Origin: Dysidea avara
Taxonomy: Eukaryota > Porifera > Demospongiae > Dictyoceratida > Dysideidae
NCBI RefSeq assembly: GCF_963678975.1
Contig: NC_089280.1
Span: 34,552,603 to 34,616,602 of the forward strand
Direction: 5' to 3'
Length of the DNA: 64,000 nucleotides
Shown here: one piece after another, positions 1 through 64,000 of the stretch
Numbering within the stretch: position 1 is the first letter of the stretch
Layout: every line of letters begins with the position of its first letter
Made by a program: the position numbers and the translations under genes
Notes under the pieces: generated by a model
The model's input: only the letters and a program-made list of their open reading frames with translations
Told to the model about the DNA's origin: nothing
Databases searched by the model: none

Positions 1-616
1 GATCTCTCTACAGGGTGACTTGTTTGTAGCTGATCTCTATACAGGTTACTTGTTTCTAGCTGATCTCTTGAATTCTCTTCAGGGTGACTGCTCTATTAGG
101 ATGACTGCATCTCGATCTCGCTACACCAAGTTGGATTTCGTGTTATAACTCCGTGGCTTTAAGTCTGATTCTTCTACACCATTGAAGAGCCTTTCTAAGA
201 TGATTACTCCATCTATACAGCGATTTTCAAAGCATTACCTCAAGCGGTTTACCTGGTAGGCGTGGCAAGCAGTCGTTTTTTTATTAGCTAATCTCGATTG
301 CGTAATTATTACACACTGTTGGTTTTTTCGTTGTATCTTCCTGGTTTTTAGCTCGATTGCTTTCACACCACAAAAGGTTTGAGGTTCAATAGTTAACCTA
401 TTCACCCACCGATTTTCAGCTTCTTCCCATGCACGGTTTACCCTGTAGGCGTGACAACATATTGGTGTTATTTTTTGTGAATAATCGCTCATAACTCTTT
501 GCCTGTTTATCGTATTCCAGCCAAAGATGGTACAGAGATGCGCCTTTATACCCCCTTATGTGTGCCAAATGTCAAGGCAATCGGATATGGCGTTCGCGTT
601 TTATAGCAGTTTTTGT
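1..616 (+). repeat. First part of a dispersed minisatellite-bearing repeat (copy 1)
   Basis: Positions 1-110 hold degenerate units of the form CTCTCTACAGGGTGACTTG followed by TTTGTAGCTGA. From about 110 the sequence matches the non-tandem tail of the copy at 16.1-19.0 kb, with the same order of blocks: a 'ttcttctacacca' block, 'gattactccatctatac', then a 'gattttca' block. The copy is interrupted at 617 and resumes at 3095. The window edge truncates its left side. No coding potential is seen. Confidence 0.75.
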
Positions 617-3094
617 GGTGGGGACTATTCTACGGAACGGAACGGAACGCTTTCTCAAACTAAAGCTTGCAACTTACCATTGCTGAAACTTCCCTTATAA
701 GTTAGCAGTGGCATCTCCAGTGGGTGGTTAAACATAAGATAAAAAGAATTAACGGATCGATTGTGGGTTTTTGTTGGTTGTCATTAGTAACGAAGTATTA
801 TTGTGGGATGAGCTGTATCAGTGATGTTCATCCATACGGAAGGGAACTTTATGTGAGCTGTTTTTCTTATTTAGACTTTACAAAACAGTCTGGGCCGGTC
901 TTTCAAGTCATAAGTCAGTGTATAAATAAAGCAAGCAGGAAGATACTGGTAACAGGAAAGAGCCAGCTGAATTAAAACTTGAAGAATTTTGTGCAGTGTG
1001 TGAGGAGCAAATATTTTGGCAGACCGCAAGGAGGGTATATTCTGCAAACATCACTGAAGTGTATGCATGGAGTTATTTATATATTAACAGCTGGTGCAGT
1101 GGACTAATGCCGTATTCAATAGTGAGCTGATTTTATCTGTTGCACAATTCAAGGATGTGTCTGACTGCTAGCCTTGAATCAGGCTAAATGTCAAAACTCC
1201 AAGATCAGCCAAATCTCTATTATAAGCCGCATGTGAAACCATGCCCGTAGCTACCAGGCAAACGTGATTTGGACCAGGATGTGTGTGTAAGTTCAATGTA
1301 TCTAGTCAGACCTGAAATGGAACACTTACATTAATTACATACCGCCTAAGAATCCTAGGATTTCTTAAGTGTAACATTTCACATGCTTCACTTCAAACAA
1401 AACAGGTTAAATTTGTTCGTCTATTTTCAAGTGATTCCCAGTCCAGCTGGTCCATGAAATTACAATGGGATCACATGTATTTGTTACAGTGCGGGCTGTC
1501 CTGTGTTGGATCTACTCTAGAGTTAAGATTTCAAGGTAGACTCACTGCCAATTTACTGACACTAGTACTGTTGTAGCATGTTTAAGTGGAGGACAAATGA
1601 AATAGTAATGCTAGATTATTTATGTATACAAATTTTTCATAATGAAATTGATATCCCATTTTGATTTGTACTTCCACTTTGCAACATATTCAAGAGCAAG
1701 AAGCTACCACACTCAATCTCCAACCACTGTCATTAATTAACCAAGATCTCACTAGTCTGTAATTCACCTTACTGTAGTGATTTTATTGATTCATCTGTAT
1801 GCTTTCTTCATTTCCTTTGAAGTTGTACCAAGAGTTCATAATAAGGTGGGGAGTGTCTAACTTGAATGCATTCACCAAACACCCTGCTTAAAGTAACACC
1901 TCGGCCTTATTTCAGAACAAAGGCTTTACCTTCTTCAGCAACTCTAATCAACAGTTTTCTATCCCCCAGTAAAGGTGTAGATTTGATGAAAGGTGGACTT
2001 TACACAGGGTGTTTGTACTGGCCATACTGAGAGTTAGACACTCTCCCCCATACAAATCAGTATTATGAACTCTTGGTTGTACAGTATAGGTAAACAAAGA
2101 TAAGTTTCTCTCCCATCTTATTCTAGGATTTCTATTGACAAGGAAAATTCAATTATTTGTATACAGGCTCAAAATTGAGAAAATATAAAGAAAGTGAATT
2201 AATATTATACAGTCAGTTTGCTTTTGGATATTTAATGTCTCCAACCACAACAAAAATTCGATGAATCCATGCATCTCATCACTGGTCGTCTGAACATTCT
2301 GAAAGTGATACCTCACTCAATCAACCATATATTCTGTTGTTTATTAGACTGAATAGTCATGATTACCTAAACAATCACTTAATTAATGTTTTATAATTAT
2401 CCTATTCCATTTTCCTGGAGGTTCCACTGATAAAATGCAATTTCAGCAATGATAGCAGCTAGCCAAGCTGCAAGTTGATTCAGAAAGCACTCCATTCTGT
2501 AAAATAGACCCCATCCAGAATTCAACTCAGTACTCAGGCTGAGATATCTGACAATAGTCCACTACTCTGTTAATGAATCATTGATGTTCACACAATATAG
2601 CCTCCTTGAGGTATCTGAATGTTTGCTCCTCACACACTGCACAAAATTCCTTTAGATTCTACTTAGACTGAGTTGATTCAGCTTGTCACCATACTTGTTT
2701 CCTTTGCAGTGTAGCTATACACATACTGATTTATGCCGATTAGAAAGGCTGGGCCTCAGACTGTACATTCTAAAGTCAAGTAAGTAAAAATAACTCACAT
2801 ACTAGTAAAAAAAAGTCATGCATTAAGTTCCCTACTTGATATATCCGACGATGAAATCACTGAGTCAGCTATTCCCACAATTAGTACTTCGTTACTAATG
2901 ACAACCAACAAGAACCCACAATCGATCCTTAAATTCGTTTTATCTTTCTTGGGGTACGTTTGGTTACCTGCTGGAAGTGCCACTGGTAACTTGTACAGCA
3001 ATGGTAAGCTGCAAGCTTCAATCTGAGAAAGCATTCCGTTCCGCAGTTTAGTCCATCATTCCGTTCCGTTCCGTTCCGTAGAATAGTCCCCACC
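617..3094. mobile_element. Non-autonomous DNA transposon with long terminal inverted repeats and 8-bp TSD
   Basis: The element begins GGTGGGGACTATTCTACGG and ends with the reverse complement. The inverted arms stay recognisable for roughly 600 bp (about 617-1200 against 2450-3094), including a shared 'gtgtgaggagcaaa' block. A perfect 8-bp duplication GTTTTTGT lies on both sides (609-616 and 3095-3102). The flanks join into one continuous repeat that matches the uninterrupted copy near 18,690. No transposase is seen. An 8-bp TSD fits hAT or Mutator-like elements, but the ends are not the CAG type of hAT, so the superfamily is left open. Confidence 0.85.
1825..2082. mobile_element. Small inverted-repeat element nested in the 617-3094 element
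   Basis: The left end reads GTACCAAGAGTTCATAATA and the right end is its reverse complement with small gaps. Both arms continue into a shared AGTGTCTAAC block. The element is about 258 bp and has no ORF. Related AAGAGTTCATAAT ends recur in intron 1 of GSTK copies A and B (about 25.7 and 46.07 kb). Boundaries are accurate to a few bases. Confidence 0.6.
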
Positions 3095-3246
3095 GTTTTT
3101 GTAAGTGTGCGAAAAGAGGAAGAAAAATAAAAGAAAAAAAAACACGATGAAACTAAGCCAATTTTTTGAAGTCGCATATCTCGGGAACGCTAGAAGCGAT
3201 TTCGCTCAAATTTGGAATGTGGAGTGCTGAAGTTGGAGGGCATGTC
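3095..3246 (+). repeat. Continuation of minisatellite-bearing repeat (copy 1)
   Basis: The sequence resumes directly after the 8-bp target duplication with an 'aagtgtgcgaaaagaggaag' block. It aligns with about 18,690-18,840 in copy 2, including the 'tctcgggaacgc' and 'caaatttgg' blocks. It is interrupted again at 3247 and finishes at 3766-3880. Confidence 0.75.
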
Positions 3247-3765
3247 CAATGGCGGATCCAGGATGGGGCATTTGGGGCAAATGCCCCCCCCCCCCCCTTC
3301 ACCCCCTTCCCCCCTCCACCTTGTGGAGGAGCCAGCCATGCTTCTGATTAAAACAGCTAGTAAATTTTATGTCAGGCCAACCAAGATCAGTTAAAAACTT
3401 ATGAAAATATGCACATTTTACTAGCATTTATTACAAATTCACCTGAGACCAAAGCGAACCTAAGTCAAACTAACCTTAAAATAGTCACCCAGCACCTTCG
3501 TGCGTACTAAGCGCCTCTAAAAATAATTATCGTGTTGCTGTTATTTAAGACATTCAGAGCCTTTTTAATAGTTTAAGACTTCACAACCATCTGAATAGGC
3601 CAAAATGGCAAATATCAACAGTGAGACACCACTAAGAGGTGATTATTTGCTGCTTTAAAAAAGCAGCACTGAACTATAGAGAATATGGTTCTTCCCATGC
3701 ATGCAACCACCTACAACTTACCCTGTTTGTGCCCCTCCCCTAGCCAGCTCCTGGATCCGCCCCTG
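3247..3765. mobile_element. Unclassified MITE with GGCGGATCC ends and 5-bp TSD
   Basis: The ends read CAATGGCGGATCCAGGATGG on the left and CTGGATCCGCCCCTG on the right. A 5-bp repeat ATGTC flanks both sides (3242-3246 and 3766-3770). The left subterminal region is G/C homopolymer-rich (GGGGCA, then a long C run). A second member with the same ends lies at 23,254-23,538 in the opposite orientation. No ORF of its own. The superfamily is not recognised. Confidence 0.75.
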
Positions 3766-3880
3766 ATGTCCACAGCAAAAATCGTCTTGTTTCATCAAGG
3801 AAGCACAGAGCTACGGAGGTGGGAAAATTGCGTTTTCGTTCTTCCTGTTACCGTGTGTCTTGATTCTAAAACAGTTGAAC
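3766..3880 (+). repeat. Last part of minisatellite-bearing repeat (copy 1)
   Basis: After the ATGTC duplication the sequence continues with blocks matching about 18,850-18,950 of copy 2 ('agctac', 'gtgaaaatcacattttctttcttcc' type, then 'gtgtgtcttgatt'). This closes copy 1, which is therefore split into three pieces by two insertions. Confidence 0.65.
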
Positions 3881-3924
3881 TGTTCTATACCATATGCTGT
3901 GTCCCACTCAGTAACATCATTTCA

Positions 3925-4195
3925 TTTAATACTACAACAACAGCAGAATCCACCATCACAAGAAGATCTCACGCGAATAATATTTTAGTTCCATTTGCAA
4001 GAACAGACACTTAGCTATCAGCACTCATTCGGACCTAATGCTTCAATATCTGGAATAACCTACCTAATCACATCAAAGAAATTACCCGTCTATTGAACAA
4101 TTTAAGAATCAAATTAATCAATTGTAATTGCATAAATCCCCCCCTCTGTGTAAAGTCTTCGCTTGCGAAGTTGACACAGTAATATACTTACTTAT
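3925..4195 (+). mobile_element. 3' remnant of a LINE reverse-transcriptase ORF
   Basis: Short plus-strand stretches read RRSHANNILVPFARTDTYQH and, in another frame, WNNLPNHIKEI. This is the usual C-terminal end of CR1/Jockey-like LINE ORF2 proteins (R-S/H-N...F-A-R-T...WN-x-LP). The frame is broken between the two parts. The piece is followed by a simple CTTA-rich tail. A dead fragment of under 300 bp. Confidence 0.55.
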
Positions 4196-4199
4196 CTTA

Positions 4200-4335
4200 C
4201 TTATGCGTATTTTGTACCATATACGCGTATATGGTATACCATATGCGTATACGCGTACGGTACAACCATACGCGTATGGTACGGAAAATCGTACCATCTG
4301 AGTATAGCTAACCTGGTATACGTATAATATCAAGC
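4200..4335. repeat. Palindromic ACGCGTAT / GGTACG repeat cluster
   Basis: The sequence is built from overlapping palindromes around TACGCGTA and ATACCATATG, with GGTACGGAAAATCGTACC as a perfect hairpin arm. A second cluster, related by reverse complement, lies at 8305-8410. It reads as short ORFs by chance only. Confidence 0.6.
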
Positions 4336-5090
4336 AGAAGGTTATTGCACTGCCGTACCTATTGACTACGCCGGATGGCACTCTGCTTTCTTTTCGGGGA
4401 CTGAAGAGGGAATGGGGAGGAGCTAGTCTCGCTTAGCGGGTGAAGATCGAGATACTCTAATAGAGCAATCATATATTTTGATCTGATTAGCCATTCTATT
4501 CTCTAGAACTGAAATGTATTTAGCTTTACTGCGATTAAGATATACTGCATGATGCAAACCTATTTAAAATAAAGCATTAATTCCTTAAAATAAAAGAATA
4601 TTGATGGCATGATATCTCGCATGACTATATATAAGTGATGAAACTGACATCTTGATTTAGGACAATATATGATAAAAACAATCATGAATTCATCACACTG
4701 TTGGCAGATCCAGTCTTGAATTGTGTTAAGTCCTGCTGATCAGGTAGGATCTGATGGAATTCTACATAGTCAAAATTAATAAAGGTCAATCGTCTGGGTT
4801 GGAAGCTTTACAAAAAATATGATAACACCTAGCTGCATACAGTATAAGTCTGAAAAGTATAAATCAAAAGAAGGGGATCAAATATAATATGTCTTGATTT
4901 ATACATAGTCATTGGTGTATAATCTATAACAATGTATCTCGTTGTCTGTTTAACATTTCATTTCATCCGCAAAGTATCTGACAGTTCCACAAAATACAAT
5001 AGAGCCATGCATTACCCATATAATTATGATGGTTTATGTAAGCGCCTGTAGATTATTTTCTTGATGTCTTCTGACTTTTGTACATATTGA
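4336..5090. other. No gene recognised
   Basis: AT-rich DNA. It contains one CTCTAATAGAG motif near 4455 (see the dispersed-motif finding). I see no ORF with family resemblance, no paired terminal repeats and no RNA gene. Confidence 0.5.
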
Positions 5091-5455
5091 TTGCCTGACT
5101 TGGTATTGGTTTCTAATGATTCCATTTGTTTGTTCGAATTGACAGTACCAACTAATACCCAGCAACATCTTCTTGCTGCTAGAGCTAGAAAGGAAGATCG
5201 ATATAGCTCCTTGCAATATGACCTCCAGCTTTCTGGGTTAACTGTCAATCTTGTTTCCATTGAAATTGGTTGTTTAGGGCCACTTTTTGTCAGAAACAAT
5301 TGCTCAAATGGCTACTGCTTGTGAAGTGCCAAAGAAAACCGTAAGATCCTTGTTTGAGCAGGCAGCTCGCATTGCTGTGCCCTGTTCTTACAGAATTTTT
5401 AATTCTAGAGCCTCCCCGGGCTGGGATCTTTTAGACCACCTTAGGTAAACTTTAA
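5091..5455 (+). pseudogene. Fragment of an element-type nuclease-like protein
   Basis: The plus-strand translation reads PDLVLVSNDSICLFELTVP, then AARARKEDRYSSLQYDLQLSG and EIGCLGPLF, continuing in another frame with LFEQAARIAVPCSYRIFNSR. The pattern D...ELTVP...A..RK..RY..L......EIG..G resembles a protein often found next to reverse transcriptases in animal genomes and is reminiscent of the PD-(D/E)XK fold. That assignment is from memory and uncertain. The reading is broken and upstream parts were not found. It is treated as a fossil of a mobile element. Confidence 0.45.
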
Positions 5456-7103
5456 GTATTACATATATTATGTAGATATAGATTTTTTTTTGGTGTATTG
5501 TAATTTAATTTACTTTTAGTTAATGTAAGTCTTGCCAGGGCTCCTGTACTGATCCATCAGCACATGGTACCCCTGTGTCTAGGCCCCTGTATGCTTGTAA
5601 TGTATATTTTGTCTTAATCATTAAGACGTTTATTCTCTCTATTGGCTCGTCCGGCTGTCTACTGCCATATTTGTCATGGATTTCCATCTTGCATTTTTAT
5701 AACAAATGACTTCATTTCTCCACAGTGGAAATGCTATTGATTTGAAAGTACACAAGCTGGTATGCTGTACGTTCTTTAGAATAGTTGAGTTAAAATGACC
5801 GGATTTGTGAAAATGTACCTTTCCCACACATTTTACATACCAGCCAACAAAATGGTGTAACCCTTGACTCCTTACACTGATAAACTTACTCTTAGTATCA
5901 AAATGCTGCTAGATACTAGTAGCTACTGTACACTCATGGATAATTGCAGGCAATTATAAGGTATATGTTCAAAAACTTATGAAACCCCAAAGTTCAAAAT
6001 ATGCATGGGTCAAATTTTGTGTGTGAAAAAGGTACCTTTTTGCAAATCCAGTCACAAATTATCTAGCTGTTGCATAGCAACTGCACACACTGACAATGTA
6101 TGGTAAATTTTAATTTTTGTTTCTTCTTCTGCACAGTACATTGTGGCTGCAATTGCTACACATATATTGTTTCCTATATTGGATTCATGGTCCATTGTTT
6201 AATTGATAGAATGAAAATTCAAAAACTAGGCCATTATTACATAATGCTACTCCTCCTTCATATCTGTAATAGAGTTAATGATGTAATGTAATGATGTGAC
6301 ATGATGTAATATAATGTAATTTATGCATACCTGTAATATTAATATTGTGTACTGTAGTTGTATGAGTTAGTTATTATTGTGTACTTTCAGTTATTGATTA
6401 ATAATATTATCAGTGGTCTGTTTTGCCTATAAACAGTGCCTATAAACAGTCTGCCCAAGAGCCTACGCTTCCCTACAATTAGAACGATACCCACACATAT
6501 GTGTTTACAAATACACCTGAAGATAGTTAAAGATTAGTATACAATAATTAAAAGCTATAGAGCAATATTACCCAAAAACTCTACTATAGGGGCTTCTCTA
6601 CTTGTATGAACTTTGTAAAAATGTGTTTGGGTTTAAAGGTGCCCAATTATCCTTTCAGCATAAAACAAGAGCAGTATGCTCCTTGCCTTATTCAAAAACT
6701 GAAATTTGAAGTTTGATCTTCTAAAGCATTATTTAGGACAAAAGACATTGAGTTCTGCTAGGCTGTAGAATTGTGCCAGCATATTGATATTCACAATTTT
6801 TCAATATATATAACTGGAATGCATAGTGATATAAACACTAAGCCAGTAGAGGTAGCATTGTAGCTAAATATAAACATAAGATTTTGATATAATTATCTAT
6901 ATAAAAACATACTGCATTCTGATTGGTTAAAACATAGCAACCATATTAAATAATTTGCATCCATTGGCAAATCGAGCCAATTTTTTCAGGCATATATATA
7001 TGTATATTATTTCTTTAAATATTTTATTCTATTGTTGCTACATAATAATCTATTGTTTACCTTTAATTTGTACACTTCCACTTAAAAATGGATATTTATT
7101 CCT
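5456..7103. other. No gene recognised
   Basis: AT-rich sequence with a run of 'atgatgtaatg' slippage repeats around 6270-6320. No ORF over 65 codons has a recognisable family, and I found no terminal repeat pair. Confidence 0.45.
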
Positions 7104-7222
7104 GGTGGCACTAAAGGAGTGTTGAGCAGACAATTTCAATCAGATGAGCTTGAGAAGTACAATGCAATGATTGCTCAAACAGAGGAAGACCTGGAGAATG
7201 CTGATACAATAACATTGAGGGA
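7104..7222 (+). other. Possible relic of an element ORF
   Basis: The stretch translates as GGTKGVLSRQFQSDELEKYN, then EEDLENADTITLREVAKEI and a stop. The compositional bias is protein-like (acidic, no stop for about 40 codons), and the pattern 'GVL..F..DEL......ITLREV' resembles the linker region of integrase-type proteins of some animal mobile elements. A possible cysteine cluster (VCDECEWWYY) follows near 7674. The identification is weak. Confidence 0.3.
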
Positions 7223-8304
7223 GGTAGCCAAAGAGATATAACTGTAGAGAAAGTAATTATTGTTTCAGTTTGCAAATTAATGTAAACCTGCATGGCTGTA
7301 GCTTATAGCAATACTAGACATGCTATACTCTAAGGCTGATGTACATAGTAATTAATTATGCAATAAATTATTTTTAAACTGTAGTTTGCTGAATCTTTGC
7401 TATTGAATGAGGCATGTGCATTGCCTACTGAGATGAAGTAGGAAAACATAACATGGCAGAGATTTTATGGTGAGTTTATGAGTTCTAATGAATAATTCAG
7501 TAATGAATGTATATTATCAATATAGCATTGTTTAATGTGTTAAGTGTGTTGTATAGCTACTCACTACTTACTGTCATGCTTGTGGATGGGAAGACAATGT
7601 GTTTAGCTATATACTCTTATCTAAATGTACTCTTTAGAGTTAACAACATCCACATTAATTTGTGCTGTAGGTGTGTGATGAATGTGAGTGGTGGTACTAT
7701 TTACAGTATGTATAAACAAGAAAAATATGTAAACAAGAAATTGGATCCTCAAAAGAAGAGTGTACATAGTATATAAAAATGCAAATACATGCAGTGAGGA
7801 GCCATGTTGCACAACTCATGACACTTACGAAGTTCATTTTTCAAGTTATTAGCTTTGTACAAGCAGTATATGTATAATTCAGTTAGAACTTACTAGCTAC
7901 CATGCACGTTGTAATTGCTCTCCTTGCTTATTTACCCAATTGTGTTGTAAATTGTCAGTTATCCACATTTATAATTGAGTATATAAGACCATCTGCATGC
8001 TTCTGATAGCTATAAAGTAGCATACATGCACAGTATACCATTCATGTGAAGTTCTGCAGACAAAGTGAGATCATGTACATAAGATTTAGGTACATTAGTA
8101 TAGGACTGTAGTGGGAAATGCATGGGCATGGCAAGGATAAAATGTATCTGAGTGTGTGTGCTGATGAATAAATTTATAGTTACAGCGGCTCAGTAGTATA
8201 GCTAAGCAGATTATTATGTTGTGTTCTAAGTTTACTCAGCTAGAAATGCTTGTAAAGACAGCCCATTGTAGCTAGGTGATGGCAAGGCTAGAAGACACTG
8301 AGAA
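7223..8304. other. No gene recognised
   Basis: AT-rich intergenic DNA. Apart from the CDEC-like patch near 7674 I can support no feature. Confidence 0.4.
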
Positions 8305-8412
8305 AAGGCGTAATATGCATATGGTACGTACCATACGCGTATGTCTATACCGTATACGCGTATGGTACGGAAAATCGTACCGTATACGCGTACGGTACAA
8401 AATACGCATATG
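8305..8412. repeat. Second ACGCGTAT / GGTACG palindromic cluster
   Basis: The same palindromic words as at 4200-4335 appear, in reverse-complement arrangement. GGTACGGAAAATCGTACC occurs again, flanked by TATACGCGTA. The cluster ends in 'atatggtatag'. Both clusters may be copies of one small fold-back element or its ends. Confidence 0.6.
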
Positions 8413-8835
8413 GTATAGAACAGAACAACTGCAGAGAAGCTAGGATTGGGTCATCAGTCATTTGTTTGGCCCTTTTAAACTGATTTAGTTTTAAAATAGC
8501 TGTACAACAAGTAATTACTCAAAAGGGGGTTATTTGGGCCCCTTGCCGGGAACCCACTGAGTCTGCATCATCCACCACTGCAATAAACTATACAGCCTTT
8601 AAGTTAAGGGAGTCAAGCATGGGGTCCTATGCTGTCCAAATCTCAGATCAACCATCTTCAGCTTTTACACAATTGGAATACACGTACCAATTAATGGAGA
8701 TCAGACCATGTGACTCACCATCGCAAGAAACTGAATTGGCTATATATATATCCCATATTTAGTTATATAATGTCATTCTTTGTGTGCCATGAATAACATC
8801 TACACTAATAAAAATAATAGTTTACTCAATCCATC

Positions 8836-9018
8836 AATTTCATTTGGACAAGAAACAAGATGTTCATCCAGCTTTATTCCACCAGACTTCAAATTTGTAA
8901 TTTAGCCTTTACTAAAACACTGTTTTCACACACTGTGTCACTTCGGTGGAATGAATTACCACACAATCTTTTTTCATCTCCAGCCACTATTTATGATCAT
9001 TTGTTGTTATATAAATAG
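8836..9018 (+). mobile_element. 3' remnant of a LINE ORF2
   Basis: The last part reads SLRWNELPHNLFSSPATIYD, then HLLLYK and a stop at about 9018. This is the standard C-terminal motif (RWNELP) of CR1/L2-like LINE reverse-transcriptase proteins. Upstream about 120 bp reads as the same region with a disturbed frame. The hAT element at 9036 begins 18 bp after the stop, so the LINE tail was probably cut by that insertion or by decay. Confidence 0.6.
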
Positions 9019-9327
9019 AAGTTGTAGCTACTTTGCAGTGTTGGGCAAGTTACTTTGTAAAAGTAACTAGTTACATATTACATATTACTTGCAACTGAAC
9101 TATTTAACAGTTACATATTACTACAGGGCCGGAGCCCACGCGGACCGGCCGGACCACTTTCAGCCACTTGAATTCAGTTTGCAAAAAGATTGAGATGCTC
9201 TAATAGAGCAGTCATCACATTATACTCTAATAGAACAGTCGTCGTGATAGTCTAATAGAGCTTCACCAATACTCTTATTGCACTGGTTCAGTATGATTGA
9301 TCTAAGCCATTATATCCATTTTAATTG

Positions 9328-10001
9328 GGGTATTGCTAAAAGCCGGAACGGAATGGAACAGAACGGAACCAATTAGGGCGCGCGCCAAGTAGAAAAATCG
9401 TTTGAGACGGATTTTTCATCGTTTCCAACTACCACACAGTGACTAGAATTGTGCTAGAGTTCATTTCCTTCTACTTATATGCAAGCTAGAAATCGCGCTT
9501 TCAAAGTTTCTATTTAATGCCCGCCACGTGACATGTATTGCTTTTACCAATCCATCAAATTCTGTTTAATCCTGATGTAGAATTGCTTCCTTATCATTGT
9601 AAAAGGTAAACTACTGTAGTATTTTCATGTTATAGTCGTGTCCAACTCTTTAGTCAGTAACAGCGAGGTTGGTTTTCTGAAGTCTGCCAGCATGGGCAAT
9701 AATTTACGAGAGTTAACCACAGTGTATGTTAGTAGCTATGAATCATATGCTTATAGTGCTTACAAAATAATAGTTTAGCAGGTTAAATGATAGTTTTTCA
9801 GCGTAGGTAATTGCAAAACGCTTTTGTGCAGTGGGGATTAAATAGAAACTTCGAGCTAGCGATTTCTAGCATGCCTACAAGCAGAAGAAAACTAACTTTA
9901 GCACAATTCTAGTCACTACTTAATGGTAAGAAACGGTGTACAATTTGCAAAAAAGATTCATTAACTTGGCGCGCGCCCCGTTCCGGCTTTTAGCACTACC
10001 C
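9328..10001. mobile_element. Mutator-like MITE nested in the hAT element
   Basis: It begins GGGTATTGCTAAAAGCCGG and ends with the matching reverse complement (GCTTTTAGCACTACCC). A perfect 9-bp duplication TTTTAATTG flanks it (9319-9327 and 10,002-10,010). The inverted arms run about 180 bp and include GGCGCGCGCC and a 'gactagaattgtgct' block. A 9-bp TSD with long TIRs is the hallmark of Mutator-like elements. No transposase. Confidence 0.85.
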
Positions 10002-10048
10002 TTTTAATTGTCTTCAAATTACTTTCCAGTGAACCATCTGCACAGAAT

Positions 10049-10806
10049 GGACATGACTAAAACACGGAACGGACTGGGAAAACGGACTAGCAAACGGACT
10101 GGAAGGAACTTCTCTGAAAACGTTTTTTGCCATAGAAACTCAATAAATCGCTGCTACAAAGAATATAACACGTAACAACAGCCTTAAACAAGCCTCTAAA
10201 CATGTGCTCAAGCCGCCATTAAACCCTGGGATAATTTACAAAGCGCCAGTCTGCCAGTGTGATCGCGAAGTTGTCGGTTAGCTACAGTTTAAACAAACAA
10301 AATAACACAGACTGTATTTGTAGTAGCCAGTGCCTTGCCAGCTGATTAAATACAATGCGCCACGAAGCCTACCTGTCACGAGCCACGAAGCCTACCTGTC
10401 ACGAGCCACGAAGCCTACCTGTCACGAGCTGTCACCTGTAAAACTGAAGATCAGCTGTCAAACTAATTGCAGCAATTAACCAGACCATGAATTCCAAGTA
10501 ACATAGTGTCTTAACAGGCTTAAAGCTTCTTGTTTACAGATGCGAAAGAAAGTGCTCTTTTAATTAAACACAAAATGAATTTAATTTCAGACTATCTTTA
10601 AGCGCAGGGCTTAATATCGGCTTGAGCAGATTTTGACATCGTGTTCAGAGCAGTTCAGAGTTTGTTTCAGGTTGTTGTTGCATGTTATATTCTTTTCTAG
10701 CAGCTATACAAGGAATTTTATGACCAAAAAACATTTTCCAGGCAAGTTCTTTCCAGTCCGTTTGCTAGTCCGTTTTCCCAGTCCGTTCCGTGTTTTAGTC
10801 ATGTCC
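10049..10806. mobile_element. Second Mutator-like MITE nested in the hAT element
   Basis: The left end is GGACATGACTAAAACACGG and the right end its exact reverse complement. The arms continue through ACGGACTGGGAAAACGGAC and stay similar for about 100 bp. The 9-bp flanks GCACAGAAT and GCACAGGAC match at 7 of 9 positions. It is about 758 bp and holds a short tandem repeat (10,359-10,427). Its plus-strand ORF is not recognised. Confidence 0.75.
10359..10427 (+). repeat. Three 23-bp tandem repeats
   Basis: Three exact copies of a 23-bp unit beginning GCCACGAAGCCTACCTG and ending TCACGA lie head to tail inside the element at 10,049-10,806. There are no unique spacers, so this is not a CRISPR. Confidence 0.9.
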
Positions 10807-11110
10807 GCACAGGACTGCACAATGGGCTAATTGATAATGCATGTTATGTATTAACAATTACAATCAAAATTGCTTCTGTATCTCAAGAACTAAACTCACT
10901 TTGTATCATGAAAGTAAAATTAGTTACTAGCCATATATTAAATTGAATTTACTTGGTGTTAAAAGCAGAAAGAGACCGTGTATGTAAAATAGCTTCCAGA
11001 TACTTCGTTGTGGCTAGGCGTTACTCAGAGGATAACTAACGAGATTAGTAACTTCGTTACTTGTAGTAATAATATTACGTAATATTAGACTCGTTACAGT
11101 AACTATATTA

Positions 11111-11933
11111 TTATTATTATAGCTAATAATTGCAGGACTCTGAAAGAGTATACGTGCAATATAGTATGTAGTTAAGTTAAGTAGTTAATTAAGTATAAAA
11201 ATAATTATAAATTATAATTTGTTTAAGAAATCAGGAGCAGATCTACGGAATGCTTCAAAGGAATCCAAATTAACAACTGAGTCAGGTGAACTATTCCACA
11301 ATCTGACAGTAGCTGGGAAGAAACTGAATTTGTGTATATCAATTCTTGAAAAAGGTGTTTGATATCTTCTATTGTGCCCTCTAGTAACAGTGTCGATGAG
11401 AGATATCTCATAGGGTAGTTCTAGTGCGACAGAACCTTGCAATATCTTATAAAACATCATCAGTCTACTTACTTGTCTTCTAACCTCCAAGCTACACCAT
11501 TTAAGCTCATTCAGGATACTGGTAACACTACTTGAAAAATCATAATCAGACACCACAAATCTGGCAGCACGTCGCTGAACACTTTCAAGCTTCTCAATGT
11601 TAGTCTTAGTATATGGTGCCCAAACTATTGATGCGTATTCTAGTATTGGTCTCACATACAAGAAATAGGCTTGGCTTCGTATTTGAGAATTACAATGATA
11701 TAGATTACGCTTAAGAAGCGCCAATACACTATTAGCTTTTCTGCAAACAGTGGTAATATGTTTGTTAAAGTTCATCTTAGAGTCCAATATCACACCAAGG
11801 TATTTTGCATGACTAACCATTCTTAGTTGATTATTGTACAGAAAATAGCTTGTGGGTTTTGGATTACTTAAAGTAACTTGTAATACTTCACATTTATCTG
11901 TGTTAAATGTCATCATCCATTTATTAGCCCACT
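11111..11933 (-). mobile_element. 5'-truncated LINE (CR1/Jockey-like) inserted in the hAT element
   Basis: The minus strand carries the last 234 residues of a reverse-transcriptase ORF, open from 11,916 to its stop near 11,212. It includes KYLGVILDSKMNFNKHI, the thumb-region motif after the polymerase core, then RPILEYASIVWAPYT, LESVQRRAARFV and the C-terminal FFPATVRLWNSSP. The catalytic YADD core is absent, so the copy is 5'-truncated. An 8-bp direct repeat CTATATTA flanks it (11,103-11,110 and 11,934-11,941), and the 3' end carries a (TAA)n tail. The hAT relative at 39 kb gives the empty site. Confidence 0.88.
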
Positions 11934-12339
11934 CTATATTACTTAGGTAACGCGTTACATTTGTAAGTAAAGCAACTTGAGTTATATTACCTGTTTTTAT
12001 AGCGTATTTCGTTATATTACTTAGTTACCACAAAAGTAATAATATTACGTAACGCGTTACTCCCAACACTGGTACTTTGTAATCAGCTTATGTGAATGTG
12101 TTTAGTTTTGCTTTTCTTTCAGTGCAGTTCTAATTGTATATTTCTTTCTTTGTTGATGTGTATGTGTGTTAAGGAAGAAGGCTGTGCTAATTACTGTGAG
12201 GTTAAATCAACACTCAAATCTAATCAATAATCAAATTACTGATGAACACCTGCATAAATGTGCAAAAGAAGTGTGCATGTCTATAGTTTTACCACTACAT
12301 GACAGTATACCACTTGAGTGTACAATAATAGACTGGTAG

Positions 12340-15300
12340 TCAGGTTTTCTTTATTCTGTCTTTAACTTTTAGCTTACCACGCATTCCTTGACTTCTTCTC
12401 TTTGTGTTGATCTCTTGTTTTATTGATCTAATCCTGTCTTTAATTTCTGGAGGGTAATCGGAAACAGCTAGCTCTTGTAGTGTGCTATTACTTCTCAGGG
12501 CTTGTAGTATACTTAATATAGCTTCTCCACTAATGCGATTGCCCCAAATCCTCAGCCTTAGTAGTGACTTGTTGGTAGTTAGCAGTGCAGAAACATCTTC
12601 AGCCACATCATCAGTGATGGCATTGTTGCTAATGTAGAGCTCTTTCAACTTGTTAGTACCCTTCACTGCAGTGAATAGTGTTCTTGCTGCAATGAAGGAT
12701 AATGAGATATGGCTCATGTACAATATTGTTAGCATAGAGGAAGGATGAGTCAACATGGTGTAGAGCTCTTCACTTTCCCCAATTGCGTGGTTACGACTAA
12801 TATCCAACACTTCTACTTTGCACCTGAGGACAATGTCACTGATGAAGGAGGAGGATGAGCTGGTGAGGCCATTACTATTCAACCGAAACTCAGTAATAGT
12901 GACATTAGTATCATTAAGATATTTGTGAATTATATGGAGGCCACGGTCTTCGATATAACAGCAGGACAAGCTGAGCTGAACCCAGTGCTTGTGGGAAGAG
13001 GAGGTGAGGAAGAGTGACACACTCTCAAGATCAATAGCTAGAAGGGTATTTAAGTGAAGATCAATGTTTTTCTCATTAAAGATTTGTGCCTCTTCAATGG
13101 ATTTGCACATTTGATTGTCTTGTGCATCATGGAAACAGTGAAATAGTCTGAAACATTTCAGCTGTTCACGAAGGAATTTCCTGGAAATGGCAATCTTCTT
13201 GTCTCCACCAGATAGGAATTTCTTAAAGGAAGATCGTTGTCCCTTGCTGAGCATGATGTAAATGTCAAACATATTTGCATGAAGATCACTCCAGAATTGC
13301 TCGCAAAGAAGACAAAATTCTTCGTCTGGTCGAAGGTCAGTTATAATATAGTTAGCTGCTAGGTATTCCTGAATAGTTAAATGAAGGAAGTTAAATGTTG
13401 TTGTTTCTCCTGTTAGTCCAAAATGTTGTACAGCTTGTAGCAAGCCAAACCCATTAATAGCCTCAGGGGTAGCTATGACATCTGGACATGTAGTCTCGAT
13501 CTCTTCATAGGTAAAAACTAGTTGGTTGTTATTGAGTGCGTGTAATGCTAACTTGGAAAGTTGTTTAACTATTTTACTGTATGGCTCTGGCAGGTCAGCT
13601 AGCTGTTTGATGTCATTTTTGAGTGGACGACCAGATTTGGCAAGATGTCGACAGATGGTGAGACAGATGAAGTGATGGTATATACTAGAAGAATCGTTGG
13701 GAAGGGGAATACCCATTTTAAACAGGAAAAGCAGGATTACTAGGTTAAATGGCACTATGCAAAGGTAGTTGATGGTGAGATGATCTTGTAAGTAGTGGGT
13801 AATTTTTTCAATACTTTGTGGTTGTCTTTTTAAAGACTGTTCGATGTAATGATGTCGTTCATCCTCAGTGAAACCCAATATGTCCACTTTGATGGAGGCT
13901 TGTTCTCGGAGGGACACCGAAGCATGTGGACGAGATGACACCACTAATCCACAGAGAGGTAGGATGTTGCGATTTATAATCTCACCAATTAAGCTGTTTT
14001 CTCGCAGTTTTTCTGGGAATTCATCAAACCCATCAAAAAGAAAAAGCAGGTTCTTTCCATTACTTTCAAAGAGGTGATCACTGCACGCATCTGCGATTTC
14101 TTTAGCTCGCCTGTCTCCCTTGCAGAATGATAGAAGAAGGTCACTGATTGACGTAGCTTGTTGAACAATGGGGTCACGTAGACAGACTAATAGTAACAGT
14201 GTAAATTTTTGTAACAATTGTTGTTTACCCCACCTGTAAGCTATTTCACGTAACAATACAGACTTGCCAATGCCTGGTGCACCTTCGATCATAATAAATC
14301 GTGAATCTTCACATTCTTCTAGTGGAACTACTTCACATTCTTCTAGTGGAACTAAAATCTCCATCACCTCTTTGGTCACTTTGCTAACATGTGGAGTATG
14401 GTCGTCTAGCTTAGTGTGGACTAACTGTTCAGTAGCTAGTGAAGTGACATCACCTTTGTGGACTAGTTTAGCAACTTCAACAGCTTGGTCCATCCTTTGT
14501 TGTCTTTCATGATGGACCAGTAGAAGTGGAATGAAGTTGTGTGGCTGACCTGGTGGCCATGTATTCTTGTCAACCTTGAACTGTGCTTGTGCATTAGTTG
14601 TTGCCACTCTATTGGATAACATGGAGACTGCCTCAGCTCCTGTAGGACACACATCAAGGTACATCATGGAATACACTAGACACTGTACCTTTAACAGTTA
14701 ACTTGTCATGATGGACAGGCTGTACCTTGCTAGCTGCATCTTCACCAGTCACAACTATAACAATACACTAACTAGCTTGTTACTACTACAATGGTCAGTC
14801 ACCTTTCTCAGCAGCTTGATCACCGGACACAGAATCTGTCTGGATGACACTTAGTAGCTTATTCCAACTAGCAGAGGGGTCCTTCTTAAGCCATTTGCTC
14901 CACATATCATTACAGCAGGGGACACTTCTATACACATTGTCTTGTTCTATGATGTCAAGAGTTCCACTGGGTAGACCCAGTAGTGTTCCTATCACTCTCC
15001 AACGAGCAGCATAGCGTGGAGTGACGTAACTGTAGAGGTCCTTCAGTAGTGGAACACTAGTAGCTGTGCATGTAGGGAATAAACGATATGATTTAGGCTT
15101 TACAGCACTGCATACAGAAAGGTAGTTTACAATAAATGGGTGGGATAGTACAGTACTACTGAAGATCTGTTAGCTCTCTAGGCTAGCAGTCACAGAAAGG
15201 GAATTCTTAGTTTGTTTGGCTTGATGGATAAGGATAGTTCAAGATATTCCATAGTTGAGGGATTCATTTAGCTTGACAGATCAGTTGGGGAAAGGGTATT

Positions 15301-15385
15301 CTATGGTTGAGGGATTCTACAACAAAGGAATTACTACTCACTTTTTCCACTTCTGGAAGACTTTGTGTACAGCTTGTAGATCCAT
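12340..15385 (-). CDS. NLR-type receptor: Death-like, NACHT, LRR (four exons, 887 aa)
   Basis: Predicted cytoplasmic innate-immune sensor of the NLR family: an N-terminal adaptor domain, a NACHT ATPase for oligomerisation, and C-terminal leucine-rich repeats for sensing. Exons on the minus strand: 15,385-15,342, 15,056-14,803, 14,754-14,689 and 14,639-12,340. All three introns are GT-AG and phases join without a stop, giving 2,664 nt. Exons 1-2 encode a Death-fold domain (residues about 10-95, with RWRVIGTLLGLPSGTLDIIE and SASWNKLLSVI). The large exon holds Walker A GAPGIGKS (about 241-248), Walker B LLFLFDGFDEF (about 319-329) and sensor VVSSRP (about 354-359). LRR-like segments (LRLRIWGNRIS, LQELAVSD) fill about 655-850. 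Exon 1 is short and is the least certain part. The stop lies about 270 bp from the hAT element. No broken codon was seen, so it looks functional. Confidence 0.85.
14310..14357 (-). repeat. 24-bp in-frame duplication inside the NLR gene
   Basis: Two adjacent 24-bp copies (14,310-14,333 and 14,334-14,357) encode VPLEECEV and VPLEECED just before the NACHT P-loop. The duplication keeps the frame. It lengthens the acidic linker between the N-terminal domain and the NACHT domain. Confidence 0.85.
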
Positions 15386-16114
15386 TGGCAGAAGTTGGTG
15401 ATGTCAAAGGAAGGAAAGGGATACTTAAATGACTCTGATTAAGATCAAAGGGGTGTACACTAAGGGTAGTAAATCAAGCTAAAATAATTTGAGTTGTAAT
15501 TACTCAAGAAACTTATTCAGACATGCAGTCACCAGTAATATAATAGATCCAAAATCTGTTAATTCACTAAACAACTATCATTTGGAGGGTAGTCACATAC
15601 GTATCATGGGGTCACAAATAGTGCTATAAAATTTGGTGTCATAAATGAACTTTTGAGATATTAACACCTAATTTAAAACAGCCAAGCTGTAAAAAAGGGT
15701 GCAGCTCTCAAAAAGCCATGGTGAAAAAATGTGTGAAAGGTATTGAATCTAAGTTGGTAGCCAAGAAATGGCAGGTAAATGGCAAATTTTTTAATAATAA
15801 CAATTCATGTGAATTTGTGATTAGATATTACTTCTCTTAGTAATTGTATATACTCCAAAGCAGGCCATAAGCCAGCTTTGGGGCTTCTTTTTACCTGTCT
15901 TTTCTTTACTACAGGAAGGAGATCTAGAACAGTAGTGGATTTGTACAATTTTTTAATATAAATGAATAGGCAGACAGTATATAACTATATAATGATTCCA
16001 ACTTGTTACAATTTTTGACAGTTGTTCCTTAATTGTTACAAATTACTATGTAACTAGTTATGTTACTAGTTACTTTAATATTTATCTATTACACAACTTA
16101 GTTACAAAAGTAAC
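15386..16114. other. NLR upstream region with hAT-like debris
   Basis: This should contain the NLR promoter and 5' UTR, but I cannot place either. Positions 16,020-16,120 are rich in GTAACTAGTTA and GTTACTAGTTACTTT words like the subterminal DNA of the hAT elements at 9 and 39 kb, suggesting a decayed fragment. Nothing else is seen. Confidence 0.45.
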
Positions 16115-18240
16115 CAAACTCTCTATAGGTGACTTGTTTGTGAATTCTTTACTGTGTGATTTTTTTGTAGCTGATTTCTCTACCAGGTGACTAACTTGTA
16201 GCTGAACTCTCTACAGGTGACTTGTTTCTAGTGATCTCTCTATAGGGTGGCTTGTTTGTAGTTGAACTCTCCACAACTGAATCGATTTGTTTGTAGCTGA
16301 ACTCTCTAAAGGGTGACTTGTTTTTAGCTAAACAGGCAATTTGTTTGTAGCTGAACTCTTTACAGGGTGACCCATTTGTAGCTGAACTCTCTATAGGGAA
16401 TTTGTTTGTAGCTGAACTCTCTACAGGGTGATTTGTTTGTAGCTGAGCTCTCTACTGGGATACTTATTAAGTCTCCGAGTAGGGAAACAAAGTCACCCAG
16501 TAGAGAATTCAGCTGCAAACAAGTCACCCAGTTAAGTGTTCAGCTACAAACAAATCACATTGTACAGAGTTCAGCTACAAACAAATCATCCTGTGGAGAG
16601 TTCAGCTACAAACAAATCACCCCATAGAAAGTTCAGCTACAGTAACCCTGTAGAAAAATTAGCTAGAAAAACAAGTCACCTGTAGTTCAGGTACAAACAG
16701 GTCACCTTGTAGAGAGTTTGGCTACATACAAATCACCCTGTGGAGAATTCAGTTACAAAGTAGCCACCATATAGAGAGTTTAGCTACAAAAAAAATCACC
16801 CTGTAGAGAGCTTAGCTACACCCTTTAGGCAGTTTAGCTACTAACAAGTCACCTCGTAAATGTAGCTGAACTCTATACAGGATGTCTTTATTGCACCTGA
16901 TCTCTCTACAGGGTAAATTATTTGTAGCTGAACTCTCTACATGTGAAGAGTTCAGGTACAAACAAGCCATCCTGTAGATAGATAAGTTATAAACAAGTCG
17001 CCTGTAGAGAGTTCATCTAAAATCAGGTCACCCAGTATAGAGTTCAGCTGCAAACAAGTCACCCAGTCAAGTGTTAAGCTACAAACAATCACCCTGTAGA
17101 GAGTTGAGCTACAAACAAATCATCCTGTGGAGAGTTCAGGTTAAACAAGCCACCCTGTAGAGAGACCAGTTAGAAAAAAGTCACCTACTCTCTACAGGTG
17201 ACTTGTTTCTAGCTGATTTCTCTACAGGATGGCATGATTGTCTGAACTCTGATTTACTTGTAGCAGAGCTCTCTATAGGGTGACTTTTGTAGCTAAACTC
17301 TCTACTGGGTGACTTGTTTTAAGCTGAACTCTACACTGGGTGACTTATTTGTAGCTGAACTCTCTACTAAGTGATTTTTTGGAGTAAAATTCTCTATAGT
17401 GGGTGACTTGTTTTTAACTGAGTTCTCCACTGGATGACTTATTTGTAGCTGAATTAACTCTCCACAGGGTGATTTTTTTGTAGCTGAACTGTCTACTAAG
17501 TGACTTTTTGGAGCTGAATTCTACTTGTTATTAGCTGAACTCTCCACTGGGTGACTTTTTTGGAGATGAATTCTCTACTGGGTGACTAGCTTGTGGCTGA
17601 ACTCTGTACAGGGTGACTTGTTTGTAGCTGAACACTCTACAGGATGACTTTATTGCTCTACAGGGTGGCTTATTTATAGCTGAACTTTCTACAAGGTGAC
17701 TGGTTTTTAGCTAAATTGTACAGGTGATGCTGATATCTACAGGTGGCTTGTTTTTAGCTGAATATTCTACCGGGTGACTTTATTGCAGCTGATCTCCCTA
17801 CAGGGTGACCTGTTTGTAGCTGAACTCTCTACAGGTGATTGGTTTCTAGCCGATCTCTGGCTGAACTCTCCATAGGGTGATTTGTTTGTAGCTGAACTCT
17901 CCACGGGGTAATTTGTTTGTAGCTGAACACTTTACTGGGTGACCTGTTTACAACTGAACTCTTTAATGGGTGACCTGATTTTATCTGAACTCTCTACAGG
18001 AGACTTGTTTGTAGCTGAAATCTCTACAGGGTGACTTGTTTATAGCTGAAATCTCTACTGGGTGACTTGTTTGTTGATGAACACTCCACCAGGTGACTGA
18101 TGTGTTGCTTCAGGGTGACTTGTTGTATAGCTGAACTCTTTACACAGTTTACACAATGACTTGTTATGTAGCTGAATGCTCTAATAGAGTAACTTACTAA
18201 AAGTGCTGAATGCTTTAATAGCGTGACTATACTACTAGAG
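16115..18240. repeat. Large degenerate minisatellite (unit about 31 bp) with inverted blocks
   Basis: Dozens of imperfect units of GTAGCTGAACTCTCTACAGG plus GTGACTTGTTT. Orientation switches along the array: forward to about 16,455, reverse (AGTTCAGCTACAAACAAGTC) to about 16,857, forward to about 16,947, reverse to about 17,185, then forward to the end. Units vary in length and sequence. The last units merge into CTCTAATAGAG-type motifs before the unique tail. Apparent ORFs here are repeat translations. Confidence 0.9.
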
Positions 18241-18960
18241 TATCCCGATCACGCATTAGGTGGCTTTTACTTTGATTCTTCTATACCACTGCAAGGACTT
18301 TCTATGACGATTATTCCATCTACATACTGGTTTTTCAGCTCACTCTTCTCAGTAGTAGGCACGAAAATTAATAGTTTTTTCATTCATGAAACTTGATCGT
18401 GTAATTGTGACACAGGTTGTGTTTTGCATCATATCTCGATGGTCTTTATCTCAATTCCATTCAACCACAAAAAGGCACTCCTACGATCATTACTCCATCA
18501 TTTACGTAACAATTTTCAACTCATTCCTTCAAGGGCTTACCCTGTGGACATGACAGAATTTTGATCTTATTTTGCTTAAATAATCGGTCATATAACTCTG
18601 TGATTCCTGGTACTGAGATTTGTTTTAATGAGTCCTTTAAGTGTGCCAAACTTCAGCTTGATCGGAGTACACGTTTGTATTTTATGACAGATTTTGCAAA
18701 AGTGTGCAAAAAGAGGAAGTAGAAGAAAAAATGACAAAACTTTGGTCATTTGTATCTCAGAAATGGCTGGGATGATTTTCTTCAAATTTGGTGTAGACTC
18801 CCCTACCTGGCGGGTACTTCTGTAGATTCGGCTTCAAACAGGTAAGAGATCATGGAGCTACATCTGTGTGAAAATCACATTTTCTTTCTTCCTGTCAATA
18901 TACTCATGGTGTGGCTTGGGCTGCACGACACACTATTGTGTGTCTTGATTTCCATGAAAA
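18241..18960 (+). repeat. Non-tandem tail of the minisatellite-bearing repeat (copy 2)
   Basis: This tail follows the array exactly as in copy 1 at 110-616, 3095-3246 and 3766-3880, here without insertions. The minisatellite and its tail therefore move or are duplicated together. No terminal inverted repeats or ORFs were found. Its class is unknown. Confidence 0.7.
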
Positions 18961-20059
18961 ATAATGAAAAATATGGGTCCCAACTGGGGGGACTGACACA
19001 GAATTGTAAAGGGAGTAGGTGATGACTGGTAACATGCTGAATTCTACCAGCTTAATGGGGCTGGGTGGTATTGGAATTTTAGCACCTGATATATTGTGTT
19101 CATCATATTTTGGGTGACTGTTTTATTAGAGAGGTTGACTGTTCTATCAGGTTATATATCTTGATTATTTTGTAATACTTGTGGAGCTGGCACTTGGCTC
19201 CAGTACCATCATGTGTTTGTTTGTGGTATAATGCAATAGTCTTCTAGCTTCAAAAGAACTATCACAAATACTAATCATTGGTGAAAGACCACACTAATAT
19301 TGATACTGTGATATTTTTGTTTCAGGTATCATTTCATTGGAATGCTCTTTTATCAACAGTATGGTGGTACCATTTAAGTAGGGATTGTCCAAAAAATTTC
19401 ACAAGCCACCCAAACTTCTGCCTTTAAAAAATCACCCTAGAGACATTTTATGCGATGAAAATCACCTTTACAAAATAGTACTAGTCCATATAACATATAA
19501 TATTTAAAATACAACAAAACATATACGGGTGATCAGATATAGAGTTTTAAACAATCGCCAAAACTCGAATTTTAGTCTCATTGCCTCACTACCTTACTGA
19601 CCACAGTCACAAGGCTAGAGGCCAAACAAAGCAATATGCATGGCTACCATTTCTCGCCACAATAACAAACTCACCAGTGGGATATGCCTTTAGGGGTTCC
19701 GACGAGTGTAGGCCCTCTATGCTATGTCTTTTCTTTTATCTTCAATCAAGCTGCTTGTCTTCTTCTTCATCCAATGAAACCACATCGAGGCATTAATTTT
19801 CTTTCAGCAACATATAGATGCCACAGAATTTTCAGAGCTGAATTTTCAGTCCCGGTGCTATAAGAAATATACTAGTTAGATATCTGCAAGTTCACGATTG
19901 GATCCGTTCGTGATAGGTTCATAACCACGCCCATCAATTAAAGAACTACGTAGACTAATAGCAATAGAGTACAGGGACTACACCTCTTAAAAATCTAGCT
20001 TTTTTCTTACAAGTAAACAAGATGACCTCACCACTTATTAGTCTACTCTAGCTGGCTGC
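18961..20059. other. No gene recognised
   Basis: Contains a degenerate CTATTAGAG motif near 19,128. The ORF at 19,581-19,796 is serine-rich and has no recognisable domain. No repeat pair was found. Confidence 0.4.
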
Positions 20060-21085
20060 ACACCTCTTGGCTGACTCGAGATATACTCTAATACAACAGT
20101 CATGTATGATATTCTAATAGAACAGTCACAAGTTACATTGTAGTTAGCTGTGCTACAGCAAAAAACTAAACAAACTAGTATTTTAAAAGTTGTTAATTTA
20201 AACATGAAGTAGGGATCTATGCAATAAAAGTAGCGAAACAAGAGATGAATGATGGTATTACAGCATAGCTTAGCCTACTTTGGCACATTAACTATAACAA
20301 TTAATTGTGACCGGATCAGCAAAAACAGGACATAATCGCACAAGCCTAAATTTATAGTATAAAGCATTGAATACATTGGGTGAAATGCTTGCTTATTATT
20401 GAAAAAAATTTTAAATTATTTGAACGCCTCTTTTCTTAGTGAAGGAAAGGACTAACAATAAAAACCTGGATATCATCTTATTCACCTGCTCAAGAGGAGT
20501 TCGCAAATCTTTGTTTTGTTGCAGTAGGTCCAAGGATACGTACGTTATGAACATTTGTTTACATTACATCAAAGCAATCGTACGTGATTGATTTTTCTTC
20601 ATGAATTTCACCTTTGTATGCAGTGAAGAAGGGTGAGTGAAGGAAAAACTTAACCAGTAATTGATTCCCCTGTTCATGGCGAACACAATGGTGAAAATCT
20701 TAGCTCAATCCGCTGGTAAGTTAAAACTGTTTTTGTAAGTGCCTGTAATTTATTTTCCCTATACTTGCTGTACAAATCAATTTTTCTGTTGTTGCTACTT
20801 TGTAGGGCTGTAACTCCCAAAGTTAATGGCATATGAAGCTGAAACTTCACCAGTGGGTACACTTGGCTAAGTATATTATAAATATTTAAAAAACAGGAAT
20901 TCGAGAAATATGCGATTATGTCCTGTTTTCGAAGATCCGATCACAATTTGCTTAATGTCTAAGTAGGGCTTTCCCACTGAGCTATGCTGTAATACCATCA
21001 TTAATCTCTTGTTTCACTACTTTTATTGCATAGATCCATACTTCATTTTTAAATTAACAATTTAAAAAAAATACTAGTTATTATA
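20060..21085. mobile_element. Fold-back element with nested inverted repeats
   Basis: Outer arms: about 20,160-20,280 is the reverse complement of about 20,965-21,085 (a 'gtagggatctatgcaataaaa' block on the left, the same block inverted on the right). Inner arms: TTGTGACCGGATC with AAAACAGGACATAATCGCA near 20,303-20,340 pairs with 20,910-20,948. Two elements may be nested. The region has no coding potential. Boundaries are approximate. Confidence 0.6.
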
Positions 21086-21169
21086 ATACTGTGATACTTC
21101 CTAGCCCTAGCTCTTAAACCACTTTCACATTTGGCGTTGAATTCCACAGTTATTAAGCCTGCTAATTAT

Positions 21170-22455
21170 ACATATATAACATCTGTGGTTGCGATCAAAA
21201 GCACCGCGCTGTGGTATATAACTGATATACCATGGCAAACTGTGGTGTATAACTAATATACCACGCTTTGTGGCTACGCTTACCATTATATGGTGTAATT
21301 TCGAACATTCTGAGAAATCCTTATCTAAATGGTAAACAAGTCTCTAATAACAAGCACCTAAATCAACCAAAAATTATTCATCTCATTTACTGGAATGATT
21401 TTCAATGAACTCTTGTCTCCTTCATAGATAACTCACTAATTGCGACTACGTGGGCGTGGCACTGCTAAGAGTCTAAAATGTCTGATCCATCAAGAATTTC
21501 TACTGATTTTGATCTTCAACAGGTACTGTTTCACTATAAATTGTTATCTATAATCTTTTCATCTACTGGGGTGTAGAATATAACAGTTATAACATGATTA
21601 CTTGGGATATGACTAAATATACACACTCTCACTTGAGAGCTGTGCGCTCTCATGAGTTGTGCGTATATTTTAGCAGGAGCTTATGAGCCACCAAAGGCGG
21701 CGAAGGAGCATGAAACTCGGTTCCATCACAATCCAAATCACGTCACGTTTTTTGAATAAATTGCTACAAGTGTCGCGCACAATTAGTATACGGCGTCTAC
21801 TAATGAGATTCTGCTTTCCTTATATGGAAACTAATTGCTAATGAATTTGGATTTTGATAGCACCCAGCAGGTAGCATAAATTTCATGCTCCTTCGCCGCC
21901 TTGGCAGCTCATAAGCTCCTGTTTTTTTAGTCATATCCGTCGTAAGCATGTTATAACTATATATCATATACATATATATTATGTAGTTATAACATGCTTA
22001 TGAGAGATATGACTAAAATATATACACGATTCATGAGCGAGAGTGCGTATATTTAGTCATATCCCGAGTAATCGTGTTATAACTGTTATTATATTCTACA
22101 CCCCAATAGATGAAAGATTATAGATAGCAATTTATAGTGAAACAGTACTTCCTGGAGATCGAAATCAGTAAAACTTCTTGATGGATCAGACATTTTAGAC
22201 TCTTAGCAGTGCCACGCCCACCTAGTTGCGATTAGTGAGTTATCTACGAAGGAGACAATAGTTCATCAAAAACCGTTCCAGTAGCTGAGGTGAATAATTG
22301 TTGGTGATTTAGGCGCTTGTTATTAGAGACTGGTTTACCATTTAGATAGGATTCCATGGAATGTGTGAAGTTACACCATATATGGTAAGCGCAGCCACAA
22401 AGTGTGGTATATCAGTTCACAGCGCGGTGCTTTGATCTCAACCACAAGTATAGTA
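21170..22455. mobile_element. Large fold-back (palindromic) element, arms about 600 bp
   Basis: Left and right halves are reverse complements along most of their length. Terminal blocks are TGTGGTTGCGATCAAAAGCA and the inverse near 22,430. The 'ggcgtggcactgctaagagtc' block at about 21,450 pairs with 22,200, and GGAGCTTATGAGC at 21,676 pairs with 21,910. The fold centre is near 21,800. No ORF is conserved in either arm. Confidence 0.8.
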
Positions 22456-22879
22456 TATATATTATGAGGAATGCTTGCTTGTTGGAGTTATGATATAATA
22501 CAAAAATACTAATAGGTTTGACCTCTTGAAATTGCACTAAGGAATAGAATTACAAATAAATTTGTTTACCACATAATTATTTACAGTGCACTAGTTTTTT
22601 AAAGGAGTGTCACTCCAATAGGCACTCTACTGTCCATCACGTAGAATTGGCTTTGTTCATTGACCTTTCACTTTAACTGCGGTTGCAGATCATAGCTATT
22701 GCAGATCATCGTTATGGGTATAATAGGCTACATGCCAATAAGATAACCGGAAGCCGAAAATCCGGATATTAGCACTGCCTCAACCCTTTAATGTTCAGTG
22801 TTAAACAGTGAATTATCTACGTACCATATTCTGGTGTTGTGAACTGTTCTATTTCTGAGTCTAGTTTCTTTCCGTTACT
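22456..22879. other. No gene recognised
   Basis: AT-rich spacer between the fold-back element and the next short repeat. Nothing is supported here. Confidence 0.4.
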
Positions 22880-23055
22880 CCAGTCCATTGAAGATTCAAT
22901 ACAGCAAAGCTGCGATCGCTTCAATTCAGTTACTGAATGGCCGGTGTGAATTAGACTGAACAGAGTAGCGAATCCAAAAGATATCACTGCTGCTATTTCG
23001 GTTGTTGTTGCTAGCTGTCGAGCCTCAAGTCAACCACTGCGCATGCGCTACTCCA
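22880..23055 (+). repeat. Copy of a short dispersed repeat also found at 25,054
   Basis: It shares blocks 'ttgaagattcaatacagcaaa', 'cttcaattcagttactg', 'actgaacagagtagc' and 'gagcctcaagtcaaccac' in order with 25,070-25,235. The terminal GGAGCTTA-type ends seen at 25,054 are not evident here, so this copy appears truncated. Confidence 0.65.
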
Positions 23056-23253
23056 GATAGTGCCCAGTATCTGGCAGACTTGCTGCTGCACTGGGTACCC
23101 CACCTAGTAAGGGTGATACCTGTGACTGCATGCAGCTCACAAAGATGGGGTAAAGGAGTAAAGACAGCTATCACATATCCGCATGGGTATAATGTTAGCT
23201 AGCTACCATATCAGCCTAGTTCTACAATAAGCAGTGCTAGCTATATTATTTTA

Positions 23254-23538
23254 CAGGGGCGGATCCAGAGTTTGGAAAGAGGGGGGGCACCTTGCTGAAA
23301 AACAGTTGAAGACCAAAAAAAAAAAAAAAGGTCACAACAATAATAGCTAGTTATTTACCAAATATATCAAATCCTATTTATAGCTTCATAGGTAAGCTAT
23401 ACACTGCCTCATGAACATTGTGACTGCTTTATTAGAGTAATCGACTGCTCTATTAGAGTATCTCGATCTTGTATGCAATTTCTTGAAGGGAGGGGGTGGG
23501 GCATTTGCCCCAAATGCCCCATCCTGGATCCGCCAATG
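23254..23538. mobile_element. Unclassified MITE with GGCGGATCC ends and 5-bp TSD
   Basis: The ends are CAGGGGCGGATCC on the left and GGATCCGCCAATG on the right, with TTTTA on both sides (23,249-23,253 and 23,539-23,543). The paralogous stretch at about 44,800 (upstream of GSTK B) lacks the insert and gives the empty site. Internally it carries GAAGACC-poly(A)-GGTC and two CT(C/T)TATTAGAG motifs. Confidence 0.8.
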
Positions 23539-23940
23539 TTTTATGCCATAGTATAACCATTTCTTTATAGCTAGATGACATCACCAGCTATAACATAAGT
23601 GTGCCAATTGTCAACTCTTGTTTTGAATACAATAGCTATAGCAGTTTTAATTTATCATGAATATTAAGAGTGTGACACAAAATTCCGTAAACGCAGCTCT
23701 CCATGTGAAGTAAATTGGCTGGAATTTTTATATTGATTATTAAGTAGGTGTGCATTGCATGAAAGTGAAGAAGAAAGTGATGCTAAGCTCTTACATCTAT
23801 AAAGACATTTTTGCTCCTGTAAATGGCAAGCAGCTTACTTGCATTAGAGAAGTGGGGAATGTGCGCTGTGGCTGTGCTGCACAATGATCAACAGTATCAG
23901 GTAGTGGATCACTTACTGCACACCCTCTCTATGATATATG

Positions 23941-24419
23941 CAGTCAAACCTCTGTAATCCGATGCTCAATGGGAGCCACTAATTTTGCTGGATTAAGGAG
24001 GTTGTTGGATTATCAAGTCACTTCTGTAATCTGACACAATGTCTAGAATTATGTCAGATTATGTAGTAGCTAAATTAAAGATAAAGCAGATCGTACAGTG
24101 TTTTTAACATGAATAAATTTTAGAATTTGAAAGTATTATGGCTTTTCTTGTGTTATTGTCACCAAATTAAATGCTTTGGTTGCATAAAAATTATTTTCTG
24201 CAATTGTTTTTAATGCAACTATTATTCTCTGTCAGATTACAAAGGTCAAAAACAATATATTTCCAAGTGTAGGGAATCAAATTTTGTGTCGGTTTTTGGA
24301 GTACAGAGGTTTCAGATTGTAAATGTTGTTTTCTATACAAAAGTGTTGGTAAATAACATTTTGATCGGATTAGAGAGGATTCTGGATTACGCAGGTGTCG
24401 GATTAAAGAAGTTTGACTG
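23941..24419. mobile_element. pogo/Tigger-like MITE upstream of GSTK A
   Basis: The ends read CAGTCAAACCTCTGTAATCC and, inverted, CGGATTAAAGAAGTTTGACTG. The interior repeats 'ggatta' and 'tctgtaatctga' patterns. CAGT-(C/T)-AACCTC termini are typical of pogo/Tigger-type Tc1-mariner elements. The related region upstream of GSTK B (about 45,310) lacks the insert. The exact TSD cannot be fixed because the flanks are palindromic (ATGCAT). Confidence 0.65.
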
Positions 24420-24716
24420 CATGCTGTTTGTTGTGGCACAATTATATGTAGAGTTACAGGAGTGAGAAGGCACAAAAGCACATGAGATAAAATTAAGTGC
24501 AAATTCAATCACCATATGATCGAGAAAATAAAGCCATTTTCACGGTATAAACCCCGCTATAGTTTGTCTTAGTTATAGGGTTTAATGTGTGTAGTGTGAT
24601 GAGCATTGTTCATATCAACTGATGAGTACATTCAGAGATCATAATATATGGTATAGCTAGAGCTATTTGCTACTATTACCTCATTGGAAACACATCACAT
24701 TACGCAGCTAACCTCA

Positions 24717-24832
24717 TCCAATTAGCTAGCTCTATATTACATGCTCTCCTCCTTGTTTTGTCATTTGTGTCAGAGAGTTTTATAGGGAACCAATTACCAA
24801 CCAAGCCTGTGTGTCTACCTGTTTTGCTGAAA
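24717..24832 (+). promoter_or_regulatory. Conserved 5' flank of GSTK A
   Basis: About 115 bp before the start codon is shared by copies A, B, C (outer exon) and D. Shared words are CTCTCCTCCTTGTTTTGTCA or close variants, 'gtgtcagaga', 'tagggaa-ccaa' and a GCTGAAAATG start context. It is probably the proximal promoter plus 5' UTR. No TATA box can be assigned with confidence. Confidence 0.5.
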
Positions 24833-25053
24833 ATGAGTCAACAAATAAAACTGTATTACGATGTGATGTCACCTTATTCCTACATTGGGTTTGAGGTAAT
24901 GAAACATGTACACATGTATGGATAAATATGGTTATAGTGCACAAGATGAAATTTGATTTGTTGCTATAACTATATATTAACCAGATATTTTATAACCTTG
25001 GGTTATACCTACTATATTGGAACCTGTGTATAATGGCAGGAGCTTAAAAGCAC

Positions 25054-25276
25054 CGAAGGCACTTCATTGAAGATTTAATACAGCAAAACTGTGATTGTAA
25101 TCAAATGGCTTCAATCCAGTTACTGGATGGTGTGAATTACACTGAACAGAGTAGCAAATCAAAATCCTAAAGATACCACTGCTGCTGTCTCAGCTGCTGT
25201 TGTTAGCTGTTGAGCCTCAAGTCAACCACAGTGCATGCACACGTGCTTGCACCTTGTGGTGCTTATGAGCTCCTGA
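25054..25276. mobile_element. Short MITE with GGAGCTTA ends in intron 1 of GSTK A
   Basis: The ends CAGGAGCTTAAAAGCACC and, inverted, GGTGCTTATGAGCTCCTG bound about 220 bp. The interior matches 22,880-23,055. The word GGAGCTTATGAGC is also used inside the fold-back element at 21.2-22.5 kb, suggesting related families. Confidence 0.6.
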
Positions 25277-25460
25277 TAACAGCCACCTTGAGGTAAGAAG
25301 GTTGTCATATACAGATAGCTGTTATAGAGAAAGAAAACTCTACATAAGGTGATCAGCAGCAATTTTGTGGCTGTGACCAGTACGCAATGAAGCCAGATAG
25401 ATTATATAGTTATTCATTAAAGGTAGGAAGTGAGTATGATGAAGTTGTTCAGATCAAGGG

Positions 25461-25735
25461 ATAGCATTCACAGAATAAAACCATTTACTGGCGAGAAGTT
25501 GATATTTAAGTACAGGTTGAATGCAGAGAAGATCTCAGACCCCAGCTGTTGTGGCTTGGTGCTTGCCTGCTAGACTACATGTTGCTGGGAACTATCAAGT
25601 CATTACTGGGTCTGGATTTTTTTTTTTTTTGCCATTCCTCACATTTTAGTTACATGTTTCTGACTCCCTGTTTTTACAGGCTTTAAGCCTTCTCACAGGT
25701 CCCTAGGAGGATAGCATTCACAGAATAATACTAAG
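25461..25735 (+). mobile_element. SINE-like element with duplicated ends
   Basis: Present in copy A intron 1 and absent from the equivalent site of copy B (about 46,075). It contains a tRNA-like stretch ('gctggtgcttg...ctgggaactatcaag') followed by GGGTCTGGATTTTTTTTT. A block TAGCATTCACAGAATA occurs at both ends. A relative lies inverted at 59,385-59,640, where the promoter-like B box reads GGGATCAAGTCC. Assignment to tRNA-derived SINEs is tentative. Confidence 0.5.
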
Positions 25736-28700
25736 TAGTGTTATTTTGATCAAAGGCCAGTGTCTATTCCACCATACACAGTGATCTGACATTATGAACT
25801 CTTGTTCAGACTCTTTGAGCTTACAAATAGCGCTTTGACTCATTATGGCTTCTGTTTATTATTAGCAGTTTGAAGGCTAGTGGTAAACACCTCATACAGG
25901 CTCTGCCTTCTGTGTTCACCCTCCAGTGCCTAACTGGTAAAGTTGATAATAAAGATGAGGATGTAACTAACAGCTGAGTAACAGTGAAAATAGGTATGAC
26001 TACCCTATATGGACTTGTAATCTGGCAATGGTTGGAACCACAGATCCTGCTCCTCCGCTTATAAGACAGCAACAGCTACATGAGAGTTGAAGTTCATATG
26101 GGAAAACAGTTGGGGCCTCATGACAGTGATTGTTATACAAAGGTGACCATGGTAGTTCTACTGTATTGCCAGTTTTTCTTCCTTACTTAGGTTTTTCACC
26201 AATACAAACAGAAATGGAATCGTCATTTGTAACTATGTCCTTTTGTTTTGCCAAGGGTCAGGGAGTTAAGTAGTACGTTAATTGTATGATTATAAATAAT
26301 AGTATACCGTAGACTCTGATTATTAGGCATATGCACTATTTTTGGACTATTCTTGTTATCCTGTTTACAACTGATAGCTACTCACAATATTAATCCCTAA
26401 TACCACATGCAGCCATCTGTCCTATTAACTGCATATGCTAATATGCTTCACAGTACCACTACAATTAGTTAAAGACAACTGAATTTTTTCAGATCAGAAA
26501 TACTCTAATGGATAATATATACACACTCTATGGTTGCATGCTTTTAAGTAATATTTATCTCAGTAAAACATAACTATTCATAGTATTAACAAAGGAAAAC
26601 TTATCGATGTGAGTTTGATCCCTGAGATTGGTACATAGATGTACGTAATTACATAGCTAATGGCTAACTTGTGTATCATCATCATCTAACAGGTAACCAC
26701 TCTCATAATGTTCCATTAAAAGCCCAGCATGTAGGACAGGATGTTGCAAGACTGTATGGCTGAATATTATTGTATTCTAGTAAACCCACCTCCACCTTCA
26801 GTGAGTGTAGTGGTTTATTATCACACTAGTTAGTATTGTGTTTCTAACAATACAGAAACTTGCTGAGGCTCTGTTTGTGAAAGGTGAGACTATTACTGAT
26901 GTGCATGTACTGACTGCACTCCAGTAGCTATGTTGTGGTGGTTATACTGGAGGTTATACATGGTGTAACTACAATTCATTATTGTAGCTAGTTGGTAGCT
27001 ATGGTAGGGAGAAAAGTGTGAATTTAAAAAAGCACCATGTTAAATGGCAACACTGTGTATGCCATCAGGAACCTAAAGTGTCGATACTTCAATTTCAGTT
27101 GAATTGTAGTAGCTACATAGTAGTGTATATCATTTATGTTGAACTCACTTGTGTGTGACCAAATGCTTATCCTGCACTGTACAATGGACTCATATACTAA
27201 TAATGGTGTCATGCATATAGAGCTACTACATCATATACACTTATAAGTGATGTAGGAACACTGAGAGCCCAGCTGTTACTAACTGCAGCCAACTTGGTGT
27301 ACCCTGATAGCATTGAAGTAATTTGTAGGGAATTGTTTATGCAATTGTGGACAAAGGTATGTTAACACAAAAGTACAGATTTAAAATAATTTTAATTGAT
27401 AAAGAGAATAGGTATTTCTGATTAAGGATGTGAACCATATTGCCTTCCTAATATCATGGGTGATTCTGTTTTTATTATAATGTATCAATAGTTAATGAAA
27501 ATTATGAGTATTGAAATCTATAAAATATGGTATTGCTATCAACATTCTAAATCTGGAAAAGTCTTGTAGTGCAAGAGGTTACTTCATTGTGGTAGCTATT
27601 GCCTATAATCTTGTCCGTTCTACCACAGGATGAAGGTATCGCAAAGGATGCTAGTTTGATCCAGGTGTGTTGGTGGCTACTGGCTTGTATCATAACACAT
27701 TATGTGGTCTCCCCTCAGGCATGTGTTAGAGTTGGAATTGTGGAGGAAGAAGCTAGAAAACTACTGGCTTGTTCTAAGGAGTAAAATGTCAAAGAAATGC
27801 TGGAAGCAACAACACAGGAAGCATTTGGGTTTGGGGTGAGTCCACCTGTAATTTAGCAGCAAGGAACACTATGTATATATCTTGGCATCTCCATTTGTGA
27901 TGAGCAGGTAATGTCTTTACACCTCTGTTCAAAGCAACTAGGAATCCACCCATGCAGAGGTTGTTGATGTGAAGAAGCTGACCTGGGTTAAGAATATCTG
28001 GAAATAGGGGGTCTATAGGGCTCTTTTGCAGCTATTATACCTTTCACAATGTCTCAATAGAAACATCACAGCACATTTTGTTATCTATACATAGTACGTA
28101 CTATCTCAGTAAAAACTGTACATGTCTTGGCAGATGCATATCTGAATAATACACCATCTTACTAAACTGTATAATTATACAAAAGGTAGATGAGGCTGAC
28201 GGGTAGGATTAACTCCGGTAACAACTTTTGTTGTAAAGCTACTTCTATAGAAGTACACGTTTTGAACAATCCAAATGTGAGAGTGTGATTTTCTGTCCTC
28301 TGGACCAGAGACCGTCTGTATACTGTGTCAATGTTGTATACAACATCAGTTGTTTGCTAGTTAATTGTCCAGGTGTGAAATTGATGAGCTACATGACATA
28401 ATGATAATTTACAACATAGTTTTTGCTTTGTACACAGTAACATAATAAATAATTGCTGTATGAAGAAATGGACAAGTTATTACAAATGACTGTGTCTTTT
28501 ATTTCAATGAAGGAATCTGGTGCAGAATTTTGCTTGCACCAAGTCGCTAAATTAAATTCCTTACCAGTGCAACTGTATATAACAACAATACAACATATGT
28601 GTTGTTGACAGGCAAACCATGTGTCACTAGTACGGAGGTACCTGCCAATATAATGCTCTTAAGATTCATCATCAAATATTCTACTACATACTTTTGTTAA

Positions 28701-29754
28701 AGAGTAAGAGATATTTAGTATAAGTGTGTTTGTTTGTAGCATCAAATATAAGTGAGTGTTTCTAACATCAAATATAATGTCAAAACTTATTACAGAATCA
28801 CCAATATTATACTTTATAAAATTGCTAAATCCGATTGTTGGTCTGTTCACTAGCTGACCACAGTTGCAAAGCTAAAGTGGCTAAACAACACACTATGTTT
28901 TGCACAACAAAGTAAAATTGAAGATAAAGACAGGGCACACAGACAGCAGATGGTCTTTTGAACCCCAAATGGAATATAATATTATGAGTTTGCTATTGTG
29001 GAAACCACATCAAAGCGTTCATTTTCCATAGCATCACTTTCTTTACAGGTGAGAATATAAATACCACAACATAGTTACAAGTGCTTATGCTATCAGCTGC
29101 ACTTGTATTGGACAGAATACATGTGACCACACCCCTTAATGATTATAGTTTCCCTCTACCAGTCCATGCCAAAGTAGGGATTTTCCCACATAGCCATGTT
29201 GTAATGCCATGATTGCCATCATCCATTGTTTCACAACTTTATAGCACTTGAATTAAATACTAACTAGTGTAAAGCATTGAAGCGTGACTAGAAAGTGATA
29301 CAATGAGCACATAGTTAATTGGATTAAGGAGTAATTTTAATTCACTTTGATGTTATACCCAACACACAGAACAATATACAAGTAGATTGTTATGTGATCA
29401 GTAGACTGGAAATCACACACATTATAGATTATGTGATTGTACCAAGTACACTCATGTAATCATCAATATACAGCTACAGAATACTATAGTCCTGCCCTAT
29501 AGCTCAGTATACATGAGGATTTGCCAATACTGGATTGTAGTACATGTAGACTATGTTTGTATCTCAGTATGGTGTGCAGTATGTGTGTTTGTGTATATAT
29601 ATAGTGTGTATATGTGTGCGAGCATGAAAGCTTTAAAGCATTCACTGTAGTCAAATGCTTTATCATTTTTGTGTGTTATTAGCTACATCAACAAAAGAGG
29701 AGAATAATCTCTATAGCAACATGGACTGATAGGAATTCTTGATCTTATAGGACA

Positions 29755-29816
29755 GCTACTATACAGTAGAACCTTTCTGAGAGGTTCTACTGTACTATAA
29801 TAGCTGTCCTATAAGA
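29755..29816. repeat. Near-perfect hairpin, possible pogo-type double end
   Basis: A roughly 60-bp palindrome centred on ACCTTTCTGAGAGGT, with arms CAGTAGAACC and AGGACAGCTACTAT. The equivalent site downstream of GSTK B (52,899-52,955) has the same core, so it predates the A/B split. CAGTAGAACCT resembles a pogo/Tigger terminus. Confidence 0.7.
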
Positions 29817-30435
29817 ATTCTTAGAAGACCCTCCCTGTAAAGGACGCTGTATATACATTTAGTTTCCTTATAAAGGACTGTTCTGATGCCTTAATTTTGC
29901 CTCTGTAAGGACAACCAATTGAGACTTCATCAAATCAGTCGGTCCCAAAAGTGACCGGCTGCACTGTATGTTACGTAGTTCTTAAGTACATCATCCTCAT
30001 GCATGCCGTGGTAGCTAGCTAGCGGGGATTGACTAAGTTCACCCAATCCCATGTCACTCACGTGACTAGTATTATGTGACCACACTATTTTGTGGGTGAC
30101 TCACCACCTGACGTAACACATAAATTAACACTCTTATACAGATCTAATTAAAGCGCTTGTCCTGCAGTAGTCCTGTATTTTGGTGAACTGGTGAATCAGT
30201 GTTATTATGACTGAGGGACGCTTGACAGCTGTTCCTTTGGTGAGATGGAACGTCAACCATTGATTCAACCAACTTTTGGGGTTACTGAATACTGCTGACG
30301 AGGAAGCTGAATTTGAATTGAATTGAATTGAATTTGGTTTTAAACTCCTATATTCGACATAGCCGTTCTTCCATATAGGAGGAGTATACACAGTACATAC
30401 ATACATATACATAATATACATACACAGCACTTACG

Positions 30436-30618
30436 TACATACATACATACATACATACATACATACATACATACATACATACATACATACATACATACAT
30501 ACATACATACATACATACATACATACATACATACATACATACATACATACATACATACATACATACATACATACATACATACATACATACATACATACAT
30601 ACATACATACATACATAC
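30436..30618. repeat. (TACA)n microsatellite
   Basis: About 45 nearly perfect TACA/CATA tetramers. The three minus-strand MYVC-repeat ORFs are artefacts of this tract. It continues for a few units after the hAT-like insertion (31,880-31,893). Confidence 0.95.
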
Positions 30619-31879
30619 TAGTGTTGTTTTAGTACAGCAGATTCATTTTAGTTTAGTTCTAGTTCTAGTACTCCAATTCTACCATAGTTTTAGTTAGTTT
30701 TAGTTCTAGTGCCCCAATTCTACCAAAGTTTTAGTTAGTATTAGTTCTGGTACCCCATATTTCTGTAATTTAGTTAGTATTAGTTTCATTTTAGTTAATC
30801 TTAGTTTTAGTGTTAGATATCTTCACATATACTAACCTTGGTAGCACCCCCTAAACTTACAGAAACTTTAGATTTGGTGTTTTGATGTTCAGCACTATTT
30901 CCACTTACCATTGTGCACAAATGAACAAATGCTCTAATAGAACTGAGCTTAAATAACCTAAATAGGCAGAATTAATGCTGAATAGCAATGTTTCAGAGGA
31001 GGTTGGACACGATACAAACATTTCTGAAATTTATTTCTGTTAATTGCATAATTCTTATATATGACAAGGAGTAAGTGATAGAAGAAATGTTTAGCATGCA
31101 ATATCCACATCATGTTACCTTGTGCTTCTTAAGATGAACAGCAAATTCTTATTGCAAGGTGGGTGTGTGAGTTTCTAATTCTCTTTTCGATTCTCTGTAA
31201 GGCCAAACTAGCGGCGTCTGCTTTTCTTTTTCAATACTCTGAGAGGCTTTGTTAGCATGCACATTGCTTTCTTCGACAATCATTGTGTTTAAATACACGT
31301 ACATAAGGCGTTCCTATAGTATTACACATGGATTCCACCCAGCGAATGCTTACACACATGATCCTGTAGATTTCAAGAGAAATTTACGTGCCTGGAGTAG
31401 TGGGGTTGAATGGGGTTGAATGGGGTTGACCGGCTGAATAGACTAAACTTGAAGTGCACTCTCGAATGGTATTTGTGAAAACTTTCGTGGACGCTTGGTT
31501 AAACTTTCAATACAAAATGTATGCACTCATGTGTGCATGTCCAACCTCCTCTGACAATGTTTATGGTAGCATTTGCAGGCATTTTCAGGCATCACCATCT
31601 TCAAAGAAAAGTGTTAAGTGGTTATAGTGTACAACACCCTTTTATGTAGGATTGCTTGAGAAACCTTTTAGTTAGCTCTAGTTCATGAACTAAAAGTTTT
31701 AAAGGTTTTGGTTTAGTTCTAGTTTTTGAACCAAAACTTGAAAGAATTTTAGTTTAGTTTTAGTTTTAGAACTAAAATAGACCACAATTTTAGTTTAGTT
31801 CTAGTGTACTAGAACTAGAATTAAATTGCTGTACTAAAACTAGATTTAGTTCTAGTTCCTTAGAACTAAAACAACACTA
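30619..31879. mobile_element. hAT-like element inserted in the microsatellite
   Basis: Perfect 15-bp ends TAGTGTTGTTTTAGT and ACTAAAACAACACTA. The subterminal 200 bp on each side are dense with TTTAGTTCTAGT-type repeats. ATACATAC on both sides is compatible with an 8-bp TSD but is uninformative because the target is a TACA repeat. It has no transposase and hosts an inner element (30,993-31,554). Confidence 0.75.
30993..31554. mobile_element. Inner MITE with TCAGAGGAGG ends and 7-bp TSD
   Basis: Ends TCAGAGGAGGTTGGACA and TGTCCAACCTCCTCTGA are exact inverse complements (17 bp). CAATGTT flanks both sides (30,986-30,992 and 31,555-31,561). It contains three tandem copies of TGGGGTTGAA/C near 31,403-31,430. 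The superfamily is not assigned. Confidence 0.8.
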
Positions 31880-33149
31880 ATACATACATACATATATACA
31901 TGTATAGTATAATATGTTACATAATAATTATTACAAAAAAAAAAAAAAAAAAAAAAGATGCAAACTTAAGTTTTAAAATCAGTAAGTAAATGGTGATGTA
32001 AAGTGGAAGTAAATTCTTGATAGTTATAAATAGTTAGGTAATTGATTCCACCATTTAATTGTTTGTATTCTAAAATATCGTTGTGTACTTGATAAATGAC
32101 ATCTTTCAGTGTTAGCATAAGTTGTGGGGTGCCATGTGTTGTGATTATGAAGTGAACCAAATAAAATAGGAGGATCTAGAGGAATAACATTGTCCTGAGA
32201 ATAGTGATAATGGTGCATAGCACAGAGACAACAATAACGAATATGATTTTTAATTGGTAGCCATGATAAGTTGTTACGATACTTAGATACATGATCATAC
32301 TTACGTAAAGAGTAAACTATACGTATGCCCCAGTTCTGCAGACGTTGTAATCTATCTACTAGGTTCTGTGTGAGTGGTGGTCCCCACACTGGGAGTGCAT
32401 AATCTAGATGTGATGTGATGATGTGATGAACTGAATCCTATTAATAAACTCGAGTAGACTGGTAAGTCAATGTGATGTACAGGTAGCTAGTAAGACTAGT
32501 ACTGCTACTATGGCCACTTGTTACTGCACTGCTTATAAGCTGCTGCACTGCTTTTCCACTACAAAGACCAAGCAGAAGAAGCAACTAATAGTCAGACTTG
32601 CAAAATACATATCACAGTCAAGGGGGGTGGCACTACTACAAATATATCTTGTACTCTGATGACTTTGTCGTAATTTGAAGTGGTCAAACTCGAAAACTGC
32701 TACCTCTAAACACCAGGAACCGCCAAAGAAAGAACCATGTAACATTAATACACATTGATAAACCACATGCCAAGTCAATGGTGAATATGTACAGCAGTAA
32801 ATTCATTAACTACCTTCTGTAAATTATATTGCTAAGGAAGCACAACTCAAAAACTACCGTAAATGTAAACCATAAACAATGCATATAAGTACGTACCTTT
32901 CCAACTGTTTTATAGCCAATTGTTGTACATTTTTGTACAAATTGTGGGTTTCATAGTGTCTACCACATAGAAACTGGTGGGAGGACACACATGCACACAC
33001 AATTTTCTCAAAACAATTATATTAGCTAGCCTAAAACTGGCCTTTTGTCAGCAGCAGTGGTACTATATGCCTTTAATTTTTGAGCTAATAATTTATTGTC
33101 TGAATTCTTATTTTGTATGGCTATTCTGAATATCAATCGTGTTATACAC

Positions 33150-34872
33150 CAACGTTGTAAGTGGGTCAGAACTGTTGACCCGGTTGACCCACTGACCCGA
33201 ATAGTAATATGGATGGGACCTGGATCTGACCCGCATGTGACCTGGTTTAATTAAAACAGAGACGTTCCTCAAGAGCTAGATTAAAAGTCCACAAGTTCCA
33301 TTAGTTAGCCCTGTATTTTAGGATTGTCTGCAAGAAGCGAGTAGCTACGTATTATCAAGTGGGTGTGGCTCCACGTAAGGCCACTCCAAGTCATACCTTA
33401 GTTTCTGGTCACTCCCTAGCCAACAAAAGGATGCGGACGGGCGGATGATCAGGACTTCAGGACTATCATAGACTCTTACATATACACCAGTAATACTGTA
33501 ATGTTATTAATTTTGCTAAATTTACCCATTTCATATTGAGTTTACAACCAAGCTTAACCAACATTCTTATAGCATAAGTAGTTAATTATGCTTCTGCAAA
33601 ATGCACCAGGAAAATTGTTGATGGCTAGCTACACTGCTGAGCACAACAACGTGTAGCTAACACTAAGGAAAGGTCTGCTCATGTAGCTACTTTTGCTTTA
33701 CAAATGAAATGTTTCATTAGCTACGTCAGGAAATTATTATTTATTAGCTAGCTAATAATAATCCAAAGCTATATTAACACATCATCAGAAACTCTTTCAA
33801 ATGTGAAGTCTTAGCCAACTATATATGCATGCGTTTCCAGCCTTCTATACAGTAAACCTTGAGTACAGTAGCTGTCAAAGTTTTGAGTTGAGTTGTTGAG
33901 TGCTCCAGGCTAGTGTTTTTCAGTGATTGTGTGGGAAAGCTAAGTTAATGTTTTAACTAAGGGATGTCATGCATTTGCTAATTTAGGACCATACTTGCAA
34001 TTATGTAACCATGGAAAAGTTGAAGTTTGAGCTCACCAAATGTTACCGGATTTCTAGTCAGTATATCAGTGATCAGTGATAAGGAAGTCCAAGTTTAGAT
34101 CCACTAGAAGAGTTACTAGACTAATCATTAGAGGACTACATCTGAATTGTTAGGAAAGTTTAAAGCTATGGTATATCTGATCATTAGGCTAGTGATCAAT
34201 GCTACATACATACTGTACTGAAGTTACTTACTGGCAACAGAAGCATTACTAATAGCTAGCTATATAGCTAATCAAGGACAAGTCAAAAACGTTATAGTAG
34301 TATATGTCTATTTTAGTATTAGAGTTAAGGGTAGTGTGACTGCTCTATTAGAATGCCTGACTGCTCTATTAGAGTATCTCGATCTTTTGCAGTGTTTAAA
34401 AATCACTGTCCTTGGTCACGTACACTTAAGCGCTTGTAATATTAATAATAGTCCTCATAAACTGGGGTTCCAGTTTTCCATGCGGGCGGGTGACCAGAAA
34501 CTAAGGTTTGACTTGGTGTGGCCTAAGTCTACATGCAGCTACACAATTAAGAATTTCCAGAAGTTAGTTACTTACATTTCAAGTAGCAACATGGATCCGG
34601 TGATGCCATGCATGCCCACAGAGAACAGCTGATACAATTCTGATAAGTGGGTGTGGCTTAACATCCCGCACAGACAGCAAAGCATATTCCTGAAAGGTGG
34701 GTGTGACTCTACATAAGTTTTTTGAGTGTTTACAACTACATTTCCACCAATACAATTGAGCTTGTTAACTTATAGTCACATACCCAGATACTCAGTGAAG
34801 TCGACAAGACCCACTTGACCTGGACAAAATGTGACCCAAATGACCTGGATAATCCGCATACTTACAATGATG
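33150..34872. mobile_element. hAT-like element with GACCC-rich ends
   Basis: The left end is CAACGTTGTAAGTGGGTC and the right end the diverged inverse (ATACTTACAATGATG). A perfect 8-bp TSD TTATACAC flanks it (33,142-33,149 and 34,873-34,880). Subterminal 'tgacccg' repeats match the family member at 47,541. A second inverted pair inside ('cttagtttctggtcac' at about 33,400, inverted at about 34,490) suggests a nested element. Two CTCTATTAGA motifs lie at 34,343 and 34,364. Confidence 0.8.
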
Positions 34873-35714
34873 TTATACACTTCATGAACAACGCTTGTCC
34901 TTTGACCAACTGCAGATTTCTTGACTACATTGACTTTCAATTTGATGATTAGAGTACAGGATATACAGTATTGGAGTGTCACCCACTTGCTCATGCATGG
35001 CTACTGGCTCAGCTACTTACTCTGTTTCCATTGGTGCTGCTCTTGCGTAAAGCCTGGTTGTTGCATGCTGCCACTAGCTGTGACACAATGACCAACATAT
35101 ACAGCAAGCCATGGCCAGGCATTGTTAAGTTGACTATTACCTATCACCAGCCCACATCACTTTCCACCATGCTGCCTCAAACTTCATTATGATTACATGT
35201 GCATTGAGGTGTACCAACTGTCATTTACATCTATGAAAATGTTTCTTGTTGCTCCTGCAGAAAAGTGGTAATATGTAACAATAGATTTGCAAATGTTTAG
35301 TGGCCCTGCATAGTTACAGGTTTGGTGCTTGGTTCCGGTGGCTTGAGCTCAACATTCCCAAGTCTACCCATGCCAGCTGTGGCAACCAAGTGGTAATAAG
35401 AGTGGAGACTCAGTATTAACTGAAAGCAACTTTCCAGTTCCATTAGACTGTTGCATTATATTCTGATAACAGCTACATAGCTGCATAGGAACTTTGATAT
35501 AACTCGTACCCGCTTTAAGTTAAGTACAACCGCCTTCCTTTGTTTCCCTCCCCACCAAGTAGCCATACTACTGTTTGTCTATTAGTGCTCTTCTTTTTTT
35601 AGGAGGAGAGTGCCGTAGTAAGAATGAAGATATTTGTGTTGCCACTTTGTGAGTGCAGCCTGATTGTGTGCATGATCGCAAGGATTTTGTGGGTGGTAAT
35701 TACTGTTACTTTAC
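34873..35714. other. No gene recognised
   Basis: Unpaired part of the left arm of the inverted duplication. ORFs here are short and have no recognised family. It has no counterpart in the right arm. Confidence 0.4.
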
Positions 35715-37483
35715 TACATGTATATTATCTACTGGTGTGTTGTAGCCACTCCTCTCTACTATTCAGATACTTTCGTGATAACTACAGTAGAACAGGTGAA
35801 ATAAAAAATTATTCCAATTCTAACAATTTGGATCATGTTTGTTGTACACGCAGCACTCTATCAGCTGAGTAGGAACTTCTGCTTTACACACTGAGTTTGG
35901 TTGCTATGGAAAACTTTCCTATATGATATATGTCAGTAGAATCCCAGCAAGTTGTTAAGGTGAGAGTTATATAGCTACGTATGTAATTAGACTTGTATAA
36001 ATGTAAAGGCTGGCCAGTTCTTCCTGACCATCCATTCACATGTATGATACTACAATCATCAGTGACTTGATATGATGTGGATATTTTTAGGTTGTAGGGA
36101 ACAAGGCATAGGTGTCATTGACCTGCAGCTATGTTGATGTCATTTTGATGTTGTGTATTCACACAATTCTCAGGAAAGGATTACGTATATTAAAGAGCAG
36201 AAAACCCTAACAACTACGTACGTATGTGTGTGCGTGTCAGTAGTGTGTGTTGATGTCACTGTTTGTGTCAGTGTCACTATGTGTAGTGTGTACTTGTGTG
36301 TATAGTGTGTGCTCACACGTATCATACAATGTTGAATGCATAATTGTATATGCTTATTTTATCCATATTCTACAGTAGGTGTGGTTGTATTGTTTGAGTA
36401 CATGGTAGTGATTATTGTATTTCCTGTACCTTATAGAGCATTACTTGACTAACTACGTTAGTAATGAGTGTCGCTTGGTCAAGGATATGATCAGATCTAG
36501 TGGCCTTCCTTACACTGGTTACCTATCCAAACAAACTACTCATCTTATTTGCAAATGGTGTGTGTGTGCGCGTGTGTGTGTTCATTATTCTTTGTGCATG
36601 CACTTTGTTTTGTATAGTGAAGGAGGTAAAAAAATTGACAAGGCTAAAGAGTGGGGACTAAAGATTGTCAACTTCTCATTCATTGGTGATGTCATATTTA
36701 GTAAGTGTTAGTCAGTACAAGGTGTCCAGATACAAATCTTTACCACCATTAGCTGGCAAAGAGCTGTCTTCTAAATACTACATCCTAAATCAGGAGGATG
36801 AATTTCTACCCCTCTCACACCCATCAGCATTGTCTCTGCTAGGTACTGTAAGAGGTATTTGTAAGAACCACGATGCTATTCTGTAATCTCCACACACAGA
36901 GCCTTGGAAAGTGTTTTTGGATGGGTACATTGTTGGGAAGAAGATTCCACATAAACAAAAGAGAAGCAGTTACTGATGCAGAGGGTGATGATGCAGAAGT
37001 TAGGGAGTCTGGCACTACTGTAGCTCCTTCAATGGTTAAGGAACCTTGCATTGTCTTTACTGGCATGTTTGGTGCAGCAATGATGAAAATGAAACAGGTG
37101 TGTGTGTGTGTGCCTGTGTGTGTGTGTCGCATGTGCATGTGCGTATGTGGGTGAGCGTACGTGTGAGAGAGTAGTAAGAAATTTATACTCACATTGCTCT
37201 AGTTTACCCAGCTGTAAATAAGCATTTGGTGTTTACTGGGAAAGCAGTGTCTAATTGTGCATATATCACGTAATGGATAAGGGACTGTGGTGCCCACAAT
37301 GTGACATGGTACAGTCTCCTGTGGGGTACTAATCTTGCCCCCAAGGCACCAAATACCAGCACCCAAGTAATGCACAGGTATCCTGATGTTTTTTCTTGCT
37401 TTAAATAATTGCAGCATGTGTTGTGTACATGTTGCATGTTCAACCATATGTGTACTGTATACGTCAAATTTCCATGTAATTAG

Positions 37484-37845
37484 TAGAGCTGGGTGGTATG
37501 AGATTTGTCAAAGTCAGGACGGTAATATAGAAAATATCACGGTACAAATACATACCACGGTATGGATTATATTTTTGAACTAAAGTAATATTAAGTGAAA
37601 CTTTCTTATGGAAAGGGTGATAGAAGGTTGATGAAACATGCTAAAATGGCTTTAGTACAATTAGAAGGTTATCTTTTACATTGGCAAAGTATCTTCATGT
37701 TGGTAACAGCAGGAAATAACAGGATGATGCTATGAATCAGTTGCCATCTAACTCTAGACGGTATGGTGGTATTTTCTAAATTCATCCAGTACCTTAACGG
37801 TATCATTAAAATACCTTCTCCGTACCAGTACATCACCCAGCTATA
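37484..37845. mobile_element. hAT-like MITE in an intron of the PAXIP1-like locus
   Basis: Ends TAGAGCTGGGTGGTA and, inverted, CACCCAGCTATA, with a perfect 8-bp TSD GTAATTAG (37,476-37,483 and 37,846-37,853). The interior repeats 'ggtat' and 'accgt' words. About 362 bp, non-coding. Confidence 0.82.
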
Positions 37846-37895
37846 GTAATTAGTATGAGCATCCAATATCATAGAAAATTCACACTAGTCAGTGT

Positions 37896-38138
37896 ATGAA
37901 TTTTAATAGTTCCAGGTGTATGAATTTTAATGGTTCCAGGTGTATTTATTATTATTATTATTATTAGCACTTTACAGTGACCAGCACTGAAGGTCTGACA
38001 GTATGAATTTTATTGGTTCCAGGTGTATGAATTTTAATAGTCCCAGGTGTATGAATTTTAATGGTTCCAGGTGTATGAATTTTAATGGTTCCAGGTGTAT
38101 GAATTTTAATGGTTCCAGGTGTATGAATTTTAATGGGC
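37896..38138 (+). repeat. 24-bp minisatellite interrupted by a SINE tail
   Basis: About eight units of TATGAATTTTAATGGTTCCA followed by GGTG. The array is split after two units by a reversed SINE 3' end (about 37,947-38,001). Because 24 is a multiple of 3 it reads open in several frames (EPLKFIHL, GSRCMNFN), but it sits in an intron. Confidence 0.9.
37947..38001 (-). mobile_element. SINE 3' fragment (reverse strand)
   Basis: The (TTA)n run, then 'cactttacagtgaccagcac' and 'tgaaggtctgacag', is the reverse complement of the 3' end of the full SINE at 42,423-42,664. The 5' part is absent. Confidence 0.75.
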
Positions 38139-39109
38139 TCTTACCGCTAAAACATTTACATGCAAATTTCATGCAAGACTTGTTGTGTATGAAACACTTT
38201 TGTACTGTGTATAAAAATCCTAGTTGTAATTTTTAATGTACATTGAGTGTGTTCATGTCATAGATCAACAGACTGGGAGGGATTAAAGTTGATGCAAAAG
38301 ATTGCACCCATCTGGTTACATCAAGAGTGAGTCAATGTTGGGAAAGCAAAGGTGGCAGTTGATGATGGCTGCAGCTACAATGATGTTGATATCAATAAAT
38401 TTTGATGACAGTATTGCCATATGTTATTATTGACATTAACATCATTGCAGCCTTTCTTGGCTGCTACCTTTGATCTCACAACTCTAAAGCCCACTTTTTG
38501 ATGTGACTGCTATGCATTGTATGTTTTCATTTTCGTTTCAGCTGACACATACCATCAAGTTCTTGTGTGCCATTTCTGTGGCAAAGCACATGGTCACGAC
38601 AGGGTGGATTGTGAGAAGTGGAGATGTTTTGCTATTTTGTAGGTAAATCACCAGCGTGTACTGGTGTGTTATAATGACCTATCTGTCCTTGTTAGATGAA
38701 ACAGAGTTTGCACTGAAAGATCAGTATGCTGAGACGATCTATGGTTTTAATATTCTGCATCATTGAAGAAAGCTCAATGTGAAAAACTATTACAAGTGTG
38801 TGTGCGTGGTGCGTGCGTGCGTGCGCGCGTGCGTGTGTGTGTTCATCTTATGTTCCATACACATGTAGGGACTTACGTTCTACTGCACACCTCAAGTAAT
38901 TCCTTGTCCCAAGTCTCTAAGGGAAATCACTGGTGGAGAGGTCTAGTTATAGTCAGTACGGTTCACCTGAGCCCCTGCCAAAAACAGTAATATCAAAGAG
39001 GTGAACATGTGTTCACTCCCAATAGTTTAAGCATGTTTTCATGTTGTAAACATGTTTGTGTGCCTCAATCATACATACTGTATATGGGATATTTTTAAAG
39101 CCTCATAAA

Positions 39110-39604
39110 CAGTGTTGGGGGTAACGCATTATGTAATGCATCACATAATAATTATTACTTTTGTGGTAACTAAATAATATAACGAAATACACTATAAAAA
39201 CAGGTAATATAACTCAAGTTACTTTACTTACAAATGTAACCTAAGTAATCTAGTTACTGTAATGAATCTAATATTACAAGTAACGAAGTTACTAATCTCA
39301 TTAGTGATCCACTGAGTAACGCTTAGCCACAACGAAATAGTGAAGCCTACTGAATGAAGCTCATTCGCCAGCTTCTTACTTATAACCAAGATTTGCACAT
39401 TGTCCAACAATGCAATCATGTCACGTGATAAGGTGGTAGTTTCACACGTGACAACTTAATTTAAGGCTGTGGACACAAAGTAATTATAATATGTAATATT
39501 ATTATAGTTACTTTATTTTATGGGTAATATGTAACTGTAACTAAATAGTTCAGTTGCAAGTAATATGTAACTAGTTACTTTAAAAAGTAACTGTCCCAAC
39601 ACTG
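39110..39604. mobile_element. hAT MITE, family of the 9036-12071 element
   Basis: Ends CAGTGTTGGG and CCCAACACTG. The flanks CTCATAAA (39,102-39,109) and CCCATAAA (39,605-39,612) match at 7 of 8 positions. The interior is GTAACTAGTTAC-rich. In reverse complement it aligns with the split halves of the element at 9 kb and so serves as its empty-site reference. It lies in an intron of the PAXIP1-like locus. Confidence 0.88.
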
Positions 39605-40455
39605 CCCATAAATCACTTGTTCTAGCCCACATCAAAGTGCTTTTTCGATATACAGTTGCAGCATTTAAAGGGCTTCACAGTGCTAGTAAATGTTTGGGCA
39701 ACTGGCCCATGTACATGTAACACAAGTTGAAATGAGGACTCAGGTGAACACAAACATTATTACACTGATCCAGCTAATGATAAGTTTTCTTTATTGTATG
39801 TACATATAGGTAGTGTCTTTACACACACTACAAACAATGAATGCATCCTGTAAGAAATTGAAGGTAAGTAGTGTATGGTACACTAAAAAAAGGAATGTAG
39901 TTGTGAGGGCTCACACGTTATTTGACTCATAAGCTGTTGACATAAGTAATGGTTTGCTCCCTTGCAACTTTCTTCATTACTTTTTTTTGTGCACATGTAC
40001 CATATTTCCAATGTATCTGTGAACCTCTTAAAGTATTATTATCATTCTCTAGAATGGTTTAACACTGTACAAGAAGCCACTTGTTATTTTGACGTGTGAC
40101 GGAGACTTGGATAGTGACGAAGTATCTGTCTTTGATGAAGCTGAAATAAGTGAGAGACCTGTATAATGTACCCACCTAGCTTAGTATTGGTCTTTATTTG
40201 CAGCAATATACAACACTGAGTTTGTGATGATGGGAGGTCTGAGACAGAAACTGGAGTATAATTTGTATCCTTGATATGCATTCTTAAATTCTGTGGTAAA
40301 GATTCTTCCTTGACACATTGTACAGAAACAAGATGAAACTACCTGGAAAAAAACCCTAAATACAATTGTGCAGTTATTTTTGATAGTCTTCACAATTGAC
40401 TACAATACATTGTACATTGACAAAAAGTTTTGTATAAGTTATTTCTTTCTGCTGC

Positions 40456-41583
40456 TTAATTCTCAATAGCCTCTTGATGTACGTCCATGAGCCCCTTAAA
40501 GTATTGTACTGTCTTCACCTTCAGTTCCATGGTTGCTGGATCGTCACACGCAAAAATTGCCTTGGGGTGCATCTGGAAATCTGAAACTGTTCACATATGA
40601 CTGACCCCCTCCTCGACTGCCTTGTACAATGCAAAAGCTTTGTAGGCTCCAGTTATCAATATCATAACCTATTCCATAAAATTAATACTGTTGCAGATTA
40701 TTTTGTATGTGTTTTATACTTACTTCTCTGGCATCCATAACAGCTCCTACTCCAACTGTTAGTGCTTGTGTGGGTACCTCCTGACTTGTATCACCATCAA
40801 AGAACCTAGACAGATACAAGTGTAAGTATTACAAGTCAACCAAGTGTTTCTAACTATAGCTACAGTTGAACCTCTCAAAAAGACACTGGAAACTAATCCA
40901 TGGTCCCATTTGAATACACCCCTAAAATCAGGAAACCTCTTAAACACCATCTCAAAGGGTATACAATAGGGAGGGATATAAGCTTCATACCTGGCATTAG
41001 CATCAATAGTTTCTTGTGACAAAGCCTTTACTCTTGTCCTGGACACAAGTGATGATCCGGGTTGACTAAATGCAATATGTCTCAGGACCAGTACCTACAA
41101 ACACACAACTTTATAAATCACTTGAAAAATTCCTACTATATGTACCTCCGATAAGCAGTTCTACACCACCAACTTTTGTAATTTCTTTCTCAAACTGGCT
41201 ACATTCAGCAACTAAATCTGGAGCATTTCCATCCAGTATGTGCACATTAGCTGGCTCAATGTCAATATGTTTGAAGAAATTTGTAAGTGTGGTAGCTCGG
41301 ATGATCTCGTGGTACAGGTAGCTTCACATATTCGTCCATGTTAAATGTCACCACATATTTGAAAGACACTTCTCCTTTATGTTGATACTCTATTAGCTTC
41401 TTGTACATACCAAGTGGAGTGCAACAGACTGTTTAATTACTGCAAAAATTACATCTCTTTATCAGTTGGTAATCCTAGCACAAACAACTTGTCCGGTCCA
41501 GGGTTGAAGTTATTTATTCTATCCTTCACGTAGGTAGCAGTCCACTCGCTCACCTCATCATAGGTGTTTAAGATTACAAGGAT
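40456..41583 (-). pseudogene. Glucosamine-6-phosphate isomerase (GNPDA) pseudogene, intron-bearing
   Basis: GNPDA converts glucosamine-6-phosphate to fructose-6-phosphate and ammonia in the cytosol. In order on the minus strand: LVILNTYDEVSEWTATYVKD and [45 protein letters not shown] (the family's NMDEY motif) with [90 protein letters not shown]; and [20 protein letters not shown] to the stop at 40,456. The match to animal GNPDA1 is unmistakable. Damage: TGA where the family has Trp (HMWTVS), frameshifts near HTY/FFKH and in GPDGHIAF, and extra sequence in the GLPTGSTPLG loop. No ATG is seen. Introns remain, so it is not a retrocopy. Its 3' end faces the PAXIP1-like 3' end about 180 bp away. 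Confidence 0.88.
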
Positions 41584-42079
41584 TGTTTAGCAGCTCAGGA
41601 CGACCCTTGCAAACACTATAGTGATGAGGTCATCTTTTGCCTCCTACATGAATTGTCATCACAATAATTCAACCAATTCACTGTAGCATCCTGATAAGGA
41701 ATGTATGTCACTGAATTTGGAAAATTACCTTTATGGGTGTATTCTACACATTAGTTTTACAGTAAAACACAGCATTATAAGCTAAATTCCTACCAATTTG
41801 AAGGTACATAGATACCTTGAATTACAAGAAAAGCTTAAGAAATATTTGAAAAGTGTTTTCTGCTATTAATGGCACCATGATAGTTTCAAAAATTCAGTCA
41901 CATTATAGCCTCAAGCTTGTTATTTAGTTTGGTCCCCTATACTGATGATCTGTGTACATACATAGGCACCCTGACAACTAGTGCTCAACAACTGTATACA
42001 AGGTTTAGTGAAGTTTAATGCTAAAGAAGTGTTACAGTTTGTTACAAGATCTGGTATAGTCCCTACCTTAAAAGTGTCT
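41584..42079. other. No gene recognised
   Basis: Spacer between the GNPDA pseudogene and the right arm of the inverted duplication. It could hold the lost 5' flank of the pseudogene. Nothing else is supported. Confidence 0.4.
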
Positions 42080-42422
42080 GAATAGTGAGAACAACATAGC
42101 TGCAGGTCGATGACACCTATGCCTTGTTCCCTACGACCTAAAAATATCCACATCATATCAAGTCACTGATGATTGTAGTATCGTACATGTGAAGTAGTAT
42201 GGATGGTCAGGAAGAACTGGCCAGCCTTTAAATTTATACAAGTCTAGTTACATACATAGGTATTTAACTCTCACCTTAACAACCTGCTGAGATTCTACTA
42301 ACATTATATCATATAGGAAAGTTTCCATAGCAGCCAATTATGGATCAATGTGTAAAGCAGAAGTTCCTACTCAGCTGATAGAGTGTTGCCTGTACAACAA
42401 ACATGATCCAAATGGTTAGAAT

Positions 42423-42664
42423 CCTGGAGGAGACTGAGTGTGGCGCTCGACTAGACATTGGGTGGCCTGCAGTTCGAATCCTGGGGTAGGAGGGATTTTT
42501 TTCCTTTCTTTGACCCTTTTCTGTTTCACCTTATTGTTAGCTAGGCCATGTAATCTTTAAGTCTCCAGTTCCAGTGTGTTAGGTTAGGTTAATCCAAAGG
42601 CTGCAGCACATGTTGCTGTCAGACCTTCAGTGCAGGCCACTGTAAAGCTTTAATAATAATAATA
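42423..42664 (+). mobile_element. tRNA-derived SINE, near full length
   Basis: The 5' part has an A-box-like GTGTGGCGCTCGACTAG and a B box CAGTTCGAATCC at tRNA-like spacing, then GGGATTTTTTTCC. The 3' part carries the conserved 'ggctgcagcacatgttgctg' and 'cagaccttcagtgc' blocks and a (TAA)n tail. The paired left arm at about 35,815 lacks it, giving the empty site. 3' fragments recur at 37,947 and 55,448. Confidence 0.82.
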
Positions 42665-43288
42665 ATTAAAAAAAATTGGAGTCACTTTTTATTTCACCTG
42701 TTCTACTGTAGTTATCACGAAAGTATCTGAAGAGTAGAGAGGAGTGGCTACAATGAAATTACACAAAATAATAACACACTTATTACATATATAGTAGCTG
42801 GTCTATGGTAGAGTACAGTAGCAAATTGTGCAGACACACCTCGTTCACAATAACTAAGATAGCTGCAAGTTAAGAATTATTGTTCTCAGTATATGGATTG
42901 TCGGCAAAGTCTGATCAGCATAAGGACATTCAGTGTAATATTGTTACAATGTGGTTAGACACTAAGAAACCCACAATTAATTCAAATTTTGTACAAAACT
43001 ATAGAATTAATTAGTGGTGAATATATACAATAAACTGTAAACAGTCAAGGTTCATACTTATATGCATTGTTTATGGTTTATTTTAATACTTTACACAAGG
43101 TAGTTAATGAGTTTAATGCTGTGTATACATTTGCCATTGACTTGTGTGGTAAGCATGTGGTTTGCGTATTAATGTTGCATGCTTCTTTCTATAGCTCCTG
43201 GATTTTACAGGCAGCATTTTTCGAGTTTGACCACTCCATCTGAGGATGAAGCCATCAGAGTACAAGATATATTTGTAGTAGTGCCACC

Positions 43289-43649
43289 CAGGGCTGCCCA
43301 GAGAAATTAAGGGGCCCAGGGCAAAGAGTTAAAGTGGGGCCCTTGACCCAAGTTGTAAGGTGAAGACCAAAAAAAAAAAAAAAAAAAAAAAGGTCACAAC
43401 CTGCTGGCAATGACAATAACTACCCATCACCAACCATATCTCCTTATCTATAAGCTTGCTACACTGCTCCTCTGAAGAATACTGTGACTGCTCTATTAGA
43501 GTATTTAGATCTGACTGCTCTATTAGAGTATATCGATCTTTTAAACAAGTATTCAGGGGGCCCTTCATGGGGCCTCCTGGGGCCCCTTTCAGGCTGGGGC
43601 CCGGGGCAAAATGCCCCAGTTGCCCCCCCCCCCCCTGTGGGCGGCCCTG
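43289..43649. mobile_element. hAT MITE with G/C-rich ends
   Basis: Ends CAGGGCTGCCCAGAG and, inverted, CTGTGGGCGGCCCTG, with a perfect 8-bp TSD GTGCCACC (43,281-43,288 and 43,650-43,657). The paired left arm near 32,632 is the empty site. The interior carries GAAGACC-poly(A)-GGTCAC and two CTCTATTAGAG motifs, and is G/C homopolymer-rich near the right end. Confidence 0.9.
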
Positions 43650-44130
43650 GTGCCACCCCCCTTGACTGTGATATATATTTTGCAAGTCTGACTATTAGTT
43701 GCTTCTTCTGCTTGGTCTTTGTAGTGGAAAAGCAGTGCAGCAGCTTATAAGCAGTGCAGTAACAAGTGGCCATAGTAGCAGTACTAGTCTTACTAGCTAC
43801 CTGTACATCACATTGACTTACCAGTCTACTCGAGTTTAATAGGATTCAGCTTCCTCGTCAGCAGTAGCTATTCAGTAACCCCAAAAGTTGGTTGAACCAA
43901 TGGTTGACGTTCCATCTCACCAAAGGAACAGCTGTCAAGCGTTCCTCAGTCATAATAACTCTGATTCACCAGTTCACCAAAATACAGGACAAGCGCTTTA
44001 TTAATCTGTATAAGAGTATTAATCTATGTGTTACGTCAGGTGGTGAGTCACCCGCAAATAGTGTGGTCACATAACACTAGTCATGTGAGTGACATGGATT
44101 GGGTGAACTTAGTCAATCCCTGCATATAGC

Positions 44131-45634
44131 TACCCGGCCCTTGCTAGAGATTGATACAGTGCAGTGATTTGTTCTACATCGCCTAGAAGTACACGTGTAA
44201 GTGCTATATAGTATGATTCGTATGTGCTCACGGCGTACTAGATAGTAGCTAAACTGCAAAATTCACAGTTATGAAAAAACGCGGGATTTATACTTCAGTC
44301 ATTTAGATGTAGCTATATATGTTGTATAGCTAACTGCAGCTAGTAGCTCTGAAGCGAGGGTGTTTAGCATAGTCATGAAAAAAAATTACAAACAAGTAGC
44401 TAGGCCTAGTCTAAAGAACTGAGAAAAAAATAACTTTAAAAAGTCTGAAACAAGCTGGATTGAAGTATCTATACACCGTATGTCCAATCTCTACTGTGCT
44501 GTGGAGATTCTATAACTGAAATGCGCATGCACAGTAGGGATAATTGCTTCTTAATAATAACCACTTCATGCAATCCAGCTTGTTTCAGTGACAAGTGAAG
44601 TGTAGAGGGAAATTACATTGTCTGATGGCAGGTGTGCAACAGCTGTCTTTACTCTTTGTGAGCTAATTATATATCTACATGAAACTCAAGAGATAGAGTA
44701 AAGGAGTAATGACAGCTGTCACATATCTACATGGGTAATGTTACCATCAGACCACCAGATGTAGTTCTACACTAACTAATGCATGCTACATGTATGTCAT
44801 TTTATGCCATAGCTAATATATAAACCATTTCTTTACAGCTAGATGACATCACTAGCTAAGTGCCAATCACCAACTATTGTTTTGAGTAGCTACAGTATAA
44901 CAGTTTACCATGTCTATAATTTATCATGAATCTTAAGTTCTAATAGAGTATTATGTATATAGTCTTTATGTAATTTAGTGTGTATTGTAGCTATAGCTAG
45001 CTACGTATTTCTTTGTGTACCTATACTTGTGTTTATAGGTAGTACACCTATAGGTCTTGTTGCCTTCTGTACTCATCTTACCTTTTGATTAAACTAATAA
45101 AAATAACAAACAAATAAGACTGTGAAAAAATTTTCCGCAAACATATAGCTCTCCGTGTAAAGTAAAATCTGCTGGAATTTTATGTCGATTATTAGATGTG
45201 CATTGGAAGAGAAGAAGAAAGCGTTGTTAAGTAAAGACATTTTTACTCCTGTCATTGGCAAGTAGCTTACTTGGATTAGAGAAGAAGTGTCACTTACAGC
45301 ACACCCGGTCAATGATATGCAGTTTGTTCTCACTTCATAATGGCACAATCATACGTAGAGTTACAGGAGTGAAAAGGTACAAATGCACATGAGATAAATT
45401 AAGTGCAAATTTAGTCACCATATGCAGCCAACCACTAATCAAGAAAATAAAATCTTCATGGTAAAAAAAACCTGTCTTAGTGATAGGACTACGTATATAG
45501 GATGCAGTGTTTGTAGTGTGATGAGCATTGTTCATATCAACTGATGAATGCATCCAAAGCTGATCATAATATATGGTAGCTAGTGTAGGTGAATTTAGTG
45601 TTAGCATTGGCAACACGTCACATTATGCAGCTAA
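44131..45634. other. 5' flanking region of GSTK B, no separate gene seen
   Basis: From about 44,690 it aligns with the region upstream of copy A (from about 23,150), without that copy's two MITEs. Apart from this duplication I see no feature. Confidence 0.5.
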
Positions 45635-45741
45635 CCTCATCCAATTAGCTAGCTCTATAATAAATGTTCTCCTCCTTGTTTTGTCACAGTCTTGTAGGGA
45701 ACCAACCAAGTCAGTGTACATGTCCATCAGTTTTGCTGAAA
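45635..45741 (+). promoter_or_regulatory. Conserved 5' flank of GSTK B
   Basis: The same words as upstream of copy A: TTCTCCTCCTTGTTTTGTCA, 'tagggaaccaacc', 'gttttgctgaaaATG'. It is conserved among four paralogues while introns diverge, which supports proximal promoter or 5' UTR function. Confidence 0.5.
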
Positions 45742-48500
45742 ATGAGTCAACAAATAAAGCTGTATTATGATGTGATGTCACCTTATTCCTACATTGGTTT
45801 TGAGGTAACGAAACATATACACAGTTATAGTGAATAAGAATATTTAATTTGTTGCTAAATAGCTACCAGATATTTTATAGCTGAACCTGTGTAGAATGGT
45901 CACCTTCAGGCCAGAAAGCTTTTATGATGGCTATTATAGAGAAAAAACCTGCATAGGGTGGTCAGCAGCAATTTAGTGACTGTGACTAGTATGCAATGAA
46001 GGCAGCTGGATTATATAGTATTCATGCATTGAAAAGTAGGAAGCTAGTATGTCGAAGAGCTGTTCAGACCAAGAGTTCATAATACTAAGTAGTATTAATT
46101 TGATCAAATACCAATGTCTATTCAACCATACGCAGTAATGTTGTACAAGCTGTATTATGAACTTTGCTCAGACTCTTTAAACTTACAAAAAGCACACAAG
46201 GCACTTTAACTCATTTTTAATTAGCAGTTTGAAGGTGACGATGTAACTAACAACTGAGCAGTAGTGAATATAGGTATGACTGCCCTATATAGACTTGTAA
46301 TTGGACAATGGTTGGAACCACTAGTATCATGTTCCTTCACTGAAGGCACTTATGAGCTCCTGATATAAGACATGCAGTGACCACTGTATGAGAGTTGAAG
46401 TTATACATAATATTATGGTGATTCATAGGGGAATTCTTTTCTGGCTGCTATTCACATCAGATCACAATTCATATTTCTGTATGGGAAAACAGTAGGGACC
46501 TTGTGACAATGGTCATTATACAAAGGTGACCATGCATGGTGACTGTTATCATAGGTTCCACTGCATTGCTGGTTATTTTCTTCCTTAGGTTTTGCACCAA
46601 TACAAACAGAAATGGAATTTTCACTTGCAACTATGTCCTTTTGTTTTACCAAGGGTCAGGGAGTTAAGTGGTATGTTGCATTGTGTAACACACATTGAAT
46701 TATAGTATACCATAGACTCTGGTTATTAAGCGTATATGTTATTTTTGGAAGAAATTTATTAAGTGCATGATGATCACAAGGAGTTTCTGCTAAGGGAGCA
46801 TTGTTCAAGCAAACCACAGTTTCAGGACACCAGTATAGTATTCAGTCAAATAGTTTGCTTCAGGGTGGTAGTATCTGAGGAAGTATCTATTGTGGACACA
46901 TGTTCAGTGAGATATCAAGTGTGCACTGTGGCACTTCTAGTTTGGTAACAGCTTTTTATTAATTTATTCATTCATTAAGGCTTTACAGTAGGTCTGTAGG
47001 ACACCTGATCCTGTACAGTCTGATAAAAGAAGCATGTTTGAAAAGTTGCAGAGAAAAAAATCCATGACTGCACCTGGGCAGCTTCACAACCAGATTTTGC
47101 TGCCATTCTAGGTAGCATGAACTCGGTTTGCAGCAGTAATTTCAACTGGAGTTATGTCCTTAGCAAACTACTGTCCAGCAGTACAAGTATACCTGTGCAC
47201 TCAACAAGTTTTTATTTTATTTTTATTTTATTTTTTATTTTTATTTTTTTGTGCACTCAACAGGTAATAATTATGTGCTTATAGTCGCCATGTGCAGCTA
47301 TAAAATAACCAGAGTCTATATAAAGTTTTCTAGATGGCACTGTACTTAGCTACAGTAAATAAAGTTTGCATGTATATTATCAGTTGCAGTTAGCAATTCA
47401 TGTTATCTATATTTACTCCACAGAGATTTCATGTTTAATCTGACATGTGGATTTGTTACAATAATATTCTCAGATTGTTGCAATAATATTCTCAATAGCA
47501 CCTTGATGCTTTGTTTTGAAATAAGTCAAGTGATTAGAACCAGCGTTGAAACCGGGTCGGGTCGTCCGGGTCATATTTTCTCCGGGTCATCCGGGTCTGA
47601 CCCGGTTTACAATTTATCCGGGTCTGACCCGGATTGGATCACGTGAGAAACGAAATTGTTCGTTTGACGACGTGGAACATATAAAGGGTAGTTGGAAAAG
47701 GCGGATACGGTCGGACGCGGACACGGACGCGGACATTTTCAAAAAGCACTTTTACATTTATGTAACAGTTATTTTTCATACCTAATGCTGTTTTTACAGC
47801 AGTCTTCGCTTCGAGACCCAGGCGTCGATCCTTTCATAGCGCTTATCCATTTATAAAGCACTGCACAGCATGCCAAAGACCATAATGGTGTTGTACACAT
47901 GTTCTAAAGTCTAATACAGAGTTATATAGTTGTAGAGATTAGCTTGTATTCCCCATGCAACTTAGCTTAGCAGGCCAAATCCACAATCTTACGCCTTTTA
48001 GTATAAGGCGCAAGCGCTTATACCGAGTGTTGAAGATTTCAAGGACCTGGCCCACGAGATTAAGTTGGGACATGCTAGATTAATCTCTGTGACTCTGAAT
48101 TAGATTTCTAGAGCACGTATACAACACTGTAATGGTCTTTAGAGTGCTAGTCTATCCTTCGCACGTGCGCTTATAAATGGATAAGCGCTATGAAAAGATC
48201 GACGCCTGGGTCTGGAGGCGAAGACTGCTGTAAAAACAGCGTTAGGTATGAAAATTAACTGTTATATAAATGTAAAAGTCCTTTTTGAAAATGTCTGTGT
48301 CCGTGTCCGCGTCCGACCGTACCCGCCTTTTCCAATTACCCACATAGAAACGCTATCGCGTAGCTCTTTCGTGAGCCACGCCTACTTATCGCATTACCAA
48401 CAACATATGCTCAGCCACGCCTATTTGTTAGTAAGTGCAGTATGTAGCACGAAACTGAGGGTATCTATGGTGAGGGGTAGCTATTGTCAGTAGGTGAAGA

Positions 48501-48535
<35 letters not shown>

Positions 48536-51323
48536 GTCTTCAACCTACAGCTAGGCTGAAGTTTTCAATATTTACTCAACACGAATCGAACGCTCAAAAT
48601 GTAGACTCGTTCGCTAACCCGAGACTAGCCGAAACACGTCTCGGCTTTAATTAATCCGGGTCACATCCGGGTCAGTGGGTCATCCGGGTCAGCAGTAGTG
48701 ACCCGGTTTCAACGTTGATTAGAACTAAATATTAGTATTACACTTGTTAGTCAAGGTCCCTTGACAAAAATCTGATTAACTAAATTGTGTGGTGTGATTC
48801 TACACATGTCTGAATTATCAATTGGTGTTACCATACTGTGGTTGCTTAGCGATGGTTGTTAGGTAACCACTGCTAAAGTAAAAGGTTATTTTACTGCCAT
48901 AGCTAGGTAATGGTTGCTAAGTGTGATTAGCTTTTTGCTGTAGTGAACTACTGTTACAGTTGTTATGGTAGGATGGCTAGGAAGGAAATAGTCACCTTGC
49001 ACTATTTTACTCCTTACTGTTTACAACGCTCACACCATTAATCCCGAATATCACAGCCAGCTGTCCTATTTGCTACATATACTAATATGCATCACAGTAC
49101 CATGAAAACATGACAACAGAATTTTTTCAGATTAAATATTTCCATTATGGATGCACTCTACAGTTAAATTGCCCTTAAGTAACAAAATTCATCATAATAT
49201 CAAGAGTTTATAATGTGGGAGGGCTCCCACAATATACATTTATTAAGAAAGGAAACTTGCATCCCAGCATGTTACCAGCTGATGTGAATTTGATCCCTGG
49301 ATCGGTACATAGTTAATAACTTATGTAATTAGTTGTGTGTATGATATTTTGGTTAACTTGTGTATCATCATCATCTACTTTAACAGGTAACCACTCTCAA
49401 AATGTTCCACTAAAAGCCCAGTATGTAGGACAGGATGTTGCAAGACTGGCTGAATATTATTGTATTCCATTAAACCCACCTCCACCTTCAGTGAGTGTAG
49501 TGGTCTATTATCACACTACTAGTTAGTGTTGTGTTTCTAACCATACAGAAACTTGCTGAGGCTTTGTTTGTGAAAGGTGAGACTATTATGTGCATGTACT
49601 CAGTGTAGCTATGTTGTGGTGGTTACACTGGAGGGTTATACATGGTAGAACTATTATCTGATTGGACTTGTAGCTAGGAGGAAAGTGGGATTTTTTCAAT
49701 AAAAAGTGGCACTGATATCATCAGGAACTTTATTATAAGTTCCAATACTTCAATCATTTCAATTGAATTATAGTAGTTACATAGTAATGTGCATCATTTA
49801 TGTTATGCTCGCTTGTGTGTGGCTAATGCTTACTGTGGGCTGTACATTTGAACTTGTGTACTATTAATGATGTCATATAGCCACTACACCATGTACTCTT
49901 AAGTGTCTAATCTCTGTGATGTAGGGACGCTGAGAGCTCAGCTATTACTAACTGCAGCCAACTTGGAGTATCCTGATAGTGTTGAGGCAATATCTAGGAA
50001 ATTGTTTATGCGGTTGTGGGCAAAGGTATGTTAACACAAAAGTATAGATTAAGGATGTGAATTGTATTGCGGATAATTATGTTTTTATTATAATGTATCA
50101 GTATTGATGAAATTATGATGTCACAGTTATAAATACGGTATTGCTAAAAATATTCTTAATCTGGTTATCTGGACAAAAAGTTTGTAGTGCAAGTAATCTG
50201 GCTATCTGGTTCTATTATTGTAATATTGCCTATAATCTTGTCCATTCTTCACTACTACAGGATGAAGATATCACAGAAGATGCTAGCTTGATCCAAGTGT
50301 GTTGGTGGCTACTGACTTGTATCATAACACATTATGGTTTCCCCTCAGGCATGTGTTAAAGCTGGAATTGTGAAGGAAGAAGCTAGAAAACTGCTGGCTC
50401 GTTCTAAGGATCAAAATGTCAAAGAAAAGTTGGAAGCAACAACACAGGAAGCATTTGGGTTTGGGGTGAGTCCGCCTGTAATAATACAGCAAGGAGTATA
50501 GTATATGTATATCTCTTGCATGGGCTCACCAATTTACCTGCAGGTAATACCTTTATACCTGTGTTCAGGAATACATCCAGAAGATGTTGATGTGAGGGGC
50601 TGGCCTGGGTTTAGAATATGTTTCTGGAAATAGGGTATATTGGCTATCTATAACACGCACTATCTCGATAAAAACTTTCATGGCGAAGTTTACATATCTG
50701 AATAATATATAGTATTACTAAACTGTAGGTATAGAGAGTAGGGTTAAATCCTAGATAAGGATGATGACTTTTGTTGTAAAACTACTTTTAAGAGCACACA
50801 TTTTGAACAAGAGTGTGATTTCAGACACCATCCATACACTGTGACAAGTTTAGGTCAGCTGTTTGCTAGTTAACTGTCCAGGTGTGAAATTGGTAGGCTA
50901 CATGACATAATGATAATTTACGACAACATAAGTATTGCTTTCTACACACTAACACAGTATAATTACTGTATGAGGAAATGGACAAATTATTACAAATGGT
51001 TGTATGTTTCAATGAAGGCATTTGGTGCTCCATTTATGGTAGTGATGAAGGACAAGCCAGAAGTATTCTGGGGTCAAGACAGGATTGAACTAATGGGTCA
51101 TACTCTTGGTAAGTCTTGTACGTGATGTCTGTCTGTCAGTGTGTTAGTCCACTACACAGGATTGAAGTGGGAAGGACCATTAGTGATAAAAACAAACCAC
51201 AACTCTTCCTCCCAAAGTGTGGATAAGTCTAGAGATTCCACTGTCTTCACTTCACTTACAAAATGGATGATACTGCTTGTCCCAATCATTATACTTATTG
51301 TACTTCAATGGCTCAATTATTGA
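45742..51323 (+). CDS. GSTK B: glutathione S-transferase kappa with C-terminal membrane anchor (260 aa)
   Basis: Kappa-class GST/DsbA-like protein; the family conjugates glutathione in mitochondria and peroxisomes. Exons: 45,742-45,804, 46,589-46,667, 49,387-49,490, 49,559-49,586, 49,925-50,025, 50,261-50,296, 50,349-50,465, 51,018-51,108, 51,160-51,323. All introns are GT-AG with consistent phases and no internal stop. Exon 1 carries YYDVMSPYSYIGFE with the active-site SPYS. Later motifs are RLAEYYCIPLNP, LLLTAANLEYPDS, DEDITEDASLIQ, EATTQEAFGFG, AFGAPFMVV and FWGQDRIELMGHTLG, all matching animal GSTK1 in order. Human GSTK1 has 226 aa; the excess is a C-terminal tail with WMILLVPIIILIVLQWL before Asn-Tyr-stop. 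The long intron 2 holds the hAT/Mutator nest (47,541-48,717). Confidence 0.92.
47217..47252 (+). repeat. (TTTTA)n low-complexity tract
   Basis: T-rich pentamer tract in intron 2 of GSTK B. Confidence 0.85.
47686..48341. mobile_element. Mutator-like MITE nested in the hAT element
   Basis: Inverted arms of about 170 bp begin GGGTAGTTGGAAAAGGCGG and include GGTCGGACGCGGACACGGAC and GACCCAGGCGTCGATC. The 9-bp flanks ACATATAAA (47,677-47,685) and ACATAGAAA (48,342-48,350) match at 8 of 9 positions. No transposase. Confidence 0.85.
48496..48541. repeat. GAAGACC-poly(T)-GGTCTTC cassette
   Basis: About 32 T residues between GAAGACC and its inverse GGTCTTC. The same arrangement (poly(A) between GAAGACC and GGTC) occurs inside the MITEs at 23,254 and 43,289. 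Confidence 0.85.
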
Positions 51324-52898
51324 TACGGGCACTAATTCAGTTCTTGGATTTCAGAACAATGATTTTTTCCTTATATGATTTTGCTAGTGTACAGAGAAAT
51401 GTCATTAATCTCACATTTTGTTGCATGGTTAATTGGCAGAATTATATTTGTTGATAAACCATATCAGCAGACTGATAATTTGGTTGATGGGTTCCACATT
51501 CACTCACAACGACATTGGACCAATAACAGGATTGGCAGAATTTTGGTTGCACCAAGTCTCTCAATTAAATTCCCTGCCATTTCAACCACATATAACAACA
51601 TTAGCTATGTGTTGTGGATTATAAAACAGGCAAATGTCAGTAGCACAAAGGTTCCCTCCAAACTGATGCTCTTATGATTCAACATCAAATATTCTACTAC
51701 ATGATATCTTGTTAAAAAGTCTTAGTGAGTGTTTCTAACATCAAATAATATAGTATCAAAACTTAGAAAAAACTTACAGAATCACAGATAGCTATTACTT
51801 TTTAAAAATTGCCGATTCTGATTGTTGGTCTGTCCGCTAGCTGAGCACAGTTGTAAAACCTATAGTGGCTATACAGCTCATTGTACAGTTACTATCTTAT
51901 GTCTAGCACAACAAAGTAGAATTGAAGATAAAGACAAGGCACAGAGAGCAATTGGTCTTTTGAACCCCAAATGGAATATAATATTATGAGTTTGCTATTG
52001 TGGAAACCACATCAAGGCGTTCATTTTCCATACCAACACTTTCTTTACTGACGAGAATATAAATATCACAAAATAGTTCTAAGTGCTTATGCTATCAGTT
52101 GCACTTGTTATTATTGGTTTGCTGGAGAAAACAGAATGCATGTGACCACACCCCTTAATGATTATACTATCCCTCTACCAGTCCATGTCAAAGTAGGGAT
52201 TTTCCCACATAGCCATGTTGTAATACCATTATCCATTGTTTCACAACTTTATAGCACTTGAATTTATACTCTTTAAATACTGACATGTAAAGCATTGAAG
52301 TGTGACTAGAAAGTGATACAATGAACACATAGTTAATTGGGTTAAGGAGTAATTTTAATTCACTTTGAAGCTACATATACGAGTACCTGACACACAGAAC
52401 AATGCATGTAGATTGTTATGTAATCAGTAGACTGGAAATCACACACATTATAGATTATGTGATTGTACTATGTACACTCATGTAACCATTAAGTGTTGTA
52501 GTACAGCGTCTTGTAGCTACAGAATAAATCCTGCCCTTATACATGAGGATTTGCCAATACTGGCTAGTCACAATATAAGTAATGCACCAGTGATACACTG
52601 GATTAGTATACCTGTGTAAACAGCAGCCGGCTTTGTGTGCATATGCATGGGTGTGTGTAGTATGTGTGTTTGTGTGTAAAGTATGTGTGTGTATGTGTGT
52701 GTATGTGTGTATCTCAGTATGGTGTGTAATATGTGTGTTTGTATGTATATATAGTATATATAGTGTGTGTATGTGTGCGAGCATGATTTAAAAGCTTTAA
52801 AGCATTCACTGTAGTCAGCTGCTTTATCACTTCTGTGTGTTATTACATCGAGAATAATCTCTATAGCAACATGGACTGAGAGGAAGTCTTGATCTTAT

Positions 52899-52957
52899 AG
52901 GACAGCTACTATACAGTAGAACCTTTCTGAGAGGTTCTACTGTAGAGTAGCGAAGAA
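52899..52957. repeat. Hairpin downstream of GSTK B
   Basis: Counterpart of 29,755-29,816: CAGTAGAACCTTTCTGAGAG continuing to its inverse, here with a more degraded right arm. Confidence 0.65.
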
Positions 52958-53264
52958 TTCTTAGAAGACCCTCCCTGTAAAGGATGCTGTATGTACATTT
53001 AACTTCCTTATAAAGGATTGTTCTGATGCCATTTTACTTCTGTAAAGACAACCAATTGAGACTTCATCAAATCAGTCAGTCACAAAAGTGACTGTTAAAT
53101 ATTCCACTGTATGTTATGTAGTAGTGTTTGATAGGAGTGGTGACTGTACTGTTTATGGAATGTGTGTAGCGGTGTACTTGCAATGTAAACTTTCAAACCT
53201 CACTACATTTCCAGTAACAATTTAAATAACTAATTACTATAACAAGTATACTAAATTAGTAGAA

Positions 53265-53384
53265 CCTCACCCAATTACTCAGTTGGCTATATATATACTG
53301 CTCTCCTCTTTGTTTGGTCATTTAATTGTGTCAGAGAATTTGGTAGGGAATCAACCAAACCTGTGTCTACATGTTGTACTGAAA
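53265..53384 (+). promoter_or_regulatory. Conserved 5' flank before the outer first exon of GSTK C
   Basis: It shares 'ctgctctcctctttgtttggtc', 'gtgtcagagaat', 'tagggaatcaacc' and the GAAAATG start context with copies A, B and D. Confidence 0.5.
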
Positions 53385-53447
53385 ATGACTCAACAAATTA
53401 AACTGTACTATGATGTGATGTCACCATATTCCTGGATAGGCTTTGAG
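53385..53447 (+). CDS. Outer alternative first exon of GSTK C
   Basis: A 63-bp open exon begins with ATG and encodes YYDVMSPYSWIGFE, ending at a GTAAGT donor in the same phase as the other first exons. It is nearly identical to the first exon of copy D (60,246-60,308), apart from Asn for Asp there. It can splice directly to exon 2 at 54,649. A second full first exon lies at 54,319-54,381. Either two promoters are used or one exon is a relic. Confidence 0.7.
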
Positions 53448-54318
53448 GTAAGTAGATGCACATTATGAGAAGTACATAAAAGAATCTTGTAGCTATTACT
53501 AGCTGTGGTATGAATTGCTTACATGTATAAGATTTGTGTTCATATTCAAAATTGTTTCAGTCAGTTGTAGCTAGCTTTAAGTAGTCAGTTTTGTGAAGTA
53601 AGGATTACTGGATTATTAGATTTAAAAAGTTGCTGCAAACATTTTTTGATATAAAAGCATACAAGTAGTACTGAGCTAGCATTCATGTGTAGCTATAATT
53701 ATTTTATGTAACTGTTGTGTGTAACACATTATAGAGCTAAGTATGTACATGGCTATGTGTAACACTAACACTTTTCAAAAATAAAAGCAAAGTTGTTTGA
53801 TTGTATTACCCTAACAGTAGTCAAGTGTGACACCATTTTCTACTAGACTGCAAATACAACAACAACACTACATAATTATAAGCGGAGCCATACAACAGCC
53901 CAAACAAAGCAGAAAACAAGCACAAGAGGTAATTATCTACAAATCGCCGGAGGTTTTTCCTTTAACTTGAAATGTGCATATAAAAACATACAGTGCATGT
54001 GTTTATATCTTCAAAGCTCACTCTGTTACGTACACTATACATATAGCTATATGTTTTAAAAAGATGACGTGAGGTACCGTGATGACATATGGTCAGTGCA
54101 TTTTCAGTGGAAGAACACGGGACATGCATAAGCTACGTAACATGTGCATGTACACATTAATTTAACGCCACACATTGATATCTATCAACACTACAAGTAT
54201 CAAAACATGTCACAATATGTACTGTGTGTGGAGGTGTTAATATTGTTAGTAGTGTGAATTTTTGTTGTGACACTTGAGGCTTGAGTGAGTGACTAGTACT
54301 TACTTGTGTTTGCTGAAA

Positions 54319-57300
54319 ATGAGCAAGTATATCCAACTGTACTATGATGTTATGTCACCATATTCCTGGATAGGTTTTGAGGTAAATATACAATAACTAG
54401 TTTGTGCGTAATGAGAAATATATAGCAGACCTGACACATTAGGTAAAGAAGCTTACCTATACTAGCTACGTACATCCATTTCATGCATACTCGATGGTGC
54501 ACATGATGAAGAGTGATTTGTTTTGTAACTAAGTAACAAGTGCCACTGTTGGAGTACCTAGCTAACTATGAAGCAAGCAGCAATGGCATGACATTTTAAT
54601 CTATGTATTAGTAGTGGTATATGATAAGCCGTATTATTTCTTTCTTAGGTTCTCCATCGATACAAACAAAAATGGGACCTTGATTTGCAACTGTGTCCTT
54701 TCCAGATCCTTAAAGTCAGGGAGCAAAGTAAGTTTGAATTATTGTGCACAGAACTGCACACGTGTGCATACTATACCAGAAGCCATACACACATACACAT
54801 TACTGACCACAGCATGCTATACACTGCATAGATCAAAGCTGAATAGCACAAAGTACAGTTAACTGCAAGGAAACAATACACTGTTAACTTAAGTTGGTCT
54901 GTATACTAAATACTTTACATGCAACTTAATGATTGGCTTGATACACATACGTATGTTTAGTATACTGTGAAGTATCAAGCACCACCAGCACCTTTTGTCA
55001 TAAAAACTACACTACACAAATTTGTGTAAAATCATTGGAATATAGGAAATAGAGATTGCTGGGAAAAAAAAAAAAGCCAAGAAACAAGAGCCAAACAAGT
55101 CAACATGTTAAACTGCTCTAGGACTACAATGGAGCCTAACACTTAGAGATCTGTGTGTTATATTTTCAAGTGTTAGGGCTTTACAACATTTGACATGCCC
55201 CATTGTAGTCCTAGAGCTGTTCAACATGTTGACTTGTTTGGCTCTTGTTTCTTGCTTTTTTTTCCGGGAATCTCTATATTTTCTATACTATTATTTTCAC
55301 ACTGTAAGCCATTTCTTGCACACGTATCAATCTGTTGGTCACATTAGCAATTAATTTGTGTAATTTTTTGCACATTAACAACATATCAGTGAACTGAGTG
55401 TCAAGAATCCTTAACACTAAGTCAAGTCACTAGGTCTAAGTCCTTGTAGGTTAGGTAATCCTAAGGCTGCAGCACATGTTGCTGTTAGACCTTCAGTGCT
55501 GGTCACTGTAAAGCACTAATTATATAACCAAGTACTAAGAATAATACGAAACGCGGTTAAAATTACGTAATAAATAAATAAATAAATAATTAAATAATTA
55601 ATAATTAATGTTTGAGAAAACTACGAGGCCTAGAGACATGAACTAACCGGGGATAGATTCGCCTGTGAATGAAGGCACAAACGTATAATCGTCGCTCCTG
55701 TTTGTGCTGATGACTTGACCATACGTGTAATTCTATATAACGCCCAGTACCACACCCTTGCTTAATTACTTACATATTGCGCGAAGAAGATTAGTGATGC
55801 CCGTGCAGGAGAGCCAGAAGCCACTTGTGTAAACAAGAAGATTACAGAAGCCACTTGTGTAAACAAGAAGATTACAAGTAAGTTTTTATGTCTGTAACAT
55901 CTCAAGTCTCCATGCCAGCTGCCAGTGGATTCATTCATGTAAATAAACAATACAAGAATTAAAACATTAAACTGACATATGCCACGCTCTTTACAATAAG
56001 CTTACAGTTACATATAAAATACAAGTAAACAATTTTGTCTTGTGCAGCTGGCATGGCGAACTTTCTTTGTGTTGGTGTCAGGCAATTCAATACGTGCTTA
56101 ATCTTTTTTGCCTTCACCTGGCGTAGCTACTAGGCTCTAGTGGCTTGGCTGTCTTCCTTTATCTGGTTCATCTGGCTTGCATACGCCTACAGCATTGTGT
56201 AGCTATCTCCTGAAAGTTGTGTATGCATAACTATGGTGTGTCACCCATCACTGTGCCATTGCTACATCACTGATGAACCTTACTTAGCTCTAGTTGATGT
56301 TGATATGCATTGCTGTATATTGGCTAATAATTTTTATCTGCATGGTGATGTTGCCTATAATGTATTGCTGCATACAATACTGCAATAATGTATAGTTCTC
56401 TCCTGTATGTTTTGTATACATATACTTTGTACACATCACTGTGCCATTTATACCACACCAATGATGTACTGGCACTTAGCTACTGGTGGCCTTTAGTTAC
56501 GATGCCACTATAGTGTTATATCTGTCACTACTGTGACATATTGAGTTGATTTGGGGATAATGCATTCACCACCTAATAGCCTCACCGGGGGGCTGTCACG
56601 TTGGTGTATGTACTTGGTTGTATGTGACGCGGTCCTAGTAATAATAATAATAATAATAACATATAATAATTATCTCATTGTACACTAACAGAATATTGCC
56701 TGAATCATGGTTTGGTTACATTCTGTTATTAGGTAGCAATCTTCCTAAAAGTAAAGAAAAGGCAATTCATGTCGGATATGATATCGCAAGACTGGCTAAG
56801 TTTTACAACATACCACTAAAGCCACCATCGGTAGGTGAATAATTTCAGTAATTTGTATAGTACTAATTGTTGTTAATTCCTCACAGAATCCTACAGAGAC
56901 TTTGATGGTAAAAGGTAAGTTAGTTGTGATATAATGCACATTAGCCACCTCTATCTATATTAGGGACAACACAGGCTCAGCAACTGCTCACTGCAGCAAA
57001 TTTGGAGTTGCCGGATAAAGTTGAGGCAATTTCTAGGGAGCTATGGATGAGAGTGTGGTCTAGGGTGGGTTGATTACACAATGCTGTAGATAATGGGCTA
57101 ATAAGAAAAAGGAGAACTAAAATTTCTAACACATTGTTGAGTTCTATTTGCATTCACTATCCATCTGTATCAGTACAGGTAGAGGTGCAATGGAATTTAT
57201 AGGAGTTAGCTGGCTATCACTGTAGTGCTTGCCCTGTGTATAGCTATATAGATGACTAACTGTGTTGAGTATAATAGACTGAGCTAGTTCAGCCAGCCAG

Positions 57301-58248
57301 CTGTGTATATATGAGGGTTGGTCAGTTTCTCAGTACACCTAGTGGTTCTTTAGTAGCTAATGATATTATCTTTCTAGGATGAAGACATTACAGAAGATAC
57401 TAGTTTGATCCAGGTGTGATATTGTGCTATTACGTTATGTGCAGAAGTATCAGATCCCATATGTAGGCATGTGTCAAAATTGGAATATCAAATGAAAATT
57501 CTAAGAAACTGTTGGCCCGTTCTAAGGATCAAGATGTCATTAATAAGTTGGAAGCTACCACACAGGAAGCGTTTAACTATGGAGTAAGTCATGACCATTT
57601 GTATATAGCAACAGGTACTAGTTACACACTCCAAATTATGGTAAAGTTAAGATTTGTTTAGTGGACTGCAATAATGTGAGATATTAAAGGAGTCAAGAAA
57701 TCAATGTGACTTCTTTACTGGTCCTTCAGATAACCATCATCATCTGATTGGCCGGTAATGATTATCAACAATACATTAGCACAGAGTACTATCCATAAAA
57801 GAAAATTGAAACATGCTAATAAAAGCACCACTCAGAAAGGATGTAGATAGTTATACCCTAACTGATCTGTATGTGTCGTGTTCAGGTGCCATATGTGCAT
57901 GATCACCTTATGTCTGTCTGTCGTTCCATCATTAAAGGCATTTGGTGCTCCATTTATGGTAGTGGGGAAGGATGATCCACAAATATTCTGGGGCTCAGAC
58001 AGGATTGAACTAATTGGCTACACACTTGGTAAGTATCCTGCATAAGTCTGTCTGTCAGTTAGTCAGTCTTTCATTATGTTGTAGGACTGAAGTGGGAAGG
58101 ACCACATGTGACAAAAACAAACCACAATTCTTCTTTCCAAAGTGTAGAGAGATCTAAAGATTCCATTGTCTTCACTTCACTTACAAAATGGATGATACTA
58201 CTTGTCCCAATCATTATACTTATTGTACTTCAATGGCTCAATTATTGA
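54319..58248 (+). CDS. GSTK C: glutathione S-transferase kappa with C-terminal membrane anchor (258 aa)
   Basis: Second intact kappa-class GST. Exons: 54,319-54,381 (or 53,385-53,447), 54,649-54,727, 56,733-56,830, 56,887-56,914, 56,964-57,064, 57,378-57,413, 57,467-57,583, 57,938-58,028, 58,085-58,248. GT-AG introns and phases agree throughout. Motifs in order: YYDVMSPYSWIGFE (SPYSW active site as in GSTK1), VLHRYKQKWDLDLQLCPF, GYDIARLAKFYNIPLKPP, SRELWMRVWSR followed by DEDITEDTSLIQ (very close to mammalian GSTK1), EATTQEAFNYGAFGAPFMVV, and FWGSDRIELIGYTLG at the glutathione-binding end. The last exon encodes a polar, Ser-rich linker and then WMILLVPIIILIVLQWL-NY-stop. The inner first exon begins MSKYIQLYY and lacks the conserved 5' flank of the other copies. 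Intron 2 is long and carries a palindromic MITE and SINE debris. Confidence 0.92.
55062..55275. mobile_element. Palindromic MITE in GSTK C intron 2
   Basis: Arms AAACAAGTCAACATGTT and CTAGGACTACAATGG pair with their inverses. An outer pair 'gaaatagagattgctggg' and its inverse extends beyond. The same element sits at the same site in copy D (61,570-61,815), so it entered before C and D separated. Confidence 0.75.
55448..55528 (+). mobile_element. SINE 3' fragment in GSTK C intron 2
   Basis: Contains 'taggttaggtaatcc', 'ggctgcagcacatgttgctg' and 'agaccttcagtgctgg', as in the SINE at 42,423. The 5' half is absent. Copy D lacks about 1.4 kb here. Confidence 0.75.
55798..55878 (+). repeat. Two 30-bp tandem repeats
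   Basis: Two consecutive copies of AGAAGCCACTTGTGTAAACA plus AGAAGATTAC. In the C-only part of intron 2. Confidence 0.85.
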
Positions 58249-58744
58249 TATGGGCACTACTGAATTTAGTTCTTGGATATCAGAACAATGATTTCTTCCT
58301 TATTATGATTTTTGCCAGTGTACATAGGAATGTCATTAATCTGCGTGGTTTAATTAATTGGCTGGAATTTTATTTGTTGATTTTGCCAATAAATCATGTT
58401 GGCAGACTGTTAATTTGGCTGATGGGTTCAGCATTCACTGCAACGGCATTGGACCAATCACAGTATTGGCAGAATTTTGGTTGCACCAAGTTGCTAAATT
58501 AAATTCCTTGCCAGTGCAACCGCATATAACAGCAATACAACATTATGTGTTGTTGATTATAAAACAGGCAAATGTCAGTAGTACAAAGGTACCTGCCAAT
58601 GTAATGCTCTTAAGATTCATCATCAAATATTCTACTACGTACTTTTGTTAAAGAGTAAGAGATATTTAGTATAAGTGTGTTTGTTTGTAGCATCAAATAT
58701 AAGTGAGTGTTTCTAACATCAAATATAGTGTCAAAACTTAGAAA

Positions 58745-58980
58745 CACTGCTTGAAGTATCTTAGTTTACTACAGTGGTATATCCCCAGTATATGGAACAG
58801 TTAATTGTTTGTTATTTTAGTAGTTTTTCAGTAAACCGGCATTCACTGATGTTTACTGAGAGTTTAAAACTTAGTAAAATAATTATGCTCCATATACTTA
58901 AGTTTACTGACACTTTACTATCAGTATAACTACAGTAAGGCATATTAACAAATTAGTAAACTAAGAACCTTCAAGCAGTG
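58745..58980. mobile_element. MITE with CACTG ends downstream of GSTK C
   Basis: Ends CACTGCTTGAAG and CTTCAAGCAGTG, with the inverted match extending to 26 bp with 3 mismatches (CTTAGTTTACT). The equivalent site downstream of copy B (about 51,770) lacks it. CACTG termini resemble CACTA (EnSpm) elements. The TSD lies in an A run and cannot be read. Confidence 0.75.
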
Positions 58981-59384
58981 AAAAAAACTTACAGAATAAC
59001 CAATATTACTTTCTGAATCCGATTGTTGGTCTGTCCACTATAGTGGCTAAACAATGCATATACAGTCACTGTTGCACAACAAGTGGAATTGAAGATAAAG
59101 ACAAGACACAGAGAGCAAGTGATCTTTTGAACCCCAATGGAACATATGAGTTTGGTATTGTGGAAACAACATCAAAGTGTTCATTTTCCATACCAACACT
59201 TTCTTTACTGATGAGAATACAAATATCTCCAAGTGCTTATGCTATCAGTTGCACTTGTAATTGTTGGTTTGCTGGAGAAAACAGAATGCATGTGACCACA
59301 CCCCTTAATAATCATAGTTTCCCTCTACCAGTCCATACCAAAGTAGGGATTTTCCCATGTAACTGTGTTGTAATATCATCATGC

Positions 59385-59640
59385 TATGAATGCTATCCCA
59401 CTGAGGACCTGTAGTCTGTAAATACAAGGAGTCTAGCTGAAATGTGAAGAATGCAGAAAAAAATCCCAGACCCAGTGTGGACTTGATCCCCAGTAACATG
59501 CAGTCTAGGCATGTGCCAAAGGAGCCACAACAGCTGGGATCTGAGATCTTCTCTGAATTCAACCTGTACTTAAACATCGACCTCTCACCAGCAAATGGCT
59601 TTATTCTGTGAATGCTATCCCACTAGGGACCTGAGAAGGC
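59385..59640 (-). mobile_element. SINE-like element with duplicated ends (second copy)
   Basis: Inverted relative of 25,461-25,735. On the minus strand it has a B-box-like GGGATCAAGTCC, GGGTCTGGGATTTTTTT, and the block GTGGGATAGCATTC (or its variant) at both ends. Tentative tRNA-derived SINE. Confidence 0.5.
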
Positions 59641-60126
59641 TTAAACCCTGTGATATTAAAGAGTGTGTATCAGTACAAGTGTATGTGATATGTATTTGAA
59701 GTGTGACTGTATATGTGTGTTACATGGAACATGACTTAAAAGCTTCAAAAAATTATGCAGATGTTCTATCACTTCTGTGATCATTAATATGATAAACCAT
59801 AGCTATAAACGGAATAATCTCCTGATTGCTATGCATGGACTGAGAGGAACTGTTGATCTTATACAGGGACAGCTACTATACACTAAAACCTTTCTTAAAA
59901 GGCCAGTGAGACTTCATCAAAATGAGTTGATCCTAAAGTAACTGTTAACTAGTATGAGGTTCCACTGTAGTTAGCAGGAGTGGTGACTGTCCTGTTCATG
60001 GAATGTGTGTAGCAGTGTACTTGAAACGTAAACTTTCAAACCTCACCCCATTTTCTTTGTACCCAGTAACAATTTAATGCTAGCACATAACTAATTACTA
60101 CAACAAGTATACTAAATTAGTAGAAC

Positions 60127-60245
60127 CTCACCCAATTACTCAGTTGGCTATATGTATACTGCTCTACTCTTTGTTTGGTCACTTAATCGTGTTAGAGAAT
60201 TTGGTAGGGAATTAACCAAACCTGTGTCTATATGTTGTACTGAAA
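60127..60245 (+). promoter_or_regulatory. Conserved 5' flank of GSTK D
   Basis: Nearly identical to 53,265-53,384 (outer first exon of copy C). It marks the start of the most recent duplication in the array. Confidence 0.5.
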
Positions 60246-63200
60246 ATGACTCAACAAATTAAACTGTACTATAATGTGATGTCACCATATTCCTGGATAG
60301 GCTTTGAGGTAAGTAGATGCACATTATGAGAAGTACATAAAAGAATCTTGTAGCTATTACTAGCTGTGGTATGAATTGCTTACATGTGGAAGTTTTGTGT
60401 TCATATTCAAAATTGTTTCAGCCAGATGTAGCTAGCTTTAAGTAGTCAGTTTTGTGAAGTAAGGATTACTGAATTATTAGATTAAAAAAGTTGCTGCAAA
60501 CATTTTTTGATATAAAAGCATACAAGTAGTACTGAGCTATATAGTTCATGTGTAGCTATAATTATTTTATGTAACTGTTGTGTGTAACACATTATAGAGC
60601 TAAGTATGTACATGGTGCTATGTGTAACACTAACACTTTTCAAAAATAAAAGCAAAATTGTTTGATTGTATTACCCTAACAGTAGTCAAGTGTGACACCA
60701 TTTTCTACTAGACTGCAAATACAACAACAACACTACATAATTATAAGCGGAGCCATACAACAGCCCAAACAAAGCAGAAAACAAGCACAAGAGGTAATTA
60801 TCTACAAATCACCGGAGGTTTTTCCTTTAACTTGAAATGTGCATATAAAAACATACAGTGCATGCAATTGTATCTTCAAAGTTCACTCTATTAGACTATA
60901 TATGCTAACGGATAATAGCTATATGTTTTAAAAAGATGACATGAGGTACCATGATGACATATGGTCAATACATTTACAGTGAAAAAACACGGGACATGTA
61001 TAAGTTCAACATGTTGACTTGTTGAGAAAAGCAGAGAGTAGCGTAGTCAGTTTTCACCTACTACTGAGTAACATATGGATGACTAACTATATGAAGCAGG
61101 CAGCAGCATGGCATTTTAATCTACATATTAGCAGTGGTATATGATAAGCCGTATTATTTCTTTCTTAGGTTCTCCATCGATACAAACAAAAATGGGACCT
61201 TCATTTGCAACTGTGTCCTTTCCAGATCCTTAAAGTCAGGGAACAAAGTAAGTTTGAATTATTGTGACACAGAACTGCACATGTGTGCATATTATACCAG
61301 AAGCCATACGCACATACACATTGCTGACCACAGCATGCTATACACTGCATAGATCAAAGCTGAATAGCACAAAGTTCAGTTAACTGCAAGGAAACAATAC
61401 ACTGTTAACTTTGGTCTGTACAATACTGTGCATACAACTTAATGATTGGCTTGAACACACATATGTATGTTTAGTATACTGCGAAGTATCAAGCACAACC
61501 AGCACCTTTTGTTTTATATCATTGTCATGGTATTCATAAATAAACTACACAAACTAGCGTAAAAATAAATGGAATATGGGAAATAGAAATCACTGCAAAA
61601 AAAACAACCAAAAACCCCAAGAAACAAGACTGAGTCAAACAAGTCAACATGTTGAATTGCTCAGCTCTAGGACTACAATGGAGCATGTCAAATGCTAACA
61701 GATCTGTGTGTGTGACAATTCAAAGTGCTAGGTTTGACATGCTGTCATGCCCAATTGTAGTCCTAGAGCAGTTCAACATACTGACTTGTTTGTCTTTTTT
61801 CCAACAATCTCTATATTTCCTATACTTTGATTATTTTTATCAGGTAACAATCTTCCTAAAAGTAAAGAAAAAGCAATTCATGTCGGATATGATATCACAA
61901 GACTGGCTAAGTTTTACAACATACCACTAAAGCCACCATCGGTAGGTGAATAATTTCAGTAATTTGTATAGTACTAATTGTTGTTAATTCCTCACAGAAT
62001 CCTACAGAGACTTTGATGGTAAAAGGTGTGATATAATGCACATTAGCCACCTCTATCTATATTAGGGACAATACAGGCTCAGCGACTTGCTCACTGCAGC
62101 AAATTTGGAGTTGCCGGATAAAGTTGAGGCAATTTCTTGGATGAGAGTGTGGTCTAGGGTGGGTTGATTACACAGTACTGTAGATAATGGACTAATAAGA
62201 AAATGGAGAACTAAAATTTCTAACGCATTATTGAGCTCTATTTGCATTCACCGTCCATCTGTAGGTATATAGCTAGAGGAGTGATGACATTCATAGGAGT
62301 TAATAGCTATCACTGTAATGCTTGTCCCGTGGCTATACAGACGACTAACTGTGTTGAGTATATTAGCTATAGACTGAGCTAGTTCAGTTTCTCAGTATTT
62401 AACTTTGTTTGGCCTGAAATAGAGGTTCTATAAAATTAGTAGTTAAATTATGATATATCTTTCTAGGATGAAGACATTACAGAAGATACTAGCTTGCTAT
62501 TACACTATGTGCTGAAGTCTCAGATCCCCCATGTAGGCATGTGTCAAAATTGGAATATCAAATGAAAAATCTAAGAAACTGTTGGCTCGTTGTAAAAATC
62601 AAGATGTCATTAATAAGTTGAAAGCAACCGCACAGGAAGCCTTTAAGTATGGAGTAAGTGCCTGTATGGGCTAAATTATTTAAAATTTAAGATTTGTTTA
62701 GTGGACTGCTATAATGTGAGACATTAAAGAAGTCTCAATGTATGAGAGAGCAAGTCTATTGCTATATAACCTGCAAGCAGCAGGTGGTTGGGTCATGTGA
62801 TATACATATTTGGATAACTAACACATGTGCTGATAATGGCAAGGCTCATGATTCACCAGTTTAACATCATGGTGCCACCAACAAGTTCAGATTGTGGGTA
62901 GCCATCTCTTGAGATAATTATTATGTAATACACTGCTGCCCTCTCCATGACGTTCAATAAATCAGTGTTACTTCTTTACTGGTCCTTACCAGATAACCAT
63001 CATCTGTTGGACCACTCAGAAAGATGGCTACACCACAATACAACTGATATGTGTTATTCACCACTTTATTTCAATGTTGTTTCATCACTAAAGGTATTTG
63101 GTGCTCCATTTATGGTGGTGGGGAAGGATAATCCACAAAATATAATATTCTGGGGCTCAGACAGGAATGAATTGATTGGCTACACACTTGGTAAGTATCC

Positions 63201-63281
63201 TGTGCAAGTCAGTCTGTCAGTTGGTTAGTACATTACGTTATGGGGCTGAAGCGGGAAGGACCACTTGTGGAACTGGCAAAG
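60246..63281 (+). pseudogene. GSTK copy D, decayed glutathione S-transferase kappa gene
   Basis: Recent duplicate of copy C. Exon equivalents: 60,246-60,308, 61,169-61,247, 61,844-61,941, 61,998-62,025, 62,066-62,158, 62,467-about 62,494, 62,537-62,653, 63,094-63,190, and a stub at 63,240-63,281. Damage: Asn replaces Asp in YYDVMSP. Exon 5 has an extra base after CTCAGCGACTT and a 9-bp loss. A deletion removes the end of exon 6 and its donor. Exon 8 gains six bases (QNIIFWG). Exon 9 lacks the AG acceptor and breaks off, so the membrane tail is gone. Introns are kept and long stretches are almost identical to C. Confidence 0.9.
61570..61815. mobile_element. Palindromic MITE in GSTK D intron 2
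   Basis: Orthologous in position to 55,062-55,275 in copy C (CAAGTCAACATGTTGAA and CTAGGACTACAATGG arms). Shared by duplication, not by independent insertion. Confidence 0.75.
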
Positions 63282-64000
63282 TGTTGAATTATTAAGCTCA
63301 CTGAAACATTAACGCTTGTAGCAGCGTTGAACTGAGAACAGAGTAATAGCTACACTCAGTAACCCTCTACAATAACTATAACTCCAAGGTACTCCAATAA
63401 TAGCACAGTTGATGGAACCATTGAACTGTCACTGCACAATGTTGTAGATGACAAAACTTGATGAACTAGTATTATAAACGGTAACTTCTAATATTTGCTC
63501 AATAGCCGTGTAGTAAAGGCTTACTAATCCCAAGAGCTTATAATATTAGGAAGTAAGGGCTGACACTGCCTATATGAAATACTATCTCTGCTTTTTGGTG
63601 GCCTCAAATACTGACAACGCAGACATATAATACATTATTTTGCATCTAGCAACAGTTGACATAGTAATCCATCTGGACTATATATGCTACATGAACACAT
63701 GATCATGACACAACAACCAACTGCTCTATTAGAGGAATGTCACTGCTTTAAGGTTGAATGTTCTATTAGAGTGTTTTACAATTCCCTCAGTGCCTGAATA
63801 TGTTTTGTCATTTATGGTAACTAGTTTCTAAAAGAGAACAGTCTGCTACATAAGATAGTGGTCAGCTAATGCTACGTTGTAGTAGATTATTTCAGGGTCA
63901 TTCTATCATCCACACTGTTTGTAATGTCATTGACTCATTCTAGCTAGCCTAATGCTGTCCCCAGCTTGGCAATTATATAAGCTAGCTAGCTACACCTGCC
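63282..64000. other. No gene recognised
   Basis: Right edge of the window. It contains CTCTATTAGAGG at 63,724 and TTCTATTAGAGTG at 63,761, the dispersed motif discussed in the findings. No ORF or paired repeat is supported. Confidence 0.45.

Follow-up and report, generated by a model that had tools for sequence, protein, structure and literature searches.

Kappa-class glutathione transferases (GSTKs) are described as mitochondrial and peroxisomal enzymes, with a location of the mammalian enzyme at the ER proposed and unsettled (PMC10295636). According to the same source, mammalian GSTK1 is found in both mitochondria and peroxisomes and bears a PTS1. Membrane-anchored proteins with a GST fold are represented by GDAP1 and GDAP1L1, in which basic residues near the anchor matter for mitochondrial targeting and for which PMC10452860 gives mixed reports on glutathione conjugation.

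Here, we analyzed a window of 64,000 nt of Dysidea avara DNA (C9:34552603-34616602) together with the genome (550.8 Mb searched, 108 contigs). A cluster of five GSTK copies, named Z, A, B, C and D, starts 8.9 kb upstream of the window (Table 1). In B and C, exon 9 extends the GSTK core with a polar linker and a hydrophobic end, and judging from their sequences we consider it reasonably probable that both are tail-anchored kappa-class GSTs with a cytosolic domain, the ancestral end having been replaced within exon 9.

Table 1. Positions of the GSTK copies and of their tail-related features (window coordinates unless a contig or locus is named).
Feature	Position	Strand	Description
Copy Z, intact untailed GSTK	L012:670-9226 = C9:34543669-34552225		found by flank search with B and C
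Copy A, broken sister of B	24833..29466	+	tailed-type 3' flank kept from 28522
Gene B, tailed GSTK	45742..51323	+	9 exons, 261 aa; spliced frame and human GSTK1 match
Gene B, exons 1-5	45742-45804, 46589-46670, 49387-49490, 49549-49576, 49925-50025	+	
Gene B, exons 6-9	50261-50296, 50349-50465, 51018-51108, 51160-51323	+	
Exon 9 of B	51160..51323	+	GLKWEGP core end, 24-residue polar linker, putative anchor, stop
Codons of the 22 terminal residues LTKWMILLVPIIILIVLQWLNY in B	51255..51320	+	against C, a single synonymous change and no non-synonymous one
Near 3' flank of B	51324..51763	+	80-88% identical to C per 100-column block
Alternative first exon of C (MTQQIKL...)	53385..53447	+	like exon 1 of B and D
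Gene C, tailed GSTK	54319..58248	+	9 exons, 258 aa; spliced frame and human GSTK1 match
Gene C, exons 1-5	54319-54381, 54649-54727, 56733-56830, 56887-56914, 56964-57064	+	
Gene C, exons 6-9	57378-57413, 57467-57583, 57938-58028, 58085-58248	+	
Codons of the same 22 terminal residues in C	58180..58245	+	
Copy D, broken sister of C	60246..63287	+	exon 9 remnant GLKREGPLVELAKC-stop, Z-type untailed end

B and C each form a single open frame across their nine exons, with GT-AG introns. Exon 2 of B has two candidate donors three bases apart; the downstream donor, which ends the exon at 46670, has its counterpart in use in the Z model. With the extra Gly that it supplies, the human GSTK1 match improves from 166.1 to 171.1 bits, and B was therefore taken as a protein of 261 aa. 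Two candidate first exons, 0.9 kb apart (53385-53447 and 54319-54381) and each followed by a GT donor, were observed for C, and alternative starts of this gene are possible. Intron 2 of B carries a 171-nt inverted repeat (47686-47856/48171-48341, 94% complementary), which looks like a foldback element. Retention of intron 8 in either gene would yield a protein that stops without the tail.

The original prediction that B and C are kappa-class GSTs was borne out, as the top PDB matches for B, C and Z alike were human and rat GSTK, the SPYS motif is present and the core is complete. In the PDB search, human GSTK1 was matched at 171.1 bits by B (E 4e-49), at 179.5 bits by C (E 6.8e-52) and at 221.2 bits by Z, the highest value among the three intact copies, and the GSTK matches of B and C far exceeded those to HCCA isomerases. 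Pfam placed DSBA as the sole domain on B and C, with the DsbA-type thioredoxin fold spanning the whole core, and an NCBIfam search of B, C and Z assigned no family. All three proteins retain SPYS, with the active-site Ser in SxxS instead of CxxC. Ser16 of human GSTK1 is called critical in PMC10295636; a literature search on GSH-binding residues gave nothing relevant, and no residue beyond Ser16 is claimed here. Core dN and dS were 0.198 and 1.154 for Z-B, 0.241 and 0.921 for Z-C, and 0.202 and 0.965 for B-C, indicating that the GSTK cores of Z, B and C are under constraint.

The last 22 residues of B and C, LTKWMILLVPIIILIVLQWLNY, are identical and are directly followed by the stop codon. An extension of about 30 residues had been predicted for both proteins; the extension is real and its size had been underestimated, since B and C each continue for 47 residues past the conserved WEGP, compared with 8 residues beyond the core end in Z and 9 in the human chain past its aligned GP. 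The human chain itself, with 226 residues and no tail, agrees with the earlier description of GSTK1 as a 226-aa protein without a membrane segment. The top 19-residue Kyte-Doolittle mean (2.27) lies inside the LTKWMILLVPIIILIVLQWLNY stretch of both proteins, and ahead of their last 30 residues the best such mean falls within the core and reaches 1.04 in B and 0.57 in C. The 17-residue WMILLVPIIILIVLQWL has a GRAVY of 2.64 (2.21 for a 20-residue version), and the next two residues are uncharged.

This strong hydrophobic segment, the only one of its kind in either protein, ends two residues short of the C-terminus and consists of 17 mostly apolar residues with a Trp at either side and a Lys ahead. 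An apolar stretch flanked by Trp with Lys ahead is the usual anatomy of a membrane anchor. We regard it as quite improbable that the hydrophobic end acts as a protein-protein or chaperone contact or as a degron: just two residues lie beyond the segment, as such a role might have it, but the length of the mostly apolar run, its bounding Trp residues and the preceding Lys speak for an anchor. Both proteins end in LNY; they carry no C-terminal PTS1 and do not have the soluble, PTS1-type form of animal GSTKs, to which Z conforms by sequence and which we do not take to define the kappa class. AlphaFold2 models, built from B and C only (two sequences, with B in its 260-aa version lacking the added exon 2 Gly), showed a terminal helix at residues 234-259 at a mean pLDDT of 38.3, too poor for a fold search.

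The remaining copies of the cluster give the state of this end outside B and C. Z, located 8.9 to 0.4 kb upstream of the window, has nine exons and a clean 221-aa frame ending in GVKWEGPQVELAAKI-stop; it is untailed, its final residues are VELAAKI, and it is the sole intact untailed GSTK found in the genome search. A is identical to B at 484 of 531 aligned nt in exons 1-7 and is broken by in-frame stops and by four extra bases in exon 3; nothing in it matched exons 8 and 9. D is identical to C at 564 of 604 aligned nt (exons 1-8) and has lost the donor past exon 6 and the AG of the exon 9 acceptor; it also has eight bases fewer in exon 5 and six more in exon 8. D and Z have GGAACTGGCA and the place of the stop in common, directly past the conserved core; besides the end of D, GGAACTGGCA has no further occurrence within the window. 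Past this point, the sequence of B and C is unrelated to that of Z and D. As no tail is present in Z, in D or in the human and rat chains, that of B and C is a derived state. An ancient tail, since lost from Z and D, appears highly improbable; although the evidence comes from five copies in one genome, which leaves some room for such losses, the GGAACTGGCA end with its common stop place right past the core and the untailed human and rat chains argue against them.

By analogy, the AKI end of Z is a probable PTS1 peroxisome-import tag. AKI suffices for peroxisomal import in Histoplasma (PMC13343957), and a 1991 title cited there (reference 58) calls it essential for a Candida tropicalis enzyme; PMC545800 had nothing further to say on AKI.

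We compared B and C along their length. In exons 1-8, dS and dN were 0.95 and 0.22, compared with 0.21 and 0.07 in exon 9 (6.8 synonymous changes in 36.5 sites, 8.2 non-synonymous changes in 125.5 sites), and nucleotide differences amounted to 161/612 in exons 1-8 versus 11/138 in the tail (P ~1e-6). The near 3' flank, up to 51763, is identical at 368 of 430 nt versus 451 of 613 in exons 1-8 (in these exon and flank identities, exons 2 and 8 are within 3 bases of the final model). Farther out the likeness becomes patchy, with 53-54% identity at 51764-51913, 92-93% at 51914-52171 and at most 69% thereafter. The introns are 46-67% identical in forced alignments of seven of the eight (intron 2 left out), which upholds the predicted divergence of introns; the predicted divergence of the UTRs is contradicted by the near 3' flank, 80-88% identical over those 430 nt. 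The low dS of exon 9 together with the similar flank thus indicates that the 3' end of B and C was probably copied between the paralogues, with gene conversion or unequal exchange as the likely cause of the younger shared end.

As to the donor, the flank of A is 91.5% identical to that of C over 272 nt and then 75.3% over 441 nt, and 75.7% identical to that of B over 840 nt. Because the flank of A is closer to C over the 272 nt, the end of C may have been derived from A or a relative of A, a direction of copying that we infer. Over the initial 26 nt of exon 9, where C would switch from one type of end to the other, C has three mismatches with D and four with B. Two stretches downstream of B (52004-52045 and 52182-52262) have further copies, 74-91% identical, in several flank loci and are probably dispersed repeats. 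Elsewhere in the cluster, exon 5 of Z (L012:2753-2853) is 86% identical to that of C (56964-57064), with 74 nt at 94.6%; exon 6 (36 nt) is likewise 86% identical and exons 2-4 are 54-68% identical. The likeness of exon 5 possibly reflects another exchange between copies.

Within this younger end, the codons of the putative anchor (last 69 nt of exon 9) differ between B and C at 1 of 69 nt and at none of 22 residues, as against 14/95 in the remaining part of exon 9 (P 0.004) and 62/430 in the near flank (P 0.0008). The linker part changes like the near flank (14/95 versus 62/430, P 1.0). Compared with the well-kept farther flank patch (223/241 identical), the difference of the anchor is unclear (P 0.09); synonymous change in the anchor is likewise scarce (1 in 15 sites), and the low anchor change could be explained by a patch of recent conversion. 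Over the whole of exon 9, a synonymous excess was obtained at P 0.03 (6.8 rounded to 7), and all of these figures are small numbers from one gene pair.

The original prediction had relied on the conservation of the segment despite divergence elsewhere. The anchor codons do stand out, but the 3' end is shared including its flank, and the linker evolves about as the flank does. As B and C share a younger 3' end that includes the flank, the conservation argument is weakened: the similarity of B and C would mostly reflect the later common origin of their 3' ends, and two tailed copies with one younger 3' end amount to nearly one observation. The tail-anchor reading itself retains its anatomical support, namely the segment, the linker and the complete core.

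These comparisons bear on whether the tail is neutral debris, i.e. the loss of the old end through a rearrangement, a frame that ran by chance into formerly non-coding DNA, an end then spread by exchange, and genes B and C that are little used. We evaluated the chance component with 100,000 second-order Markov sequences built from the window, of which 6.3% were open for at least 40 codons, 0.30% carried a stretch with a mean of at least 2.2 ahead of the first stop and 0.064% combined 40-52 open codons with a stretch of mean at least 2.2. Two of the five copies are broken, no genomic source of the new sequence was found, and the flank shares the similarity of exon 9 with linker changes like those of the flank, all of which is compatible with debris. 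However, the cores are constrained, all splice sites of B and C are intact, a chance extension with such a segment arises in about 0.3% of the Markov null, and the anchor codons are the least changed, so that we consider debris unlikely. The anchor-like tail carried by two of the three intact GSTKs is real and derived, and more probably functional than not.

Regarding the source of the tail, local alignments of the 3' flanks of Z and D with the tail plus flank of B and C stayed within shuffled controls for all four pairs, and either capture of an exon that has since diverged or birth from non-coding DNA may have supplied it. Genome searches with exon 9 DNA and with the tail peptide hit B and C and no other place, and the search with tail plus flank DNA added A (flank part); no source of the tail sequence elsewhere in the genome was found by these DNA and peptide searches. 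The whole-genome search with Z, in which the best candidates were scored, gave 30 matches at E <=10 among the matches listed, 28 of them in C9:34543669-34615794, which is this cluster; the remaining two (E 1.05 and 1.75) were taken as noise. So was the one tblastn match at E <=0.05 (27% identity, E 0.044) in 23 further loci, which together cover 230 kb to the left and right and overlap the window by 0.6 kb. A long tandem-like array (L014:2700-4670) showed many overlapping matches to the region just past Z. PF01323 matched four other places in the genome and none in the cluster, probably because the exons are short; these four loci showed no match to B or C or a weak one (E >=0.03).

In collections of bacteria, archaea and viruses, which are uninformative on other animals, no confirmed relative was found for the 54-residue tail (9 pattern hits in viral_contigs, 96 in genome_contigs) or for the whole C protein (23 in genome_contigs, 3 in viral_contigs), and exon 9 DNA had no match in phages. 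Among the matches listed in titles and abstracts of open-licence PubMed Central, no tail- or membrane-anchored kappa GST was found. Elsewhere in the window, the minus strand at 12340-14697 contains a 785-aa open frame with a NACHT match (4.1e-25) and weak leucine-rich-repeat matches, a predicted NLR-type gene.

Taken together, these results suggest a model in which the ancestral C-terminus, probably a PTS1 end like the AKI of Z, would have given way, within exon 9, to a polar linker followed by a single hydrophobic segment. Judged by the flank of A, the new end would have been born in the A/B lineage and then copied into C. B and C would thereby lose import via a C-terminal PTS1 and would most likely enter the membrane post-translationally by a tail anchor, so that the GSTK (DsbA-like) domain would stay in the cytosol and Asn-Tyr alone would reach the opposite side. 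There the two proteins, which we infer to be transcribed and catalytically active, could conjugate glutathione or reduce disulfides near membrane lipids or proteins.

The original prediction had named the outer mitochondrial, peroxisomal or ER membrane, a choice that can be narrowed in favor of the ER as the most likely membrane, with the outer mitochondrial membrane next. According to Costello et al. (PMC5450235), low tail charge with a hydrophobic segment favors the ER; the peroxisome is favored by a highly charged tail, and the mitochondrion by lower hydrophobicity of the segment. The GRAVY of 2.2-2.6 and the uncharged two-residue tail of B and C would therefore favor the ER under these rules, which derive from mammals and yeast; in the same source, high hydrophobicity is not exclusive to ER proteins in mammals and the classifier misplaces TOMM22. 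Anchoring on the outer mitochondrial or peroxisomal membrane in the manner of GDAP1 seems rather unlikely. The presence of mammalian GSTK1 in both organelles (PMC10295636), GDAP1 as a tail-anchored outer-membrane protein of GST fold (PMC2659752) and the short apolar core of 17 residues are in its favor, but B and C have high hydrophobicity and no basic residues past the anchor, and GDAP1 is itself directed to the ER once its tail is removed (PMC5450235).

Overall, the changed last exon suggests a shift of GSTK from the organelle interior onto a membrane. The fuller scenario, in which a peroxisomal-type GSTK exchanged its last 8 codons for linker and anchor and copying of this end made a second membrane GSTK, is put forward tentatively, at somewhat less than an even chance. 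If true, the cluster would hold an enzyme retargeted from the organelle interior to the membrane surface with the intact untailed Z still adjacent, and a naturally anchored GSTK paralogue would demonstrate that this domain is able to function at membranes. The set of Z, A, B, C and D would then record the exchange of a targeting end via one altered exon.

Compared with mammalian GSTK1 (DsbA-L; PDB 1yzx, 3rpn, 1r4w), residues 3-216 of B align to human residues 6-219, with SPYS in common, and the difference lies past the aligned GP, where the 226-residue human enzyme has 9 residues with a PTS1 and B and C have 47 with the putative anchor. The ER and peroxisomal forms of FALDH are splice forms of one gene. 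FALDH resembles B and C as a tail-anchored enzyme in which the C-terminal end sets ER versus peroxisome (PMC5450235), but it is an unrelated enzyme with two forms that are not paralogues. Metaxin 1 has a GST-like domain and a predicted transmembrane helix near its C-terminus; it differs from B and C as a component of the mitochondrial outer membrane whose GSH site is predicted to be blocked, and it does not belong to the kappa class (PMC10452860). GDAP1 and GDAP1L1 share with the proposed B and C topology a GST-fold domain on the cytosolic side and a C-terminal anchor (PMC2659752, PMC10452860), built however on the cytosolic-GST fold and not on the DsbA/kappa fold of B and C.
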